From: Caulobacter sp. NIBR2454
GTDB taxonomy: Bacteria; Pseudomonadota; Alphaproteobacteria; Caulobacterales; Caulobacteraceae
DNA length: 64,000 nucleotides
Direction of reading: 5' to 3'
Assembly: GCF_027474405.1 (NCBI RefSeq)
Contig: NZ_CP114871.1
Span: 2,489,001 to 2,553,000, forward strand
Made by a program: the position numbers and the translations under genes. Positions 1 to 64,000 of the stretch are shown in pieces. The notes beneath the pieces are model-generated. The model had not been told where the DNA came from. It worked only from the letters and a program-made list of their open reading frames with translations, and did not search any database. Every line of letters begins with the position of its first letter. Position 1 is the stretch's first letter.

Positions 1-125
1 AAGATCCCGCCGACGCCCCGCCCGCCGTGGCCGAACTGGCCGCCAAGGCCGCTATTATCGAACGCTACGTCCAGGAAGTCCCGGCGGTGGCGAAGGCTGC
101 TGATGAGGACGTGGAGGCGGCTTAG
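1..125 (+). CDS. C-terminal end of an unidentified protein (partial)
   Basis: An open frame runs in from before the window and stops at TAG 123-125. The visible 40 residues are rich in Ala, Glu and Val and include the stretch AIIERYVQEV. Third positions are mostly G or C, as in the neighbouring real genes. The tail looks like a charged, Ala-rich C-terminus and shows no recognisable domain. The next gene starts about 95 bases downstream on the same strand. I cannot name the protein from this fragment. Confidence 0.55.
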   Translation, partial: DPADAPPAVAELAAKAAIIERYVQEVPAVAKAADEDVEAA

Positions 126-221
126 GGCCTAACGACCGCGCTTTGCGTTTGAGGTCATGGTCGTACAAGTCACATCGGCCGCGATACGCGTTAAGTTGGC
201 TCCACAGCTCAGGAGCGCCCC

Positions 222-1628
222 ATGGCCAAGCCCGTGTTTCAGACCGTCGATCCCGCCACGGGCGAAAAAGGCCGCGCCTATGACGGCCACACGCCCGACG
301 AGGCCAAGGCCATCCTGGGCCAGGTCCACGACGCTTTCGGAACCTGGCGCTCAACATCCTTCGCCGAACGCTCACGGCTGATGACCACCGCCGCCGCCGT
401 CCTGCGCCGACGCAAGGACGAGTTCGCCGCCCTAATGACTGCGGAGATGGGCAAGACCCTGTCCGACGGGCGGGCCGAGATCGAGAAATGCGCCGCCAAC
501 TGCGACTACTTCGCCGCCAACGCCGAGCGCTTCCTGGCCGATGAGCCCATGCCGTTCTCGGGCGGCGAGGCCTTCATCGCCTACAATCCGCTGGGCGTGA
601 TCCTGGCGGTGATGCCCTGGAACTTCCCGTTCTGGCAGGTCTTCCGCTTCGCAGCCCCGACGCTAATGGCCGGCGATACCGCGATCCTCAAGCACGCCAG
701 CAACGTGCCGGGGAGCGCCCTGGCCATCGAGGACGTGTTCCGCGAGGCGGGCTTCCCGGAAAACGTCTTCCGCACCGTCCTGATCGGCGGGAGCGAGGTC
801 AAACCCCTGATCGAGGATGACCGCGTCGCCGCAGTCACCCTGACCGGTTCGGTCGCCGCGGGACGCTCGGTGGCCGCCGCCGCCGGCGGCGCCCTGAAGA
901 AGGTGGTGCTCGAGCTGGGCGGTTCGGACCCCTACATCGTCCTGGCCGACGCCGATATCGACGAGGCGGCCGGCATCGCCGCCGCCGCCCGCATGGTCAA
1001 TGGCGGCCAGAGCTGCATCGCCGGCAAGCGCTTCGTGGTGCTCAAGGAAATCGCCGACGCCTTTGAAAAGGCGCTGGTCGAGAAGATGGCCGCCTTCCAG
1101 CCCGCTGACCCGACCACCGAGACCGCCAAGTTCGGCCCCATGCAGAGCATCAAGGCCCGCGACGACATCCACGATCAGGTTGTCCGCAGCGTCAAGGCCG
1201 GCGCGCGCCTGGTGCTGGGCGGCGAAGTCCCCGATCGCCCTGGCGCCTGGTATCCGGCCACCGTGCTGGCCGACGTCAAACCGGGCATGGCCGCCTATGA
1301 TGAGGAGGTCTTCGGTCCCGTCGCCGCGATCATCGTGGCTCACGACGAAGAGGACGCCATCCGGATCGCCAACGACACCGAATTCGGCCTCGGCTCCGGC
1401 GTCCTGACCCGCAACCTGGCGCGCGGCAGCGAGATCGCCGCCCGCCGCATCGACGCCGGCATGAGCTTTGTGAACCAGAACGTCCGCTCCGACCCCGCCC
1501 TGCCCTTCGGCGGAGTCAAGCACGCGGGCCACGGCCGCGAATGCTCCCATCTGGGCATCCGCGAGTTCGTGAACATCAAGACGGTGATGGTCGCGAAGGA
1601 AAAGTCGGCGCCGAGCGCGACGGAATAG
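222..1628 (+). CDS. NAD(P)-dependent succinate-semialdehyde/aldehyde dehydrogenase (Sad/YneI type)
   Basis: This 468-residue protein belongs to the aldehyde dehydrogenase superfamily, which oxidises aldehydes to carboxylates with NAD(P)+. The Rossmann-fold entry motif PWNFPFWQ lies near residue 130. The general-base Glu is E231 in LELGGSDPY, and the catalytic Cys is C265 in NGGQSCIAGKRF. EEVFGPV and the closing PFGGVKHAGHGRE motif are also present. The length and the sequence around the cofactor site (AILKHASNVPG) resemble the ~460-residue Sad/YneI succinate-semialdehyde dehydrogenases rather than the longer GabD enzymes. The start is an ATG preceded by CAGGAGCGCCC, a good ribosome-binding site. 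The family call is secure; the substrate is inferred from subfamily resemblance only. Confidence 0.88.
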   Translation: MAKPVFQTVDPATGEKGRAYDGHTPDEAKAILGQVHDAFGTWRSTSFAERSRLMTTAAAVLRRRKDEFAALMTAEMGKTLSDGRAEIEKCAANCDYFAANAERFLADEPMPFSGGEAFIAYNPLGVILAVMPWNFPFWQVFRFAAPTLMAGDTAILKHASNVPGSALAIEDVFREAGFPENVFRTVLIGGSEVKPLIEDDRVAAVTLTGSVAAGRSVAAAAGGALKKVVLELGGSDPYIVLADADIDEAAGIAAAARMVNGGQSCIAGKRFVVLKEIADAFEKALVEKMAAFQPADPTTETAKFGPMQSIKARDDIHDQVVRSVKAGARLVLGGEVPDRPGAWYPATVLADVKPGMAAYDEEVFGPVAAIIVAHDEEDAIRIANDTEFGLGSGVLTRNLARGSEIAARRIDAGMSFVNQNVRSDPALPFGGVKHAGHGRECSHLGIREFVNIKTVMVAKEKSAPSATE

Positions 1629-1673
1629 CGTTCCGCCCTCGCACCGCCGCACTCCATCGCCTAAATCGACCCC

Positions 1674-4259
1674 ATGCGCACCGACACGCCCCAGCCGATC
1701 CGCCTGGCCGACTACCGGCCGCCCGCCTTCCTGATCGACGAGACCCATCTGGTCTTCGACCTGCGCCCGCATGGCGCCAGGGTGAAAGCCCGCCTGACCG
1801 TTCGGCGTAACGGCGACCATGCCGAGCCCCTGGTCCTGAACGGCGAGAAGCTGCGCACTGTCAGCGTCCTGGTCGATGGCGAACCGGCCAAGGACCGCTC
1901 CGTCGCCGACGACCTGCTGACCGTGGCTGGCGTGCCCGACGCCTTCGTGCTGGAGACCGAGGTCGATATCGACCCGGCCGACAACACCACCCTGATGGGC
2001 CTCTACATGTCCGGGGGCCGGTTCTGCACCCAGTGCGAGGCCGAGGGCTTCCGCCGCATTACCTGGTTCCCCGACCGGCCCGATGTGCTCAGCCGCTTCA
2101 CGGTCCGCATCGAGGCCGACCGCGCCTTCCATCACCTGCTGTCCAACGGCAACCTGACCGACAGCGGCCAACTGCCCGGCGACCGTCACTTCGCCGAGTG
2201 GAACGATCCCTTCCCCAAGCCCGCCTATCTGTTCGCCCTGGTGGCGGGCGAGTTGGACGTGCTGGAGGACAGCTTCACGACCATGAGCGGCCGCGACGTC
2301 GCCCTGAAGGTCTTCGTCGATCCGGGGCAGTCGGCCCGCGCCGCCTACGCTCTCGACGCCCTCAAGCGCTCCATGAAGTGGGACGAGGAGGCGTTCGGCC
2401 GCGAGTACGACCTGGACCTGTTCATGATCGTCGCCGTGCGCGACTTCAACTTCGGGGCCATGGAGAACAAGGGGCTGAACATCTTCAACAGCTCCCTGTT
2501 GCTGGCCGACCCACAGACCGCCACCGATCTGGATTTCGAGCGGATCGAGAGCGTGGTCGCCCACGAGTATTTCCACAACTGGACCGGCGACCGCATCACC
2601 TGCCGCGATTGGTTCCAGCTGTGCCTGAAGGAAGGCCTGACGGTCTTCCGCGACCAGGAATTCAGCGCTGACATGCGCGGCCACGCCGTGCAGCGGATCA
2701 AGGACGTCAAGGCCCTGCGCGCGCGTCAGTTCTCGGAAGACGCCGGCCCCCTGGCGCACCCGGTTCGGCCGTCCAGCTATCTGAAGATCGACAACTTCTA
2801 CACCGCCACCATCTACGAGAAGGGCGCGGAGATCATCCGCATGCTCAAGGCCCTGATCGGGGCGGACGCCTTCCGCGCCGGCATGGACCTGTACTTCGAC
2901 CGCCACGACGGCGAGGCGACCACGGTCGAGGCCTTCATCGCCTGTTTCGCGGAAGCCTCGGGCCAGGACCTGGACCACTTCTTCGCCTGGTACGAACAGG
3001 CCGGCACGCCCAGCGTGACCGTCGCCGCCGACTATGACGAAGCGGCCAAGGCCCTGACCCTGACCCTCACCCAGTCGACCGCCCCGACTCCGGGACAGCC
3101 GACCAAGCAACCCCTGCCCCTGCCGGTCGCCATCGGCCTGTTGGACGACCGCGGCGAGGTGCTGCGCGACACCGAGATCGTGGTGCTGGACACCGCCGAA
3201 AAGACCGTGCGCTGGGAGAACATCGCCCGCCGCCCTGTGCTGTCGGCCCTGCGCGGCTTCTCGGCCCCGGTGAACCTGACAGTCGCCGCCCCGGCCAAGG
3301 ACGGCTATGTCCTGCTGGGCTCCGACCCCGACCTCTTCAATCGCTGGGAAGCCGGCCAGGCGCTGGCCAAGGCCCTGATCCTGACCCGCGCCGCCGGCGC
3401 CCCGGACGAGGTGGCCGAGACCCGCTTCGCCGAGGCCATGGGCCGCGCCCTGGACGACCAGGCCGCCGAGCCGGCGTTCAAGGCCCTGCTGCTGGCCCTG
3501 CCCACCGAGAGCGACCTGGCCCTGGCCATGCAGCCCGCCGATCCCGCCGCGATCCATGAGGCGCGCGAGATGCTGCGCACCCGTATGGCCGTGCATCTGA
3601 GCGACTTCCTGCGACGCCTGCATACCGCCATGCAGGAGCCAGGCGAGTTCTCGACCACGGCCGAGGCCGCCGGCCGCCGCGCCCTGCGCAACGCCGTGCT
3701 CGACCTGCTGGCCGCCGATCCGCATTCGGAGAACGTGGCCCTGGCCGTGGGCCACTTCGAGGCCGCCGCCAACATGACCTGCGCCATGGGCGGGCTGAAC
3801 GCCCTCATCGCCATCGGCGGCGAGCCGGCGGAAAAGGCCCTGGCCGACTTCCACGCCAAGTGGCGGCACGAGCCCCTGGTCCTGGACAAGTGGTTCGCCG
3901 CCCAGGGCCGCGACCCGCACGAAGGCGCCGCCGGCCGCATCCTGGGCCTGACCGCGCACCCGGATTTCGACGCTCGCAACCCCAACCGCCTGCGGGCGCT
4001 GATCCAGTCGTTCTCCTCGGCAAATCCCGCCCGGTTCCACGACGAAAGCGGCGCGGGCTATCGACTTCTTGCCGACCAGATCCTGGGCGTCGATGCGGCC
4101 AACCCCATGACCGCCGCGCGTCTGGTCGAACCGCTGGGCGGCTGGCGGCGCTACAAGCCCGAGCTGGCGGCCCTTATGCGACAGCAACTTGAGCGGATCG
4201 TCGCCCACGAAGGACTGTCCAAGAACGTCTATGAACTCGCCTCGAAAGCTCTGGCCTAG
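1674..4259 (+). CDS. pepN: Aminopeptidase N (M1 family zinc metallopeptidase)
   Basis: This 861-residue protein is the size of bacterial PepN, a cytosolic zinc aminopeptidase that removes N-terminal residues from peptides. The substrate-binding GAMEN motif is in FGAMENKGLNIFN. Zinc ligands are H297 and H301 in HEYFHNW and E320 in LKEGLTVFRDQEFS. The layout is the M1 one: N-terminal beta domain with AEWNDPFPKPAYLFALVAG, thermolysin-like catalytic domain, then DUF3458-type domains. No signal peptide is visible, which fits a cytoplasmic enzyme. The gene precedes a pleC-like kinase, an arrangement I recall from Caulobacter. A long open frame on the opposite strand across this gene is a codon-bias artefact. 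Confidence 0.96.
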   Translation: MRTDTPQPIRLADYRPPAFLIDETHLVFDLRPHGARVKARLTVRRNGDHAEPLVLNGEKLRTVSVLVDGEPAKDRSVADDLLTVAGVPDAFVLETEVDIDPADNTTLMGLYMSGGRFCTQCEAEGFRRITWFPDRPDVLSRFTVRIEADRAFHHLLSNGNLTDSGQLPGDRHFAEWNDPFPKPAYLFALVAGELDVLEDSFTTMSGRDVALKVFVDPGQSARAAYALDALKRSMKWDEEAFGREYDLDLFMIVAVRDFNFGAMENKGLNIFNSSLLLADPQTATDLDFERIESVVAHEYFHNWTGDRITCRDWFQLCLKEGLTVFRDQEFSADMRGHAVQRIKDVKALRARQFSEDAGPLAHPVRPSSYLKIDNFYTATIYEKGAEIIRMLKALIGADAFRAGMDLYFDRHDGEATTVEAFIACFAEASGQDLDHFFAWYEQAGTPSVTVAADYDEAAKALTLTLTQSTAPTPGQPTKQPLPLPVAIGLLDDRGEVLRDTEIVVLDTAEKTVRWENIARRPVLSALRGFSAPVNLTVAAPAKDGYVLLGSDPDLFNRWEAGQALAKALILTRAAGAPDEVAETRFAEAMGRALDDQAAEPAFKALLLALPTESDLALAMQPADPAAIHEAREMLRTRMAVHLSDFLRRLHTAMQEPGEFSTTAEAAGRRALRNAVLDLLAADPHSENVALAVGHFEAAANMTCAMGGLNALIAIGGEPAEKALADFHAKWRHEPLVLDKWFAAQGRDPHEGAAGRILGLTAHPDFDARNPNRLRALIQSFSSANPARFHDESGAGYRLLADQILGVDAANPMTAARLVEPLGGWRRYKPELAALMRQQLERIVAHEGLSKNVYELASKALA

Positions 4260-4356
4260 ATTTCGCAAGGCTTAGTCGAGTGACCCCTGACGCCGCGTCG
4301 CGTAATGTTTATGGCGCAGGGCGATTTGCGATTCGGCGGTCGTTGGGGGGCGCGGC

Positions 4357-6815
<2,459 letters not shown>

Positions 6816-6819
<4 letters not shown>

Positions 6820-7631
6820 GCGCGATCCTGTGGCTTGTCGCCGCCGTCGGCCTGGCGCCCCTGATCCTGGGCCTCGTCCTCGCAAGATCGTCGGCGACCC
6901 GCCCGACCGGCCTGATCGCCCACATCGTCCTGTGCGCCCTGGCCTTCAACCTGACCTTCTTCTGGCAGGAGCTGTGGCTGGTCCTGCCCAAGGCCTGGGC
7001 CGGCCTTCAACCGACCCTGTTCCACAACGATCATAGCTGGTCGGTCGAGGCGCCCATCGCCGAGCTGCTGCAAGGGACCGGCGCGCTCGGAACCCTCACC
7101 AGCGGCCTGGCCTTCACCGCCGCCCTGGCCCTGACGCGCCGCGCGGGGCCGACCTGGCGGGCCTTCTTCTTCTGGATGGCGGCCCAGGGTCTGTTCCAGG
7201 CGTTCAGCCAGTTGGCCATCGGGACCATCCTGTCCGGCAACGATGTCGGCCGGGCGCTGACCTATCTTCAGCTCGGCCAGCCGGCCAAGATCGCCCTGCT
7301 CGCCGTCGCCGTCGTCGCCATGGCCGCGGCGGGCGCAGTCCTGGCCCGCCTCGCGCCCATCGGCCGCGCCCTGGCCTGGACGATCCCCTCGGCCGCCCTG
7401 CTGTCGGCGATCCTGATCGTCCCCTTCCGGATGCCCCGGCACATCATCGAGGTCGGCCTGATCCCCCTGATCGTGAACCTGATCCTGGCGGGATGGATCG
7501 TGCTGGGCGCGGCCTTGGTGAAGGGCGCGGCGCGCGAGGCCGGGCCGGTCGGCCTCCTGTGGCCCTCCGCGGCGCTGGTCGCGGTGCTGGCGGTGTTTCA
7601 GCTGCTGCTGCGGCAGGGCGTTGGGTTCTAA
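6816..7631 (+). CDS. Polytopic inner-membrane protein of unknown function
   Basis: The protein has 271 residues and about seven or eight hydrophobic helices, for example ILWLVAAVGLAPLILGLV at the N-terminus and LIVNLILAGWIVLGAALV near residue 215. It starts at a GTG that overlaps the stop of the PleC-like kinase (GTGA), so the two are translationally coupled. Notable polar segments are NLTFFWQELWLVLPKA and the loop with HNDHSW. I recognise no enzymatic motif. Coupling to the kinase suggests a role in the membrane at the same time or place, but this is only inference. Confidence 0.75.
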
Positions 7632-7712
7632 ACGCCGCAACCATTCCCCGCTCATCCCTGTTGCGCCCCGCCCGCCAGCCGCTAGCCTGCATTCCTCACG
7701 GGGGATGACATC

Positions 7713-9053
7713 ATGAAACGACTAGTCGCGACTCTCATTGCGGCGCTCAGCATCACGGGCGCGGCGCAAGCCGTGGAGCGCAAGGCGCTGATCGGGGGCA
7801 CCCTGATCGACGGCACCCTGCGCGAGCCGATCCGCGACAGCGTTATCCTGATCGAGGACAAGCGCATCGTCGCCGTGGGCACGGTCGGCTCCCTGGCCAT
7901 TCCCGCCGATGCGGAGCGCATCTCGACCGAGGGCATGACCGTCATGCCCGGCCTGTGGGACATGCACGTCCACCTGATGCTCAGCGGCCATTCGGACTAT
8001 CCGCACTGGCATTCGACCTATGTGGGCGACGTCCAGCGCGACGTCATCATGCCCGCCGGCGCCAAGCAGTTGCTGATGGCCGGCGTCACCGGCGCCCGCG
8101 ACCTGGGCGCCCCGCTGGAGGAAAGCATCGCCGTGCGCGACGCCATCGCCAGCGGCAAGATCCCCGGCCCGACCCTGTTCATCTCCGGCCCCTTCATCCA
8201 GAAGAAATCCCCGCCCGGCGCCGAACACTACCGCTGGGGCGTCTCCTCGCCCGAGGACGCCCGCGCCAAGGTGCGCCGCATCGCCGCCGCCGGGGTCGAC
8301 ACCGTCAAGCTGATCGACGTGGACCAGATGAGCGAGGCCGAGATCAAGGCCGTGGTCGACGAGGCCCACGCCCACAAGCTGCCGGTCGTCGGCCACGCCC
8401 ACCGCCCGGATGAAATCCGCCTGGGCCTGAAATACGGGGTCGATGTCTTCGAGCACACCGGCCTGGGCACCTCGGCCGAATACCCCGAGGACATCGTCAA
8501 GGCCCTGTCCGAGCGCACCGCCCGCAGCGGCGGCGCCGGCCTGCTCTACTGGACCCCCACCGTCTCGATCCTCAACAACTACCCCGCCTGGATCAAGGAC
8601 CACGAGTTCGTCGACGCCGTCGACTGGCACGAGGGCCTGCCCCCGCAGATCGTCGCCGACATCAAAGGCTCCCTCACCCACCCCGAGCGCATCGCCTATT
8701 TCCAGCAGGTGCCCCAGCGCGTCCCGACCCTGAAGCGCAAGTTCGAGCAACTGCGCGCCTCGGGCGCCGTGCTGCTGATCGGCACGGACTCAGGCGTGCC
8801 GATGATGTTCCACTCGGGCAGCACCTGGCAGGAGATGGACCTGTGGGTGAACGGCTTCGGCGTCCCGCCCATCGAGACCATCCGCGCCGCCACCTACTGG
8901 CCCGCCGTCGCCATGAAGGCCGACAAGGACTACGGCACCATCACCGAAGGCAAATACGCCGACATCATCGCGGTGAAGGGGGATGTGCTCAAACACATGG
9001 ACCTGCTCCAGCGGGTCGACATGGTGGTCAAGCATGGGAAGCGGGTGAAGTGA
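7713..9053 (+). CDS. Exported amidohydrolase-family metal-dependent hydrolase
   Basis: The protein has 446 residues and begins with a signal peptide (MKRLVATLIAALSITGAAQA, probable cleavage after AQA). The amidohydrolase fold follows: metal ligands in DMHVHL near residue 87, a Lys in DTVKLIDVD that may be the carbamylated bridging ligand, His in VVGHAHRP and FEHTGLG, and the catalytic Asp in LIGTDSG. The C-terminal strand GKYADIIAVKGD completes the composite beta-sandwich. Relatives are imidazolonepropionase-like and prolidase-like periplasmic hydrolases, so a cyclic amide or peptide-type substrate is likely but not predictable. A GGGGGA ribosome-binding site precedes the ATG. It appears to be a single-gene unit. 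Confidence 0.88.
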   Translation: MKRLVATLIAALSITGAAQAVERKALIGGTLIDGTLREPIRDSVILIEDKRIVAVGTVGSLAIPADAERISTEGMTVMPGLWDMHVHLMLSGHSDYPHWHSTYVGDVQRDVIMPAGAKQLLMAGVTGARDLGAPLEESIAVRDAIASGKIPGPTLFISGPFIQKKSPPGAEHYRWGVSSPEDARAKVRRIAAAGVDTVKLIDVDQMSEAEIKAVVDEAHAHKLPVVGHAHRPDEIRLGLKYGVDVFEHTGLGTSAEYPEDIVKALSERTARSGGAGLLYWTPTVSILNNYPAWIKDHEFVDAVDWHEGLPPQIVADIKGSLTHPERIAYFQQVPQRVPTLKRKFEQLRASGAVLLIGTDSGVPMMFHSGSTWQEMDLWVNGFGVPPIETIRAATYWPAVAMKADKDYGTITEGKYADIIAVKGDVLKHMDLLQRVDMVVKHGKRVK

Positions 9054-9198
9054 GGGAAAGAATGCCCAGAACCTTAGCTAGGCCCTAGTCTTTAGCTGTG
9101 GCCTTATGACAGGCAGCTCGCCTAACAAAGGTCTTGCAGGTGGTCACGCAAAGCGATCAAGCTGAAGCTGCACAATCGGGCGGCGAGGCGAGGCGAGC

Positions 9199-10860
9199 TT
9201 GGGCACCTTAAGCAAACTAGATTGGGATTTAATTTCTGCGCGAATTAGGAAAGCGCAGGATGAGCACTCCCTCAAAGGCCCAACAATGGGCGTACTGTGG
9301 CTGGCCCTAGAGCAATACTTTCCAAGCCAAGAGACACCATTCCAAGAGATCATCACAGACGGACCAGATGATCGCGGTGTAGATGCAATTCATATCGTGG
9401 GAGATGAAGACTCTTCAACTGTATATATTTTTCAAGCAAAACATAGAGAAAGAATTGATAGCAGTGGAAAAACGATAAATGTTGACGAAGTACTCAAAAC
9501 AACTTCATTTGTTTCAGATTTAGTAAATAAATCCGACGAGCTAAAGCGATGTGGTAACTTACGCCTAAGGGAGGCGATCGAAAGAATTTGGGCGCTTCAC
9601 GAACAAGGCACTTACTGCTCATACGAGATAATATTTGTTAGCAACGGCGCCGGCCTTGGTGATGCGGCAAAGTCAACACTGGACAGCTTCATATCGCAAC
9701 ATAGCCAAGTTCGATTCTCAGAATATTCATCAGAGAATCTCGTGAGAGATTTCGGTCTAAACCGCGGCGCTCCCGAATCTGGGTATCTTCAAGTTATAGG
9801 CCGCGAAATACTCGAACGTACGGACGGGGACGTCCGAGGCCTTATTGCCACCGTAGACGCCGGATCATTCATTGCCCTGATAACTAATCCAGAAGGGAAC
9901 GCGGTCAAACGTCACCTATTTGATGACAACCTTCGCGTCTTCCTGGGAGTAAATTCTGGTTACAACCCGCAAATTGTAGAAACTGCCATATCTCAGGACA
10001 GCCATCTATTTTGGTATCTGAATAACGGCATCACTATAACCTGCAAGAATTTCTCGTACAATAAAGGCCACCCAAATCCGAAGATCAAAATCGACGGCTT
10101 CCAGATCGTAAATGGTGCGCAGACATCCCACTCACTTGTCGAGGCCGCCTCGCGCAATCCAGAATCCCTAGCCAACGTCGTCCTAAGCATCCGCGTCTAT
10201 GCTACAGATCGCGACGACATCGCCGAACGCGTAGCAGTCGCTACCAATAGCCAGGCCAGGATTCACGGGCGAGATTTACGGTCAAATCATCCAGTCCTAA
10301 AAAAGCTCGAGATAGCGCTCTTAGATCGCGGAATATTTTTCGAGCGAAAGAGAAATATGCATGCGGACAAAGACTCACACACACGCCTGGATGCCCTAAA
10401 GCTTGGACAGATAATACTGTCTTATTATTTAAAGGAACCGGATAGCGCCAGGACTTCTTCAGACACTATATTCGATCATAGATTTCAAAATATATTCAAT
10501 GATGGATATGACATCGACGAACTTGTTCGCGTAGTAAGATTTTACGCGCTAATCGAAAAGCTTCGGGATGAAGTGATCCATGAATTTGGAGATCATATTG
10601 AAAGCATAGGAGATATGCAGTATTTGGTATACGGGCATTGGTATATCTTATTTGCGGCACGCTTACTTTTAGCTAAAGACAACGCTCCATTTCCACCTTC
10701 TGAAGAAATGGACGCTCTGGTTCGAAAAGCAATTGGTATTGTAGCCAAAGCATGTGACCAAACCAAGCAGGTAGCGCATTATCAAATGTTCCGAAGTCCC
10801 AAAACGAAAGATAAGATCGCCGCAGAAATTAGCGGTAAGCAGCTTGAGCTCTTCGTCTAA
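9199..10860 (+). CDS. AIPR-family (abortive infection/phage resistance) protein
   Basis: This 553-residue protein carries the AIPR core: NNGITITCKNF, DGFQIVNGAQTSHSL, a segment with RVYATDRDD and VAVATNSQ, and GRDLRSNHPVLKKLE. The N-terminal part includes DDRGVDAIHIV and IFQAKHRE, which resembles a restriction-endonuclease-like core (D...QAK). AIPR proteins are associated with abortive infection and with restriction-modification loci. The gene is clearly AT-richer than everything around it, with many A/T third positions and AGA, ATA and TTA codons, which points to horizontal transfer. The start is TTG after GAGGCGAGC; ATG 9286 is an alternative. No methylase or integrase lies beside it. A truncated XRE gene abuts its 3' end in convergent orientation. 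Confidence 0.85.
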   Translation: MGTLSKLDWDLISARIRKAQDEHSLKGPTMGVLWLALEQYFPSQETPFQEIITDGPDDRGVDAIHIVGDEDSSTVYIFQAKHRERIDSSGKTINVDEVLKTTSFVSDLVNKSDELKRCGNLRLREAIERIWALHEQGTYCSYEIIFVSNGAGLGDAAKSTLDSFISQHSQVRFSEYSSENLVRDFGLNRGAPESGYLQVIGREILERTDGDVRGLIATVDAGSFIALITNPEGNAVKRHLFDDNLRVFLGVNSGYNPQIVETAISQDSHLFWYLNNGITITCKNFSYNKGHPNPKIKIDGFQIVNGAQTSHSLVEAASRNPESLANVVLSIRVYATDRDDIAERVAVATNSQARIHGRDLRSNHPVLKKLEIALLDRGIFFERKRNMHADKDSHTRLDALKLGQIILSYYLKEPDSARTSSDTIFDHRFQNIFNDGYDIDELVRVVRFYALIEKLRDEVIHEFGDHIESIGDMQYLVYGHWYILFAARLLLAKDNAPFPPSEEMDALVRKAIGIVAKACDQTKQVAHYQMFRSPKTKDKIAAEISGKQLELFV

Positions 10861-10900
10861 AGGGCTACCTGAAGTTGTAATCGCAAGGATACTTGACCCC

Positions 10901-11185
10901 CTACCCCGCCACCTTCTCCACCAACTCAATCACCGCCCCCTTCACCCGCTCCGGGGCGCGATCAAACGCGGTGAGCAGGCGCGCGCCTTCGGGCTGCTGG
11001 GCCAGGGCCGTCAGGCGGCGGGTCTCGGCGGACCAGGCTTCGTCGGGCGTTCCCGGCAGGTCGCCGAAGAAGTCGGCCGGGCTGGCGGTCAGGGCCTGGG
11101 CCAGTTCATAGAGCTTTGACGCGCTGATCCGGTTGGTCCCGCGCTCGTATTTCTGGAGCTGCTGGAAGGTGACGCCGCCCGCCCT
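10901..11185 (-). pseudogene. 5'-truncated XRE-family helix-turn-helix regulator
   Basis: On the minus strand the frame reads VTFQQLQKYERGTNRISASK, then LYELAQAL, DFFGDLPGT and a C-terminal segment ending GAVIELVEKVAG. This is the second half of a typical alphaproteobacterial XRE/Cro repressor. The usual first helices (roughly the first 35-40 residues, with the start and the LRxxRxxxGxSQ helix) are missing. The frame remains open upstream but runs into unrelated sequence that overlaps the end of the gene at 11214-11645. The simplest reading is a gene that lost its 5' end in a rearrangement at the edge of the AT-rich AIPR insert. Its high GC matches the host rather than the AIPR gene. Confidence 0.65.
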
Positions 11186-11213
11186 ATCAGGGCGTGAACG
11201 GCGCGGCGGTCGC

Positions 11214-11645
11214 CTAGGGTCCGTCGCGTCTCTCGCCGATCCCGCGATAAGCAAAGACCACAACGGCTATCGCCCCGCCGCAGGCCAAACCGATGATCAA
11301 CAGGTATCGGTCGAGGACATCCCTAGTCACAAAGAAAGCGGTGGCGCCGCGGCCCAGCTTTATCCGGTGGATTTGGCCCGTTTGGGGATTTGGCGTGTAG
11401 GACGATCCCCTCGCGGCCCAGGTGTGCGCGCCCATTGAGACGCCCAGGGCCACGACCGCACAAGTCACCGCCCCAACACGAACGGCGCGTTTTGAGCGCG
11501 CCAACCAGGCAAGGGCGGGGCGACGCCTAAGCGCCACCCAGATCTTGCGTAGTAGGGCTAAAAGGACGGACAGACTCTGGGAGAACAGGGGCTTTCCTCC
11601 GCCGATGAACGGGCCGATCTGGCCCGTTCGCCGACCACCGGTCAA
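11214..11645 (-). CDS. Small membrane protein of unknown function
   Basis: The 143-residue minus-strand frame has two convincing hydrophobic helices, AVTCAVVALGVSMGAH and YLLIIGLACGGAIAVVVFAY, separated by a polar loop containing YTPNPQTGQIHRIKLG. The N-terminal 50 residues are basic and may include a longer leader than the true protein. The end overlaps the open extension of the truncated XRE frame. No family is recognised. It could be a real two-helix membrane protein or a remnant; the loop sequence, with its Gln, His and Tyr, looks more like protein than random GC-rich frame. Confidence 0.5.
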   Translation of the reverse strand: MTGGRRTGQIGPFIGGGKPLFSQSLSVLLALLRKIWVALRRRPALAWLARSKRAVRVGAVTCAVVALGVSMGAHTWAARGSSYTPNPQTGQIHRIKLGRGATAFFVTRDVLDRYLLIIGLACGGAIAVVVFAYRGIGERRDGP

Positions 11646-11655
11646 CCGCCTCCCC

Positions 11656-13410
11656 CTAGACCCCCTCGGCCGCCTTGGCCTGCAGGCGGTCGGCGTTCTT
11701 GTCCAGGTCGTCGGCCTGGGCGGGCAGGCGCTTGGACAGGGCGATCAGTTCGGCGTCGGTGACGTCATTGCCGCGCGCGCGGTTCTCGGCGATCTGCTTG
11801 GCGCGATAGGCGGGGTCCCTCAGGCGGGCGGCCTCCTCGCGCATCTGCTTGGCGCCGCGGCGCATCTGCTCGGCGCCGTCACGCATGTGGACGCGGGATT
11901 CCGCCACGTGGCGCTTGGCCAGTTCCCGGGCGCGCTCGCCCAGTTCGCGGGCCTTGTCGGCTTGAACCCGGGCGGCGTCGGCCTGGATGCGCGCGGCGTC
12001 GGCCAAGGCGCGGTCGCCGTCGGCGCGGCGGCGGGCTTCAACGGCCCCGGCGCGGGCCTCGGCGGCGCGGGCCCGTTCCTCGGCGGCGCGAATACGGGCC
12101 TCGGCGGCTTCCTGGCGGGCTTCGACGGCGGCCTGACGAGCCTCCTCGGCGCGCTGGCGCTCCTCGGGCGTGGCCTCGCGCGAGGAATAGTAGTGAACGC
12201 TCCCCGTCTGGCGCGGCAACGCCGCGGGCGGGGCCGGCGGGGCTGGAGGCGCGGGCGGGGCCGGGATCGCGGCGGGAGCCGGAACAGCGCCGACCTGGGC
12301 GACAGCGAACGGCGCGGGGGGAGCCGGCGGCGCGGGCGGCGGAGGCGGCGGGGGCGGCGCGACGCCCAGCTCGGCCAGGTTCACGCCCAGGGCGGCGACC
12401 GCCGGAACGGACGGCATTGGGGGCATGGGCGGCAGGGGCGCGATCTCGGCATAGGCCTCGCGGCTGATGTCCAGGGCGGCCAGGGGCGCGGCGGCGGCGC
12501 AGAGGGCGGCGACGGTCAGGGCCACGGTCATCGGACGGCGGCGGGGGCGGTTGTCGGCCATGATGCTGGCGATCCTTTTCTTGAGGGTGCGCGCGTCGGC
12601 GGCCATGGCGATGGCGGCCATGGGCGCGGGTTGAAGGGCCAGGCGCACCAGCGCCCGGGCATAGAGGCTCTTGTCCACCGTCTCGAGGGCGGCGGCGTCG
12701 GCGGCTTCTTCCGAAGCCTCGGCCAGGACGGCGTGCAGCCGCCAGACCAGGGGGTTGAACCAGAACAGGGCCAGGGCCGCCTGCGACAGCAGCAGGAAGA
12801 TCCAGTCCCCGCGCCGCAGGTGAGCCAGCTCGTGCGCCAGGATGGCGGGGGCCGACTGCGGCTGTGACAGGCTGGCCGGGTCGACCAGGATGGCGCCGGG
12901 CGTGGGCCCCCAACTGAGCGGGCTGGCGACCTGCTCGCTGCTGACCAGGCGGGGCCGGGCGGCGTCGGGCGACAGCCGGTCCATCGCCGCCAGCCAGGCG
13001 GGGCAGTCCACGGGCCGCCCCTTGCGGGTCCAGCGCGACAGCACGGTCAGGCCCAGGGCGAACCGCCCCGCGATCCCCGTCATGCCGACCAGCCACACGA
13101 CCCCCGCCACGATGGCGGCCGACGGCCAAAGCAGGGCCGGGATCGGCGCCTGCACCGCCGCGATGGGCCACAACTCCACCGTCACCGATGTCGGCGGCGG
13201 GGCGGCGTTCATGGCCGGCAGTAGAGACAACTCCAGAGCGGGCATCAGCAGCATGGCCGGGGCCAGCAACAGCAACAACCCCACCGTGGCCCGCAGCACA
13301 TCGACCCGGTCGGCCGGGCGCCGCGCCAGCCAACGGGCGGCGGCCAGGCCCGCGCCGGCGATCAGGCTGGACTTGACCAGCAGGGCGAGAAGGAAGGTCC
13401 AGCTGATCAC
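11656..13410 (-). CDS. M56-family (BlaR1-like) membrane metallopeptidase with Pro-rich and coiled-coil C-terminus
   Basis: The start is a GTG overlapping the BlaI stop codon (GTGA), giving 584 residues. The first ~310 residues are the M56/BlaR1 membrane peptidase: hydrophobic helices, the zinc motif HELAH at about 193-197, and FWFNPLVW with a downstream EASEEAADAAA. A helix near 345 follows, then a proline-rich linker (runs of P, PAPPAPP). The last ~190 residues are Ala/Arg/Glu-rich coiled coil (for example AEARIRAAEERARAAEARAG). In BlaR1/MecR1 the peptidase inactivates the partner BlaI repressor in response to a cell-wall signal. Here there is no penicillin-binding sensor domain; the coiled coil replaces it, so the signal is unknown. 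It pairs with the blaI-like gene just upstream. Confidence 0.9.
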   Translation of the reverse strand: MISWTFLLALLVKSSLIAGAGLAAARWLARRPADRVDVLRATVGLLLLLAPAMLLMPALELSLLPAMNAAPPPTSVTVELWPIAAVQAPIPALLWPSAAIVAGVVWLVGMTGIAGRFALGLTVLSRWTRKGRPVDCPAWLAAMDRLSPDAARPRLVSSEQVASPLSWGPTPGAILVDPASLSQPQSAPAILAHELAHLRRGDWIFLLLSQAALALFWFNPLVWRLHAVLAEASEEAADAAALETVDKSLYARALVRLALQPAPMAAIAMAADARTLKKRIASIMADNRPRRRPMTVALTVAALCAAAAPLAALDISREAYAEIAPLPPMPPMPSVPAVAALGVNLAELGVAPPPPPPPPAPPAPPAPFAVAQVGAVPAPAAIPAPPAPPAPPAPPAALPRQTGSVHYYSSREATPEERQRAEEARQAAVEARQEAAEARIRAAEERARAAEARAGAVEARRRADGDRALADAARIQADAARVQADKARELGERARELAKRHVAESRVHMRDGAEQMRRGAKQMREEAARLRDPAYRAKQIAENRARGNDVTDAELIALSKRLPAQADDLDKNADRLQAKAAEGV

Positions 13411-13781
13411 TTGCGCGCCCCCGCCTTGCCTTCCAGCGCCTCGTCGATGGCTTTTTCCAGGGCCGCGGCCTCGTCGGGCGTCAGGCGCTGGCCCATGCCC
13501 AGCAGGGCGGTGGCGGCGTTGGCGGCCGATCCGGCGAAGAAGGTGTCCACCATCCGGCGAAGGGCGCCCTGCGCCACCGCCTCGGTGCTCTGGACCGGCT
13601 TGAACAGCCCGTCCGCGCGGGTGACCAGACCCTTGGCCTCCAGCCGCGTCAGCATGGTGCGCACCGCCGAGTCGCTCAGCGGATCGGACAACGCGGCCCG
13701 AACGCCGGACGCCGTGCCGGACTCCATCCGGCAAAGGATCTCGAACACTTCCCTCTCGCGTCGGGGCAGGGATTCGATCAC
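13407..13781 (-). CDS. blaI: BlaI/MecI-family transcriptional repressor
   Basis: This 124-residue winged-helix protein has the family hallmarks: SLPRREREVFEILCR at the N-terminus, SDSAVRTMLTRLEAKGLVTR as the recognition helix and wing, and a C-terminal dimerisation half with LRRMVDTFFAGS. It begins with GTG preceded by GGAG nine bases upstream. Tandem palindromes of BlaI type lie just upstream at 13800-13826, so autorepression is likely. It is translationally coupled to the M56 peptidase gene. No beta-lactamase gene lies beside it, so its targets may be this operon and unlinked genes. Confidence 0.92.
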   Translation of the reverse strand: MIESLPRREREVFEILCRMESGTASGVRAALSDPLSDSAVRTMLTRLEAKGLVTRADGLFKPVQSTEAVAQGALRRMVDTFFAGSAANAATALLGMGQRLTPDEAAALEKAIDEALEGKAGARK

Positions 13782-13799
13782 GGCTCGCTCCAGCAGTTC

Positions 13800-13826
13800 G
13801 CTACATGTGTAGCGTTACATGCGTAG
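13800..13826 (-). promoter_or_regulatory. Tandem BlaI-type operator palindromes
   Basis: GCTACATGTGTAGC is a perfect 6-bp inverted repeat around a TG centre (13800-13813), and TTACATGCGTAG follows at 13815-13826 as an imperfect second copy with the same TACATG core. BlaI/MecI repressors bind TACA...TGTA palindromes. The pair sits about 20 bases before the GTG of the BlaI gene, where binding would block transcription of the blaI-M56 operon. Confidence 0.7.
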
Positions 13827-13960
13827 CGAATTGTGGCAAGATTGGGGCGGCGAACATGAACTCGCGGTAAGGCGGGTTGGCCCGTCACAACGCAACGGAA
13901 CACGCGATCCGGCCACCCGTTGAAAGGTTCACTTCACCCCCTCAAGAAGGACCGACGCTC

Positions 13961-14218
13961 ATGGCCGACCTCAGCGCGATCAAGGAACATATGGAAGTCA
14001 TCGGCGCCGATGGCGTCCACCTGGGAACCGTGGACAAGGTCGAAGGTGACCGGATCAAGTTGACCCGGGCCGACAGCGGCTCGCACGGCGACCATCACCA
14101 CTACATCTCCGCCGGCCTCGTCGCCGATATCGAAGGCGACAAGATCCGCCTCTCTGCGACCGCCGCCAATGCCGCGCTCCTTGAGGAAGAAGAGGGCGGG
14201 GAAGCGATCTCCGACTAA
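13961..14218 (+). CDS. DUF2171-family protein
   Basis: This 85-residue soluble protein starts at ATG 13961 behind AAGAAGGA. The sequence MEVIGADGVHLGTVDKVEGD followed by RIKLTRAD, HHHYI and an acidic tail (LLEEEEGGEAISD) matches the DUF2171 family, small beta-rich proteins related to PRC-barrel folds and often stress-associated. Function is not established. The central HGDHHHY cluster is typical of family members. It is flanked by the divergent blaI operon and a convergent LysR gene. Confidence 0.8.
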   Translation: MADLSAIKEHMEVIGADGVHLGTVDKVEGDRIKLTRADSGSHGDHHHYISAGLVADIEGDKIRLSATAANAALLEEEEGGEAISD

Positions 14219-14276
14219 GAGCGCCCTTCGGCGGCCACGTCCTGCAGCCACGCGGCGATCACCGGGACCGGCTGTC

Positions 14277-15173
14277 TCATCCGCGATACCGCATCGCCTC
14301 GACCAGCAGGGCGAAGGCCGGGGTCTGCTGACGGCGGCTGGGGTAATACAGGTGATAGCCGGCGAACGGCGCGCACCAGTCGGTCAGCACCGGCTCCAGC
14401 TCGCCCCGCTCCACATATTCGGTCAGCATGGCGTCCGGCAGGCAGGCGATGCCCATGCCCTTCAGGGCCGCCTCGATGATCAGGCCGCCGCTGTTGAACA
14501 CCAGCTGCCCCTCGACCCGGACCCGCAGCTCGCGCCCGTCCTTGTCGTCGAACTCCCAAGCATAGAGCGCGCCATAGGTCGGCAGGCGCATGTTGATGCA
14601 GTTGTGGGCCGTCAGGTCCTGGGGCGTGCGGGGCTTGGGGCGGCCTTCGAAATAGGCCGGCGACGCCGCCGCCATCATCCGCAGGTCCGGACCGACCTGC
14701 ACCGCGATCATGTCCTTGGCCACCGTGCCGCCAAAGCGAATGCCGGCGTCGTACCGCTCGGCCACGATGTCGGTCAGGCCGTAGTCGACCACCACCTCCA
14801 CATTGATATCCGGATGCGCCGGCAACAGGCGGCGCAGTGCGGGCAGGATCACCGTGGCCGCCGCATGCTCCGTCGCCGTGATCCGGAAGTTCCCCGCCGG
14901 CCGGTCGCGCAGCTCGCTCAGGGCCGCCAGCTCCGCATCGATCTCGTCCAGCCGCGGCCCGATGGTCAGCAGCAGACGCTCGCCCGCCTCAGTCGTGGTG
15001 ACATTGCGCGTGGTGCGGGTCAAAAGCCGCACGCCTAGCCGCGCCTCCAGCCCCCGGATGGTGTGGCTCAGAGCCGACTGCGAGACGCCCAGATTGGCCG
15101 CCGCCCGGGTGAAGCTGCGCTGGCGGGCCACGGCCACGAACGCCGACAGGTCGTTGATGTTGGCCTTGGCCAT
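14277..15173 (-). CDS. LysR-family transcriptional regulator
   Basis: The 298-residue protein has an N-terminal winged helix (SFTRAAANLGVSQSALSHTI, then LEARLGVRLLTRTTRNV) and a C-terminal periplasmic-binding-like effector domain with HPDINVEVVVDYGLTDIV and FNSGGLIIEAALKGMGIACL. It is divergently oriented from a zinc alcohol dehydrogenase gene at 15323, with a 23-bp palindrome between them beginning 18 bases upstream of its own start. LysR regulators usually control the divergent neighbour, so it probably regulates the dehydrogenase in response to a small molecule; this is inference from arrangement. Confidence 0.93.
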   Translation of the reverse strand: MAKANINDLSAFVAVARQRSFTRAAANLGVSQSALSHTIRGLEARLGVRLLTRTTRNVTTTEAGERLLLTIGPRLDEIDAELAALSELRDRPAGNFRITATEHAAATVILPALRRLLPAHPDINVEVVVDYGLTDIVAERYDAGIRFGGTVAKDMIAVQVGPDLRMMAAASPAYFEGRPKPRTPQDLTAHNCINMRLPTYGALYAWEFDDKDGRELRVRVEGQLVFNSGGLIIEAALKGMGIACLPDAMLTEYVERGELEPVLTDWCAPFAGYHLYYPSRRQQTPAFALLVEAMRYRG

Positions 15174-15190
15174 GGCGGGTATCCGGAACC

Positions 15191-15213
15191 AGTTATGAAT
15201 TCACCTCATAACT
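15191..15213. promoter_or_regulatory. Palindromic LysR operator candidate
   Basis: AGTTATGA (15191-15198) and TCATAACT (15206-15213) form a perfect 8-bp inverted repeat around a 7-base spacer. It contains a T-N11-A core as expected for LysR-type regulators and lies between the divergent LysR and alcohol dehydrogenase genes, 18 bases from the LysR start. Confidence 0.75.
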
Positions 15214-15322
15214 GCATGCCACATTCTCCGGCTTATCGCAGCAATGGCCAGGGCTTAACTTCACGGTCCGACGACGGGCGACCGCCGTCCATTCCTTTCG
15301 ACTTCACGCGAGGGCCTCCCCC

Positions 15323-16381
15323 ATGACCACCAAAGCGTTCGGCGCCTACGCCGCCGATAAACCCCTCGAACCCATGGACATCGTTCGACGCGATCCGGGC
15401 GCCAACGACGTACAGATCGAGATCGCCTATTGCGGCGTCTGCCACTCCGACCTTCACACCGTCCGCTCCGAGTGGGGCGGCACGCTCTATCCCTGCGTGC
15501 CCGGCCACGAGATCGTCGGCCGCGTCTCCGCCGTCGGCTCCGGCGTCGCTAAGTTCAAGGAAGGCGACATCGTCGGCGTCGGCTGCATGGTCGGCAGCTG
15601 CAAGCACTGCCATTCCTGCGACGAGGGGCTGGAGCAGTACTGCGTGGGCACGGGCTTCGTCGGCACCTACAACGGCCCGACCAACGACGCGCCGGGCCAC
15701 ACCCTGGGCGGCTATTCGGACCGCATCGTCGTCGACCAGGACTTCGTCCTGACCATCAGCCACCCGACCGAGCAACTGGCCGCCGTCGCGCCTCTGCTGT
15801 GCGCCGGCATCACCACCTATTCGCCCCTGCGCCACTGGAGGGCCGGCCCCGGCAAGAAGGTCGGCATCGTCGGCATCGGCGGCCTGGGCCACATGGGCGT
15901 CAAGCTGGCCCACGCCATGGGCGCGCACACGGTGGCCTTCACCACCTCTGAATCCAAGCGCCAGGACGCCCTGGACCTGGGCGCGGACGAGGTCGTGGTC
16001 TCGCGCAACGCCGAGGAGATGGCCGCCCACGCGGGGACCTTCGACTTCATCCTCAACACGGTGGCGGCCAGCCACAACCTGGACGCCTTTACCGCCCTGC
16101 TGAAGCGTGACGGGACCCTGTGCCTGGTCGGCGTGCCTGAACACGCCCACCCCTCGCCCGACGTCGGCACGCTGATCTTTGGCCGCAAGGCGATCGCCGG
16201 CTCCCTGATCGGCGGCATCGCCGAGACCCAGGAGATGCTCGACTTTTGCGCCGAGCACGGCATCGTCTCCGACATCGAGATGATCCGCATTCAGCAGATC
16301 GACGAAGCCTATGACCGCATGCAGCGCAGCGACGTGAAGTACCGCTTCGTCATCGACAACGCCTCGCTTCAAGACGCCTGA
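15323..16381 (+). CDS. Zinc-dependent NAD(P) alcohol dehydrogenase (cinnamyl-alcohol/YahK type)
   Basis: This 352-residue medium-chain dehydrogenase has catalytic zinc ligands in GVCHSDLH and GHEIVG, the structural zinc cluster CKHCHSC with a following Cys at EQYC, and a Rossmann motif GIVGIGGLGHMGVKLA. The sequence between them, including AGITTYSPLRHW, matches the CAD/YahK group of NADPH-dependent aldehyde reductases. It would interconvert aldehydes and primary alcohols in the cytoplasm. The gene is divergent from a LysR regulator with a palindrome between, suggesting inducible expression, perhaps for detoxifying reactive aldehydes. Confidence 0.93.
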   Translation: MTTKAFGAYAADKPLEPMDIVRRDPGANDVQIEIAYCGVCHSDLHTVRSEWGGTLYPCVPGHEIVGRVSAVGSGVAKFKEGDIVGVGCMVGSCKHCHSCDEGLEQYCVGTGFVGTYNGPTNDAPGHTLGGYSDRIVVDQDFVLTISHPTEQLAAVAPLLCAGITTYSPLRHWRAGPGKKVGIVGIGGLGHMGVKLAHAMGAHTVAFTTSESKRQDALDLGADEVVVSRNAEEMAAHAGTFDFILNTVAASHNLDAFTALLKRDGTLCLVGVPEHAHPSPDVGTLIFGRKAIAGSLIGGIAETQEMLDFCAEHGIVSDIEMIRIQQIDEAYDRMQRSDVKYRFVIDNASLQDA

Positions 16382-16404
16382 CGCCTCAAGCCGCGGCCGC
16401 CCCC

Positions 16405-17562
16405 CTAGAGATACTTCATCCAGGGCTGGCGGCTGCGGCGCTTGACGCCCGCGAACCAGCGGCAGGCGAACCAGCATGGAACGGCGGCCGCCGCCGCCAG
16501 CAGCCACAGCCAACCCACGCCAGGCAGGCTGAACACCTCGCCCTGGTTCGGGCCCAGCACGGCAAGCGCCGCGAGGTTCAGCAGGTGCAGGCCGTAGATG
16601 TGGATCAGGTAGAAGAACAGCGGCGCACCGCCGAACACGGCCAATAGCGTCACCGCTTTCTCCGGCGCCTTCTCCAGCCCCGCCAGCAGCAACGCGCCGA
16701 CACCCAGGGTCAGCAGCAGGAAGTCGGCGGACGGCGGATACTTGGTCAGGTTCAGCACGCTCATCACCGTGCGCAGCGGCTCCGTCTGGGCCGCCCAGGG
16801 CGTCGGGTCGCCATAGAGGTTGATCGTCCGCAATAGGGCGAACAGGGCCAACATGCTTACCCCGGTCACGACCAGCCGTCGCAGTCGCTCGCCACCTGTC
16901 CGCGTGAACCACGGTCCGATGGCGTAGCCCAGGGCCGCCACCCCGATCCACGGCAGCAGCGGATAGGACGTCCGCGCCCGTCCGCCCCACGGCAGATCGA
17001 TGAAGCCACGGTCATGCAGGATCGCCCAGATCGTGCGGCCGGGCTGGCCCTCGGCGAAGGTAATGGGATCCAGCAGGTTGTGCCCCAGCACAAGGGCCAC
17101 GCCCACGGCGATCAGGGCCGCGCGCGGCAGATACACCAAACCCGCCAGAGCGATCATCGACAGGCCGATAGCCCAGATCACCTGCAGGTAGATGACCGGC
17201 GGCGTGAGCGAGAACGTCCAGGCGAAGTTGACCGCCGTCAGCTCCAGAACCACCAGGAACAGGCCCCGCTTCAGTAGGAACCCCGAGGCCGCCTTCGCTC
17301 CGCCCTGCTTGGAGCCATAGAGCCACGCCCCCAGCCCCGTCAGGGCCACGAACACCGGCGCGCACAGGTGCGCCGACAGCCGCGTGAAGAACAGCGCCGG
17401 CGAGGTCGTCTCCAGGTTCATCGGATCCGACACCTGGGCGTGGATGAAGAAGAGCTCCCGCGCGTGATCGACCAGCATCAACAGGATCACCAGCCCGCGC
17501 AGGGCGTCGATGGAGCGGATACGGCCGGCGGCGACGCCGGCGAGAGGAGCGGTTGACATCAT
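16405..17562 (-). CDS. DUF1624-type membrane acyltransferase-like protein
   Basis: The protein has about 385 residues and around ten transmembrane helices. It opens with RIRSIDALRGLVILLMLVDH, the signature of the DUF1624/heparan-alpha-glucosaminide N-acetyltransferase-like family, in which the Asp/His after the RG(L/I) motif are conserved. Later helices include YPLLPWIGVAALGYAIG, also typical. Two adjacent ATG codons at 17562 and 17559 are the likely starts; a TTG at 17571 is possible. It is divergent from a TonB-dependent receptor, with a short palindrome in the gap. The chemistry and substrate are unknown. Confidence 0.82.
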   Translation of the reverse strand: MMSTAPLAGVAAGRIRSIDALRGLVILLMLVDHARELFFIHAQVSDPMNLETTSPALFFTRLSAHLCAPVFVALTGLGAWLYGSKQGGAKAASGFLLKRGLFLVVLELTAVNFAWTFSLTPPVIYLQVIWAIGLSMIALAGLVYLPRAALIAVGVALVLGHNLLDPITFAEGQPGRTIWAILHDRGFIDLPWGGRARTSYPLLPWIGVAALGYAIGPWFTRTGGERLRRLVVTGVSMLALFALLRTINLYGDPTPWAAQTEPLRTVMSVLNLTKYPPSADFLLLTLGVGALLLAGLEKAPEKAVTLLAVFGGAPLFFYLIHIYGLHLLNLAALAVLGPNQGEVFSLPGVGWLWLLAAAAAVPCWFACRWFAGVKRRSRQPWMKYL

Positions 17563-17585
17563 CACAGCCAAGCCAGTAGCTGATA

Positions 17586-17600
17586 TGTAATAACATTACA
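17586..17600. promoter_or_regulatory. Palindromic operator candidate between divergent genes
   Basis: TGTAAT and ATTACA form a perfect 6-bp inverted repeat around AAC. The site sits in the 39-base gap between the acyltransferase-like gene and the TonB receptor gene, ending one base before the receptor's ATG. The ATGT...ACAT core is faintly reminiscent of Zur/Fur-class boxes, but I cannot assign a regulator. Confidence 0.5.
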
Positions 17601-17601
17601 A

Positions 17602-19668
17602 ATGGAGCTGCCCGTGTCCTTCCTGTCCACCTGCGCCGGCCTGTGTCTGCTGGCCGCCGCGGAGCCGCCGCAGGCCGATCCAGCCCATTCCGTCGGCGAG
17701 ATCGTGATCCTCGGCCGCAGGGGCGCGGCACGGGACGTGACCTTGAGCGCGGGCGCGGTGACCGAGCGCATGTCGCCCTCGTCCCGCTCTGTGGAGAGCG
17801 ACCTGCTGGAGGCCGTGGGCGCGACGCGTCTGGCCGATGCGCTGGAGTTGGTCAGCGGCGTCAGCCAACAGAACAACCGCGGCGGCGTCATGGACAACTT
17901 CGCCATCCGCGGCTTCCTCGGCACCCCCGACGGCGGCGCAGAATATTATGTCGACGGCTTCCTGGCCAACCGTGGGCTGGCCCCGCCCCGCGATCCGGCC
18001 ACCGCCGAACGGATCGAGATACTGAAAGGCCCCGCCGGCGCCCTGTTCGGCGACATCGACCCGGCGGGCCGCGTCAACATCGTCTCCAAGACACCCCGCT
18101 TCGACCGCGCCTTCGAGGTCACCGCCACCGCCGGCTCCTACGGCCTGCGCCGAGGCGAGATCGATCTGACCGGCCCGCTGAGCGAAGACCTGGCCGCCCG
18201 CCTGGTGGTGGCCGCCGAGCATAGCGACGGCTGGCGCGACCACGTGGACCTCGACCGCCTCGCCATCGCCCCATCCCTCACCTGGCGACCGACCGACGAC
18301 CTGCGCCTGACCTATGTGGGCGAGTTCACCCGGTTCGACACCCCGTTTGATCGCGGCCTGCCCGCTTTGAACGGCGACGCCCTGGCCGTGCCGCGCTCGC
18401 GCTTCTTCGGCGAGCCGAATGACGGAACCACCCGTTTCCGCAACGAGCGTCATCAGCTTACCGGCGACTGGCATATCAACGAGGACTGGAGACTGAACGG
18501 CGGCCTCGCCTATCGCGAAGGCACGCTGAAGGGCCTGTCCAGCGACCACTCGCGCCTGGTCGGCGACAACCTCTGGCGCCAGCGCCGCCAGCGGGACTTC
18601 AGCACCCAGGACATCTCCGGCCGCCTGGAGCTGAACGGCCGCCTCCTGGCCGCCGGGACGCACCACCTGGGCTTCGGCGTGAAGGCCTACACGATGGACT
18701 TTCAGGAACGCTGGATGCGGCGCAATCCGACCGCCGCCGCGCCCTATCTGATCAATGTCCGCAATCCTGTCTATGGCGGCCCTCAACCGACCCTCGCGCC
18801 GTTCACCGACAACCGGGAGACCCGCGATGTCGTCACCCTCTACGCTCAGGACCTGTGGGAGGTCAGCGACCGGTTCAGCCTGGTGGGCGGTCTGCGCTAC
18901 GACAACTACCACCAGAAAATCCGCAACAACCGCACCGGCGCCGTGGGCAAGGCCGACGGCGGTCCAGTCGATTGGCGCCTGGCCGGCCGCTATCGCCTCA
19001 CCAGCGCCTGGACCCTGCACGCCAGCTACGGCCAGTCCTTCGTCCTGAACTCGGGCACGGACCGCAACGGCGCCGGCTTCGCGCCGGAGGAAGGCAAGGG
19101 CTGGGAGATCGGGTTGTCCGGCGCCTGGGACGGCCTCGACATCAACGCCACCTGGTTCGACATCGAAAAGCGCAACATCCTCACCAACGATCCGACCGAC
19201 CCCAACTTCCTGGCTCCGGTCGGGAAGCTGACCACCCGGGGGTTGGAGCTCGATGCCGCCTGGCACCTGGGCGAGACGTGGCAGGTGATCGGCAACTACG
19301 CCTGGACCGACGCCGAGGCCGACGACGCCGCCTTCGCCAGCAAGGACGTGCTGAACGTGCCCGAACACTCCGGCTCCCTCTATGCGGTCGGTCGCTTCCC
19401 CACCGCACACGGGACGGAATGGTCCCTCACCGCCGGGATGGCCCACATCGGCGACCGCGCCGCCGCGATCGACGGCAGTGGCGTGCGCCTGCCCGCCTAC
19501 TGGAAGGCTAAGGCGGCGGCCGAGTATGGCGTCACCCAGCGGGTCACGCTGCGCCTCGAGGCCGACAACCTGTTTAACGAGCATTACGCCGCCAGCTCTT
19601 ACAGCCCGGTCTGGATTTTCCCCGGCGCGCCGCGCACCGTCAGGGCCTCGGTGAAGGTGGCGCTCTAG
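17602..19668 (+). CDS. TonB-dependent outer-membrane receptor (siderophore type)
   Basis: This 688-residue receptor has a short signal sequence (FLSTCAGLCLLAAAEPPQA), a plug domain with DALELVSGVSQQNNRGG, FAIRGF and IEILKGPAGALFGDIDPAGRVN, and a beta-barrel ending FPGAPRTVRASVKVAL. The plug and the YDNYHQKI barrel motif resemble ferric-siderophore receptors. It would bind a metal chelate or similar ligand and import it with TonB/ExbBD energy. The ATG at 17602 has the palindrome where a ribosome-binding site should be; GTG 17614, with TGGAG six bases before it, is the more convincing start. Expression is probably metal-regulated. Confidence 0.92.
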   Translation: MELPVSFLSTCAGLCLLAAAEPPQADPAHSVGEIVILGRRGAARDVTLSAGAVTERMSPSSRSVESDLLEAVGATRLADALELVSGVSQQNNRGGVMDNFAIRGFLGTPDGGAEYYVDGFLANRGLAPPRDPATAERIEILKGPAGALFGDIDPAGRVNIVSKTPRFDRAFEVTATAGSYGLRRGEIDLTGPLSEDLAARLVVAAEHSDGWRDHVDLDRLAIAPSLTWRPTDDLRLTYVGEFTRFDTPFDRGLPALNGDALAVPRSRFFGEPNDGTTRFRNERHQLTGDWHINEDWRLNGGLAYREGTLKGLSSDHSRLVGDNLWRQRRQRDFSTQDISGRLELNGRLLAAGTHHLGFGVKAYTMDFQERWMRRNPTAAAPYLINVRNPVYGGPQPTLAPFTDNRETRDVVTLYAQDLWEVSDRFSLVGGLRYDNYHQKIRNNRTGAVGKADGGPVDWRLAGRYRLTSAWTLHASYGQSFVLNSGTDRNGAGFAPEEGKGWEIGLSGAWDGLDINATWFDIEKRNILTNDPTDPNFLAPVGKLTTRGLELDAAWHLGETWQVIGNYAWTDAEADDAAFASKDVLNVPEHSGSLYAVGRFPTAHGTEWSLTAGMAHIGDRAAAIDGSGVRLPAYWKAKAAAEYGVTQRVTLRLEADNLFNEHYAASSYSPVWIFPGAPRTVRASVKVAL

Positions 19669-19683
19669 ACGCTCGACAGGGGG

Positions 19684-19704
19684 CGGCGCGGAACAATCGC
19701 GCCG
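19684..19704 (+). terminator. Hairpin after the TonB receptor gene
   Basis: CGGCGCG and CGCGCCG form a perfect 7-bp stem with loop GAACAAT, 16 bases after the receptor stop codon. There is no clear T-run, so termination activity is uncertain. Confidence 0.4.
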
Positions 19705-19760
19705 TCGTCCGCTTTCCGTGTTTCGACCGTCGACCGGGCGGCCAGACATTGGGTGAGCGA

Positions 19761-20198
19761 ATGAGCGGAATGGACATCAAGGACGTCGCCAAGACGCTGA
19801 AGGACATCGACTTCGTGATGCTGAACACGCACACGGACGGCGGTCAGATCGCGGGCAGGCCGATGAGCAATAACCGCGACGTGGAGTATGACGGCGACAG
19901 CTGGTTCTTCGTGGACGAGGAGTCGCGCACCTTCGCCGACGTCAGCGCCAACCCCAAGGTGACCTTGTCGGCCCAAGGCTCGAAGGGCCTGCTGGGCAAG
20001 CCCCCGATCTTCCTGTCCGTCGAAGGCGAGGTCGAGATCGTCAAGGACAAGGCGATCCTGGCCGAGCACTGGAACAAGGACCTGGAGCGCTGGTGGCCGG
20101 AAGGTCCCGAAACGCCTGGCGTCGCCCTGCTCAAGGTCCACGCCACCCGCATCCACTACTGGGACGGCGAGGATGAGGGCGAAGTCCCCGTCCCCTAA
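19761..20198 (+). CDS. Pyridoxamine 5'-phosphate oxidase-like (general stress protein 26-type) flavin-binding protein
   Basis: The protein is about 145 residues long and has the split-barrel FMN-binding fold of the PPOX/general stress protein 26 group: IDFVMLNTHTDGGQIAGRPM at the N-terminus, SWFFVDEESRTFADVSANP in the middle, and VALLKVHATRIHYWDGE at the end. It probably binds a flavin or related cofactor; the substrate is unknown. The start is ATG 19761 after GGTGAG, with TTG 19749 as an alternative. Its stop codon overlaps the stop of glnE on the other strand by three bases. Confidence 0.85.
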   Translation: MSGMDIKDVAKTLKDIDFVMLNTHTDGGQIAGRPMSNNRDVEYDGDSWFFVDEESRTFADVSANPKVTLSAQGSKGLLGKPPIFLSVEGEVEIVKDKAILAEHWNKDLERWWPEGPETPGVALLKVHATRIHYWDGEDEGEVPVP

Positions 20199-23071
20199 CC
20201 CACCACCGCCTTCATCGCCGCGTGCGCTTCCTTCTGCGCCGCGGCGATGCGGGTCTTCAGGCCCTTGAGGTCGCGCGCGCCGCCAGCGCGGGCGAGCAAG
20301 GCCTGGAACGGCTTGGGCTCCAGCGCCGGGTCGGCATAGTCGTCCAGCGCCACCTTCAGCACCTGTTGCACCGCCTGCTGCAGGTCCCAGGCGGCCTCCA
20401 GCTTCGACAGGGCGTCGCTGTCGGCCAGACCCGCCTCGCGCATGGCGGCCAGGCTGTCGGCGATGTTCTGGTTCAGCGGCCCGCCGTCCGCCGCGTGGAT
20501 CAGTTGCAGGTGCTGGGCGGCGAATTCGATATCCACGAAACCGCCAGGACCAAGCTTCAGATCCCAATCGCCCTTCTGAGGCTTCTCGCGCGCCATCAGG
20601 GCGCGCATCTCGCGCACCGCCTTGGCCGTCTTCTTCGGATCGCGGGGGCGACGCAGGGCTTTTTCGATGGAGGCCTGGGCCTGTTGTGCGAAGGCTTCGG
20701 AGCTGGCCCACACCACCCGTCCCCGGGTCATGGACATCAGCTCCCAGACCTCTGCCTCTTCCTCGTAATAGCGGTCGAAGGACGACAGGCTCACCGCCAC
20801 CGGCCCCTTGCTGCCCGTGGGCCGCAGGCGCATGTCGACCTCGTACAGCTCGCCCTCGGCGGTCGGCGCCGACAGGGCCGCGATCAGCCGCTGGGTGAAG
20901 CGGCCGAAGAACACCTCCGCCCCCCAACCCTTGCCCGCCGACATCGCCGCCGGATCGTCGGAACGATACAGGGTCATCAGGTCCAGGTCCGAGCGCGCGG
21001 TCATCTCGCCCGAGCCGCACTTGCCCAGGGCCACCACCGCCACCTCCCCGCCGGGGAAGGCGCCGCCCTGCCGCACGGTCTCGGCCATGGCGGCGGGCGC
21101 CAGGCCCCGGATCACTGCATGGGCCAGATCGGCGAAGGCGTGGCCGCTGTCGGAAGCGCTGACCGATCCGCTCATCACCCGGAAGCCGACGCGGAACGCC
21201 TGCTCTCGGTGGAAACGGCGGACGCGGTCCATCGAACCCTCGAAGTCCTCCAGGTTCAGCTTCGGCGCCGCGTCGATCTCGATGGCGCCGAAGAAGCTGG
21301 GATCCAGCAGGGCGTCCAGGGCCGCCGGCCGGCGCGCCAGAGTGGTCGCCAGCCGAGGCGTAAACGCCATGACCTGCACGATCAGTTCGAACAGCTTGGG
21401 CTGCGCCAGGAACAGCGACTGAATCTGCACGCCTGAACTGAGGCCGGCGAAGAAGTCGCTGAACCGGTTGAACGCCGCATCGGGCGCCCCCGTCGCCTGG
21501 GCGGCGTCCAGCAGGCGCGGGCCAAGCCGCGTCAGCAGTTCGCGTCCCCGTTCTGTCCGCGTGGCGGCCACGTGTCCATGGTGCCAGCCCCGGATCGTCT
21601 GCGACACCCGCTCGGGATTGGAGAAGCCCATGCGCTTGAGCGTCTCCAGCGTCGCCGGATCGTCCTCGACCCCCGTGAACACCAGGCTGCCGAACTTGGA
21701 GGACAGCTCCTCCTCGCCGGCGAACAGCTTGCCGTAGCGGTTGTTGACGTCCTTCAGGATACGGCCCACCGCCGCGTCGAAGCTGCGCAGGTTCCCGTGC
21801 CCCCACAGGGCGGCGACCTTCTTACGCTCGGCGTCGCTCTCGGGCAGCTTGTGGGTCTGCTCGTCGGCGATCATCTGGACCCGGTGTTCAAGGGCGCGCA
21901 GGTCGCGATAGGCCTTGGTCAGCGCCGTGCAGGTCTCGCGATCGACCCGCCCTTCCTGCGTCAGAGCCTCCAGCGCCGGCAGGGTGCGCCGCCCGCGCAG
22001 GTTCGGCCGCCGCCCGCCCAGGATCAGCTGCTGGGTCTGGACGAAGAACTCGATCTCGCGGATGCCTCCGCGCCCCAGCTTCAGGTTCGCGCCCTTGGCG
22101 GTCAGGCGCTCGTCCACCTTGTAGGCGTGGATCTGGCGCTTGATGGAATGGATGTCGGCGATGGCCGCGAAGTCGAGGTTCTTGCGCCAGATGAACGGCT
22201 GCAGCCCCTTGATGTAGGCCTCGCCCCGCGCGATGTCGCCGGCCGCGCTGCGGGCCTTGATGTGCGCCGCCCGCTCCCAGTTCTGGCCGACGCTCTCATA
22301 GTATTCCATGGCCGCGTCCACGGTCATGGCCGGCGGGGTCGAGGACGGATCGGGCCGCAGCCGCAGGTCGATGCGGAAGACATAGCCGTCCGAGGTGCGG
22401 TCCTGGAGGATCTGCGCCACCGCCTTGGCGATGCGCACCGTCACCGTCTCCATCTCAGCGTCCGGGGCCAGCGGCAGCGCCTCGGGCTCGTAGAAGATCG
22501 AGAAATCGATGTCGGACGAGTAGTTCAGTTCGAACGCGCCGTACTTGCCCATGGCGATGCAGAATAGACCGGGGACCGGCCCCGCCGCCCCCTCGCCCAG
22601 GCCCGTCAGGGCGCCGCGCGCCACCTCCGCCCGCGCCGCCAGGGTCAGGGCCGAGGACAGGCAGGCGTCGGCGAACTTGGTCAGGGCGCCGGTGACCGCG
22701 TCCAGCTCCCACACCCCGCCCAGGTCGGCCAGGGCCGTGGTCAGGTGCAGGTCGGCCTTCAGCTGTCGCAAGCGTTCGCGCGCCGGCTCCAGCTCCAGGC
22801 TCGCCGCTGCCTTGGTTTCGGCGATGATGGTCTCGACGCACGAGGCGGGATCACCCTCCAGCGCCGTGCGCAGGCTGGCCGGCCGTCGCCGCGCCAGTCC
22901 CGCCAGATAAGGCGCGGCCGAGAACACCGGGGCCAGGGACGGCCAGGCGGCTTCCAGCGTGGCGATCCAACCGTCCGCCGTCGCCGCCCGCGCCAGGATT
23001 TCGTGGGTCCGCTCGGCCGCCTTGGGATCGACGACCGGCCCGCAGGGTTGGATCAGCTCGACCAGCCTCAT
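20195..23071 (-). CDS. glnE: Bifunctional glutamine synthetase adenylyltransferase/adenylyl-removing enzyme
   Basis: This 958-residue protein is the full size of GlnE, which adds AMP to and removes it from glutamine synthetase in response to PII and glutamine. Two nucleotidyltransferase domains are visible. The N-terminal one (deadenylylation) has GKYGAFELNYSSDIDFSIFY, and the C-terminal one (adenylylation) has LGKCGSGEMTARSDLDLM. Between them lies the GlnD/GlnE helical region, with RGGIREIEFFVQTQQLILGG; the C-terminal repeat of that motif is GGFVDIEFAAQHLQLIH. It starts four bases after a histidine kinase stop codon and is probably expressed from the upstream regulator-kinase unit. Confidence 0.97.
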   Translation of the reverse strand: MRLVELIQPCGPVVDPKAAERTHEILARAATADGWIATLEAAWPSLAPVFSAAPYLAGLARRRPASLRTALEGDPASCVETIIAETKAAASLELEPARERLRQLKADLHLTTALADLGGVWELDAVTGALTKFADACLSSALTLAARAEVARGALTGLGEGAAGPVPGLFCIAMGKYGAFELNYSSDIDFSIFYEPEALPLAPDAEMETVTVRIAKAVAQILQDRTSDGYVFRIDLRLRPDPSSTPPAMTVDAAMEYYESVGQNWERAAHIKARSAAGDIARGEAYIKGLQPFIWRKNLDFAAIADIHSIKRQIHAYKVDERLTAKGANLKLGRGGIREIEFFVQTQQLILGGRRPNLRGRRTLPALEALTQEGRVDRETCTALTKAYRDLRALEHRVQMIADEQTHKLPESDAERKKVAALWGHGNLRSFDAAVGRILKDVNNRYGKLFAGEEELSSKFGSLVFTGVEDDPATLETLKRMGFSNPERVSQTIRGWHHGHVAATRTERGRELLTRLGPRLLDAAQATGAPDAAFNRFSDFFAGLSSGVQIQSLFLAQPKLFELIVQVMAFTPRLATTLARRPAALDALLDPSFFGAIEIDAAPKLNLEDFEGSMDRVRRFHREQAFRVGFRVMSGSVSASDSGHAFADLAHAVIRGLAPAAMAETVRQGGAFPGGEVAVVALGKCGSGEMTARSDLDLMTLYRSDDPAAMSAGKGWGAEVFFGRFTQRLIAALSAPTAEGELYEVDMRLRPTGSKGPVAVSLSSFDRYYEEEAEVWELMSMTRGRVVWASSEAFAQQAQASIEKALRRPRDPKKTAKAVREMRALMAREKPQKGDWDLKLGPGGFVDIEFAAQHLQLIHAADGGPLNQNIADSLAAMREAGLADSDALSKLEAAWDLQQAVQQVLKVALDDYADPALEPKPFQALLARAGGARDLKGLKTRIAAAQKEAHAAMKAVVG

Positions 23072-23075
23072 GGCG

Positions 23076-24482
23076 TCAGCCTAGCGGCGGAATAATGAAC
23101 GCCACTCTCAGTCCGGGGCCGCGGCCGTCGTATTCCCCGGCGCCCTCGGCCAGCTCGATACGGCCTCCATGCGCCGCCGCCACCGCCGAAACCAGCGACA
23201 GGCCAAGGCCGGCGCCCGGCTGGTTGCGGCTGCGCTCCAGGCGCACGAACCGTTCGACCACCCGCGGACGGTCGGCTTCAGGCACGCCCGGTCCGTTGTC
23301 GGTGACCGAGAACTCGATGTCCCCCGACGAGCGCCGACGCAGGCGCAGCATCACCGCCCCGCCCTCCGGCGTGTACTTGATGGCGTTGTCGAGGATGTTG
23401 GCCAGGGCCTGGGCCATGAACTCGCGGTTGGCCTTGATGGCCAGGCCGGGAGTGATCTCGGAGTCGAAGGTCTGGCCCTTGTCCTCGCACATCACCTCGT
23501 AGAGCTCGGCCATGTCGTTGGCCAGGTCGGCGGCGTCGAACACGGTTGGATCGGGCGCGGAGCCAGCGGCCTGCAGTCGGGCGATGGCCAGGACGGCGTT
23601 GAACGTCTTGAGTACCCCGTCGGTGTCCTCCAAGGCCTGCTCCAGCGCCTTGAGAGGATCGCCCTTGCCGCTCTCGGCCTCGATCAGGGCCACCTCCACC
23701 CGCGCCCGCAGGCGGGTCAGCGGCGAGCGCAGGTCGTGAGCGATGGCGTCGCCGGCGTGGCGCAGACCGCCCATCAAACGCTCGATGCGGTCGAGCATGT
23801 CGTTCAGGCCCTCGGCCAGTTCGTCATACTCGTCGCGCGTGCCGCGCACCTGGGCGCGAGCCTTCAGATCGCCGCCGCGCACGGCGTTCACCACCTCGGC
23901 CAAGCCCGACATGCTGCGGCTGACATTGCGGCTGATAAGCACCCCGCCCGCCAGGCCCAGCACGATGACTAGCGCTCCGGCGCCCCACAGGGCCCGGACG
24001 ATCTTCATCACATAGGATTCGGACTCGCCGACGTCCGCCCCCACGAACAGGATCTCCCCGCCGTCCAGCCGTACCTGATAGCCCCGCGCCGGCCGTTTGA
24101 TCTCGGCGCCGTCCAGGTCGGTTTCGGTGACGGTGAAGGTGGTCCACTTCTCGTCGTGGCCCTCGAAGTCCGCGACCGGGCTTTCCTCGATGGAGCCCGA
24201 CAGTCGCTTCCCGTCCGCCGTCATCAGCAGGTACAGGAACGGCCGCTCGCCTACCGACCGTTCGACTAGGGTCTGGTTGAGCGCGTCGGGCCCGCCAAGA
24301 CGATAGGCCGCCTGCAGCGACTCCATCTCCCGGCTGATCTCCTTGTCGGCGCGACGGTTCACCTCGCCGGCGGTGGCGATATAGATGTAGCCGAGGAACG
24401 CCGCCGCCGCCGCCGCGAACAGCGCCAGGAACAGCAGCGTCAGCCGAAACGGCGTGGTCCGGAGGAGCCTGGGAAGGCGCAT
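23076..24482 (-). CDS. Membrane sensor histidine kinase with HAMP domain
   Basis: This 468-residue kinase has an N-terminal helix (LTLLFLALFAAAAAAFLGYIY), a periplasmic sensor of about 140 residues, a second helix (ALVIVLGLAGGVLIS), a HAMP domain (RNVSRSMSGLAEVV), the phospho-acceptor His in GDAIAHDLRSPLTRLRARVE, and N, G1 and G2 ATPase boxes (ILDNAIKYTPEGG, DNGPGVP, GAGLGLSLV). It follows its OmpR-type partner by 14 bases. The signal is unknown. The lack of spacing to glnE ties this two-component system to nitrogen regulation at least by transcription. Confidence 0.94.
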   Translation of the reverse strand: MRLPRLLRTTPFRLTLLFLALFAAAAAAFLGYIYIATAGEVNRRADKEISREMESLQAAYRLGGPDALNQTLVERSVGERPFLYLLMTADGKRLSGSIEESPVADFEGHDEKWTTFTVTETDLDGAEIKRPARGYQVRLDGGEILFVGADVGESESYVMKIVRALWGAGALVIVLGLAGGVLISRNVSRSMSGLAEVVNAVRGGDLKARAQVRGTRDEYDELAEGLNDMLDRIERLMGGLRHAGDAIAHDLRSPLTRLRARVEVALIEAESGKGDPLKALEQALEDTDGVLKTFNAVLAIARLQAAGSAPDPTVFDAADLANDMAELYEVMCEDKGQTFDSEITPGLAIKANREFMAQALANILDNAIKYTPEGGAVMLRLRRRSSGDIEFSVTDNGPGVPEADRPRVVERFVRLERSRNQPGAGLGLSLVSAVAAAHGGRIELAEGAGEYDGRGPGLRVAFIIPPLG

Positions 24483-24496
24483 GAGCGCCTACCGCC

Positions 24497-25168
24497 TTAA
24501 GCGTCCAGGCGGTAACCCGCCCCGCGCACGGTCTGCAGCATCGGCCGGTCGAAGCCCTTGTCGATCTTCGAGCGCAGACGCGAAATGTGGACGTCGATGA
24601 CGTTGGTCTGGGGGTCGAAGTGATACTCCCACACCTTCTCCAGCAGCATGGTGCGGGTCACGGACTGGCCGGCGTGGCGCATCATGAACTCCAGCAGCTG
24701 GAATTCGCGCGGCTGCAGGTCGATCTCCTGGCCCGCCCGATGCACGGTGCGGCCGATCAGGTTCATCTCCAGCTCGCCGACCTTCAGCGTCGTGGCCACG
24801 GCGCCGGTCTCGCGACGGCGCGACAGGGCCTCGACCCGGGCGATCAGCTCGGCGAAGGCATAGGGCTTTACCAGATAGTCGTCCGCGCCGGCCTTCAGGC
24901 CCACCACGCGGTCGTCGATCTCGCCCAAAGCCGACAGGAACAGCACCGGGGTGCCGTCGCCTTCGCGGCGTAGGGTCTCAACGACCTCCACCCCATTCAT
25001 CTTGGGCATCATGCGGTCGACGATCAGCACGTCGAACTCGCCATCGCGGGCGGCGTTCACGCCCGCCTCGCCGTCCGGAGCATGCTGACACTCGTAGCCC
25101 GCGTCGGCTAGGCCGCGCTGCATGGCGTCAGCCGCCTCCAGATCGTCTTCGATGATCAGGATACGCAT
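24497..25168 (-). CDS. OmpR/PhoB-family response regulator
   Basis: The 223-residue protein has a receiver domain (acidic pocket EDD near residue 8, phospho-Asp in VLIVDRMMPKMNG, Lys in YLVKPYAFAEL) and an OmpR-type winged helix (REFQLLEFMMRHAGQ through TNVIDVHISRLRSKID). It is the first gene of a regulator-kinase-glnE unit. The long hairpin after the upstream degP gene separates the two units, so this regulator probably has its own promoter in the 55 or so bases upstream. Confidence 0.95.
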   Translation of the reverse strand: MRILIIEDDLEAADAMQRGLADAGYECQHAPDGEAGVNAARDGEFDVLIVDRMMPKMNGVEVVETLRREGDGTPVLFLSALGEIDDRVVGLKAGADDYLVKPYAFAELIARVEALSRRRETGAVATTLKVGELEMNLIGRTVHRAGQEIDLQPREFQLLEFMMRHAGQSVTRTMLLEKVWEYHFDPQTNVIDVHISRLRSKIDKGFDRPMLQTVRGAGYRLDA

Positions 25169-25223
25169 GGCTTGAGCCCCCCAGTGCTCAAAAGGTCGTG
25201 GGCGATCCCCTCGCCGATGGATT

Positions 25224-25256
25224 TACGACGCGGGAGCGACTCACTCCCGCGTCGTA
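25224..25256 (-). terminator. Strong hairpin after degP
   Basis: TACGACGCGGGAG (25224-25236) and CTCCCGCGTCGTA (25244-25256) form a perfect 13-bp stem with a 7-base loop, five bases past the degP stop. The tract after the stem on the minus strand is AATCC, without a long U-run. It is likely a transcription end or mRNA-stabilising hairpin. Confidence 0.75.
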
Positions 25257-25261
25257 GAAGT

Positions 25262-26824
25262 CTAGTTCGTAATCCTCAAGGGGAGGTAGAGCGCACGGCC
25301 CTGACGAACCACGCCGAGCAACACGCTGGTGCGATTGCTCTTTCGGGCCGCTTCGACCGCACCCGAGACCTCGGCCGCCGTGGACACCGCGCGCGTGTTG
25401 ACGCTGGTGATCACGTCGCCGCGGCGCAGGCCCAGTTCGCCGGCGTTAGAGTTGGCCGCCACGCTGTCGACGACCACCCCGCGCACGGTCGCGTCGAGGT
25501 TGAAGCGGCGACGGGCGCCGTCGTCCAGCGGCACCAGCTGCATGCCCAGCACCGCTTGCGCGGCGGCGGGCGAGTCGGGGGTCGCGCGGCCTTGGCCCGA
25601 ACCATCGTCCGGCTGGGCGTTCAGCTCGCTCTCGGCCGGGCGGGTGCCCGACTTGACGGTCACCGTCATGCGGCGGCCTTCGCGGAGCACGTTCAGCACG
25701 ATGCTCTCGCCCGGTTTGGCCTTGGCCACTTCGCGGGTGAGTTCGCCATTGCTCTTGATATTGACGCCGTTGACCGCGGTGACCACGTCGCCAGGCTTCA
25801 GGCCGCCACGCTCGGCGGGACCGCCGGGAACCAGGTCGGCGATGATGGCGCCGCGCTGGTCGCCCAGACCCATGGCCTCGGCCGATTCCGCGGTGAACGC
25901 CTGGATGGTGGCGCCGATATAGCCGCGGGTGACCTTGCCGCCGCTGATCAGTTGCTTGGAGACGCTCTCGACAAGGTCGGCCGGGATGGCGAAGCCGATG
26001 CCCACCGAACCGCCCGACGGCGAGAAGATCGCCGTGTTCACGCCGATGACCCGGCCATAGATGTCAAAGGTCGGGCCGCCCGAGTTGCCCCGGTTGATCG
26101 GCGCGTCGATCTGGATGAAGTCGACGAAGTTCTCGCCGATGTCGCGGCCATAGGCGCTGATGATGCCGGCCGTGGCGGTGCCGCCCAGGCCGAAGGGGTT
26201 GCCGATGGTGATGACCCAATCGCCGACCCGCGGCTTGGCCGCGTTCTCGAAGCTGACGAACGGATACTTGGCCCCCGCCTTGCCCTGAACCTTCAGCACG
26301 GCGATGTCGGTGCCCTCGTCACGGCCGACGACGGTGGCCTTCAGCTCGCCGCCTTCCTTGAGCGTGACGGTGATCTCTTCGGCGTTCTCGATCACGTGGT
26401 TGTTCGTGACGATGTAGCCGTCCTCGGAGATGAAGAAGCCCGAACCCGACGACTGCTGGCGCGGCAGGCGCGGTTGCCCCTGCTGGGTCTGGCCCTCGCC
26501 GTCATCGTTCTCGCCCTGCGGCTGCTGCGGCAGCAGGAACTGCGGCAGGCCCGGAATACGCTGGGCCAGGGTGCGCGGATCGGCGCGCGAGGTGACGTCG
26601 ATCGACACCACCGCCGGCGATACCTGTTCGAAGATGTCTGCGAAGGACATCGGCGCGCCCGGGGGCGGCGCGAAGATCGGCGTGGTCGCCGACGTCCTCA
26701 TCAGCACCGGTCGCGAGTCGGCGGCGGCTGGGGCCATTCGAAAGCCCACGCCAGCCAGGGCTGCGCAGGCCACGCCCGCGCCCGCCACGGCGCCCACGAT
26801 GATTCCGGTCTTCCTTGCGGCCAT
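25262..26824 (-). CDS. degP: DegP/HtrA-type periplasmic serine protease (Do family)
   Basis: This 520-residue protein has an N-terminal membrane or signal segment (GIIVGAVAGAGVACAALAGV), a trypsin-like domain with the catalytic His143 in VTNNHVIENAEE, Asp in GRDEGTDIAVLKV and Ser248 in GNSGGPTFD, and two PDZ domains (GYIGATIQAF onward and the C-terminal LGLRRGDVITSVNTRAV). A Gln/Pro/Gly-rich loop (about residues 105-125) is the LA-type loop. It acts in the periplasm as protease and chaperone in envelope stress. Its position right after the cytochrome c maturation operon is the classic cycHJKL-degP arrangement of alphaproteobacteria. Confidence 0.95.
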   Translation of the reverse strand: MAARKTGIIVGAVAGAGVACAALAGVGFRMAPAAADSRPVLMRTSATTPIFAPPPGAPMSFADIFEQVSPAVVSIDVTSRADPRTLAQRIPGLPQFLLPQQPQGENDDGEGQTQQGQPRLPRQQSSGSGFFISEDGYIVTNNHVIENAEEITVTLKEGGELKATVVGRDEGTDIAVLKVQGKAGAKYPFVSFENAAKPRVGDWVITIGNPFGLGGTATAGIISAYGRDIGENFVDFIQIDAPINRGNSGGPTFDIYGRVIGVNTAIFSPSGGSVGIGFAIPADLVESVSKQLISGGKVTRGYIGATIQAFTAESAEAMGLGDQRGAIIADLVPGGPAERGGLKPGDVVTAVNGVNIKSNGELTREVAKAKPGESIVLNVLREGRRMTVTVKSGTRPAESELNAQPDDGSGQGRATPDSPAAAQAVLGMQLVPLDDGARRRFNLDATVRGVVVDSVAANSNAGELGLRRGDVITSVNTRAVSTAAEVSGAVEAARKSNRTSVLLGVVRQGRALYLPLRITN

Positions 26825-26971
26825 TCTCGTCTCTTTCCTCGAACCCGGCTCGGCCGGGCGTTTTGTCTCGCAGAGAACCTAGGTGCGATGCCTCGGGGAG
26901 CAAAGGGCTTCCCTGCTAACTTTCCGTCATGCGCGAACGGCGTTTTTGAGGCGCGTTCGTGTCAGTCGGTT

Positions 26972-27421
26972 TCACTCTTGGTCCAGCAAAGCTTTCAGTC
27001 GGGTTTCTTCTTCCACGCTCAGGGCCTCTGCCTTGGGTCGTCGACGCAGAAGTCCGAACAGCAACGCTCCGCCGACCAGCACGATCCCGAAAGGCGCGAG
27101 CCAAAGCGCCGCATTTCCAGCCGAGAACGCGGGCTTGAGCAGCACGAACTCACCATAACGCTCGACAAGGAAGCGACGAATCTCCGCATCGCTGCGACCA
27201 GCGACGATTTCGTCGCGCACCACCCGGCGCAAATCCCCGGCCAGTTCGGCCTCGGAATCGTCGATGGACTCGTTTTGGCAGACCAGGCAGCGCACTTCCT
27301 GGAAAAGCTCCCGCGCCCGCGCTTCCTGGGCCGGGTCCGCCAGACGCTCGGACGGATCCGACGCCGCCGCCAGGCACAGCACGGCGCCGATCATGGCCAA
27401 AAGACGCGCCGCGCCCCTCAT
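26972..27421 (-). CDS. ccmH: Cytochrome c maturation protein CcmH (CycL)
   Basis: The 149-residue protein has a signal peptide (LLAMIGAVLCLAAASDP) and the CcmH redox motif RCLVCQNESIDDSEAELA, followed by a C-terminal helix (LWLAPFGIVLVGGALLFGLL). CcmH is a membrane-anchored thiol oxidoreductase that prepares apocytochrome c for haem attachment. Its ATG overlaps the ccmF stop (ATGA). The gene between ccmF and ccmH in many operons, ccmG/dsbE, is not here. Confidence 0.95.
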   Translation of the reverse strand: MRGAARLLAMIGAVLCLAAASDPSERLADPAQEARARELFQEVRCLVCQNESIDDSEAELAGDLRRVVRDEIVAGRSDAEIRRFLVERYGEFVLLKPAFSAGNAALWLAPFGIVLVGGALLFGLLRRRPKAEALSVEEETRLKALLDQE

Positions 27422-29388
27422 GACTTCGCCCTCGCCGGCGTCGCGAACCGCAGCCGCCGGTCCGACAGGGAGATCAGTCCCGCCAGCGCCATCATCAGCG
27501 GCCCCACGAAGATCAGCCGCACCCACGGATTGAAGTAGCCGCGCACCAGCCAGGCCGGCTCTCCATTGGCGCCCGCCCGGCGCTCGCCCATGACGATATA
27601 GAGATCATCCAGCCCCTTGAGGCACAGCGCCACCTCCGAGGTGGTCTGCCCGCCCGCCGGATAGAACCGCCGCTCCGGCTGCGCCCGGCAGACGAGGGCG
27701 CCATCACGCGTCACCCGCACCTGACCGCGCTCGGCCAGATAGTTGGGCCCGTCATGCACGGCCACGCTCTCCAGCTGCAGTTCATAGACGCCCAGCTGTA
27801 GCCGTCCGCCCTGGGTCAGGGCCTCGGCCGCCTCGACCTTCCAGGTGGTCTCATAGACCGCGCCCAGCACGAACACGCCAAGGCCCGCATGCGCCAGCGT
27901 CGTGCCCCACGCCCCGCGGGGCAGGCCGGTCAGGCGCCGCCGCACCTCGGCGCCCGGCGCCTTGAACAGCCGTATCCGCTCGGCGATCTCCGTCACCGCC
28001 CCGGCGATCAGCCAGACGCCGACGCCCAGGCCCGCGCTGGCCAGCGCATGACGCGGGCTGACAAGCGCCAGGGCCAGCAGCGCGCAGCCCACGCCGATCG
28101 CCGCCGCCAGCATCAGCCGCTGCGCCACGCCCTTGGCGTCGCCCCGCTTCCAGGACAGCAGCGGCCCAGCCGGCAGCACCAGGAAGGTCAGGATCAGCAG
28201 CGGCGTGAAGGTCAGGTTGAAATAGGGCGGCCCCACCGACACCGTCTCGCCGCCAGTCGCCTCGCGGATCAGCGGATACAGCGTGCCCAGCAGAACCGTC
28301 GCCGTCGCCGCCGACAAAAGGATGTTGTTCAGGACAATGGCGCTCTCGCGGCTTACCGGCGCGAACGCCCCGCCCGGCGCCAGGGTCTGCGCCCGCCATG
28401 CGAACAGCACGAACCCCGCCCCCGCGGTGACGCCCAGGATGCTCAGCAGCAGCACGCCCCGCGTCGGATCGACGGCGAAGGCATGGACGCTGGTCAGCAC
28501 CCCCGACCGCACCAGGAACGCCCCCAGCATGGAAAAGGTGAAGGCCGCCAGGGCCAGGAACACCGTCCATCCGGTCAGCGCTCCGCGCCGCTCGGTGACG
28601 ACGGCCGAGTGCAGCAACGCCGCTCCCACCAGCCAGGGCATGAAGCTGGCGTTCTCCACCGGGTCCCAGAACCACCAACCGCCCCAGCCCAGTTCGTAAT
28701 AGGCCCAGAAGGCGCCCAGCCCGATCCCGACGGTCAGCAGGCTCCACGCCGCCAGGGTCCAGGGCCGCACCCAGCGCGCCCACGCCGCGTCCAGCTTGCC
28801 CTCGACCAGGGCCGCGACCGCGAAGCTGAACACCACCGAAAAGCCGACATAGCCGAAATACAGGAACGGCGGATGCAGGGCCAAGGCTGGGTCCTGCAGC
28901 AGCGGATTGAGCGAACGCCCCTCCACCGGAACCGGAAACAGTCGCGTGAACGGGTTCGACGCGAATACCGTATAGGCTAGGAACAGCACGCCCAGCATGC
29001 CCTGCGCCGCCAGCGCATAGGACCGCAGGCTCAGCCGCAGCCCGCGTCCGAACACCGCCACCGCCGCGCCATAGCCCGTCAGGGTCAGGCACCACAGCAG
29101 CATCGACCCCTCGTGGCTGCCCCACGCTCCCGCCACGCGATACAGCAGCGGCTTTTGGGTATGCGAGTTGGCCGCCACGTTAGAGACTGAAAAGTCCGAG
29201 GTCACGAAGGCGTAGATCAGACAGCCGAACGCCGCCAGCAGGGCTAGGAACGCCGCCCCCGCCGCGCCCTCGCCCGCGCCGCCGATCACCGGCGCCCGCC
29301 GCGCGCCGCCCACGGCGCACAGACCCACCTGGGCCAGCGACAGCACCAGGGCCAGCACAAGACAGAACGCGCCCAGTTCAGCGATCAT
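27418..29388 (-). CDS. ccmF: Cytochrome c haem lyase subunit CcmF (CycK)
   Basis: This 656-residue polytopic protein carries the tryptophan-rich WWD domain (ELGWGGWWFWDPVENASFMP), the GSHEGSMLLW motif and other conserved CcmF segments such as FVRSGVLTSVHAFA. CcmF with CcmH ligates haem to apocytochrome c at the periplasmic side of the inner membrane. The ATG at 29388 overlaps the stop of ccmE by four bases. It is the third gene of ccmI-E-F-H. Confidence 0.97.
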   Translation of the reverse strand: MIAELGAFCLVLALVLSLAQVGLCAVGGARRAPVIGGAGEGAAGAAFLALLAAFGCLIYAFVTSDFSVSNVAANSHTQKPLLYRVAGAWGSHEGSMLLWCLTLTGYGAAVAVFGRGLRLSLRSYALAAQGMLGVLFLAYTVFASNPFTRLFPVPVEGRSLNPLLQDPALALHPPFLYFGYVGFSVVFSFAVAALVEGKLDAAWARWVRPWTLAAWSLLTVGIGLGAFWAYYELGWGGWWFWDPVENASFMPWLVGAALLHSAVVTERRGALTGWTVFLALAAFTFSMLGAFLVRSGVLTSVHAFAVDPTRGVLLLSILGVTAGAGFVLFAWRAQTLAPGGAFAPVSRESAIVLNNILLSAATATVLLGTLYPLIREATGGETVSVGPPYFNLTFTPLLILTFLVLPAGPLLSWKRGDAKGVAQRLMLAAAIGVGCALLALALVSPRHALASAGLGVGVWLIAGAVTEIAERIRLFKAPGAEVRRRLTGLPRGAWGTTLAHAGLGVFVLGAVYETTWKVEAAEALTQGGRLQLGVYELQLESVAVHDGPNYLAERGQVRVTRDGALVCRAQPERRFYPAGGQTTSEVALCLKGLDDLYIVMGERRAGANGEPAWLVRGYFNPWVRLIFVGPLMMALAGLISLSDRRLRFATPARAKS

Positions 29389-29888
29389 TCGGTCGGCTTC
29401 CCATAGGCCTTGTAGTCCGGCGGCGGCGCCCCCTCGCCCCGCCACTCGCCCTGCTCCTTGATGGCCTTGGCCACCTCGCGCGGCATGTAGCGCTCGTCGT
29501 GCTTGGCCAGCACCTGCTTGGCCACGAACACGCCCTCCGGGTCGAACGCCCCGGTGGCCACGATCCCCTGCCCTTCGCGGAACAGGTCGGGCAGGTCGCC
29601 CTGGTAGGTCACCTTCGCCGAAGCCTTCTGGTCAGCGACCACGAACTCGACCCGGCCGTCCGGGTGTTTCACCACGCTGCCGGCGGTGACCAGTCCGCCG
29701 AGTTGCACCGCCCGTCCGGCCGGCACCTGGGCCTCAAGCGCCTGGGCCGGCGTATAGAACAACGAGATGGAGTCACGCAGGCCGTACAGCGACAGCCAGA
29801 CCGCCAGGGCCAGGACCGGCGCCGCCGCCAGCACCACCATCAGGCGCCGACGCGCCGTGCGGGACTTTGGCCAGAAGCTGAAACTCAT
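29385..29888 (-). CDS. ccmE: Haem chaperone CcmE (CycJ)
   Basis: The 167-residue protein has an N-terminal anchor (LMVVLAAAPVLALAVWLSLYG), an OB-fold domain (VRLGG-like AVQLGGLVTAGSV, VTYQGDLPDLFREGQGIVA), and the haem-binding HDERY motif (VLAKHDERYMP) whose His covalently holds haem before transfer to CcmF. It overlaps ccmI upstream and ccmF downstream by four bases each. Confidence 0.96.
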   Translation of the reverse strand: MSFSFWPKSRTARRRLMVVLAAAPVLALAVWLSLYGLRDSISLFYTPAQALEAQVPAGRAVQLGGLVTAGSVVKHPDGRVEFVVADQKASAKVTYQGDLPDLFREGQGIVATGAFDPEGVFVAKQVLAKHDERYMPREVAKAIKEQGEWRGEGAPPPDYKAYGKPTE

Positions 29889-30961
29889 CGCGGAACCTCC
29901 GCAGCCGCCGTCAGGGCTTCCAGCACCTGCGGCTGATCCTTGTAGCGCCCCCGCGCCTCCGACAGCGCCGCGTCGCGCTTGGCCGTATCGCCCAGCACCG
30001 CATAGGCCCGCACCAGCCGCACCCAGCCTTCCGGATCGTCAGGCTGTTGCTCCAGACGCGCCGCCAGACCATCGACCATCGCCTGGATATCGGCCGGGCC
30101 GACCTGCGGCTGTTCCTGCACAGGCGCGGGCGCTGGCAACCTGCCGTCCCGCGCCACCGCCGCGATCTCGCTTTCCAGCACCGCGCGGCGCAGGTCGCCG
30201 CCGGGAATGTCGGCCAGCAACGCTCGCCATTGCGCCAGCCCTTGGGCGGTCTCGCCCTTCAGTATCCTGGCTCGCGCCAGATAGTAGCGCGGACTTAGCG
30301 CCTTCGGTTCGCGCTTCAGCGCCTCGTCGAAGGCGCGCACGGCGTCGTCGCTGATCTCGCCGCGCCCTTCCAGCATGAACGCCTCGCCCAGCGAGGTCCA
30401 AAGGTCGGCCCGCTGCGGCGCCACGCGGATCGCCCGGCGCAGGGCCGCCTGCGCGCCCGGCGCGTCACCGGTCGCCGCGCGCACCATGGCCAGATTGCGC
30501 AACGGCTCGGGATCGTTCGGCTTGTCCTTGGCCGCCGCCTCCAGCACCGCGGCGATGGCGTCGGGCTCAAGGGTCCGCGGATCGGACGCCCGCCATTCGG
30601 CCACCCGCTTGGCGAACGGCTGGTCAGGCTGGTCCGGCGCGCCGACGATCAGATAGACGCCCAGCGCCGCCAGGGGCGCGGCCGCCGCCACGATCAAGGC
30701 CGCGCGACGGCCGCCCGCCGTGGCCGGGGCCTCCGCGCCATCGGCCGCCGTCAGCAGCCGCCGGGCCGCCTCGGTCCGGGCCGAACGCACCTCACCCTCG
30801 GCCAGCAGGCCGCGCTCGGCCAGCTCGTCGATCTCCGCCAGCTGGCGCTTGTGAAGGATCAGGGTCTCGTCGCCCGCCTGGGCCGGACGCGCCGCGCCAC
30901 GCAGCACCAGGGCGGCGGCGAGAGCCGAAACGGCGGCGGCTGCGATCCAGAACGCGATCAT
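29885..30961 (-). CDS. ccmI: Cytochrome c maturation TPR protein CcmI (CycH)
   Basis: The 358-residue protein has an N-terminal helix (MIAFWIAAAAVSALAAALVL), a cytoplasmic loop rich in Ala/Glu (ILHKRQLAEIDELAERGLL), a second helix near residue 95, and tetratricopeptide repeats in the C-terminal half (for example PNDPEPLRNLAMVRAATGD, AFDEALKREPKALSPRYYLA). CcmI holds apocytochrome c for the haem lyase. It is the first gene of the operon. Confidence 0.93.
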   Translation of the reverse strand: MIAFWIAAAAVSALAAALVLRGAARPAQAGDETLILHKRQLAEIDELAERGLLAEGEVRSARTEAARRLLTAADGAEAPATAGGRRAALIVAAAAPLAALGVYLIVGAPDQPDQPFAKRVAEWRASDPRTLEPDAIAAVLEAAAKDKPNDPEPLRNLAMVRAATGDAPGAQAALRRAIRVAPQRADLWTSLGEAFMLEGRGEISDDAVRAFDEALKREPKALSPRYYLARARILKGETAQGLAQWRALLADIPGGDLRRAVLESEIAAVARDGRLPAPAPVQEQPQVGPADIQAMVDGLAARLEQQPDDPEGWVRLVRAYAVLGDTAKRDAALSEARGRYKDQPQVLEALTAAAEVPR

Positions 30962-31004
30962 GCGCGCCTGTTATCGAAAAAGGGTGGGATAAGCGAGGGG
31001 AGTT

Positions 31005-32342
31005 CTAAGCCGCGGCCAACCGCCGACGCACGATCTGCGCGGTCTTTTCGTCGCGGGTGTAGGCGATAAAGTTCGCGGCGATCTCCAGGTACTTCCGCGC
31101 CCGCTCGCGATCGTCCACCTCATTGTCGCGCATCACCGCGATCAGGTAGTCGATGTAGTGGTCCAGCCGCTGGTTGGCCTTTTCGATCATCCGGTTGCGG
31201 GCGCCCGAGAAACCGCCATTGGCCGCCGCGCTGCGCACCTCGTCGCTGAACGCCAGCAGGGCCTCGGCCCGTTTCACCAGCCGCGCGTCCGGATCATCGC
31301 TCATTTTCGGCGCGCCGCGATTGGCGCCGCCCCGCAAGCGCGAGGTCTCCACCGGCAGGGCTGCGTTCACCGCGTCGCCCGCACTGCTGAGGATCCGCTC
31401 GACGCACTGGGCTAGGCTTTCCCGCAGCCGCCCCAGCCGACCGCCCCACGGTCCCACCCGCGTCGTCTCGATGGCGCCCTCGAACTCGAACACCTGCAGC
31501 AGGGCGCGCTGTACCATCTGCCCCGCCTTGCGGCCGGCCTCCACCCCGTCGTCCGCTTGGAACTTGCGCACGAAGTTGGTGCATTGCTCGATGTCGTCCA
31601 GCGTCCGCTCGCCGAAGGTGCCGAGCTCCGACTCGCTCAGATAGCTCTCGTGCGGCCGGTCCATGACCGCCGAGATCACCCGCAGGATCAGCCAGGGCTC
31701 CGGCAGCGGCGCGGCCAGCATCTCGAAGAAGCGCGGCCCCGCGTCGGGCGCCACCTCCAGAGTGTCGCGATAGGCCAGCCGGACCGACACCGTCCGCTCC
31801 ATCGTCATGCGGCTGACCCATTCGCTCAGGCGCGCTAGGGCGCCCCGCGTCATGGGCGACAGATCCAGGCAGTTGCCCAGGGCCGTCGCTCCTCCGCCAT
31901 TGGGATAGGCGTCGCAAAGCTCGGCCGCCGCGGTGAAATCGGTCTGGGTGCGCTCGCGCAGCCCCTTGGCGGCGATGGCGCAGAGCTCGTTCAGGACCGA
32001 CGGGCTCTCCAGCTCCGCGTCCCACGGGCCGCAATGGGCCGCCGCCTCGCGGATCAGCTCCGGCGCCGTGGACTTCAGCCCACGCCACATCAGCGCCAGG
32101 GCCCGGGGCGGGAAATACAGCTTGCTGTTCGAGGCGCCGAACAGCGCCTTCACCGGCGCGAACACCGCATTGCGCACGAAACGGTCGGCGGCCTCGGTCT
32201 CGACCAGTTCGCGCACGGCCGACAGCGCGCCCGAACCGCCTTCCGCCGACAGCGCCATTTCAAGACTGCGGATAGCCGAGTCCGGAGCCGTTTCCACGAT
32301 TGTCCGAACGATCTTCAGCTTGCTCGGAGAAAGCGCGGCCAT
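31005..32342 (-). CDS. Soluble alpha-helical protein of unknown function
   Basis: About 445 residues from ATG 32342 (an upstream in-frame start lies at 32375). The composition is helical throughout, with no membrane segment. Segments such as LSPSKLKIVRTIVETAPDS near the start and NRMIEKANQRLDHYIDYLIA near the end are distinctive. The C-terminal 150 residues (LLAFSDEVRSAA through EKTAQIVRRRLA) look like a separate helical bundle. Codon use matches the host. I believe related proteins occur in other Caulobacterales but know no function. It lies between the ccm operon and a kinase-regulator unit, all on the minus strand. Confidence 0.75.
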   Translation of the reverse strand: MAALSPSKLKIVRTIVETAPDSAIRSLEMALSAEGGSGALSAVRELVETEAADRFVRNAVFAPVKALFGASNSKLYFPPRALALMWRGLKSTAPELIREAAAHCGPWDAELESPSVLNELCAIAAKGLRERTQTDFTAAAELCDAYPNGGGATALGNCLDLSPMTRGALARLSEWVSRMTMERTVSVRLAYRDTLEVAPDAGPRFFEMLAAPLPEPWLILRVISAVMDRPHESYLSESELGTFGERTLDDIEQCTNFVRKFQADDGVEAGRKAGQMVQRALLQVFEFEGAIETTRVGPWGGRLGRLRESLAQCVERILSSAGDAVNAALPVETSRLRGGANRGAPKMSDDPDARLVKRAEALLAFSDEVRSAAANGGFSGARNRMIEKANQRLDHYIDYLIAVMRDNEVDDRERARKYLEIAANFIAYTRDEKTAQIVRRRLAAA

Positions 32343-32447
32343 CGCCCTCGGCTCATTCGCCCCAAATGGAGCCAAACTTAATCATGCCGGAAACGAGGTT
32401 AAGAACGTGAAAACGACGTTGTGCGGCTCATGCGCACAGCTTTTGGC

Positions 32448-33839
32448 TCAGGTCTCCGCCATCGGCAGGGTCAAAACCACGCGCAAACCGCCGATCGGGG
32501 CGTTGTCGAGCTTCACCTCCCCGCCATAGGCTCGCGCCAGCTCGTCCACGATCGACAGCCCCAGGCCAGAGCCCGGCGCGTTCTCGTCCAGCCGCGTCCC
32601 GCGCTTCAGAACCTCGTCCCGACGCTCGGCCGGCAGACCGGGCCCATCATCATCCACCGTCAGGGTGAAGCGGTTGGACGCCACGGGCTCGGCCGTCACC
32701 TTCACTCGTCGCGTGCTCCACTTGCCGGCGTTCTCGATCACATTGCCGGCCAGTTCCAGGAAGTCCTGCTTCTCGCCCAAGAAGCAAAGGTCGTCCGGGC
32801 ACCGCCAGTCGATCTCCAGACCCTTGTCCTGGAAGATCCGCTCCAGCGCCACGGCCAGGTCGTCCAGGACCGGCGCCACCTCGGTCCGCTCGCCGCTGGT
32901 CTGCGACCGCGCCGCCGCCCGCGCCCGGCGCAGGTGGTGGTCCACATGGCCGCGCATGGCCTCGGCCTGCCGCGACACCACGTCCGCCAGCGGCCCCGGC
33001 TGGGCCTGCGCCTCGGCCAGCATCACCGACAGCGGCGTCTTCAGCGCGTGCGCCAGGTTGCCCACGTGTGTTCGCTGCCGCTCCACCACTTCCTGGTTAT
33101 GGGTCAAAAGCCCGTTCAGTTCGTCGGCCAGGGGCGCCAGTTCGACCGGATAGCGCCGGGCCAGCCGCTCGGCCTTGCCCTTGCGCACCTCCGCCACCTC
33201 GCGGCGCAGGGCGAACAGCGGCGCCAGGCCCACCTGCACCTGCACCAGCACCGCCACCATCAGGCCCACGCCCAGCAGCGCCACGGTGATCGAGGCGGTC
33301 ACCGCGAACCGCCGGGTGTCGCGCTCCACCGGCGAGCGGTCCTCTGCGGCCATGAACACTACCGGCTTGGAGCGTCCCGGCAGCATGGACTCCAGCGCCG
33401 CCCCGCGCAGCGGTTGGTCCAGCGGCCCCATGGTGTCGAAATAGACCGCCTTGCCGCGCTCGGCCGTCATCTTCTTGAGGGTGTCGCCGTCGACCTTCAG
33501 CTCGGCGTCGAACAGCGACCGCGAGGGCGTCAGCACGCGCAGGCCCCCGCGCCCGTCCGGCTCGGCGATCTGCCAGTAGCGCCCAGAATACACTCGCAAC
33601 GCCTTGGCGTCGGTCAGGGGCGGCGCGGTGACCGTGCCGCTATAGTCCACGGACGAGCCCGCATAGAGATTGTCGATCAGCTCCGACAGGCCGGTGTCCA
33701 GCCGCGCGATCGCCGCCTGGCGGAAGAACGCCCCCAGGCCCAGGCTCGCCACCACCAGCGTCGCCAGGCTCCAGCCCGCCGCCAGCAGGACCAGCCGGCG
33801 GACAAGGGATGGCCGCGCCAGGGCTTCAAGGACTCTCAA
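32448..33839 (-). CDS. Membrane sensor histidine kinase (PhoQ-like)
   Basis: This 463-residue kinase has an N-terminal helix (LVLLAAGWSLATLVVASLGL), a periplasmic sensor of about 140 residues, a second helix (ASITVALLGVGLMVAVLVQV), a HAMP-like linker, the phospho-acceptor in GNLAHALKTPLSVMLAEAQ, and ATPase boxes NVIENAGKWS, DDDGPGLP and GSGLGLSIVDEL. It starts with TTG eight bases after a GAGG, three bases past the regulator's stop codon. It forms a three-gene unit with the OmpR regulator and a PepSY protein, an arrangement common for envelope- or cation-sensing systems. Confidence 0.93.
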   Translation of the reverse strand: MRVLEALARPSLVRRLVLLAAGWSLATLVVASLGLGAFFRQAAIARLDTGLSELIDNLYAGSSVDYSGTVTAPPLTDAKALRVYSGRYWQIAEPDGRGGLRVLTPSRSLFDAELKVDGDTLKKMTAERGKAVYFDTMGPLDQPLRGAALESMLPGRSKPVVFMAAEDRSPVERDTRRFAVTASITVALLGVGLMVAVLVQVQVGLAPLFALRREVAEVRKGKAERLARRYPVELAPLADELNGLLTHNQEVVERQRTHVGNLAHALKTPLSVMLAEAQAQPGPLADVVSRQAEAMRGHVDHHLRRARAAARSQTSGERTEVAPVLDDLAVALERIFQDKGLEIDWRCPDDLCFLGEKQDFLELAGNVIENAGKWSTRRVKVTAEPVASNRFTLTVDDDGPGLPAERRDEVLKRGTRLDENAPGSGLGLSIVDELARAYGGEVKLDNAPIGGLRVVLTLPMAET

Positions 33840-33842
33840 ACG

Positions 33843-34514
33843 TCAGGCCTCGCCCTCCAGGGCCGCCAGGCGATAGCCCAGCCCCCGCACGGTCTCGATC
33901 CGCTCGGCGCCGACCTTCTTGCGAAGACGCCCGATGAACACTTCGATGGTGTTGCTGTCGCGGTCGAAGTCCTGATCGTACAGGTGCTCGACCAGTTCAG
34001 TTCGGCTGATCACCCGCCCCTGGTGCATCATCATGTAGTGCAGCAGCCGGTATTCCAGCGAGGTCAGCCGCAGGGGCTCACCGTTCACGCTGGCCCGCGC
34101 CGCGCGTGGATCAAGCCGCAGCCCGCCGCACGACAGGCTGGGGGCCGCGTGCCCGGCCGATCGCCGCAGCAGCGCGCGCAGACGCGCCAGCAGCTCCTCG
34201 GTGTGGAAAGGTTTGGTCAGGTAGTCATCGGCCCCGGCGTCGAAGCCCGAAACCTTCTCGCTCCAGGCTCCGCGCGCGGTCAGGATCAGCACGGGAGTGG
34301 CCACGTTTTGACGCCGCCAGCGCTCCAGCACCGAAACCCCGTCGATCTTGGGCAGGCCCAGGTCCAGGATCACCGCGTCATAGGGCTCGTTCTCGCCCAG
34401 ATACTGCGCCTCCTCGCCGTCCGCGGCGTGATCCACCGCATAGCCGGCGTCGCCCAGGGCGGCCTTCAGCTGCCGCGACAGATCCGGATCGTCCTCGACC
34501 AGAAGGATGCGCAT
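33843..34514 (-). CDS. OmpR-family response regulator
   Basis: The 223-residue protein has a receiver (EDDPDLS, phospho-Asp in AVILDLGLPKIDGV, Lys in YLTKPFHTEEL) and a C-terminal OmpR winged helix (LTSLEYRLLHYMMMHQG, SNTIEVFIGRLRKK). The downstream kinase starts three bases later, so they form a cognate pair. A small exported PepSY-like protein is encoded 14 bases upstream and is probably co-transcribed. Confidence 0.95.
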   Translation of the reverse strand: MRILLVEDDPDLSRQLKAALGDAGYAVDHAADGEEAQYLGENEPYDAVILDLGLPKIDGVSVLERWRRQNVATPVLILTARGAWSEKVSGFDAGADDYLTKPFHTEELLARLRALLRRSAGHAAPSLSCGGLRLDPRAARASVNGEPLRLTSLEYRLLHYMMMHQGRVISRTELVEHLYDQDFDRDSNTIEVFIGRLRKKVGAERIETVRGLGYRLAALEGEA

Positions 34515-34528
34515 ATGATCTCCTGAAC

Positions 34529-34861
34529 TCAGTTCCCGCTGACGATCTGGCCGCTGGTGGCGTCGACGATGAAGTCGATGCGCCGCCCGTCCGCCGCCGC
34601 CCAGCGCACGCGGTAGTATTGGCCTTCCAGCCCCGCATCCAGCGGACGGCCGGGCACGCGGCGAGCGATGTTTTGGATCACCCGCTCCAGCGGCACCAGC
34701 CGGCCCTCACGGGCGCCGGAACGCGCCTCGTCCTGCCGCGGACGCCAGTCGGCGCCGAGGCTGTCGGGGCGGCCCTGCGCCTGCGCCAAGACCGGCAGGG
34801 TCATGGAGACAAGAGCGGCTGCGAATATGGCGGCGAAGCGCGTCATGACCCCCTTGTGCAT
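34529..34861 (-). CDS. Small exported PepSY-domain protein
   Basis: The 110-residue protein has a signal peptide (RFAAIFAAALVSMTLPVLAQA). The rest forms a single PepSY-like domain: VPLERVIQNIARRVPGRP, then GQYYRVRWAAADGRRIDFIV, and the end DATSGQIVSG. PepSY proteins are often encoded with OmpR-type regulator/kinase pairs and are thought to modulate sensing or periplasmic proteases. It is the first gene of the unit with the two-component system. Confidence 0.85.
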   Translation of the reverse strand: MHKGVMTRFAAIFAAALVSMTLPVLAQAQGRPDSLGADWRPRQDEARSGAREGRLVPLERVIQNIARRVPGRPLDAGLEGQYYRVRWAAADGRRIDFIVDATSGQIVSGN

Positions 34862-34903
34862 GGTCGCGGCTGAATAGCCCCTGAACGGAAAGCTTTATGG
34901 AGC

Positions 34904-34920
34904 GACAGGTTCACCCTGTC
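34904..34920 (-). terminator. Short hairpin after the DnaJ-like gene
   Basis: GACAGG and CCTGTC form a 6-bp stem with a 5-base loop, 12 bases past the DnaJ-like gene stop on the minus strand. No U-run follows. Confidence 0.3.
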
Positions 34921-34931
34921 ACGTTGCGGCG

Positions 34932-35867
34932 TTATTTCCGCTTAGGCGTATAGGGCCGATCCTTGCGCCAAGCCTCCGCCAGCTTCTGCAGTTCGGGGTC
35001 CACCGTCTCGGGCAGGGTGACGACCAGCCGCGCCAGCAGATCGCCGCGCACGCCCTTGGCGTCCGCCATCCCCTTGCCTTTCAGCCGCAGGGTCGCGCCA
35101 CTGTTGCTGCCCTTGGGCACATTCAGGTTCACCGGCCCGTCCGGCGTCGGCGCCTCGACTTTGCCGCCCAGCACCGCGTCCGGCACCGAGATCGGCAGGT
35201 CCATGACCAGCACGCCGTTCTCCTGGCGATACAGCCTGTGCGGCTTGATATGCAGCTCGATAAGGGCGTCGCCCGCCCCGCCGCGGCCCTGCTGTCCCTG
35301 ACCTTTCAGACGCAGCACCTGACCCTCGCTCGCCCCGGCCGGGATCGTCACGTCCAGGGTGCGCCCGTCGGAGAAAGCCACGCGCTTCTTGCCACCGCGG
35401 ATCGCCTCTTCCAGGTCGATATCCAGCCGCGCCCGCACGTCAGAGCCCTTGGCCGGCTGGGCCTGCCCTCCGCCGAATCCACCGAATCCGCCACGACGAC
35501 CGCCGCCTGCGCCGCGCCCGAACATCTCGCCCAGGATGTCGTTCAGATCGACGCCCTCGAACTCCGCCTCGCCGCCCCGGGAGGTTCCGCGCTGGCCCCA
35601 AGGGCCGCGCCCGCCGCCAAAGCCCGCGCCGCCGAACGTCTCGCGGCCGTCGGCGTCGATCTGGCCAGCGTCGAATTTCTTGCGCTTGGTCTCGTCGCCG
35701 ACGATGTCGAACGCCGCCGACACGCGTTTGAAGCGTTCCTCGGCCGCCTTGTCCCCCGGATTCTGGTCCGGGTGGTTCGCCTTGGCCAGCTTGCGGAACG
35801 CCTTGCGGATTTCATCCGCGCTCGCGGTGCGCGAAACGCCCAGCTCGGTGTACGGATCGTTGGCCAA
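34932..35867 (-). CDS. DnaJ-like co-chaperone (CbpA type)
   Basis: This 311-residue protein has an N-terminal J domain (YTELGVSRTASADEIRKAF, with the Hsp70-activating HPD in KANHPDQNPGD), a Gly/Phe-rich linker (GGAGFGGGRGPWGQRG) and a DnaJ C-terminal substrate-binding domain (VTIPAGASEGQVLRLKGQG, PDAVLGGKVEAPT). The Cys-rich zinc fingers of true DnaJ are absent, so it belongs with CbpA/DjlA-like co-chaperones. It works with DnaK in folding. It is monocistronic on the minus strand. Confidence 0.93.
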   Translation of the reverse strand: MANDPYTELGVSRTASADEIRKAFRKLAKANHPDQNPGDKAAEERFKRVSAAFDIVGDETKRKKFDAGQIDADGRETFGGAGFGGGRGPWGQRGTSRGGEAEFEGVDLNDILGEMFGRGAGGGRRGGFGGFGGGQAQPAKGSDVRARLDIDLEEAIRGGKKRVAFSDGRTLDVTIPAGASEGQVLRLKGQGQQGRGGAGDALIELHIKPHRLYRQENGVLVMDLPISVPDAVLGGKVEAPTPDGPVNLNVPKGSNSGATLRLKGKGMADAKGVRGDLLARLVVTLPETVDPELQKLAEAWRKDRPYTPKRK

Positions 35868-36013
35868 CTAAAGGTCCCCGTTAGAATGACGGCTCTCAGT
35901 TACGCCATTCCCCGCCCCGTTCAAGCATTGTCCCTAGCTTAAGGCTGTTCAAAGCCCCATCTGGGCGGCTCGGCCGCCAAGCTCGGCCTTGTCCCACGTT
36001 TTTCGGAGTCTCC

Positions 36014-36520
36014 ATGACCCTTTCCATGCACCAGGCCTCCGCGCCGGTCTTCACCCAGGGCCTCAAGGGCCTGGCCGGCGTCCTCACCAAGGCCGCGGCC
36101 CATGTTGAGGCCAAGAAGCTCGACCCCAACGCCCTGCTCCACGCCCGTCTCTACCCAGACATGTTCCCGCTGGTGCGTCAGGTGCAGATCGCCACCGACT
36201 TCGCCAAGGGCTCCGTCGCCCGCCTCGCCGGCGTCGAGGTCCCCGCCTGGGACGACAACGAAACCACCTTCGAGGAGCTGATCGCCCGTGTGAACAAGGC
36301 CATCGCCTATGTGGCCAGCTTCGACGCCGCCCAGATCGACGGTTCCGAAGACCGCGACATCACCCTCGTCCGCCGCGGTGAAACCAGCGTGGTCAAGGGC
36401 CAGGCCTACCTGCTCCAGCAAGCCGTCCCCAACTTCTACTTCCACCTCACCACCGCCTACGGAATCCTTCGCAAGGGCGGCGTCGAAATCGGCAAGCGCG
36501 ATTACCTCGGCGCGGCCTGA
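36014..36520 (+). CDS. DUF1993-family protein
   Basis: The 168-residue soluble protein matches DUF1993: FTQGLKGLAGVLTKAAAHVE near the N-terminus, LHARLYPDMFPLVRQVQIA, and the C-terminal YLLQQAVPNFYFHLTTAYG. The family has a DinB-like four-helix bundle and no established function. The start ATG follows TCGGAGTC. It ends just before the first copy of the intergenic repeat that borders the GTA cluster. Confidence 0.88.
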   Translation: MTLSMHQASAPVFTQGLKGLAGVLTKAAAHVEAKKLDPNALLHARLYPDMFPLVRQVQIATDFAKGSVARLAGVEVPAWDDNETTFEELIARVNKAIAYVASFDAAQIDGSEDRDITLVRRGETSVVKGQAYLLQQAVPNFYFHLTTAYGILRKGGVEIGKRDYLGAA

Positions 36521-36530
36521 CACAAAGACT

Positions 36531-36658
36531 CGCCTCTCCCCCTCAGGGGGAGAGGGTAAGGGTGAGGGGGCTGCTGAGCTTCAACCCGCAAGGCGCCGGC
36601 CGCCCATCCGCCGAAAGCCCCCTCACCCAACCCTCTCCCAGCAAGCGGGGAGAGGCGA
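36531..36658. repeat. Family-1 intergenic repeat, copy A
   Basis: A 128-base element with outer ends CGCCTCTCCCC and GGGGAGAGGCGA. It folds as a left hairpin (CTCTCCCCCTC/GGGGGAGAG), a central stem (GTGAGGGG/CCCCTCAC) and a right hairpin. Other copies start at 40785, 45410, 49410, 53518 and 58586. This one separates the DUF1993 gene from the last GTA gene. Confidence 0.9.
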
Positions 36659-36662
36659 TTAT

Positions 36663-39600
36663 TCAGAAGCTGACCTCCGCCACCGCACCCCATCCGACCC
36701 GCATGGACAGCTGACTAACCCTCACCGTCCCGGCCCCGGCGCCATCCGTCGCCCGCATCGCCGCGCTATAAATCCACCCCGGCGCAGCCGCCTCGACCGT
36801 CCGCACCACCGCCCCGCCGACGACCACCTGTACTCGGTACCGCTCGACCTCCTCGCCCAGCGGGACCTCGAAGCCGTCCCAGCCGTCGCCGCCGGTCCGC
36901 GCACAACGAACCCAGCTCACCACAACATCCTCACCGACCCGCCGCGCCCTCAGATGCGCCGGCGCCCACGGCCGCAAAGCCGCCCCGCGCCAGGCGAACT
37001 CCGCCTGCGTCATGGCCAGCCCGCCCGGCGGCCCGCCCGCCGGCGCGGCGCGCCAGATCAGCGGCAGTCCGAGCTCGGCCTCGAAGACCTCCAGCCGCAC
37101 CAGCGCTTCATCCAGCATCACCACCGCCGCGCCGGCCGCCACGGCCTCCGCCGCCGCGCCACCCTGACCGCGCAGCAGATTCGACAACCGCCACACCCCG
37201 GCCTCGACCAGCTCCGCCTGCGCGAACTGCACGATCTCCCAGCCCCCGCCGCGCCTGACCGCCAGCCGGTTGGCTCCGCCCAGCACCGCGCTTTCCGTCC
37301 GGTTCTGCGGCGGCACGCCCGACAGCCGAACCAACAGACTCGACGCCCTATCCCAGCGATGCTTCGGCCCCGCCGCCAGGTCCTCCACCAGCACGCCCAC
37401 CGACGCCGGCTGCTCTGCCCGACCCCGCACGGTCAGCCCCTGGACGCTCGCCCCGCCATGCACCTCGAACGGCCGCCACGGATCGGTCGCCAGCGCCGCC
37501 AGCGGCCGCTCATCTCCCGGCAAGTCCAATAGATGCAGAACCGGCGGCCCGACAGGCTCAATCACCGGCGGCGGATTCCATTCCGGCGGCGCGGCGACCG
37601 GCGGCGGTCCCGCCATCACGATCTCCAGGTCCGCCCTCGGGCGCTCGTCCAGCGACAGCCGCGTGACCCGCCAAAGCCCGCCCTCGAAATCCACCCGGTC
37701 CCCGACCTCCAGCCGCAGGGCGTCGGTCATCGACAGGTTCGCGCTCGCCGTCCGCCGCACCGACACGCTTCGGTCCATCCGTCGCCGCGCCGCCTGCTCG
37801 CACACCCCCGCGACGCAGACGATGGGAAGGTCCAGGCTCTCCACATCGCCCTCGCCCGCCGGATCGCGCCGCACGCTCAGCGCCCCGGTCTGGTAGTCCG
37901 CCGTCTCGTCGATGAACCGCGCCCGCACCGCGTCCGTCGGCGCCTCCAGCCCGCGCGAGGCGCTCACCGCCGCCTCCCGCCCGTCCGGCAAGGCCAGCAC
38001 GCCCAGCGTCCCCGTCGCCGCGCCGTCCTGCGCCACCAGCGACGGTACGCCCGCCCGCTCCCGCGCATCGAACCCGAACGCCAGCGACAGTGGCCCCAGT
38101 GCATCGCGCACGCTCATCGGCCGGTCGATCACATAGCCCGTCACCTGCCCGGTCACGTCGCCCGGATCGATGACCACACCCGCCCGCGCCCCTATGGCCG
38201 TAACCAGATCACCCAGCGTCGATGTTCCCGCTCGCCCCGTCAGCCAGTGCCCCAGCTGCCAGTTGGGCGCGTCCTTCCACACCGCCGCCCGCGCCGGAAA
38301 GTCCGGATAGGGCCGCGCGTCCCAGCACCAGGCGCTCGCCCCGGCCACCATCGGCCCGCCATAGACAGGCGATGTCGGATTGTTCGCCGGACTGTCGAAG
38401 TGCGCCAGCACAGCCTCCAGGCATCGCCTCTGCCCCAGGTCGTCCCGCAGCCCGTTGCTGAACGGCGGCAGGAAGCTCTCGCTGCTCTTGGGATCGATGA
38501 ACAGGTTCGGGCTGTTGGCCCCCTTGTCCACCGCCGGGCAACCGAACTCGATCAGACGGATGGGCTTGCTCATCGGAACCCACGCCGTCGGCGTCGCCGA
38601 CCGCACCCCGCCCGGCCGGTCATGATGCCGGTTCGACCACCAGCTCTTCAGGTCCTTGGACCGATAGACCCACGGCTCCCCATGCGTCGCGTCCGTGATC
38701 GGCGTGCGCCGCTGCGCCGCCCGATCCTCCGGGCTCGCATAGAACCAGTCGAAATTCTCCCCGCCCGCCTGATGCGCGGCCAGATAGGCCGGCGAATACG
38801 GCCCGCCCAACGCCGCGTCCAGGTGCCCCGCCCCGTCGCGCCAGTCGGCCATGGGCGGGTACCAGTCGATCCCCACCACATCGACCGCTTCATCCGCCCA
38901 CAGCGGATCGAGATGGAAATGCAAATCGCCAGACCCGTCCGCCGGCTGATGCCCGAAATACTCGCTCCAGTCGGCCGCATAGGTGATCTCCACCTCCGGC
39001 CCCAGGATCGCCCGGCAGTCCCCCGCCAGGTCCCGCAACTTCGTCACCGCCGGATAGGAATTTCCCGCCCCGCGCACGGTCGTCAGCCCGCGCAGTTCCG
39101 AGCCGATCACGAACCGCTCGACCCCTTCCTCCGCCGCGAGCCGGGCGTAGTGCAGCACCATTCGCCGCAGACCCCACTCCCTGTCGAAGAACGCCGCCGC
39201 CTGTTCCGCCGCCGCACTCGTCCCGTCCGGCGATCCCGGCCGTCCCGCCGCCGGGTGGCAGGTGATCCGCCCGCGCCAGGGAAACTTCGCCTGCTCTGGT
39301 GCGCCCCAGGGATCAGGCAGCCCATTGCCCGGCGGCACGTCCATCATCACGAACGGATACAGCGCCACCTTCCAGCCTCGCGCCTTCAGCGCCGCGATGG
39401 CCTGCCGCACCGACGCATCGCTCGGCGTCCCGCCATAGACCGGTCCTGCGTCGATCCGCGAGATCACGTGCGCCTCGCCCCGCCACAGTCCGGCGACCCG
39501 CCAGGACACCGGCAGCGTCTCCTTGTACGTGCTTTCGACCCCCGGCTTGATCTCGCATTCCCCGCACCGCAGGTCGGTGCCCATCCACGACACCACCAGC

Positions 39601-40349
39601 GTCACGCTCTCCAGGTTCGGAAACTGCGCCGCCAGCTGGTCCAGGGCGATCGTCATGTCCGGCACGCCGCTGGCGTTGTTGACGTTCTCGGCCTTGTAGC
39701 CGAGCTCATCATCCTTCCTCAGCACCGTCTCGCCGGCATAGACGAACTCCCCCGCCCCGGGGATCAGGCACACGCCCTTCAGCTTGCGCTCCAGCCCCGC
39801 CCCCGGATTATTGAACACCTCAAACGACAGGCTTGGCGGCCGGTTGCCGAACGGCGCCAGCGACAGATCCTCGAACACCACATAGGCCACCCCGCCATAG
39901 GCCGGCGCATCGCCTTCCACCGCCACGATCAGCGGGTCCGGCGCCTGGTCCTCGGCGCCGTGATGCAGCCGCATGGTTACGCCGTTCATGTCCAGCGGCT
40001 TGCCGTCGGCCCAAACCCGTCCGATCCCGTCGATCGGCCCCTCACAAAGCGCCACCGCGAACGACAGGCTGTAGCGGTAGCTCTTGGTCTTGGGCGTCTT
40101 GCCCCCGCCGTTGTCATCACGGTGCTCCCTAAATCGGGCGGCCCAGATCACCTGACCCGCCACCCGCGCCTTGCCGAACACCGCCGGCAACGGTCCGCCC
40201 TCCGCCGTCGACCGCATCTGCAGCTCGGGAATGCGCGGCCCCACCTGCTGGCGCGGCGCCAGCAGGTTGCTCAGGAACCCGCCGACCATCCCCATGGCCA
40301 GCGACCCGACGACGTTCTTCGCCGCCCCCAGCACCACCTGCGACATCAC
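36663..40349 (-). CDS. GTA tail-tip / host-specificity protein (gp15 homologue)
   Basis: This 1228-residue protein is the largest and last gene of the GTA cluster. The N-terminus (GFLSNLLAPRQQVGPRIPEL, VFGKARVAGQVIWAAR, KSYRYSLSFAVALCEGPIDG) is that of phage-tail baseplate/host-specificity proteins. The middle contains a TIM-barrel-like hydrolase segment (VVGIDWYPPMADWRDGAGHL, AYDRSK-like VYRSKDLKSWW) as in Rhodobacter gp15. The C-terminus carries phage tail-type beta domains (RYRVQVVVGGAVVRTV). It would form the megatron-like tip that contacts the recipient cell. The ATG overlaps the stop of the NlpC/P60 gene. Confidence 0.93.
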   Translation of the reverse strand: MMSQVVLGAAKNVVGSLAMGMVGGFLSNLLAPRQQVGPRIPELQMRSTAEGGPLPAVFGKARVAGQVIWAARFREHRDDNGGGKTPKTKSYRYSLSFAVALCEGPIDGIGRVWADGKPLDMNGVTMRLHHGAEDQAPDPLIVAVEGDAPAYGGVAYVVFEDLSLAPFGNRPPSLSFEVFNNPGAGLERKLKGVCLIPGAGEFVYAGETVLRKDDELGYKAENVNNASGVPDMTIALDQLAAQFPNLESVTLVVSWMGTDLRCGECEIKPGVESTYKETLPVSWRVAGLWRGEAHVISRIDAGPVYGGTPSDASVRQAIAALKARGWKVALYPFVMMDVPPGNGLPDPWGAPEQAKFPWRGRITCHPAAGRPGSPDGTSAAAEQAAAFFDREWGLRRMVLHYARLAAEEGVERFVIGSELRGLTTVRGAGNSYPAVTKLRDLAGDCRAILGPEVEITYAADWSEYFGHQPADGSGDLHFHLDPLWADEAVDVVGIDWYPPMADWRDGAGHLDAALGGPYSPAYLAAHQAGGENFDWFYASPEDRAAQRRTPITDATHGEPWVYRSKDLKSWWSNRHHDRPGGVRSATPTAWVPMSKPIRLIEFGCPAVDKGANSPNLFIDPKSSESFLPPFSNGLRDDLGQRRCLEAVLAHFDSPANNPTSPVYGGPMVAGASAWCWDARPYPDFPARAAVWKDAPNWQLGHWLTGRAGTSTLGDLVTAIGARAGVVIDPGDVTGQVTGYVIDRPMSVRDALGPLSLAFGFDARERAGVPSLVAQDGAATGTLGVLALPDGREAAVSASRGLEAPTDAVRARFIDETADYQTGALSVRRDPAGEGDVESLDLPIVCVAGVCEQAARRRMDRSVSVRRTASANLSMTDALRLEVGDRVDFEGGLWRVTRLSLDERPRADLEIVMAGPPPVAAPPEWNPPPVIEPVGPPVLHLLDLPGDERPLAALATDPWRPFEVHGGASVQGLTVRGRAEQPASVGVLVEDLAAGPKHRWDRASSLLVRLSGVPPQNRTESAVLGGANRLAVRRGGGWEIVQFAQAELVEAGVWRLSNLLRGQGGAAAEAVAAGAAVVMLDEALVRLEVFEAELGLPLIWRAAPAGGPPGGLAMTQAEFAWRGAALRPWAPAHLRARRVGEDVVVSWVRCARTGGDGWDGFEVPLGEEVERYRVQVVVGGAVVRTVEAAAPGWIYSAAMRATDGAGAGTVRVSQLSMRVGWGAVAEVSF

Positions 40350-40783
40350 TCAGCTCCCGGAAAACAAAAGGCGGCCGCCAATCGCGACCGCCACCACCGA
40401 CCCAGCCAGCTCTCAACCACCGCCCGCCCCCAATAGGCGTGGACCATCCGGCCCTCCCGCCCTCCGCCCGGATCGGCGATCAGGATCGCGCAGTGCTTGG
40501 CCGCCGCCTCCGGCGCCATGCGAAACACCAGCACGTCGCCCGCCTTGGCCTTGTCCAATGCGACGGGGCTCATCCACCGCCCCAGCGCCTCGACCAGCAG
40601 CTCCCCGCCGCCGATCTCCGCCCAGTCCGGTCGATAGGGCGGCGGCCGTTCAGGTTCCGCGCCCACCACCTCCCGCCAAACTCCGCGCACCATCCCCAGG
40701 CAGTCGGCCCCCGCCCCCTTCACGCTGGCCTGATGCTGATACGGCGTGCCGATCCAGGAGGTCGCGGAGGTGATGACGCTCAT
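40346..40783 (-). CDS. GTA NlpC/P60 cell-wall peptidase (gp14 homologue)
   Basis: The 145-residue protein has the NlpC/P60 catalytic Cys in GAGADCLGMVRGVWRE and a His in AAKHCAILI; WIGTPYQHQASVKG at the N-terminus is typical of the GTA gp14 group. It would cut recipient or donor peptidoglycan at the tail tip. The start ATG at 40783 is two bases from the end of repeat copy B, whose GGGGAGAGGCGA end forms the ribosome-binding site. Confidence 0.92.
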   Translation of the reverse strand: MSVITSATSWIGTPYQHQASVKGAGADCLGMVRGVWREVVGAEPERPPPYRPDWAEIGGGELLVEALGRWMSPVALDKAKAGDVLVFRMAPEAAAKHCAILIADPGGGREGRMVHAYWGRAVVESWLGRWWRSRLAAAFCFPGAE

Positions 40784-40784
40784 T

Positions 40785-40912
40785 CGCCTCTCCCCACTCG
40801 TGGGGAGAGGGTAAGGGTGAGGGGCCTTCTGAGCTTCAACCGGCAAAGCCTCGGCAAGCTGATCCGCCTCAGCCCCCTCACCCAACCCTCTCCCCCCGAG
40901 GGGGAGAGGCGA
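40785..40912. repeat. Family-1 intergenic repeat, copy B
   Basis: Same architecture as copy A, with left hairpin CTCTCCCCACTCGTGGGGAGAG. It fills the gap between gp13 (ends 40924) and gp14 (starts 40783) on the minus strand, and its terminus lies directly against the gp14 start. Confidence 0.92.
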
Positions 40913-40923
40913 GCTATCCAAAC

Positions 40924-41598
40924 TCACCGCGCCACCCCCGCACCGCACCGCGTCCCCCCATCATGCCGCTCCCCGTCAGCGGGGTGCGCCAGGATGAAGT
41001 CGTCGCCCGGAATGGTCGGAAAGCCCCGGAACCTCACGAAATTGCCGAACCGCTCGCGGCAGGTCGCCGCCCGCTTGTCGCAGCCCTGGCCCAACGCCGG
41101 GTGATCCGTCGCCACCCGACACCCGGCGTCGCCTAGGTTCGCGTCGCACAGCCGCCCGAATGTGCGCCCCGCCATGCGGTCCAGCTGCGCCAGCGGCCCT
41201 TCCAGCTCGGCCAGGAACCCCGCGCCCTCGCGTCGGATGCGCGTCACCGACGCCCGCCACAGGAGCACCCACAGATCCAGCCGCGTCCAGTCCACCCGGC
41301 GGCACTCCACCGTCGCCCCGTCGTATTTCCCGGCCTCGATGTCGGCCTCCGTGATCGCCTCGCTGTCCAGACCGCCGGCCCCAGCCGCCGAGCCCGGCGC
41401 GAAACCCAGCGCCTGCTCCACCGCCCCGGCGGTCCAGCCGCTGGCGGCCCGGCACGTCACGCCCTCGACCGGCAGATCCCGATCATGGTCGGTGAAGCCC
41501 AGCGTCTCCCCGTCCCGCCGCCGCAGGATCCAAACATGGCAAAGCATCGCCTCGCCGTTCTCGATCCGCGCGATCAGCGCCTCCGCGACCGGACGCAT
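40924..41598 (-). CDS. GTA tail protein gp13 homologue (DUF2163)
   Basis: The 224-residue protein has HVWILRRRDGETLGFTDHDR and EAGKYDGATVECRRVDW, typical of DUF2163, and the C-terminal block CDANLGDAGCRVA through FPTIPGDDFIL with conserved cysteines and Asp. In Rhodobacter the equivalent gp13 forms part of the tail baseplate. It starts at 41598 and shares one base with the gp12 stop. Confidence 0.92.
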   Translation of the reverse strand: MRPVAEALIARIENGEAMLCHVWILRRRDGETLGFTDHDRDLPVEGVTCRAASGWTAGAVEQALGFAPGSAAGAGGLDSEAITEADIEAGKYDGATVECRRVDWTRLDLWVLLWRASVTRIRREGAGFLAELEGPLAQLDRMAGRTFGRLCDANLGDAGCRVATDHPALGQGCDKRAATCRERFGNFVRFRGFPTIPGDDFILAHPADGERHDGGTRCGAGVAR

Positions 41599-42227
41599 CA
41601 GACCCGCACCTCGATCAGCGGCACCGCCACCACCCGCCCCGCGTCGAACCCCTCCAGGGTCACCTCGATGCGGTCGCTGTCGAAGCGCACCGGCGTGTCG
41701 AACTCGAACCCCGCCCGCACCTCGGCCCCCGCCGCCGGCGCGGCCGCCAAGGTCACCATCCCCGTCACCGCATCGACGCTGAACGCGCCCACCCCCAGCG
41801 CCACCGCCCCCACCTGCACCTTCACCGTGCCCGGCGCCGGTTTGGCGATCGGCCGCAGAGCCGCCCCCGGTCCCTCGCCATAGGCCTTCACCAGGTGGAA
41901 TTGCGTCCGCGTCCCGTCCCCGACGCCCAGCAACTGGTCGCCCGCCGCCGGCGCACCCGATGGCGCGCAGGACTTGAAGTCCGAGAAATCCTTGAACCGG
42001 AATCCATGCAGCCGCCCGCGCCGCGCCTCGAAGAACGCCACCAGCGTCGCCGCGTCGTCCAGCGACCGCACTCCGGCCCCGATCAGGTACCGCCGCCGTC
42101 CTTGGCTCCAGGGCGTTGAACGCTGCTCGAACCCCGACGCCAGGGTCACGATCTCAGTCCGCCGCTCAACCCCACCGGTAGTTCCGAAACCCAGTCGCGC
42201 GGGCAGGCGCGCTTCATGAAAAGACAT
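41598..42227 (-). CDS. GTA tail protein gp12 homologue (DUF2460)
   Basis: The 209-residue protein begins at ATG 42227 behind GGAGAG, reading FHEARLPARLGFGTTGG. Family features include RTEIVTLASGFEQRSTPWSQ, GRLHGFRFKDFSDFKSC and the C-terminal FDTPVRFDSDRIEVTLEG. DUF2460/gp12 is a distal tail/baseplate protein of GTAs and related siphophages. A longer upstream frame is not supported. The DUF805 gene is inserted upstream in the opposite direction. Confidence 0.93.
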   Translation of the reverse strand: MSFHEARLPARLGFGTTGGVERRTEIVTLASGFEQRSTPWSQGRRRYLIGAGVRSLDDAATLVAFFEARRGRLHGFRFKDFSDFKSCAPSGAPAAGDQLLGVGDGTRTQFHLVKAYGEGPGAALRPIAKPAPGTVKVQVGAVALGVGAFSVDAVTGMVTLAAAPAAGAEVRAGFEFDTPVRFDSDRIEVTLEGFDAGRVVAVPLIEVRV

Positions 42228-42328
42228 GGTAAAGCTCTCCGCAGGGGTGGAGGTCCCGGCCGCGACGGCCAGGATCGCTAGGCGCGCGCCGATCACGGGC
42301 GCGCCGTTTGGATGACGAGGGGCTCTGC

Positions 42329-42832
42329 ATGGATTGGAAGTTTTTGTTCGTGTCGGTCGATGGACGCATCGGCCAGAAGGATTTCTGGATCGGCGCCCTG
42401 CTGATCTTCGTGGCCGGCATCGTGCTCGGCTGGATTCCGCTGATCGGCTGGCTCGCCAGCCTGGGCCTGATCTGGTGCTGGATCGCGATCTCCGCCAAGC
42501 GCCTGCATGACTTCAACAAGAGCGCCTGGCTGATCGCCATTCCCCTGGCGGTCATGATGATCCTGGGCTTCATCAGCGTGATCTTCGCGGGCATCGGAAT
42601 GGCCATCGGATCGCTGCTGGACGGCTATCCGGAAGCCGCCATCGCCGGCGGCATGATGGGCATGTTCGGGATCATGTCCCTGTCCAGCCTCGTCGGTCTG
42701 GCCTTCCTGCTCTGGGTCGGCCTGTCCAAGGGCGACGCCGGTCCCAACCAGTACGGCCCCGCGCCAACCCGCAGCCAGTTCGACGGCAATACGCCGCCGC
42801 CTCCGCCGGCCGACGTTCCGCCGACGGTCTGA
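42329..42832 (+). CDS. DUF805-family inner-membrane protein
   Basis: The 167-residue protein starts at ATG 42329 after GAGGGG. It begins MDWKFLFVSVDGRIGQKDFW, the DUF805 signature, and has four helices and the conserved AKRLHDFNKSAWL between them. The tail is proline-rich (PPPPPADVPP). It lies in the opposite direction inside the GTA cluster, between gp11 and gp12, together with a family-2 repeat, so it is an insertion rather than a GTA component. Function is unknown. Confidence 0.85.
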   Translation: MDWKFLFVSVDGRIGQKDFWIGALLIFVAGIVLGWIPLIGWLASLGLIWCWIAISAKRLHDFNKSAWLIAIPLAVMMILGFISVIFAGIGMAIGSLLDGYPEAAIAGGMMGMFGIMSLSSLVGLAFLLWVGLSKGDAGPNQYGPAPTRSQFDGNTPPPPPADVPPTV

Positions 42833-42837
42833 TCCTT

Positions 42838-42940
42838 GCGTCCTTCGAGACGGCCTTCGGCCTCCTCAGGATGACGAGAGTGATTGCTCACTGAATCCGT
42901 CATGCTGAGGAGCGGCCCCGGGCCGCGTCTCGAAGCACGC
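42838..42940. repeat. Family-2 intergenic repeat, copy 1
   Basis: About 103 bases with outer arms GCGTCCTTCGAGACG and CGTCTCGAAGCACGC, and inner arms CCTCAGGATGACG and CGTCATGCTGAGG. A related copy is nested inside a family-1 element at 51044-51147. This one lies between the DUF805 gene and gp11. Confidence 0.88.
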
Positions 42941-42941
42941 A

Positions 42942-43508
42942 CTAAGCTCTTCGCGCGCCCAAACTCACCGCCCGCGCCAGGGCCTGGGCGATCTGCGCTT
43001 CCGAGCGGACGAGGCCCTCGGCCCCGCCGCCCTGCACCATCACATTGACGGTCATCCCGCCGCCGGCGCCCAGGGGCTCCACGGTCCCCGCGCCGTGCGG
43101 GCGGAACACCTCCGGCCCACGCTCGCCGACCAGATAGGCCCCGCCGCCCACCACCGGTCCGCCGTCCGCCCGCGCCCCGCTGAACAGTCCGCCTAGCGTC
43201 CCCAGGATCGTCTTGCCAAGGCCGCCCAGCTTGTCGCCATAGGCCGCGCCCACCGCGCCGATCACCGCCTGGGCCAGCTCGCCCATGCTGATCTTGCCGT
43301 CCCGCGCCGCCCGGCTCAGGGACTTGCCCATGGCCTCCGCCGCCTTCTCGAAGGCGGTCTGCACCCGCTTGCCGGCCTCCTCGCCCTCCTTGCCGATCTC
43401 GTCCAGATCGCCGGGTTGAGGAAGACAGCCACCGGGGCCCTTGCCTTCGTCGAAGACATCACCCCCGCCGCATCCGCAATCGCCCTTGATGGGGCCAATC
43501 GTCATCAC
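42942..43508 (-). CDS. GTA short tail tape measure protein (gp11 homologue)
   Basis: The 188-residue protein has a C-terminal part typical of GTA gp11 (GGLFSGARADGGPVVGGGAY, LVGERGPEVFRPHGAGTV, then SEAQIAQALARAVSLG). The centre (KISMGELAQAVIGAVGAAYG) is helical. The N-terminus carries an unusual Cys/Gly segment, CGCGGGDVFDEGKGPGGC, which I do not recall in relatives. Such short tapes fit the ~50-nm GTA tails. It overlaps gp10.1 by four bases. Confidence 0.85.
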   Translation of the reverse strand: MMTIGPIKGDCGCGGGDVFDEGKGPGGCLPQPGDLDEIGKEGEEAGKRVQTAFEKAAEAMGKSLSRAARDGKISMGELAQAVIGAVGAAYGDKLGGLGKTILGTLGGLFSGARADGGPVVGGGAYLVGERGPEVFRPHGAGTVEPLGAGGGMTVNVMVQGGGAEGLVRSEAQIAQALARAVSLGARRA

Positions 43509-43681
43509 CGCACCTCGTCAGGAAACCGCGCCAGCAAGGCCTCCAGCCCGCCGCGCGTCATCGGCTCGCCCCCGCCGCCTCCGGTCAGGGCCCGCCATTC
43601 AGCCAGGGACAGCCGCCAGAACGCCGCCGGCGCGATCCCCATCGTGATCGCGACCCGCAGCATCCCCGGCCAGTCCGTCAC
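43505..43681 (-). CDS. GTA tail assembly chaperone (gp10.1-like)
   Basis: The 58-residue protein starts with GTG overlapping the previous stop (GTGA) and reads ITMGIAPAAFWRLSLAEWRA, the signature of the small phage tail assembly chaperones in GTAs. The C-terminus, LEALLARFPDEVR, is also typical. It overlaps the tape measure gene by four bases. Confidence 0.88.
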   Translation of the reverse strand: MTDWPGMLRVAITMGIAPAAFWRLSLAEWRALTGGGGGEPMTRGGLEALLARFPDEVR

Positions 43682-43950
43682 GCCGCCGCCTCGAACGCCG
43701 CCGCCACGGCTTCCGCCGCCTCCGCCGGTCCGGCCTTCTCGGCCACCGCCGCGTCCTCGCCGCCGCCGCGCAACAGCGCCGCCAGCACCACCGCCAGGTC
43801 CGACGCCGACAACCGCCCCAGCCGCTCGCCCATGGCCGCGCCCGCCACTCCCAGCGCCGTCTCCATCTCCGCCAGCGCGCCCAGGGTCAGGCACAGCCGC
43901 CTCGGCTCGCCCGCCAGCACGACCGACACCTCACCCCGCGCCCCGTTCAC
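43678..43950 (-). CDS. GTA gp10-like tail assembly protein
   Basis: About 90 residues from GTG 43950 (GGGGA six bases upstream; TTG 43965 is an alternative that would overlap gp9). The block LCLTLGALAEMETALGVA followed by GRLSASDLAVVLAALLRGGG is that of the GTA gp10 family (GTA-type tail chaperone, related to lambda gpG in role). The C-terminus is Ala/Glu-rich. Confidence 0.88.
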   Translation of the reverse strand: MNGARGEVSVVLAGEPRRLCLTLGALAEMETALGVAGAAMGERLGRLSASDLAVVLAALLRGGGEDAAVAEKAGPAEAAEAVAAAFEAAA

Positions 43951-43951
43951 C

Positions 43952-44368
43952 TCAGATCCCCGCAAAGCTCACCGCCCCCGCCGAGGCCAGGCTGATCGCA
44001 TAGGTCGCCTCGCCCTCGTGCTGCCCGGCGTACTCAAGCGCCGCCACCAGGAACGGCCCTTCCAGCGTCCCGAAGTCCGGGATCACCAGCCGCCACGTCC
44101 GCCCCGCCTGATCAAAGAAGGCCTGGCGGATCATCGCGTCCGCCGCCGCGTCGCGGAACACGCCCGCGCCCGACACCGCCGCAGACTTGGCCCCCGCACC
44201 GGCCAGCAGCTCACGCCACCCGCCGACGCTGTCGCCGTCGGTGACGTCCACGCTCCTGGCGTTCAGCGAGATGGTCCGCGCCCTCAGGCCCGCCACCGTC
44301 TCGAAACGCTCCGGCGACCCGCCATCGCCGATCTTCAGCAGGAGATCCCTGCCCTTCTGCGCGCCCAT
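43952..44368 (-). CDS. GTA major tail tube protein (gp9 homologue)
   Basis: The 138-residue protein begins MGAQKGRDLLLKIGDGGSPE and includes TISLNARSVDVTDGDSVGGW and YAGQHEGEATYAISLASAG, typical of phage major tail proteins of the TP901-1/GTA gp9 group. It would form the hexameric tail tube. It is separated from gp8 by 11 bases. Confidence 0.93.
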   Translation of the reverse strand: MGAQKGRDLLLKIGDGGSPERFETVAGLRARTISLNARSVDVTDGDSVGGWRELLAGAGAKSAAVSGAGVFRDAAADAMIRQAFFDQAGRTWRLVIPDFGTLEGPFLVAALEYAGQHEGEATYAISLASAGAVSFAGI

Positions 44369-44379
44369 CGGCGTCTCCT

Positions 44380-44799
44380 CTATTCCGCAGCCTCAGTCAC
44401 CACCCGCACCCGCAGCACCCCGAACACGCTGCGTCGGTCGGCCGCCCGGAACACGTCGGCGAAGGTCGTGGTCAGGTTGACCACCCGCCATCCCTCCATG
44501 GCCGGCGACGCCCCGTGCAGCACCGCCCGCAGGGCCGCCGTGATCGCCTTGGCCTCTTCCGTCCCGTCGAAGCGCGACACGCAGGTCAGGGTCAGCGAAT
44601 GCTCCAGCCCGTCGTCCACGCCGCCCCCATATTCGGGAAGAGCCCGCACCTGCGACCGCCCAAGAGCCAGATACGGATAGGTCGGCTTCTCCGGCGTCGC
44701 GTCGAACACCCGCACCGGATCTCCCAGCAGCGGCTGCAGCCCCGGCGCCTCGCGCAACAGGGTGATCAGCGCCCCTTGCAGGGCCCGTTCAGCGTCCAT
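44380..44799 (-). CDS. GTA DUF3168 tail-completion protein (gp8 homologue)
   Basis: The 139-residue protein reads LQGALITLLREAPGLQPLLG, then RVFDATPEKPTYPYLALG and LTCVSRFDGTEEAKAITAAL, the DUF3168 pattern. It is the tail terminator/completion protein of GTAs. The ATG shares one base with the previous stop (TGATG). Confidence 0.92.
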   Translation of the reverse strand: MDAERALQGALITLLREAPGLQPLLGDPVRVFDATPEKPTYPYLALGRSQVRALPEYGGGVDDGLEHSLTLTCVSRFDGTEEAKAITAALRAVLHGASPAMEGWRVVNLTTTFADVFRAADRRSVFGVLRVRVVTEAAE

Positions 44800-45116
44800 C
44801 AGTCCTTCTCCAGATGCAGCGTCATCAGCCCCATCTTCGGCGCGTCCCGGACCAGGCGGACGACCCGCCACCTGTCCCCGTCCACCACCAGCCGCTGGCC
44901 TTGGGCCGCATCGGCGTGATCGCGGCACACCGCCTCGCGTACGTCGGTCGTCACCGGCGTCTCCGCCGGCCCGCCGCCGCTTCTTGTCCTCGGGATGGTC
45001 AGGTCCAGCCACACGCTTGCGACCTCGCTCCAGGTCGTCACCGCGCCCCCGAACGGCGTCTGGGTCACGCTGGGCGCCTGCAGCCGCCCCAGCTTGCGAA
45101 AGGCCGCGATGCTCAA
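44799..45116 (-). CDS. GTA head-tail adaptor / stopper (gp7 homologue)
   Basis: About 105 residues, most likely from a TTG at 45116 that overlaps the connector stop (TTGA); an ATG at 45146 would add ten residues and a 34-base overlap. The sequence AFRKLGRLQAPSVTQTPFGG, VASVWLDLTIPRTRSGG and RVVRLVRDAPKMGLMTLHLE matches the phage head-tail joining (SPP1 gp16-like) family. Confidence 0.87.
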   Translation of the reverse strand: MSIAAFRKLGRLQAPSVTQTPFGGAVTTWSEVASVWLDLTIPRTRSGGGPAETPVTTDVREAVCRDHADAAQGQRLVVDGDRWRVVRLVRDAPKMGLMTLHLEKD

Positions 45117-45382
45117 AGCCGCACCGCCCGCCACGGCGCGATCCACGCCTCCACCAGCCCCATGGGCGGCTCGCCGCTTTCGCGCTGCTCATAGGCGTGG
45201 GCGACCAGCCGCATCACCGCCAGCCGCACGGCCGCCGGCGCATCGGCGTCCACCGCCACGCTCACCACCGCCGCGATCCTCTGCGCGGCGGCCTCGATCA
45301 TCAGCCCGATCAGGCCGTCCTCCGCGTCATCCGTGACGCGCAAAAACGCCCTCGCCTCGGCCACCGAGACGGGTTGGGTCAT
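45113..45382 (-). CDS. GTA head-tail connector (gp6 homologue)
   Basis: The 89-residue helical protein (VSVAEARAFLRVTDDAEDGL, VRLAVMRLVAHAYEQRESGE) matches the HK97 gp6-like head-tail connector family, which forms the ring under the portal. Repeat copy C lies between it and the capsid gene. Confidence 0.9.
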   Translation of the reverse strand: MTQPVSVAEARAFLRVTDDAEDGLIGLMIEAAAQRIAAVVSVAVDADAPAAVRLAVMRLVAHAYEQRESGEPPMGLVEAWIAPWRAVRL

Positions 45383-45409
45383 GTTGAAATCTCTCTGATT
45401 AAAAGGGGT

Positions 45410-45537
45410 CGCCTCTCCCCCTCGGGGGAGAGGGTAAGGGTGAGGGGGCTACGGCGTTTCAGCCTGCGTTCGCTTGGGCCGATCGACCCTCAGCAGGCCC
45501 CTCACCCAACCCTCTCCCCACCTGTGGGGAGAGGCGA
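45410..45537. repeat. Family-1 intergenic repeat, copy C
   Basis: 128 bases with CGCCTCTCCCC and GGGGAGAGGCGA ends and the central GTGAGGGG/CCCCTCAC stem. It separates the capsid gene (ends 45543) from the connector gene (starts 45382). Confidence 0.92.
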
Positions 45538-45542
45538 AGTCG

Positions 45543-46760
45543 TCAGCTCACCGAAAACTTCAGCAGCTTCACGGCGTCGAAGTTCTGCATCCCGCCGCCC
45601 ACGCGCTTGGTGGTGTAGAACAGCACGTGCGGCTTGGCGCTGTATGGGTCGCGCAGCACCTTCACCCCGGCCCGGTCGACGATCAGATAGCCGCGCTCGA
45701 AATCCCCGAACGCGATCGCCAGGCTGTTGGCCGCCACGTCCGGCATCGCCTCGATCTCGGTCACCGGATAGCCCAGCAGAGTCGGGGCTTTCCCTGGCTC
45801 CAGGGAAGCATTCCAGATGTAATTGCCGTCCGCGTCCTTGAACTTGCGCACCGCCGACACCGTGCGCCGGTTCATCACGAAGCGGCCCTTCTGGCGGTAC
45901 TGCACCTTGGGGCAATAGATCAGGTCGATCAGCTTGTCCGTCGGGTTCGCCGCCGGGAAACCGCCCGCCACGCCCGTGGCCAGATAGCCCATCTGCCCCC
46001 AGGTCGCCGACCCGTCCGCCGCGGCGGTATAGGACAGCAGGCCCTTGGGCTTGTTCACCCCGTCGCCGGTGATGAAGGCCGTGGTCTCCTGCGCGGCGAA
46101 GGCGTCCTGCACCTCCTCGGCCAGCCATTCGTCGATGTCCACATAGGCGTCGTCCAGCAGCGCCTGGGTGGCCGCTGGACAGGCGTACAGATCGGCCGCC
46201 GGGAAATCGATCACGTCCAGGGTCGGGGCCGTGGTCTCCGGCCGCGCCGCCGTCTCACCCACCCACGCGGCGACCGCGCCAACGGTCGAGACCGGCTTGC
46301 GGAACACCCCGCCGCCGATGGTCCGCACCTGGGCGATCTCGCGCATGGGGCTGGTGGTCTGAAGGCGACGAAGGATCGCCCGCTCCAATTGCGCAGGCGC
46401 CACATGACCGCCAGCGCTGGGCGTGCCCTCCGACAGGCCCTTGGCCTCCAGCCCAAAATCGGCGCCCGTTTTCAGATATCGGTCGAACGCCGCCTTGCGC
46501 TCGTCCGGCTCCGCGCTTCGCCCGCCCTCCAGCATCGGCCGACGCCCGGCGGCCAGGGCCCGGTCCACCCGGTCCTGCGCCGCGTTCAGGCCCGCGTCGA
46601 TGCGCGCCACCTTCTCCTCCAGCAGCACATCGCCGCGCCGGCTCTCCAGCCCGTCCAGCCGCTCGTCATTGGCCGCCTTGTAAGCCTCGAACGCCGCCAT
46701 CACCTCATGCAGCGCCGCACGCGCGGCGGGGTCCGCCGCCGCGGTCTTGGTCTCTTTCAT
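45543..46760 (-). CDS. GTA major capsid protein (HK97 fold, gp5 homologue)
   Basis: The 405-residue protein has an N-terminal helical scaffold-like region (to about residue 100, rich in Ala/Arg/Glu) that the prohead protease would remove. The HK97-fold body follows: GGHVAPAQLERAILRRLQTT, AAWVGETAARPETTAPT, EDAFAAQETTAFITGDGVNK-like sequence and the C-terminal FDAVKLLKFSVS. It forms the GTA head. It is separated from the protease gene by a four-gene insertion. Confidence 0.95.
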   Translation of the reverse strand: MKETKTAAADPAARAALHEVMAAFEAYKAANDERLDGLESRRGDVLLEEKVARIDAGLNAAQDRVDRALAAGRRPMLEGGRSAEPDERKAAFDRYLKTGADFGLEAKGLSEGTPSAGGHVAPAQLERAILRRLQTTSPMREIAQVRTIGGGVFRKPVSTVGAVAAWVGETAARPETTAPTLDVIDFPAADLYACPAATQALLDDAYVDIDEWLAEEVQDAFAAQETTAFITGDGVNKPKGLLSYTAAADGSATWGQMGYLATGVAGGFPAANPTDKLIDLIYCPKVQYRQKGRFVMNRRTVSAVRKFKDADGNYIWNASLEPGKAPTLLGYPVTEIEAMPDVAANSLAIAFGDFERGYLIVDRAGVKVLRDPYSAKPHVLFYTTKRVGGGMQNFDAVKLLKFSVS

Positions 46761-46920
46761 CCGGTTCTCCTTGGTTTCTCCCCTCCAAGGGGAGGCTCAG
46801 CCGAAATCTCGGCCGATCTTTCAAAGCCCTGTCCCGCAAGGCCTTAAGCGCCGCCGCACGCTGGACAGAGCCCGCGATCCGTGCGCCAATTCAGGTCATC
46901 AACTTCCGATGGAGCCCGCC

Positions 46921-47262
46921 ATGCGCGCCGCCGCCCTGTTCGCCGCGTTCGTTCTTCCGCTCGTGACCCTCGGCGCCGCGACCGCGGCCGAAAAGGCCTC
47001 GGTCCGCAGCATCACTTTCAAGGTGGTCTCGGTCGAGTCCGGCCCCAACGCGGTCTGGCTGAACTCTCAGGCCGACTTCCGCAGAAGCGACAACCTCAGC
47101 GCCAAGATCGAGCCCGCCGTGGCCGCACAGCTGGCCCGCCTCTACGACCAGCCGCTCCACAGCGTCCTCAAGGGCAAGACCATCAAGGTCGAGCAACGCT
47201 TCGGCGGCACGCACAGCACCGCCGAGGTCCGCTTTCCCGACCAGATCCAGGTCGTGAACTAG
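46921..47262 (+). CDS. Small exported protein of unknown function
   Basis: The 113-residue protein starts at ATG 46921, six bases after GGAG (ATG 46909 is in frame upstream). It has a signal peptide (MRAAALFAAFVLPLVTLGAA, with cleavage after TAA). The mature part, about 90 residues (VRSITFKVVSVESGPNAVWL, HSVLKGKTIKVEQRFGG), is beta-rich. No family is recognised. It lies on the plus strand inside the GTA cluster and its stop overlaps the hydrolase stop on the minus strand. Confidence 0.72.
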   Translation: MRAAALFAAFVLPLVTLGAATAAEKASVRSITFKVVSVESGPNAVWLNSQADFRRSDNLSAKIEPAVAAQLARLYDQPLHSVLKGKTIKVEQRFGGTHSTAEVRFPDQIQVVN

Positions 47263-47963
47263 CCGGCGATTTCCGCCAGCCCCGCGAACCACTCGCTCAG
47301 CACCGCCGACAGGGCGTCCGGCGCCTCCATCGGGATCATGTGTCCCGAGCCTTCGATGACCTTCAGGGTCGCGCCGGCAATGCCGTCCGCCAGCTCCCGC
47401 GCCTCATCGAGCGTGCGCAGCTGGTCCTGCCCCGCCGCCACCACCAGGGTCGGACAGGCGATCTCGCCCAGCCGCTCCAGGTCGTCCTCGCGAACCAGCA
47501 GCGACTGCCGCCGGAACACCTCGGCCCCCAGCCGCCGGCTCATGGCCCGCACCCGCTCTACCTGCGCCTCGTCCGCGCCTGGCCGCAGAGAAGCGGCCAC
47601 CGCCCCGTGGCTCAGGCCCTTGAACGCCTCGGGCTTCATCTGGCCCGCCACCGCCGCGCGGCGCGCCGCCTGTATGTGATTGTCGCCCCGCGCCGAGGTG
47701 GCGATCAGCGCCAGGGCCGACACGCGCTCGGGCGCCAGCCGCGCCGCCTCGCGGGCCACATAACCGCCCATGGAGAAACCGATCAGCACGAACCGCTCCG
47801 GCGCATCCGCCACCAGCCGCCGCGCCATCTCCTCGACCGTATCGTCCCGCGTCACGTCCGCATGGCTCACCCGCCCGACCCGCTCCAGCGCGGGAAGGAC
47901 GTCGGTCCACAGATCCGCGTCGGTCATGTAGCCGGGCACAAGGACGACGGGCATGGAGGCCAT
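47259..47963 (-). CDS. Alpha/beta-fold hydrolase
   Basis: The 234-residue protein has the oxyanion segment PVVLVPGYMTDADLW, the nucleophile elbow GFSMGGY, the acid in AAGQDQLR and the catalytic His in GSGHMIPME. It is cytoplasmic, with unknown substrate. Its ATG shares one base with the stop of the methionine aminopeptidase gene (TGATG), so it belongs to the ParD-like/map cassette inserted between GTA protease and capsid. Confidence 0.9.
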   Translation of the reverse strand: MASMPVVLVPGYMTDADLWTDVLPALERVGRVSHADVTRDDTVEEMARRLVADAPERFVLIGFSMGGYVAREAARLAPERVSALALIATSARGDNHIQAARRAAVAGQMKPEAFKGLSHGAVAASLRPGADEAQVERVRAMSRRLGAEVFRRQSLLVREDDLERLGEIACPTLVVAAGQDQLRTLDEARELADGIAGATLKVIEGSGHMIPMEAPDALSAVLSEWFAGLAEIAG

Positions 47964-48730
47964 CAGGCTACGCGCCCCTCATCCGCGCGGAGGGTCAGCA
48001 CCCGCACCCCGTCTGCGGTCACCGCCACCGTGTGTTCGAACTGCGCCGACAGCTTGTTGTCCGTGGTCACCACGGTCCAGCCGTCGTCCTCGGTGCGCAC
48101 CGTCCGGCGGCCCTGGTTCAGCATCGGCTCGATGGTGAAGACCATCCCCTCGCGCAGCTTCAGGCCCGTGCCCGGCTTGCCGAAATGCAGCACCTGCGGC
48201 GCCTCGTGCATCTCGCGCCCGATGCCGTGGCCGCAGTATTCGCGCACCACCGAATAGCCCGCCCGCTTGGCGTGCCGCTCGATGGCGTGGCCCACATCGC
48301 CCAGCCTCGCGCCCGGCCGCACCGCCCGGATGCCCTTCCACATGGCCTCATAGGTGGTCTGCACCAGCCGCCGCGCCGGCGCCGCCACCTCGCCGATCAG
48401 ATAGGTCTTGCTGGAGTCGGCGATGAAGCCGTTCTTCTCCAGGGTGATGTCGAAATTGACGATGTCGCCGTCCCGCAGGATCTCGTCCGCCGACGGCACG
48501 CCGTGGCAGACCACCGCGTTGCGCGAGCTGTTCAGCACGAAGCCATAGTCATACTGCCCCTTGCTGGCCGGCCGCGCGCCCAGCCGCTCGACAATGAACG
48601 CCTCGACCAAGTCGTTGACCTGCATCGTGCTCATCCCCGCCAGCGGCAGCCCGTCCAGGTGCGTGAAAACCGAGGCGAGCAGCCGCCCCGACTCCGCCAT
48701 CAGCTCGACCTCGGCCGGCGTCTTGGTCAT
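47963..48730 (-). CDS. map: Type I methionine aminopeptidase
   Basis: This 255-residue enzyme removes the initiator Met from nascent proteins. All five metal ligands are visible: Asp in VNFDITLEKNG, Asp in FIADSSKTY, His in CGHGIGREMHEAP, Glu in FTIEPMLNQG and Glu in SAQFEHTV. It is probably a second, accessory map gene, because it is coupled (ATGA) to a ParD-like gene within a cassette rather than in a ribosomal or secretion operon. ParD-like/map pairs are known in other proteobacteria; the reason is unclear. Confidence 0.95.
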   Translation of the reverse strand: MTKTPAEVELMAESGRLLASVFTHLDGLPLAGMSTMQVNDLVEAFIVERLGARPASKGQYDYGFVLNSSRNAVVCHGVPSADEILRDGDIVNFDITLEKNGFIADSSKTYLIGEVAAPARRLVQTTYEAMWKGIRAVRPGARLGDVGHAIERHAKRAGYSVVREYCGHGIGREMHEAPQVLHFGKPGTGLKLREGMVFTIEPMLNQGRRTVRTEDDGWTVVTTDNKLSAQFEHTVAVTADGVRVLTLRADEGRVA

Positions 48731-48939
48731 GCCGCCGCGACCTCATCGTCCACGGCCTCGACCCCGGCCTCCTTTAGCTCGCGCGCCACCAGCTCCTGAA
48801 AGGTCAGGCCCGGATTCAGCTCGCACAGCATGCCGATCTTGATCCAGAACGCCGCCTGGCCGTTGATCGACCGGAACGACGCCTTGCTCGCCCGGCGCAG
48901 CTGCTCATGCAGCTCATTCTCCAGATTGACGATCCCCAC
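48727..48939 (-). CDS. ParD-like ribbon-helix-helix-type protein
   Basis: About 70 residues. GTG 48939 with AGGAG six bases upstream gives the start IVNLENELHEQLRRASKAS, which fits the ParD-like family; ATG 48954 upstream lies inside a palindrome and has no ribosome-binding site. The following NGQAAFWIKIGMLCELNP is also family-typical. No ParE toxin is beside it; its partner by coupling is the methionine aminopeptidase. An 8-bp perfect inverted repeat just upstream suggests autoregulation in the manner of antitoxins. Confidence 0.82.
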   Translation of the reverse strand: MGIVNLENELHEQLRRASKASFRSINGQAAFWIKIGMLCELNPGLTFQELVARELKEAGVEAVDDEVAAA

Positions 48940-48951
48940 CGGGCGCTCCTG

Positions 48952-48970
48952 CATATACGTTTCGTATATG
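48952..48970 (-). promoter_or_regulatory. Palindromic operator candidate for the ParD-like cassette
   Basis: CATATACG and CGTATATG form a perfect 8-bp inverted repeat around TTT, in an AT-rich patch (GTATAT, TATAAAA nearby) between the GTA protease stop and the ParD-like GTG. It probably is both promoter and operator for the cassette. Confidence 0.65.
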
Positions 48971-48972
48971 TT

Positions 48973-49395
48973 TTATATGTTCGCGCCCGAACCGGCAAGC
49001 GACAACCGCGCCCCGGGCAGCATCGGAAACGTCACCAGCGACACCTCCCACAGCTCCACCTCGCTCAGCACCCGTAGGCGCTCATCCTTCCTCGCCTTGA
49101 TGGTGCGAAAGCCGATGGACAGCCCGTCCAGCGCCCCGGCCCGCACCAGCGAGCCGACCAGCCGCCCGCGCGGCGTGGTCTCCAGCACCCGGCCGCGCAC
49201 GAACAGCCCGCGTTCGTCCTCGGCGATGTGCTCCCACACACCCACCGGCTCGGCCACGTCATGCTGATGCAGCATCTTGACCCCTTCGGCCCCGGTCCGC
49301 GCCAGCGACCGCACGAACGCCCCCTTGGCCGCCACGTCGTCGTTCAGGTCCGCCGTCCAGAACAGCGACGCATAGCCTTCGATCAGCAGGCTCAT
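48973..49395 (-). CDS. GTA prohead protease (HK97 family, gp4 homologue)
   Basis: The 140-residue protein is the HK97-type serine protease: IEGYASLFWTADLNDDVAAKG at the start, the catalytic His in KMLHQHDVAEPVG, the Ser in ALDGLSIGF, and EVSLVTFPMLPGA. It matures the capsid. The ATG overlaps the stop of the small membrane protein by four bases. The next GTA gene, the capsid, is over two kilobases away because of the inserted cassette. Confidence 0.93.
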   Translation of the reverse strand: MSLLIEGYASLFWTADLNDDVAAKGAFVRSLARTGAEGVKMLHQHDVAEPVGVWEHIAEDERGLFVRGRVLETTPRGRLVGSLVRAGALDGLSIGFRTIKARKDERLRVLSEVELWEVSLVTFPMLPGARLSLAGSGANI

Positions 49396-49811
49396 CGCGG
49401 CGTCTCCATCGCCTCTCCCCCGTCTGCGGGGGAGAGGGTAAGGGTGAGGGGGAGCGGCGCTTCAGCCCGCAAGCCGCCTGCCGGCCGATCCGCCGCAAGA
49501 CCCCTCACCCCACCCTCTCCCCACGCGTGGGGAGAGGCGATCCTTTGACCGCCCCGCTCCGCCCGCCGCTCCAGCTTGTCTTCGATCCTGTTCAGGGACT
49601 CCCGCGTCAGGGCCGCCTGCTCCTCCAGCCGCGCCAGGCGCTCGGCCACCGTGGCCTGGGCGTCCACGCGGTGCTTCAGCTCGTCGATCCGCGCCGAGGC
49701 CCGCCCCGCCCACATGAATCCCCCCGCCGCCTGCAGCAGCAGGGTGACGATCAGCGCCGCCGAAACCTGCCGGTCAAGCCGCCATACGTTCTTCTCGCCG
49801 GGATCAGCCAC
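49392..49811 (-). CDS. Small GTA-cluster membrane/coiled-coil protein with a repeat-encoded C-terminus
   Basis: The 139-residue protein has a transmembrane helix (VSAALIVTLLLQAAGGFMWA) and a coiled coil (RIDELKHRVDAQATVAERLA, LEEQAALTRESLNRIEDKL). This TM-coiled-coil gene is common between portal and protease in alphaproteobacterial GTAs. From about residue 91 the frame enters repeat copy D and reads SPHAWGEGGVRG ... LPLTLTLSPADGGEA, the translation of the repeat. The stop is still coupled to the protease ATG. GTG start at 49811, overlapping the portal gene by eight bases. Confidence 0.82.
   Translation of the reverse strand: MADPGEKNVWRLDRQVSAALIVTLLLQAAGGFMWAGRASARIDELKHRVDAQATVAERLARLEEQAALTRESLNRIEDKLERRAERGGQRIASPHAWGEGGVRGLAADRPAGGLRAEAPLPLTLTLSPADGGEAMETPR
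49410..49540. repeat. Family-1 repeat, copy D (inside a coding frame)
   Basis: About 131 bases with the same ends and stems as copies A-C. It lies within the open frame of the small GTA membrane protein and encodes its last ~44 residues without a stop. Confidence 0.92.
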
Positions 49812-50964
49812 GATCCACCCCCGCCATCTCGCGCCGCTCCTCGTCGGTGAGGAAGCTCGCGCCCGCCAGCCGCGCCCACAGCGCCTCGCGCTCGGCGGTC
49901 AGGGCCGGGATCTTCTCCAGGTCGCAGGCGATGACGCAGCCCTCGAACCGCGCCTCCAGCCACCCGGTCATGGCCCGCGCCGCGCGCTCCGCCAGGGGCA
50001 GCACCGTCTGTCGCCAGAACGCCCCGTTGGCCTCGCGATAGTTGGCGTAGGTCGCGTCCCCCGGAATCCCCAGCAGTTGCGGCGGAACCCCGAACGCCAG
50101 GGCGATCTCCCGCGCCGCGGCGTGCTTGCCGCCGATGAAGTCCATCTCCGCCGGGCTCAGCGACATGGGTTTCCAGTCCAGCCCGCCCTCCAGCAGCAGC
50201 GGCCGCCCCGCCGCCGCGGCCCCGGTATGGGCGTCCGACAGCTCGGCCTTGAGCTGGTCGAACTGCTCTTGGCTCAGCCGGTCGCCCGCCTCGCGCCCGG
50301 CATAGACCAGCGCCCCGCTCGGCCGCGCCGCATTATCCAGCAGCGCCTTGTTCCAGGCTCCCGACGCGTTGTGAACGTCGATGGCGAAGGCCGCCGCCTC
50401 CAGGGGCGAGGCCCCGTAATAGTCATCCGCCGGATTGAACAGCTTCAGATGCAGCACCGGCAGCCAGCCATCCGCCGCCCGCCCGATCCGCGTCTTGCGC
50501 CCGCCCGCGGCATACTCATACGCCTCGGGCCAGCCCTGCCGCCCCGGGATCACCGTCATCCGGTCGGGGCGCAGAGCGTACAGCTCCTTGGCCCCCTCTC
50601 CCGCCTCCAGATAGGCGTTGCCCGCGATCTGCAGACCCCCGAAGAACGCCTCCATCAGGTCCGGCCCGCCCTGCTCGGGATTGGGCCGGTCCAGCAGCTT
50701 GCGCAAGGGATGGTCGTCCCCGACCTTGGTCCCCTTGGCGAACACCGCCAGCGGCACGCTCGCCGCGGCTTCGGCGATCATCCGCACACAGCGATAGGCC
50801 ACCGGGTTCTTGGCGAACCCCTCCCGCGCCAGGGCTTCATAGTCGCGCGGCGTCCACTGCGGCTTGCCCGCCGTGGTCAGGGCGATCAGCCGCCGCGCCT
50901 GGCTGTCCTTGATCTCAGGCGCAGTGACGCGCCGCCGGCCGAAGGGCCGTCGCAGGAAGGTCAT
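49804..50964 (-). CDS. GTA portal protein (HK97 family, gp3 homologue)
   Basis: The 386-residue protein starts at ATG 50964, seven bases after GAGGAG. It matches HK97-type portals: RCVRMIAEAAASVPLAVF, NPEQGGPDLMEAFFGGLQIAG, the clip/stem KALLDNAARPSGALVYAG and FGVPPQLLGIPGDATYANYREA. It would form the dodecameric DNA entry ring. The gap to the terminase gene is filled by repeats. Confidence 0.95.
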   Translation of the reverse strand: MTFLRRPFGRRRVTAPEIKDSQARRLIALTTAGKPQWTPRDYEALAREGFAKNPVAYRCVRMIAEAAASVPLAVFAKGTKVGDDHPLRKLLDRPNPEQGGPDLMEAFFGGLQIAGNAYLEAGEGAKELYALRPDRMTVIPGRQGWPEAYEYAAGGRKTRIGRAADGWLPVLHLKLFNPADDYYGASPLEAAAFAIDVHNASGAWNKALLDNAARPSGALVYAGREAGDRLSQEQFDQLKAELSDAHTGAAAAGRPLLLEGGLDWKPMSLSPAEMDFIGGKHAAAREIALAFGVPPQLLGIPGDATYANYREANGAFWRQTVLPLAERAARAMTGWLEARFEGCVIACDLEKIPALTAEREALWARLAGASFLTDEERREMAGVDRG

Positions 50965-50986
50965 TTGGATACTCCTCAATAATGAA

Positions 50987-51191
50987 CCCCTCTCCCTCGA
51001 TGGGAGAGGGGCAGGGGTGAGGGTGACGCTGAGGTTCAGCCGTGCGTGCTTCGAGACGCGCTTGCGCGCTCCTCAGCATGACGAAGGGGGTTTGCTGCTG
51101 AATCCGTCATCCTGAGGAGCCGGCTCAGCCGGCGTCTCGAAGGACGCACCCCCCTCATCCCCGACCCCTCTCCCATCGAGGGAGAAGGGAG
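50987..51191. repeat. Family-1-like repeat, copy E, carrying a nested family-2 element
   Basis: Outer arms CCCCTCTCCCTCGATGGGAG (left hairpin) and CCCCTCTCCCATCGAGGGAG (right hairpin), with GGTGAGGG / CCCTCATCC inside. Bases 51044-51147 are a family-2 copy. The element fills the terminase-portal gap. Confidence 0.88.
51044..51147. repeat. Family-2 intergenic repeat, copy 2 (nested)
   Basis: Outer arms GCGTGCTTCGAGACGCG and GGCGTCTCGAAGGACGC, inner arms CCTCAGCATGACG and CGTCATCCTGAGG. It is matched by the copy at 42838-42940 and sits in the middle of a family-1-like element. Confidence 0.88.
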
Positions 51192-52511
51192 CTACAGAAC
51201 CCGCACCCGCGGCCCCGCCCCGCGCCGTCGCAGCATCAGCTCCCCCAGCGCCCAGACCAGCGCATCGGCCCGATCCGGGCTCCCCGCCTGCGCCGCCGTG
51301 CCCAGGGCCAGCATCTCTTCCTCCAGCGCGGCGAAGTGGCCGCAATGGACCACCCGCCCCTGCTCATAGAGCGCCGCCACCGGCTCGGCTCGCGTCCGCT
51401 TGCTGCGGCTGGCGTGGACCAGTTTCACCGGCCGGTCCGCCCCGCCGATCTCCAGGGTCGAGCGCACCATCTCGCCGCCCTGGTTGGCCTCGGCCACGAT
51501 CAGGTCGGCGTCGAACTCCCGCGCCGCGCCCGCCGCCCGCGCGGCCCAGCCCAGGGGCGACAGCCCCCGCACCGACCGGTCCGCCAGCACGAAGCCTCGC
51601 CCCTCCGACAGGCCGCAGACCACGATCCCGCAGGCGTCGCCCGTGGCGGTGACCGGCGGGTCCAGCCCGACGACCACCCGCTCGAACCGCGCCGGCGCCA
51701 GGCCGCGCGCCCGCGCCAGGTCTTCCGTCCGCCACAGCGCCCCTTCCAGGTCCTCGACGATCAGCCCGTCCAGCTCCTGCGCCGCCAGCCGCGTGCCGCC
51801 GTACAACGCCGTCAGGTCGGCCACGAAATCGGGCGACAGGTTGTCGGCGTTGATCGTCGTCGGCGCCCGCGACGTCACCGCTCCCGGCTCGGCCATCAGG
51901 CGCTTTAGGGCCGGGATCGGCCTTGGCGTCGTCGAAATCATCAGTTGCGGCGCCGTCCCCAGCCGCAGGCCGAAACGCAGCATGGCCAGGGTCTCGTCCG
52001 GCTTCTTCCAGGCGCAGAATTCATCGGCCCAGGCATGGGTGAACTGCGGCCCGCGCAGGCTGTCGGGGTCCTCGGCCGAGAAGGCGTAGGCCACGCCCCC
52101 GCCGTTCCACACCAGCCGCCGCCGCGACGCCTCCCACCGCACCCCGCGCTCGCCGCTGATGGTCATCAGGCCCGAAGGCCCCTCGATCATCACCTCGCGC
52201 ACGTCATGCAGCGTGGGCCCGACCAGCGCCAGGCGGGCGCCCGCCGTCACCTTGCTCAGCGCCCACTCCGCCCCCGCCCGGGTCTTCCCCGCCCCCCGTC
52301 CGCCCAGGAACAGCCAGGTGCGGTAGGCGTCCGTCGGCTCCAGTTGCAGGTCGTGCGCCCGCGTCACCCACGCCTCCGCCAGCCGCTCCGTCTCGCGCGG
52401 GGTCAGCTTCTCCCGCCGCTCGCTCGGGCTCATACCGGCGGCGGATGCGATCAAGACCTCGATCGATGGCTCGGTGTTTCGCTTCGAGCGCGACGGGGTC
52501 GATCTGCTCAT
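51192..52511 (-). CDS. GTA large terminase (gp2 homologue)
   Basis: About 440 residues from ATG 52511; ATG 52433 (MSPSERREKLTPRETERLA) is the other start and gives the usual length. The ATPase has Walker A GGRGAGKTRAGAEWA and Walker B-like THAWADEFCAWK; the nuclease half has VVVGLDPPVTATGDACGIV and SPDRADALVWALGELML. It packages DNA into GTA heads. The first 26 residues from 52511 coincide with the tail of the small-terminase frame. Confidence 0.94.
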   Translation of the reverse strand: MSRSTPSRSKRNTEPSIEVLIASAAGMSPSERREKLTPRETERLAEAWVTRAHDLQLEPTDAYRTWLFLGGRGAGKTRAGAEWALSKVTAGARLALVGPTLHDVREVMIEGPSGLMTISGERGVRWEASRRRLVWNGGGVAYAFSAEDPDSLRGPQFTHAWADEFCAWKKPDETLAMLRFGLRLGTAPQLMISTTPRPIPALKRLMAEPGAVTSRAPTTINADNLSPDFVADLTALYGGTRLAAQELDGLIVEDLEGALWRTEDLARARGLAPARFERVVVGLDPPVTATGDACGIVVCGLSEGRGFVLADRSVRGLSPLGWAARAAGAAREFDADLIVAEANQGGEMVRSTLEIGGADRPVKLVHASRSKRTRAEPVAALYEQGRVVHCGHFAALEEEMLALGTAAQAGSPDRADALVWALGELMLRRRGAGPRVRVL

Positions 52512-52755
52512 CCATCTCGTCTTCCGTTTCCTGTGGGGAGACCCGCTTGGCGGCCTTCAGCTCCAGCGCCTCCAGCCGGTGGATCGACGCCATGCTGCGG
52601 GCGATCAGACCGATGTCGGTCAGCATCCGCCGGTGCTCCGTGGCGTCGTTCGGCTCGAATTCGGTCAGTATCTGCGCCGACACGACCGCCTTGGCCGCCA
52701 GCCGCTCGGACCAGCCCGCCATCACCGCCGCCGCCCCACCCGGTTCTCTGCTCAT
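52204..52755 (-). CDS. GTA small terminase-like protein (gp1 position)
   Basis: From ATG 52755 the frame reads VMAGWSERLAAKAVVSAQIL, then HRRMLTDIGLIARSMASIHR and LEAKHRAIDRGLDRIRRR, a helical protein in the place and style of GTA gp1 (small terminase/DNA recognition). Convincing coding runs to about 52430; beyond that the frame is Gly/Ala/Arg-rich and shadows the large terminase to its stop at 52204. The overlap of 230-310 bases is unusual, and a frameshift or internal stop loss near 52430 is possible. GTG 52776 and ATG 52722 are alternative starts. Confidence 0.7.
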   Translation of the reverse strand: MSREPGGAAAVMAGWSERLAAKAVVSAQILTEFEPNDATEHRRMLTDIGLIARSMASIHRLEALELKAAKRVSPQETEDEMDEQIDPVALEAKHRAIDRGLDRIRRRYEPERAAGEADPARDGAAGGGVGDAGARPATGADGRLPHLAVPGRTGGGEDPGGGGVGAEQGDGGRPPGAGRAHAA

Positions 52756-52871
52756 GCCACAAAGATACGAGACCACCGGGCGCCGCTGATCCTTTGCCGC
52801 GACAAAGTGCGATGCGCTTGTTTTCGCTAGGTTTCAGGGTGGGATATTCGACGGAGGCGGGCGCACATACG

Positions 52872-52970
52872 CCCCCTTCTCCCTCGATGGGAGAAGGGCC
52901 GGGGATGAGGGTGAAACCGCTTCAGGATGTGGCGCGGCAGCGCTGAAGCCCGCCGACGCCGCCCCCTCAC
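52872..52970. repeat. Partial family-1-like repeat, copy F
   Basis: The left hairpin CTTCTCCCTCGATGGGAGAAG and GGATGAGGGTG resemble copy E. The right half is degenerate: only CCCCCTCACCCCTCG remains, running into the stop codon of the YcgN gene. It lies just upstream of the GTA cluster. Confidence 0.65.
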
Positions 52971-53455
52971 CCCTCGTAAGGCTCATCCCCACGGTCCCGG
53001 TTCAGGTCCCACGCCGCGAAGTCCAGCGCGTCCTCGGGGTCGTCCAGGGCGTCCTCGGTCACCGTCTGCCCGCGCACCGACACGCCCGCCTTGTGGATGC
53101 TCTCGGGGTCGCCCGTGACCAGCGGATGCCACGCCGGCAGCGTCTTGCCCTCATGCAGCCGCCGGTACGCGCAGGACGGCGGCATCCACTGCAGGTCCTC
53201 GATATTGTACGGCGTCAGCTTGATGCAGTCGGGCACGTAGTCCTTGCGGTTCGCATAGTCCTTGCAGGTGCAGCGCTCGCTATCGAACAGCTTGCAGTGG
53301 ACCCGCGTGGGGATGACCTCCTCGGTCTCCTCGTCCTCGAACCGCACCAGACAGCACAGCCCGCACCCGTCGCACAGGCTCTCCCACTCGGGGACGGTCA
53401 TCTGCTCCAGGCGCTTATGCTCCCAGAACGGACGGGTGGTAGGCTTCAACGACAT
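52967..53455 (-). CDS. YcgN-family cysteine-cluster protein (UPF0260)
   Basis: The 162-residue protein has the Cys cluster LCDGCGLCCLVRFEDEE and further cysteines in HCKLFDSERCTCKDYANR and DCIKLTPYN, all diagnostic of the YcgN/UPF0260 family, which probably binds zinc or an iron-sulphur cluster. The function is not known. Its last codons are touched by repeat copy F. Confidence 0.93.
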   Translation of the reverse strand: MSLKPTTRPFWEHKRLEQMTVPEWESLCDGCGLCCLVRFEDEETEEVIPTRVHCKLFDSERCTCKDYANRKDYVPDCIKLTPYNIEDLQWMPPSCAYRRLHEGKTLPAWHPLVTGDPESIHKAGVSVRGQTVTEDALDDPEDALDFAAWDLNRDRGDEPYEG

Positions 53456-53517
53456 GGCCGGGGCAATACCCCACCGAGCCGTATTTGTCCCGCGCAGGGG
53501 TGACGCGGCCTCCCCTT

Positions 53518-53645
53518 CGCCTCTCCCCCTCAGGGGGAGAGGGTTGGGTGAGGGGGCCGCTGAGCGTCAACCCCAACCCACGCCGGACGCCGACCCGCCC
53601 AAGAACCCCTCACCCTGCCCTCTCCCCACGGGTGGGGAGAGGCGA
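53518..53645. repeat. Family-1 intergenic repeat, copy G
   Basis: 128 bases with CGCCTCTCCCC/GGGGAGAGGCGA ends and a GGTTGGGTGAGGGGG variant of the central arm. It lies in the divergent gap between the YcgN and DUF1330 genes. Confidence 0.92.
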
Positions 53646-53714
53646 ACCCCTATCCACCCCCGCCCAACCCGCGATATAGTTCACACACAAAATAACTGAG
53701 CGCAGGAAACGCCC

Positions 53715-54008
53715 ATGCCCGCCTACGTCGTCGCCCAGGTCCGCTTCACCGACGAGCCCGCCTACCGCCGCTACCAGGCCAGGTTCCCGCAGGTCTTCGC
53801 CGGCTCCGGCGGCCGAGTCCTCGCCGCCGACGAGTCCCCCCGCCGCCTCTCCGGCGACTGGCCCTTCGACAAACTGGTCATCATGGAGTTCCCCGACGAA
53901 GCGACCGCCGACGCCTTCCTGAACAGCGAGGCGTACCGCGAGATCAGCAAGGACCGGGACGCGGGGGCGGAGACGGTGGGGGTGTTGGTGCGGGGGATAA
54001 GAAGCTAG
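53715..54008 (+). CDS. DUF1330-family protein
   Basis: The 97-residue ferredoxin-like dimeric alpha-beta barrel protein reads AYVVAQVRFTDEPAYRRYQA, then VLAADESPRRLSGDWPFDKL and MEFPDEATADAFLNSEAYRE, the DUF1330 pattern. Its function is unknown; relatives are small cytoplasmic proteins of the ABM superfamily. ATG after CAGGAAACGCCC. A long hairpin follows its stop. Confidence 0.9.
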   Translation: MPAYVVAQVRFTDEPAYRRYQARFPQVFAGSGGRVLAADESPRRLSGDWPFDKLVIMEFPDEATADAFLNSEAYREISKDRDAGAETVGVLVRGIRS

Positions 54009-54044
54009 GCGCTCCACCTTTCCGCGAATCAGAAAGGTAGCGCC
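54008..54044 (+). terminator. Hairpin after the DUF1330 gene
   Basis: GGCGCTCCACCTTTC (54008-54022) pairs with GAAAGGTAGCGCC (54032-54044), a 13-bp stem with a two-base bulge and a 9-base loop, beginning at the last base of the stop codon. Confidence 0.55.
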
Positions 54045-54097
54045 ATATACAGCTACACAACGCTAGTCGCGCCAAGCTCAGGCTTGCAGCGTGAAAG

Positions 54098-55504
54098 ATG
54101 CGGAATAGAGCAATGGCTGACGAACAAGATTTGGAAGATCTAAAGCGCGGTGACGTTGATATGGCGCGCCGTGATTTTCGCAATACGGAGCTTTCTGGTT
54201 TAGATCTCAGCAATAGGGATTTTTCCGGTGCCCATCTTGAGCGGGCTATAGCCACCGGTGCAAATTTCACTAATGCAAAACTTACAGGAGCTCACACCTT
54301 AGGCCTGAATGCACAAGGTGGAGATTTTTCCCGAGCTACAGCGATAGGAAGCGTATTTCATTCCGTCGATTTTCGGAACGCATCCTTCCGAGGAGCGAAC
54401 TTTAGTCGATCGCATTTTTCCAAGACCAATCTTGCGGGTGCCAACCTTGTCGGCGCCGATTTCACAAAAGCAGTCTTCAACGATGGGACCACTCTTGAGG
54501 GGTGCGAAGTAGATGAGACGACACGGTTTGATGGTGCCAGAATATTCCGCCCTTTAGCGCGCCAACCCGCTTTCAGATTTTATCACGTTGATCGTGGTGT
54601 GTTGGTTCGCAACCCCATGACTACTGACGCCGACAAGCCCCACCAAGCCACTCCAGAGCCTGTTCCCGCGCCTCATTTCGAAGATGAGCAGGGTTCGTTT
54701 GAAGTAGATTTTCGAGCACATAATGGGAGAGTTTTTCTGGGGTCGGGAGACTGGCTCTTTGAAACGAAATGGACCTCTGCTGGCAGCAGGTCCGTCCATG
54801 CCTACAATGACCCGCCGTCCATCAAAGGAATAGCGGTAGCGAGGGGTGTAAGCTCTATCGAGGAGGTTACCGCTGAAGCCTTCTCCACGGCTGATTTCTC
54901 TTCGCGGACCAGGACGCCAAAGGTCGGCGAAGTACTCTTGCTGGAAAACACCCAAGGGCGCGCCGCCGCTGTGGAAATCTTAGACATAAGGATCACACCG
55001 GAATCGCAATCTGGAACTCTACTAAAAGCCCGTTATCGAATTCTATTGGACGCTTCTCGCGATTTCAGCGGAGGCGCTCAGCCAGCTTCGGTTAACCAAC
55101 TCAAGGTGGCCGTAGAAGCCGCACTTGCTGCACTCGATGGCGTCGTCGCTTATCCCAATACCGAAGGGCAAGCTTCGCTAATCGGCCATAATAATCCTCC
55201 TCCGGAAGCAGCATTATCGGAAGAGGATTATCAGTCGGTACGAGCTACGCTTATTGAGCTGGGCTCCATTGAAAGAAAAATTCCCGAAAACAGCTTTCTT
55301 GAGAAAGCAAAAATCGATCTAACAGCAATAAACCAAAGCATTATGGATTGGTCAGGGAGAAAATTTGCACAAGTTCAGGAAGGATTTTTTACACAACTTG
55401 GCACATCGTTGGCTGATCCAAAAAATCTTCTTGGCGCGTACTTGGTTTTGAGCGGCAAACTGGACGTTGTCATAGCCGCCATTGTTACGATGGTTGCTGG
55501 ATAA
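54098..55504 (+). CDS. Pentapeptide-repeat protein with unknown C-terminal module
   Basis: The 468-residue protein has N-terminal pentapeptide repeats (about residues 20-150: ARRDFRNTELSGLDLSNRDF, FRGANFSRSHFSKTNLAGAN), a beta-rich middle of about 150 residues (SFEVDFRAHNGRVFLGSGDW, PSIKGIAVARGVSSIEEVTA) and a C-terminal ~110 residues ending in a hydrophobic helix (LVLSGKLDVVIAAIVTMVAG). It is clearly AT-richer than its neighbours, so it was probably acquired. The start may be ATG 54113. Pentapeptide beta-helices mimic DNA or act as scaffolds for membrane-bound effectors; the function here is unknown. Confidence 0.8.
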   Translation: MRNRAMADEQDLEDLKRGDVDMARRDFRNTELSGLDLSNRDFSGAHLERAIATGANFTNAKLTGAHTLGLNAQGGDFSRATAIGSVFHSVDFRNASFRGANFSRSHFSKTNLAGANLVGADFTKAVFNDGTTLEGCEVDETTRFDGARIFRPLARQPAFRFYHVDRGVLVRNPMTTDADKPHQATPEPVPAPHFEDEQGSFEVDFRAHNGRVFLGSGDWLFETKWTSAGSRSVHAYNDPPSIKGIAVARGVSSIEEVTAEAFSTADFSSRTRTPKVGEVLLLENTQGRAAAVEILDIRITPESQSGTLLKARYRILLDASRDFSGGAQPASVNQLKVAVEAALAALDGVVAYPNTEGQASLIGHNNPPPEAALSEEDYQSVRATLIELGSIERKIPENSFLEKAKIDLTAINQSIMDWSGRKFAQVQEGFFTQLGTSLADPKNLLGAYLVLSGKLDVVIAAIVTMVAG

Positions 55505-55520
55505 CATTTAGCTCACCCAA

Positions 55521-55832
55521 ATGATCATCTTCTCCGTCCTCTACCCCGCCACCCCCGGCGCGAAGTTCGATGCGGACTACTATGCGTCGGTCCACATGCC
55601 GCTGGTGCGCGAGGCGTTCGCGGCGACCGGCTATGTGTCGGATCAGGTGCTCTACGGCCAACCGGGGCCGGACGGCGCGCCCGCGCCCTTCGTGGCCATG
55701 GTCCACGTGACCTTCGAGAGCCCCGAGGCCATGCAGGCCAGCCTGAACGGCCCGCGCGGGGCCGAGGTGACGGCCGACGTCGCCAACTACACCGACATCG
55801 CCCCGATCATTCAGTTCAGCGTTCCGGGCTAA
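55521..55832 (+). CDS. EthD-family protein
   Basis: The 103-residue protein reads FSVLYPATPGAKFDADYYAS, HMPLVREAF and MVHVTFESPEAMQASL, the EthD dimeric alpha-beta barrel pattern. EthD members take part in ether or polyketide degradation or are of unknown role. The high GC returns here, marking the end of the AT-rich insert. Its stop overlaps that of the minus-strand membrane gene by four bases. Confidence 0.9.
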   Translation: MIIFSVLYPATPGAKFDADYYASVHMPLVREAFAATGYVSDQVLYGQPGPDGAPAPFVAMVHVTFESPEAMQASLNGPRGAEVTADVANYTDIAPIIQFSVPG

Positions 55833-56203
55833 GCCGCCTTCGCCCGGTCTCGCAGCGACAGGCAATAGCCGAAGGTCACCGCGATCCCCAGGATGATGGC
55901 GCCGCAGCCGCCCACGACCGCCACCTGGATGGGGGCGAAGGCGAACAGTCCGGCATAGACCAGCCCGCTCAGCACCAGGGACCAGGCCGCCACCCGCCGG
56001 GCCTGCCGGGCGCCGGCGCTGGGGACGAAGGTCTTGGGCAGCCGGTTGCCGTACCAGGCGATCATCAGCCCGTTCAGCCCGATCACCACCCGCGTGACCG
56101 TGTCGCCGTCCACATAGCCCAGCTTGCGCGCCAGGCTGGCGCCCAACGCCACGGCCAGGATGCCTCCCGCCCAGGCCAGACTGCCCACCAGTTCCTTGTT
56201 CAT
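55829..56203 (-). CDS. Four-helix membrane protein, possibly SdpI-like
   Basis: The 124-residue protein has helices near residues 5-25, 38-52 (VVIGLNGLMIAWYGNRLPK), 70-90 and 95-115 (VAVVGGCGAIILGIAVTFGY). The GNRLPK motif after helix 2 is like the GNYLPK of SdpI/YhfL-type immunity proteins. It is coupled to an ArsR/SdpR-type regulator (four-base overlap), which supports an SdpRI-like pair. Function is not proven. Confidence 0.75.
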   Translation of the reverse strand: MNKELVGSLAWAGGILAVALGASLARKLGYVDGDTVTRVVIGLNGLMIAWYGNRLPKTFVPSAGARQARRVAAWSLVLSGLVYAGLFAFAPIQVAVVGGCGAIILGIAVTFGYCLSLRDRAKAA

Positions 56204-56496
56204 CGCGCGGTCTCCTCCTTGGGCTCCGGCGCTTGCGCATCCAGGCCGAATGAATGGACGAACCCCAGCAGCGCCTCTTCCAGCACCGAGAGCTTCAGGT
56301 GATAGATCACGGACTTTCCGGCCTTTTCCGTGTGGACAAGGTCGGCCTCCTTCAGCACCGAAAAGTGCGCCGACATGGTCGGTTTGGAGACGTCGAACTG
56401 GTCGCTCAGCTCCCCCGCGCTCATCGGCCCCTGCCGGAGCAGCAGCAGCACCCGCCGGCGGGTCGGATCGGAAAGGGCTCTGAAGACCTGGCTCAT
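56200..56496 (-). CDS. ArsR-family (SdpR-like) autorepressor
   Basis: The 98-residue winged-helix protein reads SQVFRALSDPTRRRVLLLLR, MSAGELSDQFDVSKPTMSAH, FSVLKEADLVHTEKAGKSVI and YHLKLSVLEEALLGFVHSFG. It lacks the ELCVCDL metal motif of ArsR, so it groups with SdpR-type autorepressors. An 18-bp perfect palindrome lies six bases upstream of its ATG. Confidence 0.93.
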   Translation of the reverse strand: MSQVFRALSDPTRRRVLLLLRQGPMSAGELSDQFDVSKPTMSAHFSVLKEADLVHTEKAGKSVIYHLKLSVLEEALLGFVHSFGLDAQAPEPKEETAR

Positions 56497-56501
56497 GATG
56501 T

Positions 56502-56519
56502 GATGATTAGCTAATCATC
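56502..56519 (-). promoter_or_regulatory. ArsR-type operator palindrome
   Basis: GATGATTAGCTAATCATC is an 18-bp perfect palindrome with the TTAG/CTAA core typical of ArsR/SdpR operators, five bases upstream of the regulator start. Binding would autorepress the regulator-membrane protein pair. Confidence 0.8.
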
Positions 56520-56550
56520 GAATTGAGTCAAGCGGAGGTCAAAAACGCCC

Positions 56551-56675
56551 GTCACCCTAGGCCTTGTGCCTAGGGCCCAGAAACTCCGCATCCACCGCAA
56601 GAACACAGCTGCGCCGCCCCACGAACCCCAGACCTCAGCCGTTTCTGGATCCTCGCCACGAGGGCGAGGAAGACG
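56551..56675. repeat. Family-3 intergenic repeat
   Basis: Left hairpin CCCTAGGC-CTTGT-GCCTAGGG (56555-56575), central arms CCAGAAAC and GTTTCTGG, right hairpin CCTCGCC-ACGA-GGGCGAGG. The layout is the same hairpin-stem-hairpin as families 1 and 2 but with a different sequence. It occupies the gap between the ArsR gene and the penicillin-binding protein gene. Confidence 0.75.
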
Positions 56676-56784
56676 GATGAAGAAGCGGGGATAGCCAGAC
56701 CACCGTCCGCGCCGATAATCTCCCCGCCGCACGGAGCCCCGCCCCATCCCCCCTTCCCCGCCTCCCTTCCGCGCCGACCTGCTG

Positions 56785-58575
56785 GTGGCCGAGCTGCGCG
56801 CCGCCGCCGCCGACCGGCGCGTCCTCGCCCTCATCGCCGGCGCCGTCGCGGCCGGGCTGCTGGCGGGGGTCCTGATCTTCTGGGTCTGGTTCCTGCGCGA
56901 TCTGCCGAAACTCCCCGACGCCGAGGGGCTGATCGTCCACGGCCGCCCCGCCGCCCTGCGCCTGGTGGACCGCAATGGCGAGCTTTTGGCCACGCGCGGT
57001 CCCATCGTGGGCGAGCGGATCGACGCCGCCACCCTGCCCCCGCACGTGGTCCGCGCCTTCCTGGCGGCCGAGGACCGGCGCTTCTACGAGCACCACGGCG
57101 TGGATATCCGGGGCCTGCTGCGCGCCGCCTTCGTCAATGCGAAGGCCGGCGAGATCGAGGAAGGCGGCTCCACCCTCACCCAGCAGCTGGCCAAGGGTCA
57201 GTTCGACCGCCCCGCTCGGACCCTCAAGCGTAAGGTGCAGGAGGCGATCCTCGCCCGCCGGATCGAGCGCCGGTGGACCAAGGACCAGATCCTCGGCCTC
57301 TACCTGAACCGCATCTATTTCGGGGAGAAAGCCTATGGCCTATCGGGCGCCAGCCGCACCTATTTCGGCCGCGCCCCCGCCGACCTGACCCTTAGCCAAG
57401 CCGCCCTCCTCGCCGCCCTGCCGCAAGCCCCCTCACGTCTCCAGCCGACCGAGGCGCGGGAGGCGGCGCTCAAGCGCTCGCGCCTCGTCCTCGACCGCAT
57501 GCGGCGCGAGGGCTGGATCACCGAGACCGAGCGCGCGGACGCCGCCGACCACCCGCCGCGCATCGTCCTGGCCCGCAAGCCGCACGACGGCGACCTGGGC
57601 TGGGCGCTGGACTTCGCCGCCGCCGAGGCCCGCCGCATGGTCGGCCGCCCCGACGCCGACCTGACCGTGCGCCTGACCCTCGACACCGCCCTGCAGACCG
57701 ACGCCGCCGCCATCCTGCGCGCCGAAATTCCCGCCCGGCGGCAAGGCGCCCTGGTGATCTTGGGCCAGGACGGCGCCGTCCGCGCCCTGGTCGGCGGCCG
57801 CGCCTACACCCCCGCCGCCTTCAACCGCGCCACGGTGGCCAAACGCCAGCCCGGCTCGGCCTTCAAGCCCTTCGTCTATGCCGCCGCCCTCGAAGACGGC
57901 GTGCGCCCCGGCGACCTGCGCTATGACGAGCCCATCGACATCGCCGGCTGGAGCCCTGAGAACTACAGCCAGCGCTTCACGGGCGAGGTCACCATCGCCG
58001 ACGCCTTCGCCCGCTCCCTCAACACCGTCGCCGCCCAGCTGGCCCAGGACGTGGGCGGCCGCCAGATCGCCGAGCTGTCCAAGCGCTTTGGCCTCTCGAC
58101 CCTGCCTGACGAGCCGAACCTGTCGGTGGCGCTCGGCAGCTACGAGGTCACCCTGCTGGAGCTGACCGGCGCCTATTCGGTCTTCCCCCGCGCCGGCTTC
58201 CAGGCCCGCCCCTGGGCGGTGTCCGAGATCGTCGGCGCCGACGGGGCGGTGCTGTTCCGCCACCAGACCACGCAGGTGCGCGTCTATCCCCCCGACCTCG
58301 CCGGCCAGATGGTCGGCATGATGCGCGGCGTCATCGACCACGGCACCGGCTTCCGCGCCCGTCTGGACCGCCCCGCCGCCGGCAAGACCGGCACCAGCCA
58401 GGACTACCGCGACGCCTGGTTCGTCGGCTTCACCCCCGACTTCACGGCGGGGGTGTGGATGGGCGATGACCGCAACCGCCCCCTGGACGGCGTCACCGGC
58501 GGCGACGTTCCCGCCCTGCTGTGGAAGCGGGCGATGGTGCGGGCGCACGCGGGGCTGCCCGCGAGAAACTTTTAG
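56785..58575 (+). CDS. Class A penicillin-binding protein (bifunctional transglycosylase/transpeptidase)
   Basis: The 596-residue protein has a membrane anchor (VLALIAGAVAAGLLAGVLIF), a GT51 transglycosylase (FLAAEDRRFYEHHGVDIRGL, with the catalytic Glu in AAEDRRFY; EEGGSTLTQQLAKGQF) and a transpeptidase with SXXK in PGSAFKPF, SXN in RSLNTVA and KTG in AGKTGTSQDY. It is shorter than PBP1a and lacks the OB insert, like PBP1C/PbpZ-type enzymes. It polymerises and cross-links peptidoglycan. The GTG start has no strong ribosome-binding site. Confidence 0.94.
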   Translation: MAELRAAAADRRVLALIAGAVAAGLLAGVLIFWVWFLRDLPKLPDAEGLIVHGRPAALRLVDRNGELLATRGPIVGERIDAATLPPHVVRAFLAAEDRRFYEHHGVDIRGLLRAAFVNAKAGEIEEGGSTLTQQLAKGQFDRPARTLKRKVQEAILARRIERRWTKDQILGLYLNRIYFGEKAYGLSGASRTYFGRAPADLTLSQAALLAALPQAPSRLQPTEAREAALKRSRLVLDRMRREGWITETERADAADHPPRIVLARKPHDGDLGWALDFAAAEARRMVGRPDADLTVRLTLDTALQTDAAAILRAEIPARRQGALVILGQDGAVRALVGGRAYTPAAFNRATVAKRQPGSAFKPFVYAAALEDGVRPGDLRYDEPIDIAGWSPENYSQRFTGEVTIADAFARSLNTVAAQLAQDVGGRQIAELSKRFGLSTLPDEPNLSVALGSYEVTLLELTGAYSVFPRAGFQARPWAVSEIVGADGAVLFRHQTTQVRVYPPDLAGQMVGMMRGVIDHGTGFRARLDRPAAGKTGTSQDYRDAWFVGFTPDFTAGVWMGDDRNRPLDGVTGGDVPALLWKRAMVRAHAGLPARNF

Positions 58576-58585
58576 CTCCGACCTT

Positions 58586-58712
58586 CGCCTCTCCCCCTCG
58601 GGGGGAGAGGGTTGGGTGAGGGGGCCGCTGAGCTTCAACCCCAAACCAAGCCAGACGCCGACCCGCCAAAGGCCCCTCACCCTACCCTCTCCCCACAGGT
58701 GGGGAGAGGCGA
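58586..58712. repeat. Family-1 intergenic repeat, copy H
   Basis: 127 bases with the usual ends, GGTTGGGTGAGGGGG central arm, very like copy G including the inner GCTGAGC.TCAACCCCAA and CCGACCCGCC. It lies between the penicillin-binding protein and hydrolase genes. Confidence 0.92.
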
Positions 58713-58745
58713 TAGACCTCTCCGCCAAACGATCGGAACCCCCCC

Positions 58746-59474
58746 ATGCCCCACGTCACCCACCGCGGCCAGCGCATCCACTACACCGTCGACGGCGCTG
58801 GCCCGCTGGTGGTGCTCCAGCACGGCCTGTTCATGGACGCCGCCAGCTGGAAGACGAACGGCTTCGTCGACGCCCTGACCGCCGCGGGCTTCCAGGTCGC
58901 CTGCGTCGACAGCCTGGGCCACGGCCTCAGCGACCGCCCCCTCGACCCCGCCCTCTATGTGCAGCAGCAGCGGGCCGGCGACATCGTGGCGGTGATCGAC
59001 GACCTGGGCGCCGAGCGGGCGCACCTGATCGGCTACTCCATGGGCGCCTGGATGTCGGTGGGCGTGGCCAAGCATCACCCCGGCCGCCTCGCCTCCCTCA
59101 CTGTCGGTGGCTGGGACCTCGTGAACGGCGTGCCGCGCATGCCGGGCGGGACCCTGACCTTCGACGTGTTCATGGCCTTCTCCCGCGCCGTCGCCCCGGC
59201 CCTGGTCAGCTGGGTGACGCCGGACATCGAGCCGGCCATCCGCGCCTGTTTCGACAACCTGGCCGACCTGGACGGCGCCGCCGACGCGGTCCTGAACGGC
59301 GGCTTCCCGATCCTGCTGTGGGACGGCGTTAACGACCCCTACCACAACCCCAGCCAGGCCTTCGCCGCCGCCAACGGCCTGCCGTTCCTGTCCACCCCCG
59401 GCGATCACCTGGGCGCGATCCTCCAGCCTCAGGCGATCGATGGGGTGGTGGGGTTTTTGAAGGGTTCCAACTAA
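58746..59474 (+). CDS. Alpha/beta-fold hydrolase
   Basis: The 242-residue protein has the oxyanion strand LVVLQHGLFMDAASW, the elbow GYSMGAWMSVG, an acid in LWDGVNDPYHNP and a His in PGDHLGAIL. It resembles small epoxide-hydrolase/esterase-like cytosolic enzymes. The substrate is unknown. A perfect 8-bp hairpin follows its stop. Confidence 0.9.
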   Translation: MPHVTHRGQRIHYTVDGAGPLVVLQHGLFMDAASWKTNGFVDALTAAGFQVACVDSLGHGLSDRPLDPALYVQQQRAGDIVAVIDDLGAERAHLIGYSMGAWMSVGVAKHHPGRLASLTVGGWDLVNGVPRMPGGTLTFDVFMAFSRAVAPALVSWVTPDIEPAIRACFDNLADLDGAADAVLNGGFPILLWDGVNDPYHNPSQAFAAANGLPFLSTPGDHLGAILQPQAIDGVVGFLKGSN

Positions 59475-59476
59475 TC

Positions 59477-59501
59477 CCGCTCATCCCCGCGAGATGAGCG
59501 G
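59477..59501 (+). terminator. Hairpin after the hydrolase gene
   Basis: CCGCTCAT and ATGAGCGG form a perfect 8-bp stem around a 9-base loop, two bases beyond the hydrolase stop codon. Only TT follows, so strength is uncertain. Confidence 0.5.
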
Positions 59502-59885
59502 TTCGCTGGAAGCGGTATAAAAGCAATGACATAGCGATCGGCTCACTGCCTGTGTAGGAGTTGTGCAGGCCGATCGGTAACTTAGCCGACCGCGATCGCT
59601 GTCTAGTTTCTGGCTTAAGCGCAAATACTCGTGCTCGTGGCGACGGCGCTTGGGTTGTCGTCGTTGAGGCTATGCTTGATCTCCTAACGGAAGCGCTGTT
59701 GGACCAGAAATTCCCGCTGGCACGACACGTTTGGGCGGGCGGCGCTGTTCGACGATCAAGCGTAAGAACGCGACGCGACAAAAGCGCGCAATACGAGTGT
59801 GCATCCACTCTTTCCCTCGACGCGAGCAAAGCTTCACCATAGGCAACCTCGAAAGGAAGGTCGGGGAGGCCCATGCGGCACTGTC
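59502..59885. other. Non-coding stretch at the border of the accessory segment
   Basis: About 380 bases with no supported gene. A few short frames lack family features. It contains an inverted repeat, CGATCGGC (59535-59542) and GCCGATCG (59569-59576), around a 26-base segment, which could be an operator or the base of an RNA hairpin. The base composition is lower in GC than upstream. The promoter of the metallo-beta-lactamase gene should lie here. Confidence 0.5.
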
Positions 59886-60974
59886 ATGGCTAATTTTTTC
59901 GAGATCGATTTTCTTAGCGTCGAGACAAAGAAAAGCGGCGACGCAATTACTATCCGCTACGAGATAGACGGCATGACCCGGATCCACGTCGTTGATGGCG
60001 GTTTCCAGTCTACGGGTCTCAGCGTCGTTCAACACGTCAAACAGCACTACGGCGTGGACTCCTACATTGATCATGTCGTCGTCACCCACCCGGACGGCGA
60101 TCATGCCGGCGGGCTGCGGACGGTGCTCGAGGAAATGAACGTGGGCGCCCTCTGGATGCTGCGCCCCTGGATACATGCCGCAGAGCTCATCGATCGCTTC
60201 GAGACCTACAATTCAATCGAGCGTCTCGCTGGCCGCCTTAAGTCCGCATATCCGAATCTGTCTGCTCTTGAGGAAATCGCGGAAAGGCGCGGCATACCGA
60301 TCTACGAGCCATTCCAAGGCGAGCGCATCGGGGATTTCGCGGTCTTAGCTCCCACTAAGAGGCGCTATCTCGACCTGGTGGTTGAGTCAGAAAAGACACC
60401 TGAAGCCGTTGAGGAGGAAGCAAGCGCTACGACAAAGGCAGAGTCGTTTTTCGAGAGCGTCCTGGCCAAAGTGGTCAATCTCGTCAAGGCAGCATGGGGC
60501 GAAGAAGTCTTCTCGACCCAAGAAACTAGTGCTGAAAACGAGATGAGCGTCATTCAGTACGCAAATCTCTGCGGGAAACGTGTGTTGCTGACAGGCGACG
60601 CCGGCCGTGGTGCGCTCGCGGAAGCCGCAGACTATGCTCCGTTTGTCGGTCTTCAGTTGCCGGGTATCGACCGTATTCAAGTCCCGCACCATGGCTCGCG
60701 CAAGAATGTATCGACCGAACTGCTTGATCGCTGGCTGGGCCCGCGTCTTTCCGCAAAACCCAGCGAAGGACAGGAGACGTTCACAGCGATTGTGAGTTCT
60801 GCGCTTGAGGACAAAGACCATCCCCGGAAGTCCGTTGTACGGGCTTTCGTGCATCGCGGGGCAAAGGTGATCGCGACCGAGGGGCAGAGCACGCGAACAG
60901 GGCACAACGCACCCGCCCGGGAGGGTTGGGTCGCGGCAAAGCCCATCGCGTACCCCGACCAACAGGAAGACTAG
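59886..60974 (+). CDS. ComEC-like metallo-beta-lactamase-fold hydrolase
   Basis: The 362-residue soluble protein has the metal-binding motif THPDGDHAGGL (HxDxDH form), a ligand Asp in LLTGDAGRGAL and His in VPHHGSRKN, the pattern of ComEC/Rec2 and related phosphodiesterase-like MBL proteins. A low-complexity, Glu-rich insert with helices (about residues 160-215: TPEAVEEEASATTKAESFFE) interrupts the domain. Start at ATG 59886. Free-standing ComEC-like MBL proteins paired with membrane proteins occur in accessory and defence regions. The next gene, 11 bases on, is a membrane protein. Substrate unknown. Confidence 0.85.
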   Translation: MANFFEIDFLSVETKKSGDAITIRYEIDGMTRIHVVDGGFQSTGLSVVQHVKQHYGVDSYIDHVVVTHPDGDHAGGLRTVLEEMNVGALWMLRPWIHAAELIDRFETYNSIERLAGRLKSAYPNLSALEEIAERRGIPIYEPFQGERIGDFAVLAPTKRRYLDLVVESEKTPEAVEEEASATTKAESFFESVLAKVVNLVKAAWGEEVFSTQETSAENEMSVIQYANLCGKRVLLTGDAGRGALAEAADYAPFVGLQLPGIDRIQVPHHGSRKNVSTELLDRWLGPRLSAKPSEGQETFTAIVSSALEDKDHPRKSVVRAFVHRGAKVIATEGQSTRTGHNAPAREGWVAAKPIAYPDQQED

Positions 60975-60985
60975 GCTTCGCTTGC

Positions 60986-61603
60986 ATGGCAAAGACTCTC
61001 AAGCATGAGAACCGTCCAATGCTCGTGCTGGTACTTCTGGCAAACCTCGCCTTGTTTGCGCTGGTGCTGAAGACAAACTCGATCGTGTTCGCAGATGTCG
61101 TTGCCGCCACGAAGGAATGGCAGAGCCTGCTTCCGGCGGGACTGGGCCTAGTGGTCTGCGGAATTGTCAATGAATTGCTCTCGCCCGCCCTGAAGGCACG
61201 TCTAGTATTCTGGCGCTGGCGGAATCCACTCCCCGGCAGCGAGGCGTTCACCCGTTATGCTACGGCCGACCCTCGGGTCGATATGGAACGGCTACGAAAG
61301 AAATTGGGAAAGTTGCCGACCTCACCGGAAGAGCAAAACGCGGCTTGGTACCAACTCTACAAGAAGGTTTCTGGAACAGCGCCCATTACCGACGCGCACA
61401 GAGCCTTTCTCTTCTGCCGTGACTATGCGGCTATGGCGGCGCTGCTGTCCGTCGTACTCGGGGGTGTCGTCATCTGGCAGGTTAGGCCATTGCAGACCGT
61501 ACTCGTCTATCTGCTGGTCCTAGCGACGCAGTACTTGGTCGTCCGCATAGCTGCCGCGAACGCTGGGCGCCGTCTCGTCACCAACGTGCTAGCGACAACT
61601 TGA
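60986..61603 (+). CDS. Membrane protein paired with the MBL-fold hydrolase
   Basis: The 205-residue protein has two N-terminal helices (VLVLLANLALFALVLKTNSI and LLPAGLGLVVCGIVNELLS), a soluble loop of about 85 residues (VFWRWRNPLPGSEAFTRYAT, DMERLRKKLGKLPTSPEEQN) and two C-terminal helices (AALLSVVLGGVVIWQV, VLVYLLVLATQYLVVRIAA). It starts 11 bases after the MBL gene and is surely co-transcribed. No family name comes to mind; the helix-loop-helix layout is like membrane effectors of two-gene defence systems. Confidence 0.75.
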   Translation: MAKTLKHENRPMLVLVLLANLALFALVLKTNSIVFADVVAATKEWQSLLPAGLGLVVCGIVNELLSPALKARLVFWRWRNPLPGSEAFTRYATADPRVDMERLRKKLGKLPTSPEEQNAAWYQLYKKVSGTAPITDAHRAFLFCRDYAAMAALLSVVLGGVVIWQVRPLQTVLVYLLVLATQYLVVRIAAANAGRRLVTNVLATT

Positions 61604-61691
61604 GCAGGTGGGCGATGATCTGGTTCGCGAGGTGAGCTGTTGAATCGTCGCATTTCCAGTGCTTGGCCCGAAGTACCGCAGGCCGTCGCCT

Positions 61692-62156
61692 TCAGCTCAG
61701 ACCTAGCTCAGCCCACCCTAGTAGCTGGTTGGCCTCCGGAAATTCATCCGGCTCGATGAGAGCCCTCGCGACCCGCAAGCAGGCTAGCGCAGCTTCTGGA
61801 TCGGTGGGCTCCCGGTCCATCAATCTCTCCAGCAAAGCCATTCGCTCTTCCCGGTTCGCCTCAATCCGCGCCCACATGGCGTCGAGCCGTCGCCCTTCCG
61901 GTAGCGACTGCGTTTGATCGTTGGAGAGGCCCGCCGCCTTCAGCATGTCCCACACCTTGCTCTCCAAGGTCGGGTAGGCGTCGTAGAGCCACTCGGCTTC
62001 CTCGTGCAGGACGAGGTACTGCCGGCAAAGGTCAAGGCAGGCGTCGCCGCCGACGGCGGGCAAGGCGGGCGCTACGGACGCCGACGAGCCGCCCGCAAGG
62101 ATCGACCGCCGGGACATGGCCAGCCCCGCTGGACTATGGCTCCGCGACCGGCTCAT
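61692..62156 (-). CDS. Exported (Tat-like leader) helical protein, paralogue of the first operon gene
   Basis: The protein has 154 residues from ATG 62156, or about 141 from ATG 62117. The leader MSRRSILAGGSSASVAPALP carries a twin arginine. The mature part is helical: CRQYLVLHEEAEWLYDAYPT, LESKVWDMLKAAG, ERMALLERLMDREPTDPEAA, ALIEPDEFPEANQLLGWAEL. The layout and many positions match the protein at 62569-63060. It is the third gene of an operon with four-base overlaps. Function is unknown. Confidence 0.75.
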   Translation of the reverse strand: MSRSRSHSPAGLAMSRRSILAGGSSASVAPALPAVGGDACLDLCRQYLVLHEEAEWLYDAYPTLESKVWDMLKAAGLSNDQTQSLPEGRRLDAMWARIEANREERMALLERLMDREPTDPEAALACLRVARALIEPDEFPEANQLLGWAELGLS

Positions 62157-62572
62157 GACGGCCCTCCGATCACAGCGCGGACCAGCCCGGCGGCGTGCCG
62201 CCAGTCCGCAGCCGTGAAGAGGCTACTCGGGAACCGACCGAACTCATGGTTGGCGTAGTAAGGCGTGAACAATGCCGCCACCGCCGCCATGCCGGCCGGC
62301 GGCTCGATGAGGCCTGCTTGGCGTGCGCAACGCAGCGCCTTGGTCAGGTCATGGCGAAGGTGCCTGCGATTCCAATCGTCGCTCACCCCGGACGCCAGCA
62401 GACGGCTCTTCAGGGCCAACTCCATGGCGATGGCCGTCATGTGCGCAGCTTCCTGCGGATGGGCCTGAGCGATCTCCTCCACCCCGCTCACGAAGGTGGC
62501 GGCGTTGTCTCGGAACACTGGCGCAAGATAACGGTCAGCTCCGTCCATGGGTCGCCTGATGACGCGGCTCAT
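62153..62572 (-). CDS. HEPN-like helical protein
   Basis: The 139-residue protein contains AAHMTAIAMELALKSRLLAS, RHDLTKALRCARQAGLIEPP and LFTPYYANHEFGRFPSS. This is the layout of HEPN domains (ELxLKxxLLxxG, HDLxxLLxxAxxxGL, then a helix with YxxxRYP-like residues), but the catalytic RxxxH of HEPN RNases is not obvious. Start and stop overlap the neighbours by four bases on each side. In defence and toxin systems HEPN proteins are often RNases; here the role is unproven. Confidence 0.7.
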   Translation of the reverse strand: MSRVIRRPMDGADRYLAPVFRDNAATFVSGVEEIAQAHPQEAAHMTAIAMELALKSRLLASGVSDDWNRRHLRHDLTKALRCARQAGLIEPPAGMAAVAALFTPYYANHEFGRFPSSLFTAADWRHAAGLVRAVIGGPS

Positions 62573-63060
62573 GCGACGACCTCCGCTGGAGCCAGGACAC
62601 TCAGGACGCGTCGGAGGATGAGATTGGCTTCCTCGCTGTCGTCCTTGGTGATCAGGCGCAATAGGACCTTCAGCGAGGCGATCGCCGCCGCCCAGGTGGT
62701 CGGCGGCGTGGCGAGCAGCACCTCCAGCGCCACGCGCTCGTTTTCGTGGGCGATCTCCTCCCGCGCCTCGATCTCAGCGAAGGATTGGGCGGCAGGATGC
62801 GCCCGCTGTTCTTCATCCGACATGGCGATCCAACCGATCGCTCGGTTCAGATGGCTCTCAAGCTTGCTCCAGGAGGCGTAAAGCTCTGAGGTTTCCGCTC
62901 CGGCGTTGAGGAAGGCCTCGCAGGCCTTTAGACCGAGATCTTCGCTCCGCCGGACAATCGGAGGCATCAACGGCAATGCTGACGTACCGGCGAAGATAGC
63001 TCGCCTGGAGAGCGATAAAGGGCGCGGGAGGTCGTCTCCCGTCTTTAGACGTGAGGTCAT
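62569..63060 (-). CDS. Exported (Tat-like leader) helical protein, first gene of the HEPN-like operon
   Basis: The 163-residue protein has a leader with a twin Arg (LSLSRRAIFAGTSALPLMPP) and a helical body: LKACEAFLNAGAETSELYAS, WSKLESHLNRAIGWIAMSDE, EREEIAHENERVALEVLL-like, then LLRLITKDDSEEANLILRRV. It is paralogous with the third gene (C-x-x-x-L...E-x-x-x-LY...LES...ERxALLExL...EAN.LL). It is divergent from an XRE regulator about 65 bases away. No function is known to me. Confidence 0.75.
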   Translation of the reverse strand: MTSRLKTGDDLPRPLSLSRRAIFAGTSALPLMPPIVRRSEDLGLKACEAFLNAGAETSELYASWSKLESHLNRAIGWIAMSDEEQRAHPAAQSFAEIEAREEIAHENERVALEVLLATPPTTWAAAIASLKVLLRLITKDDSEEANLILRRVLSVLAPAEVVA

Positions 63061-63124
63061 GGGCGCGACTCGCTATGGTGGCGCTGCGCATCGGGCGATG
63101 TCAGCGAGCGTGAAAAAGTAGCAT

Positions 63125-63376
63125 ATGCGAGAAAAAGTTGCAATAACTGCCGCGCAAATTCGTGCGGCTCGTTCGCTGCTAGGCTGGAATGGCGCGCAGC
63201 TCGCTGAAGCCTCACAGGTTTCGGTCGCGACTATTCGACGGATGGAGAGCGCAGCGGGTCCTGACCGCAGCTCAGCAGCCAACATCAGCGCCGTGCGCCG
63301 CGCACTCGAAGAAGCGGGTGTTATCTTTCAGGATGAAGACCACGCGGCCGGGGTCGGCGTCCGCCTTCGGAAATAA
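63125..63376 (+). CDS. XRE-family helix-turn-helix regulator
   Basis: The 83-residue protein reads ITAAQIRAARSLLGWNGAQL, AEASQVSVATIRRMESAAGP and VRRALEEAGVIFQDEDHAAG, ending GVRLRK, the compact alphaproteobacterial XRE repressor type often found at the edges of mobile elements. It is divergent from the HEPN-like operon, sharing a 64-base promoter region, so it probably represses that operon. Confidence 0.9.
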   Translation: MREKVAITAAQIRAARSLLGWNGAQLAEASQVSVATIRRMESAAGPDRSSAANISAVRRALEEAGVIFQDEDHAAGVGVRLRK

Positions 63377-63478
63377 CCTCAACCCGTTGCGCCGCCCTCG
63401 GCGACCCGCTTTACTCGCACAATCCAAAGTTGTTGCGCGCCTTCCCGTGCTGGAGCCGTGCGAGTAGAGCGAGCGTCC

Positions 63479-63688
63479 ATGCGGAAACCCGCCAAACCCG
63501 TCGATTGGGACTACGCCGTCGATCTGTGGATCGAGATGGTCAACGGCACGCTAGAGGAAGCCAAGGCGGAAGCTCTGCGCGTCTCGAAGAATTGCAGGCG
63601 GCTCGGGTTCGCCTATGAGGCCAAGGCGATGAAGCGCACCGCCGAGCTGATCGAGAAGCGCATCAATCTTGACCCGACCGTCCACTGA
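63479..63688 (+). CDS. Small charged protein of unknown function
   Basis: From ATG 63479 the 69-residue frame reads RKPAKPVDWDYAVDLWIEMV, NGTLEEAKAEALRVSKNCRR, then a helix to RINLDPTVH. It is amphipathic and helical with no membrane part. The end overlaps a convergent DUF6118-like gene by 26 bases. I do not recognise the family; the neighbour suggests a mobile-element gene. Confidence 0.6.
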   Translation: MRKPAKPVDWDYAVDLWIEMVNGTLEEAKAEALRVSKNCRRLGFAYEAKAMKRTAELIEKRINLDPTVH

Positions 63689-64000
63689 CGGGCGGCGCGA
63701 TCTCCACCCGACAACGCACCGCCTCACCGGCCTTGGCCGCCGCCTCGGCGCACTGGTCCAGCACCTCACGATTGACAGTGACCAGCTTTGATCCCCGCGC
63801 CACCTCCGCCCAGGCCTGCGGACTGGCGGACGCCATCAGCCGCTGCCCCGCCGCCCACCGATCCAGACCTATCGTCCGCGCCGCCAGCCGCTCCGGCGCA
63901 TGCCACCGCGACGGCAAAGCGCGCGCGAGGGGACCCGCGAGCCCGGCATAGAGCGCGATGCCGGCGGCCACGCCCGCAAAGCCGACGCCCGCCAGCCATC
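63663..64000 (-). CDS. DUF6118-like protein, C-terminal part (continues beyond the window)
   Basis: The open minus-strand frame covers at least 112 residues and has no start in the window that must be used. It has a hydrophobic helix (GVAAGIALYAGLAGPLARAL), then WHAPERLAARTIGLDRWAAG, QRLMASASPQAWAEVARGSK and a final RCRVEIAPPV. This pattern fits DUF6118, which I associate with plasmids and integrative elements of Caulobacterales and Sphingomonadales. The segment right of about 63 kb may be part of such an element. Confidence 0.7.
   Translation of the reverse strand, partial: WLAGVGFAGVAAGIALYAGLAGPLARALPSRWHAPERLAARTIGLDRWAAGQRLMASASPQAWAEVARGSKLVTVNREVLDQCAEAAAKAGEAVRCRVEIAPPVSGRSGQD

Follow-up and report, generated by a model that had tools for sequence, protein, structure and literature searches.

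What is encoded where a soluble metallo-beta-lactamase (MBL) hydrolase gene is followed by the gene of a small membrane protein, and does such a pair belong to a system that already has a name? The question is raised by a two-gene unit of Caulobacter sp. NIBR2454, located in a stretch of 64,000 nucleotides (contig NZ_CP114871.1, positions 2,489,001 to 2,553,000) that we call the window. A preliminary description made from the sequence alone saw in it an enzyme plus membrane effector, the plan of many two-gene defence or toxin systems, and knew of no named system with this pair. This interpretation is partly supported: the pair is conserved, sporadic and found in mobile and defence locations, but its parts are present in, or beside, systems that are already catalogued. 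The reading that we favour, with a probability of about 0.5, is a two-gene module in which a membrane-tethered, DNase-like MBL would act in defence against phages or other incoming DNA.

The gene pair and its genomic homes

The pair is real and consists of an MBL hydrolase and a four-helix membrane protein, here called type A, separated by the 11 bases that had been described (Table 1). An in-frame TTG at 60926 precedes the ATG of the second gene, and a start at this codon would make both genes overlap. The neighbours named beforehand, an XRE gene and a DUF6118-like gene, were recovered as well: the XRE-type gene at 63125 matches HTH_3 with 23.4 bits for a cut-off of 23, and the DUF6118 gene (63663-64376) matches its family at 3e-24. 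On the minus strand, three small genes with no confident Pfam family occupy 61692-63060; the first and the third start with an SRR-hydrophobic stretch of TAT-like look, and the first has only a weak Pfam match (0.11). An Rfam scan of 58000-64000 gave no match.

Table 1. Features of the gene pair, in window positions
Feature	Position	Strand	Details
Left part of the ~19.7-kb insertion	59476..64000		Continues to about window-equivalent 79195 (C1:2568195); relative G572 lacks it between the same two genes
MBL-fold hydrolase gene, ComEC-like single-domain enzyme, PADLOC PDC-M48B	59886..60974	+	ATG 59886, stop 60974, 362 aa; PDLC04676 E 4.1e-167, full length (residues 1-362); PF00753 1.1e-5
HxDxDH metal motif II (H68, D70, D72, H73), TH68xD70xD72H73 in full	60087..60104	+	Invariant in 19/19 alignment rows
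Glu-rich, length-variable insert	60408..60530	+	Near residues 169-215; amphipathic stretch 187-204
T236-G-D238 motif	60591..60599	+	T236 and D238 invariant in 19/19 rows; middle G or A in relatives
P267-H268-H269-G motif	60684..60692	+	P, H, H invariant in 19/19 rows; PHHG 18/19, PHHA 1/19
Four-helix membrane protein gene, type A partner	60986..61603	+	ATG 60986, stop 61603, 205 aa; 144 homologues among 4626 scored candidates; AlphaFold2 mean pLDDT 88.4
Middle domain of the type A protein, residues 67-145	61184..61420	+	Mean net charge +5.3 over 45 homologues

The pair forms the left end of an insertion that contains XRE and DUF6118 genes, a MobA/MobL relaxase-helicase, TraD, TraG, HsdS, HsdM, HsdR, YgjP and a phage integrase, the relaxase, TraG, type I restriction-modification and integrase genes being mostly outside the window. 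No att repeats of at least 12 bases were found between window 59381-59900 and the window-equivalent 77200-79399. Dispersed repeats of about 100-140 bp are present at window 58584-58709 and elsewhere in the genome; when the window's genome was searched with a 6-kb query from relative G572, 74 mostly short matches were obtained.

Relatives of the MBL also occur in P2-like elements, next to a membrane protein of another family (type C). In the P2-like E. coli phage D8 the two genes are convergent and adjoin gpA, and they face each other in this way on a 5.5-kb Citrobacter plasmid too. Two E. coli chromosomes were read, and in each the MBL and type C genes are flanked by those of the portal protein and the replication endonuclease, in one of them with a further small gene; this site is the anti-phage hotspot of P2 according to Rousset et al. 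2022 (PMC9122126). Some match was found in 353 of 5426 E. coli genomes, covering at least 80% of the query in 21 of them. The band of 60-80% identity comprised 23 of 354 E. coli records, the two listed there being a 73% variant of the pair, and of the 30 E. coli matches listed, 26 do not represent the pair, being pieces that span 53 bp or less at one query end. In Peduovirus P24E6b (NC_049389.1, 29648-30700) the MBL gene is annotated as 'tail protein', apparently a misannotation.

A ComEC-like enzyme and its type A partner

Profile searches of both proteins, as proposed at the outset, gave a clear answer for the MBL, which is PDC-M48B of PADLOC over its full length, and none for the 205-aa membrane protein, which matched no Pfam, PADLOC or NCBIfam model at E<=1. 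Weaker and partial PADLOC matches of the MBL were to LmuA (3.5e-20), RTasMBL (9e-14) and Avs1a (6e-11). Of the PDB sequences, the MBL profile matched only two ComEC chains at E<=0.001 (5e-5 and 6e-4). A full ComEC/Rec2 with channel domain was rejected, as the protein is soluble, has 362 aa and reaches 29.6 bits for an NCBIfam cut-off of 190 (ComEC_Rec2); membership in Avs1 was rejected too, the score of 49.2 bits being far below the cut-off of 420 for Avs1a.

The HxDxDH, (T)GD and PHHG motifs of the ComEC-type MBL nuclease are all present. The preliminary description was right about a soluble HxDxDH enzyme, as it was about the Glu-rich insert. By likeness, the HxDxDH residues would be equivalent to those of ComEC motif II. 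The MBL domain of ComEC is described as a Mn-dependent DNase for which the aspartates of motif II are required (PMC8579336, PMC12455585), and from this motif likeness we infer that the window MBL may be a DNase. The amphipathic stretch in the insert has a mean hydrophobicity of 0.37 and a moment of 0.42, with larger moments, up to 0.52, elsewhere in the protein, and the insert is a possible candidate for membrane or partner contact.

Homologues of the MBL are abundant, with at least 4422 matches among 8000 scored candidates, and their distribution is sporadic. The MBL has one match in its own genome, and counting the window it occurs in 4 of 289 genomes of the class at E<=1e-60 and in 2 of 61 genomes of the genus at E<=1e-40. 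On these grounds a housekeeping enzyme, the outcome that would have spoken against the preliminary description, was rejected.

As for the membrane protein, the described helix-loop-helix layout was recovered, with four hydropathy peaks (12-30, 47-65, 148-166 and 172-190) and a soluble middle of about 80 residues, where about 85 had been claimed; the AlphaFold2 model has long helices at 5-30, 45-64, 132-165 and 169-204. Loop 1 is slightly negative (mean net charge -0.8) and the middle domain is positive (Table 1). In membrane proteins, positively charged segments tend to stay inside (the positive-inside rule); by this rule the middle domain, together with both ends, is probably cytoplasmic. Twelve residues are invariant in the type A family, and 10 of them fall within this domain, from K70 to R145; the domain is a candidate docking surface for the MBL. 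A search of PDB sequences gave nothing better than E 0.14 for type A and nothing for type C, and a second look with VIA gave nothing above helical-bundle noise, KwaA being absent from the matches listed, which does not exclude KwaA. With the membrane protein as tblastn query, 50,697 phage records gave no match at E<=1e-3; among viral contigs type A had a single match, adjoining an MBL.

Exchange of membrane partners and the link to 6A operons

One genome per species was scanned for relatives of the MBL, which gave 435 pattern matches and 271 relatives, and the best 80 of these 271, chosen by MBL similarity, were kept as named loci. In 65 of the 80 loci the MBL has a small membrane protein at a distance of 700 bp or less. 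These partners belong to about five sequence families: type A alone in 13 loci, type B in 15, type C in 23, type E in 4, type D in 2 and combinations in 8, some of which include E2-E1-JAB. Type E (three helices, 155-156 aa) was labelled by eye, and the label D is loose, the D model having absorbed B and C on iteration. As a control in the same loci, a small ORF with at least three helices was found within 350 bp of the MBL in 56 of 80 cases versus 24 of 127 for other soluble genes. In viral contigs a partner lies within 700 bp in 9 of 11 loci; the two others are L008, which is a 6A locus and has type B, and L006, which begins at the contig end. The adjacency check proposed in the preliminary description thus showed that the unit is conserved across unrelated genomes and located in mobile and defence surroundings; since both proteins have many homologues and their adjacency recurs in this way, the pairing is not due to chance. 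No fused MBL-membrane proteins were present among the ORFs of the loci examined. Type E shows no similarity to types A-D in profile comparisons; in four loci (L033, L041, L072 and L073) this partner abuts the start of the MBL ORF or overlaps with it. In two Poribacteria loci (L054 and L065) one MBL stands between two partners, type C upstream and type B downstream.

Membrane partners are exchanged on similar MBLs. Two Bradyrhizobium loci (L070 and L075) have MBLs that are 86.8% identical, one with type A and the other with type B; in the stretches compared, the only DNA match longer than 100 bp (7991 to 9073) is the MBL gene, a pattern consistent with this gene or its partner having moved as a cassette. 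We also mapped the partners on a quick tree in which several branches are long and the label of L039 is uncertain between B and D; it comprises the 79 MBLs left after deduplication of 96. Type A required 13 changes, at least 6 of them forced by well-supported branches, and its clustering was hardly better than that of shuffled labels (62 of 500 as low), while types B and C were clustered (0 of 500 each). In profile comparisons among the families, only B-D is firm (1.6e-10); C-D (3.3e-4) and A-B (5.1e-4, with reversed controls at 0.0095 and 0.024) are only suggestive, A-D gave 0.021, and A-C (0.25), A-E and A-KwaA gave nothing. A single superfamily for all partners was rejected on this basis.

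The neighbourhoods of type A were also read in the other direction, starting from 21 plasmid records that match type A and were chosen without regard to the MBL. Twelve of the 13 neighbourhoods read hold an MBL-family ORF: within 300 bp in four, one of which (S. nepalensis) has only a weak MBL piece (200 aa, 37 bits), and in eight with a 6A-MBL as the nearest, at 1.0-2.4 kb, and E2-E1-JAB sequence nearby, fragmented in several. In the thirteenth, from Rahnella, an MBL-family ORF lies across the record origin, beyond two IS4 copies. Within the class, type A was found in 2 of 385 genomes, adjoining an MBL in both: that of the window, and G114, in which 43 bp separate it from a shorter MBL. Taken together, these neighbourhoods indicate that type A goes with three MBL subfamilies, namely M48B long, M48B short and 6A-MBL. 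The ORFs around type A pairs were scanned without a background control (68 of 97 listed, from 14 loci, one of which gave none); strong PADLOC matches, among 25 of 37 families listed, included SIR2, HerA, PD-Lambda-1 and mads components, and Pfam matches included three integrases, many neighbours being ordinary genes.

According to Iyer et al. 2006 (Table 1, row 6a; PMC1779556), E2-E1-JAB proteins almost always adjoin an MBL. Among our 80 loci, 14 of the other 15 have E2-E1-JAB directly upstream of the MBL, and L058 is the one in which no membrane gene was found. In 13 of these 14, type B is found on the opposite strand, some 4.4 kb upstream, with the 6A-MBL and E2-E1-JAB genes in between; L090 is an E2-E1-JAB locus cut by the contig and in L080 type B is in two pieces. 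The E2-E1-JAB protein of L080, the one scanned of the 14, has Prok-E2_A, ThiF and Prok-JAB domains. A plasmid of B. glumae (L107) carries, in this order, 6A-MBL (NF058524, 422.8 bits for a cut-off of 220), E2-E1-JAB (NF058523, 554 for a cut-off of 320), type A and PDC-M48B, and Acinetobacter sp. M131 (L118) has type B, a WYL-annotated gene, 6A-MBL, E2-E1-JAB and an M48B-type MBL. In L021 (1410-5502) a second type A-like gene is followed after 18 bases by 6A-MBL and then by E2-E1-JAB, a set about 5.5 kb from a pair of type C and PDC-M48B type.

The closest comparison comes from the other genome of the genus with this MBL, G566 (L153). There, 6A-MBL-like, E2-E1-JAB, MBL and type A genes overlap on the same strand, the MBL being 63% and the type A protein 40% identical to those of the window; the 6A-MBL-like gene scored 101.6 bits with a four-sequence HMM made here. 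Given this four-gene order, the window pair corresponds to the second half of that cluster, standing alone. No E2-E1-JAB was found in the island of the window with our own HMM (L136/L148), and the best NF058523 score in the window's genome, at a site distant from the window, was 45.6 bits, short of the cut-off.

Proposed function and comparison with named systems

That the MBL is conserved as a pair with small membrane proteins, and that such pairs occur in an anti-phage hotspot, suggests a membrane partner that may place or license the enzyme against entering DNA, and in this sense we infer phage defence, DNase activity, physical docking and a direction of control as follows. The soluble MBL would be a metal-dependent DNase of ComEC type, with Mn as the probable metal, acting in the cytoplasm. 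By docking on the positive cytoplasmic middle domain of the four-helix protein it would be held at the inner membrane, and entering phage DNA or a disturbed envelope would lead this protein to license it. The membrane partner is exchangeable, and in 6A systems the same MBL/membrane module would be coupled to E2-E1-JAB, which presumably controls the module by conjugation. A broader version, which we put forward only tentatively, is that of a general membrane-gated nuclease core whose 'antenna' has been repeatedly exchanged among unrelated families, and which may exist in a minimal two-gene form (the window and P2 prophages) and in a 6A-controlled form. If true, E2-E1-JAB would have been added as a controller to a membrane nuclease that existed before it, and the 6A conjugation systems would gain a target or effector.

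The same arrangement could be read with the roles reversed, the MBL being a sensor or regulator and the four-helix protein a killer, pore-forming or depolarising, that infection would release in the manner of abortive-infection or toxin-antitoxin pairs. The variable element is indeed the membrane protein, with about five families, as expected of swappable effectors, and the type A protein of L107 has a weak match (9.6e-4) to the CBASS '2TM' effector model of PADLOC. However, the MBL in 13 of the 14 E2-E1-JAB loci is beside the conjugation enzyme and the membrane gene is far off on the other strand, which would be odd for a toxin and its direct antitoxin, and most invariant residues are in the middle domain and not in the helices; for these reasons we regard reversed roles as rather unlikely. 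MBL folds act on many substrates, and the link to E2-E1-JAB operons would also fit a signalling cascade, in which the MBL would process a nucleotide second messenger, a ubiquitin-like conjugate or a lipid, instead of DNA, and the membrane protein would respond. This we consider improbable: the nearest family models are LmuA, RTasMBL, Avs1a and ComEC, the domain of the latter being described as a nuclease (PMC8579336), and no nucleotide cyclase appears among the Pfam matches of the scanned island proteins. The ComEC likeness and the relaxase and TraG genes of the island could even point to an ordinary accessory for DNA uptake, conjugation or island maintenance, with no defence function. Such a role has very little in its favour once the P2-like prophages are considered, where the pair is at the anti-phage cargo site with no transfer genes in the stretches read, and PADLOC itself lists the pair as a defence candidate.

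For the membrane-tethered nuclease that we favour, ready-made comparisons exist in nature: two members of the genus, of which one has the E2-E1-JAB half (L153) and the other lacks it (the window), and the partner swap of L070 versus L075 and L106. They could be used to ask what is sensed by the membrane protein, and what is under the control of the 6A conjugation machinery.

Among the named systems, Lamassu was rejected; the LmuA match is significant but partial, with no PADLOC cut-off shown, and there is no SMC among the Pfam matches of the scanned island proteins. More generally, the window MBL resembles ComEC/Rec2, Avs1a, LmuA and RTasMBL in its metal motifs and partial profile matches, and differs from them in being stand-alone, with no SMC, STAND or RT partner in those Pfam matches. 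With Kiwa the pair shares the plan of a small multi-helix inner-membrane protein and a DNA-acting partner (PMC12904381), and weak PADLOC matches link type C to KwaA (9.6e-5), type D to Csx27 (1.2e-4) and two type A proteins to Csx27 (0.0047 and 0.027). The window type A protein itself has no such match, however, and an MBL takes the place of KwaB. Kiwa by sequence was rejected, as the window protein has no KwaA match and hhalign gave 0.16, with four KwaA sequences only; one KwaA model had no match in the window's genome. Searches of open-access literature for MBL, ubiquitin-like, JAB and phage (since 2015), or for Csx27 with KwaA, returned nothing, and 'PDC-M48' and '6A-MBL' were found in no open-access full text, a weak absence since preprints and most subscription papers lie outside this scope. 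In its logic, a membrane partner with a DNA-acting enzyme, the proposed module would resemble Kiwa, Zorya and SNIPE (PMC12904381).

Two catalogued systems stand against the initial claim that no named system has this pair. One is the 6A-MBL anti-phage system of NCBIfam (NF058523 and NF058524), in whose operons types A and B and PDC-M48B-type MBLs recur (L107, L118 and L153), although the window island has no E2-E1-JAB and the window MBL scores 18.6 bits for the NF058524 cut-off of 220. The other is PDC-M48, where 'PDC' stands for phage defence candidate (PMC11514479). The window MBL is full-length PDC-M48B and is adjoined by a small four-helix membrane gene, as in L004 and L007, whose type C proteins are PDC-M48A; PDC-M48 therefore already names an MBL and four-helix pair. 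The window partner is of another sequence family, with no match to PDC-M48A models at E<=1, and none of the scanned proteins of type A (3), type B (4) or type D (2) matched these models, so that a search requiring them would miss the window type A and the type B and D proteins scanned. Judged by its sequence, the window pair is a variant of PDC-M48, in whose catalogued form the partner comes from another four-helix family, and the PADLOC candidate thereby gains an anatomy: one enzyme with interchangeable membrane partners, used alone and beside 6A ubiquitin-like systems.
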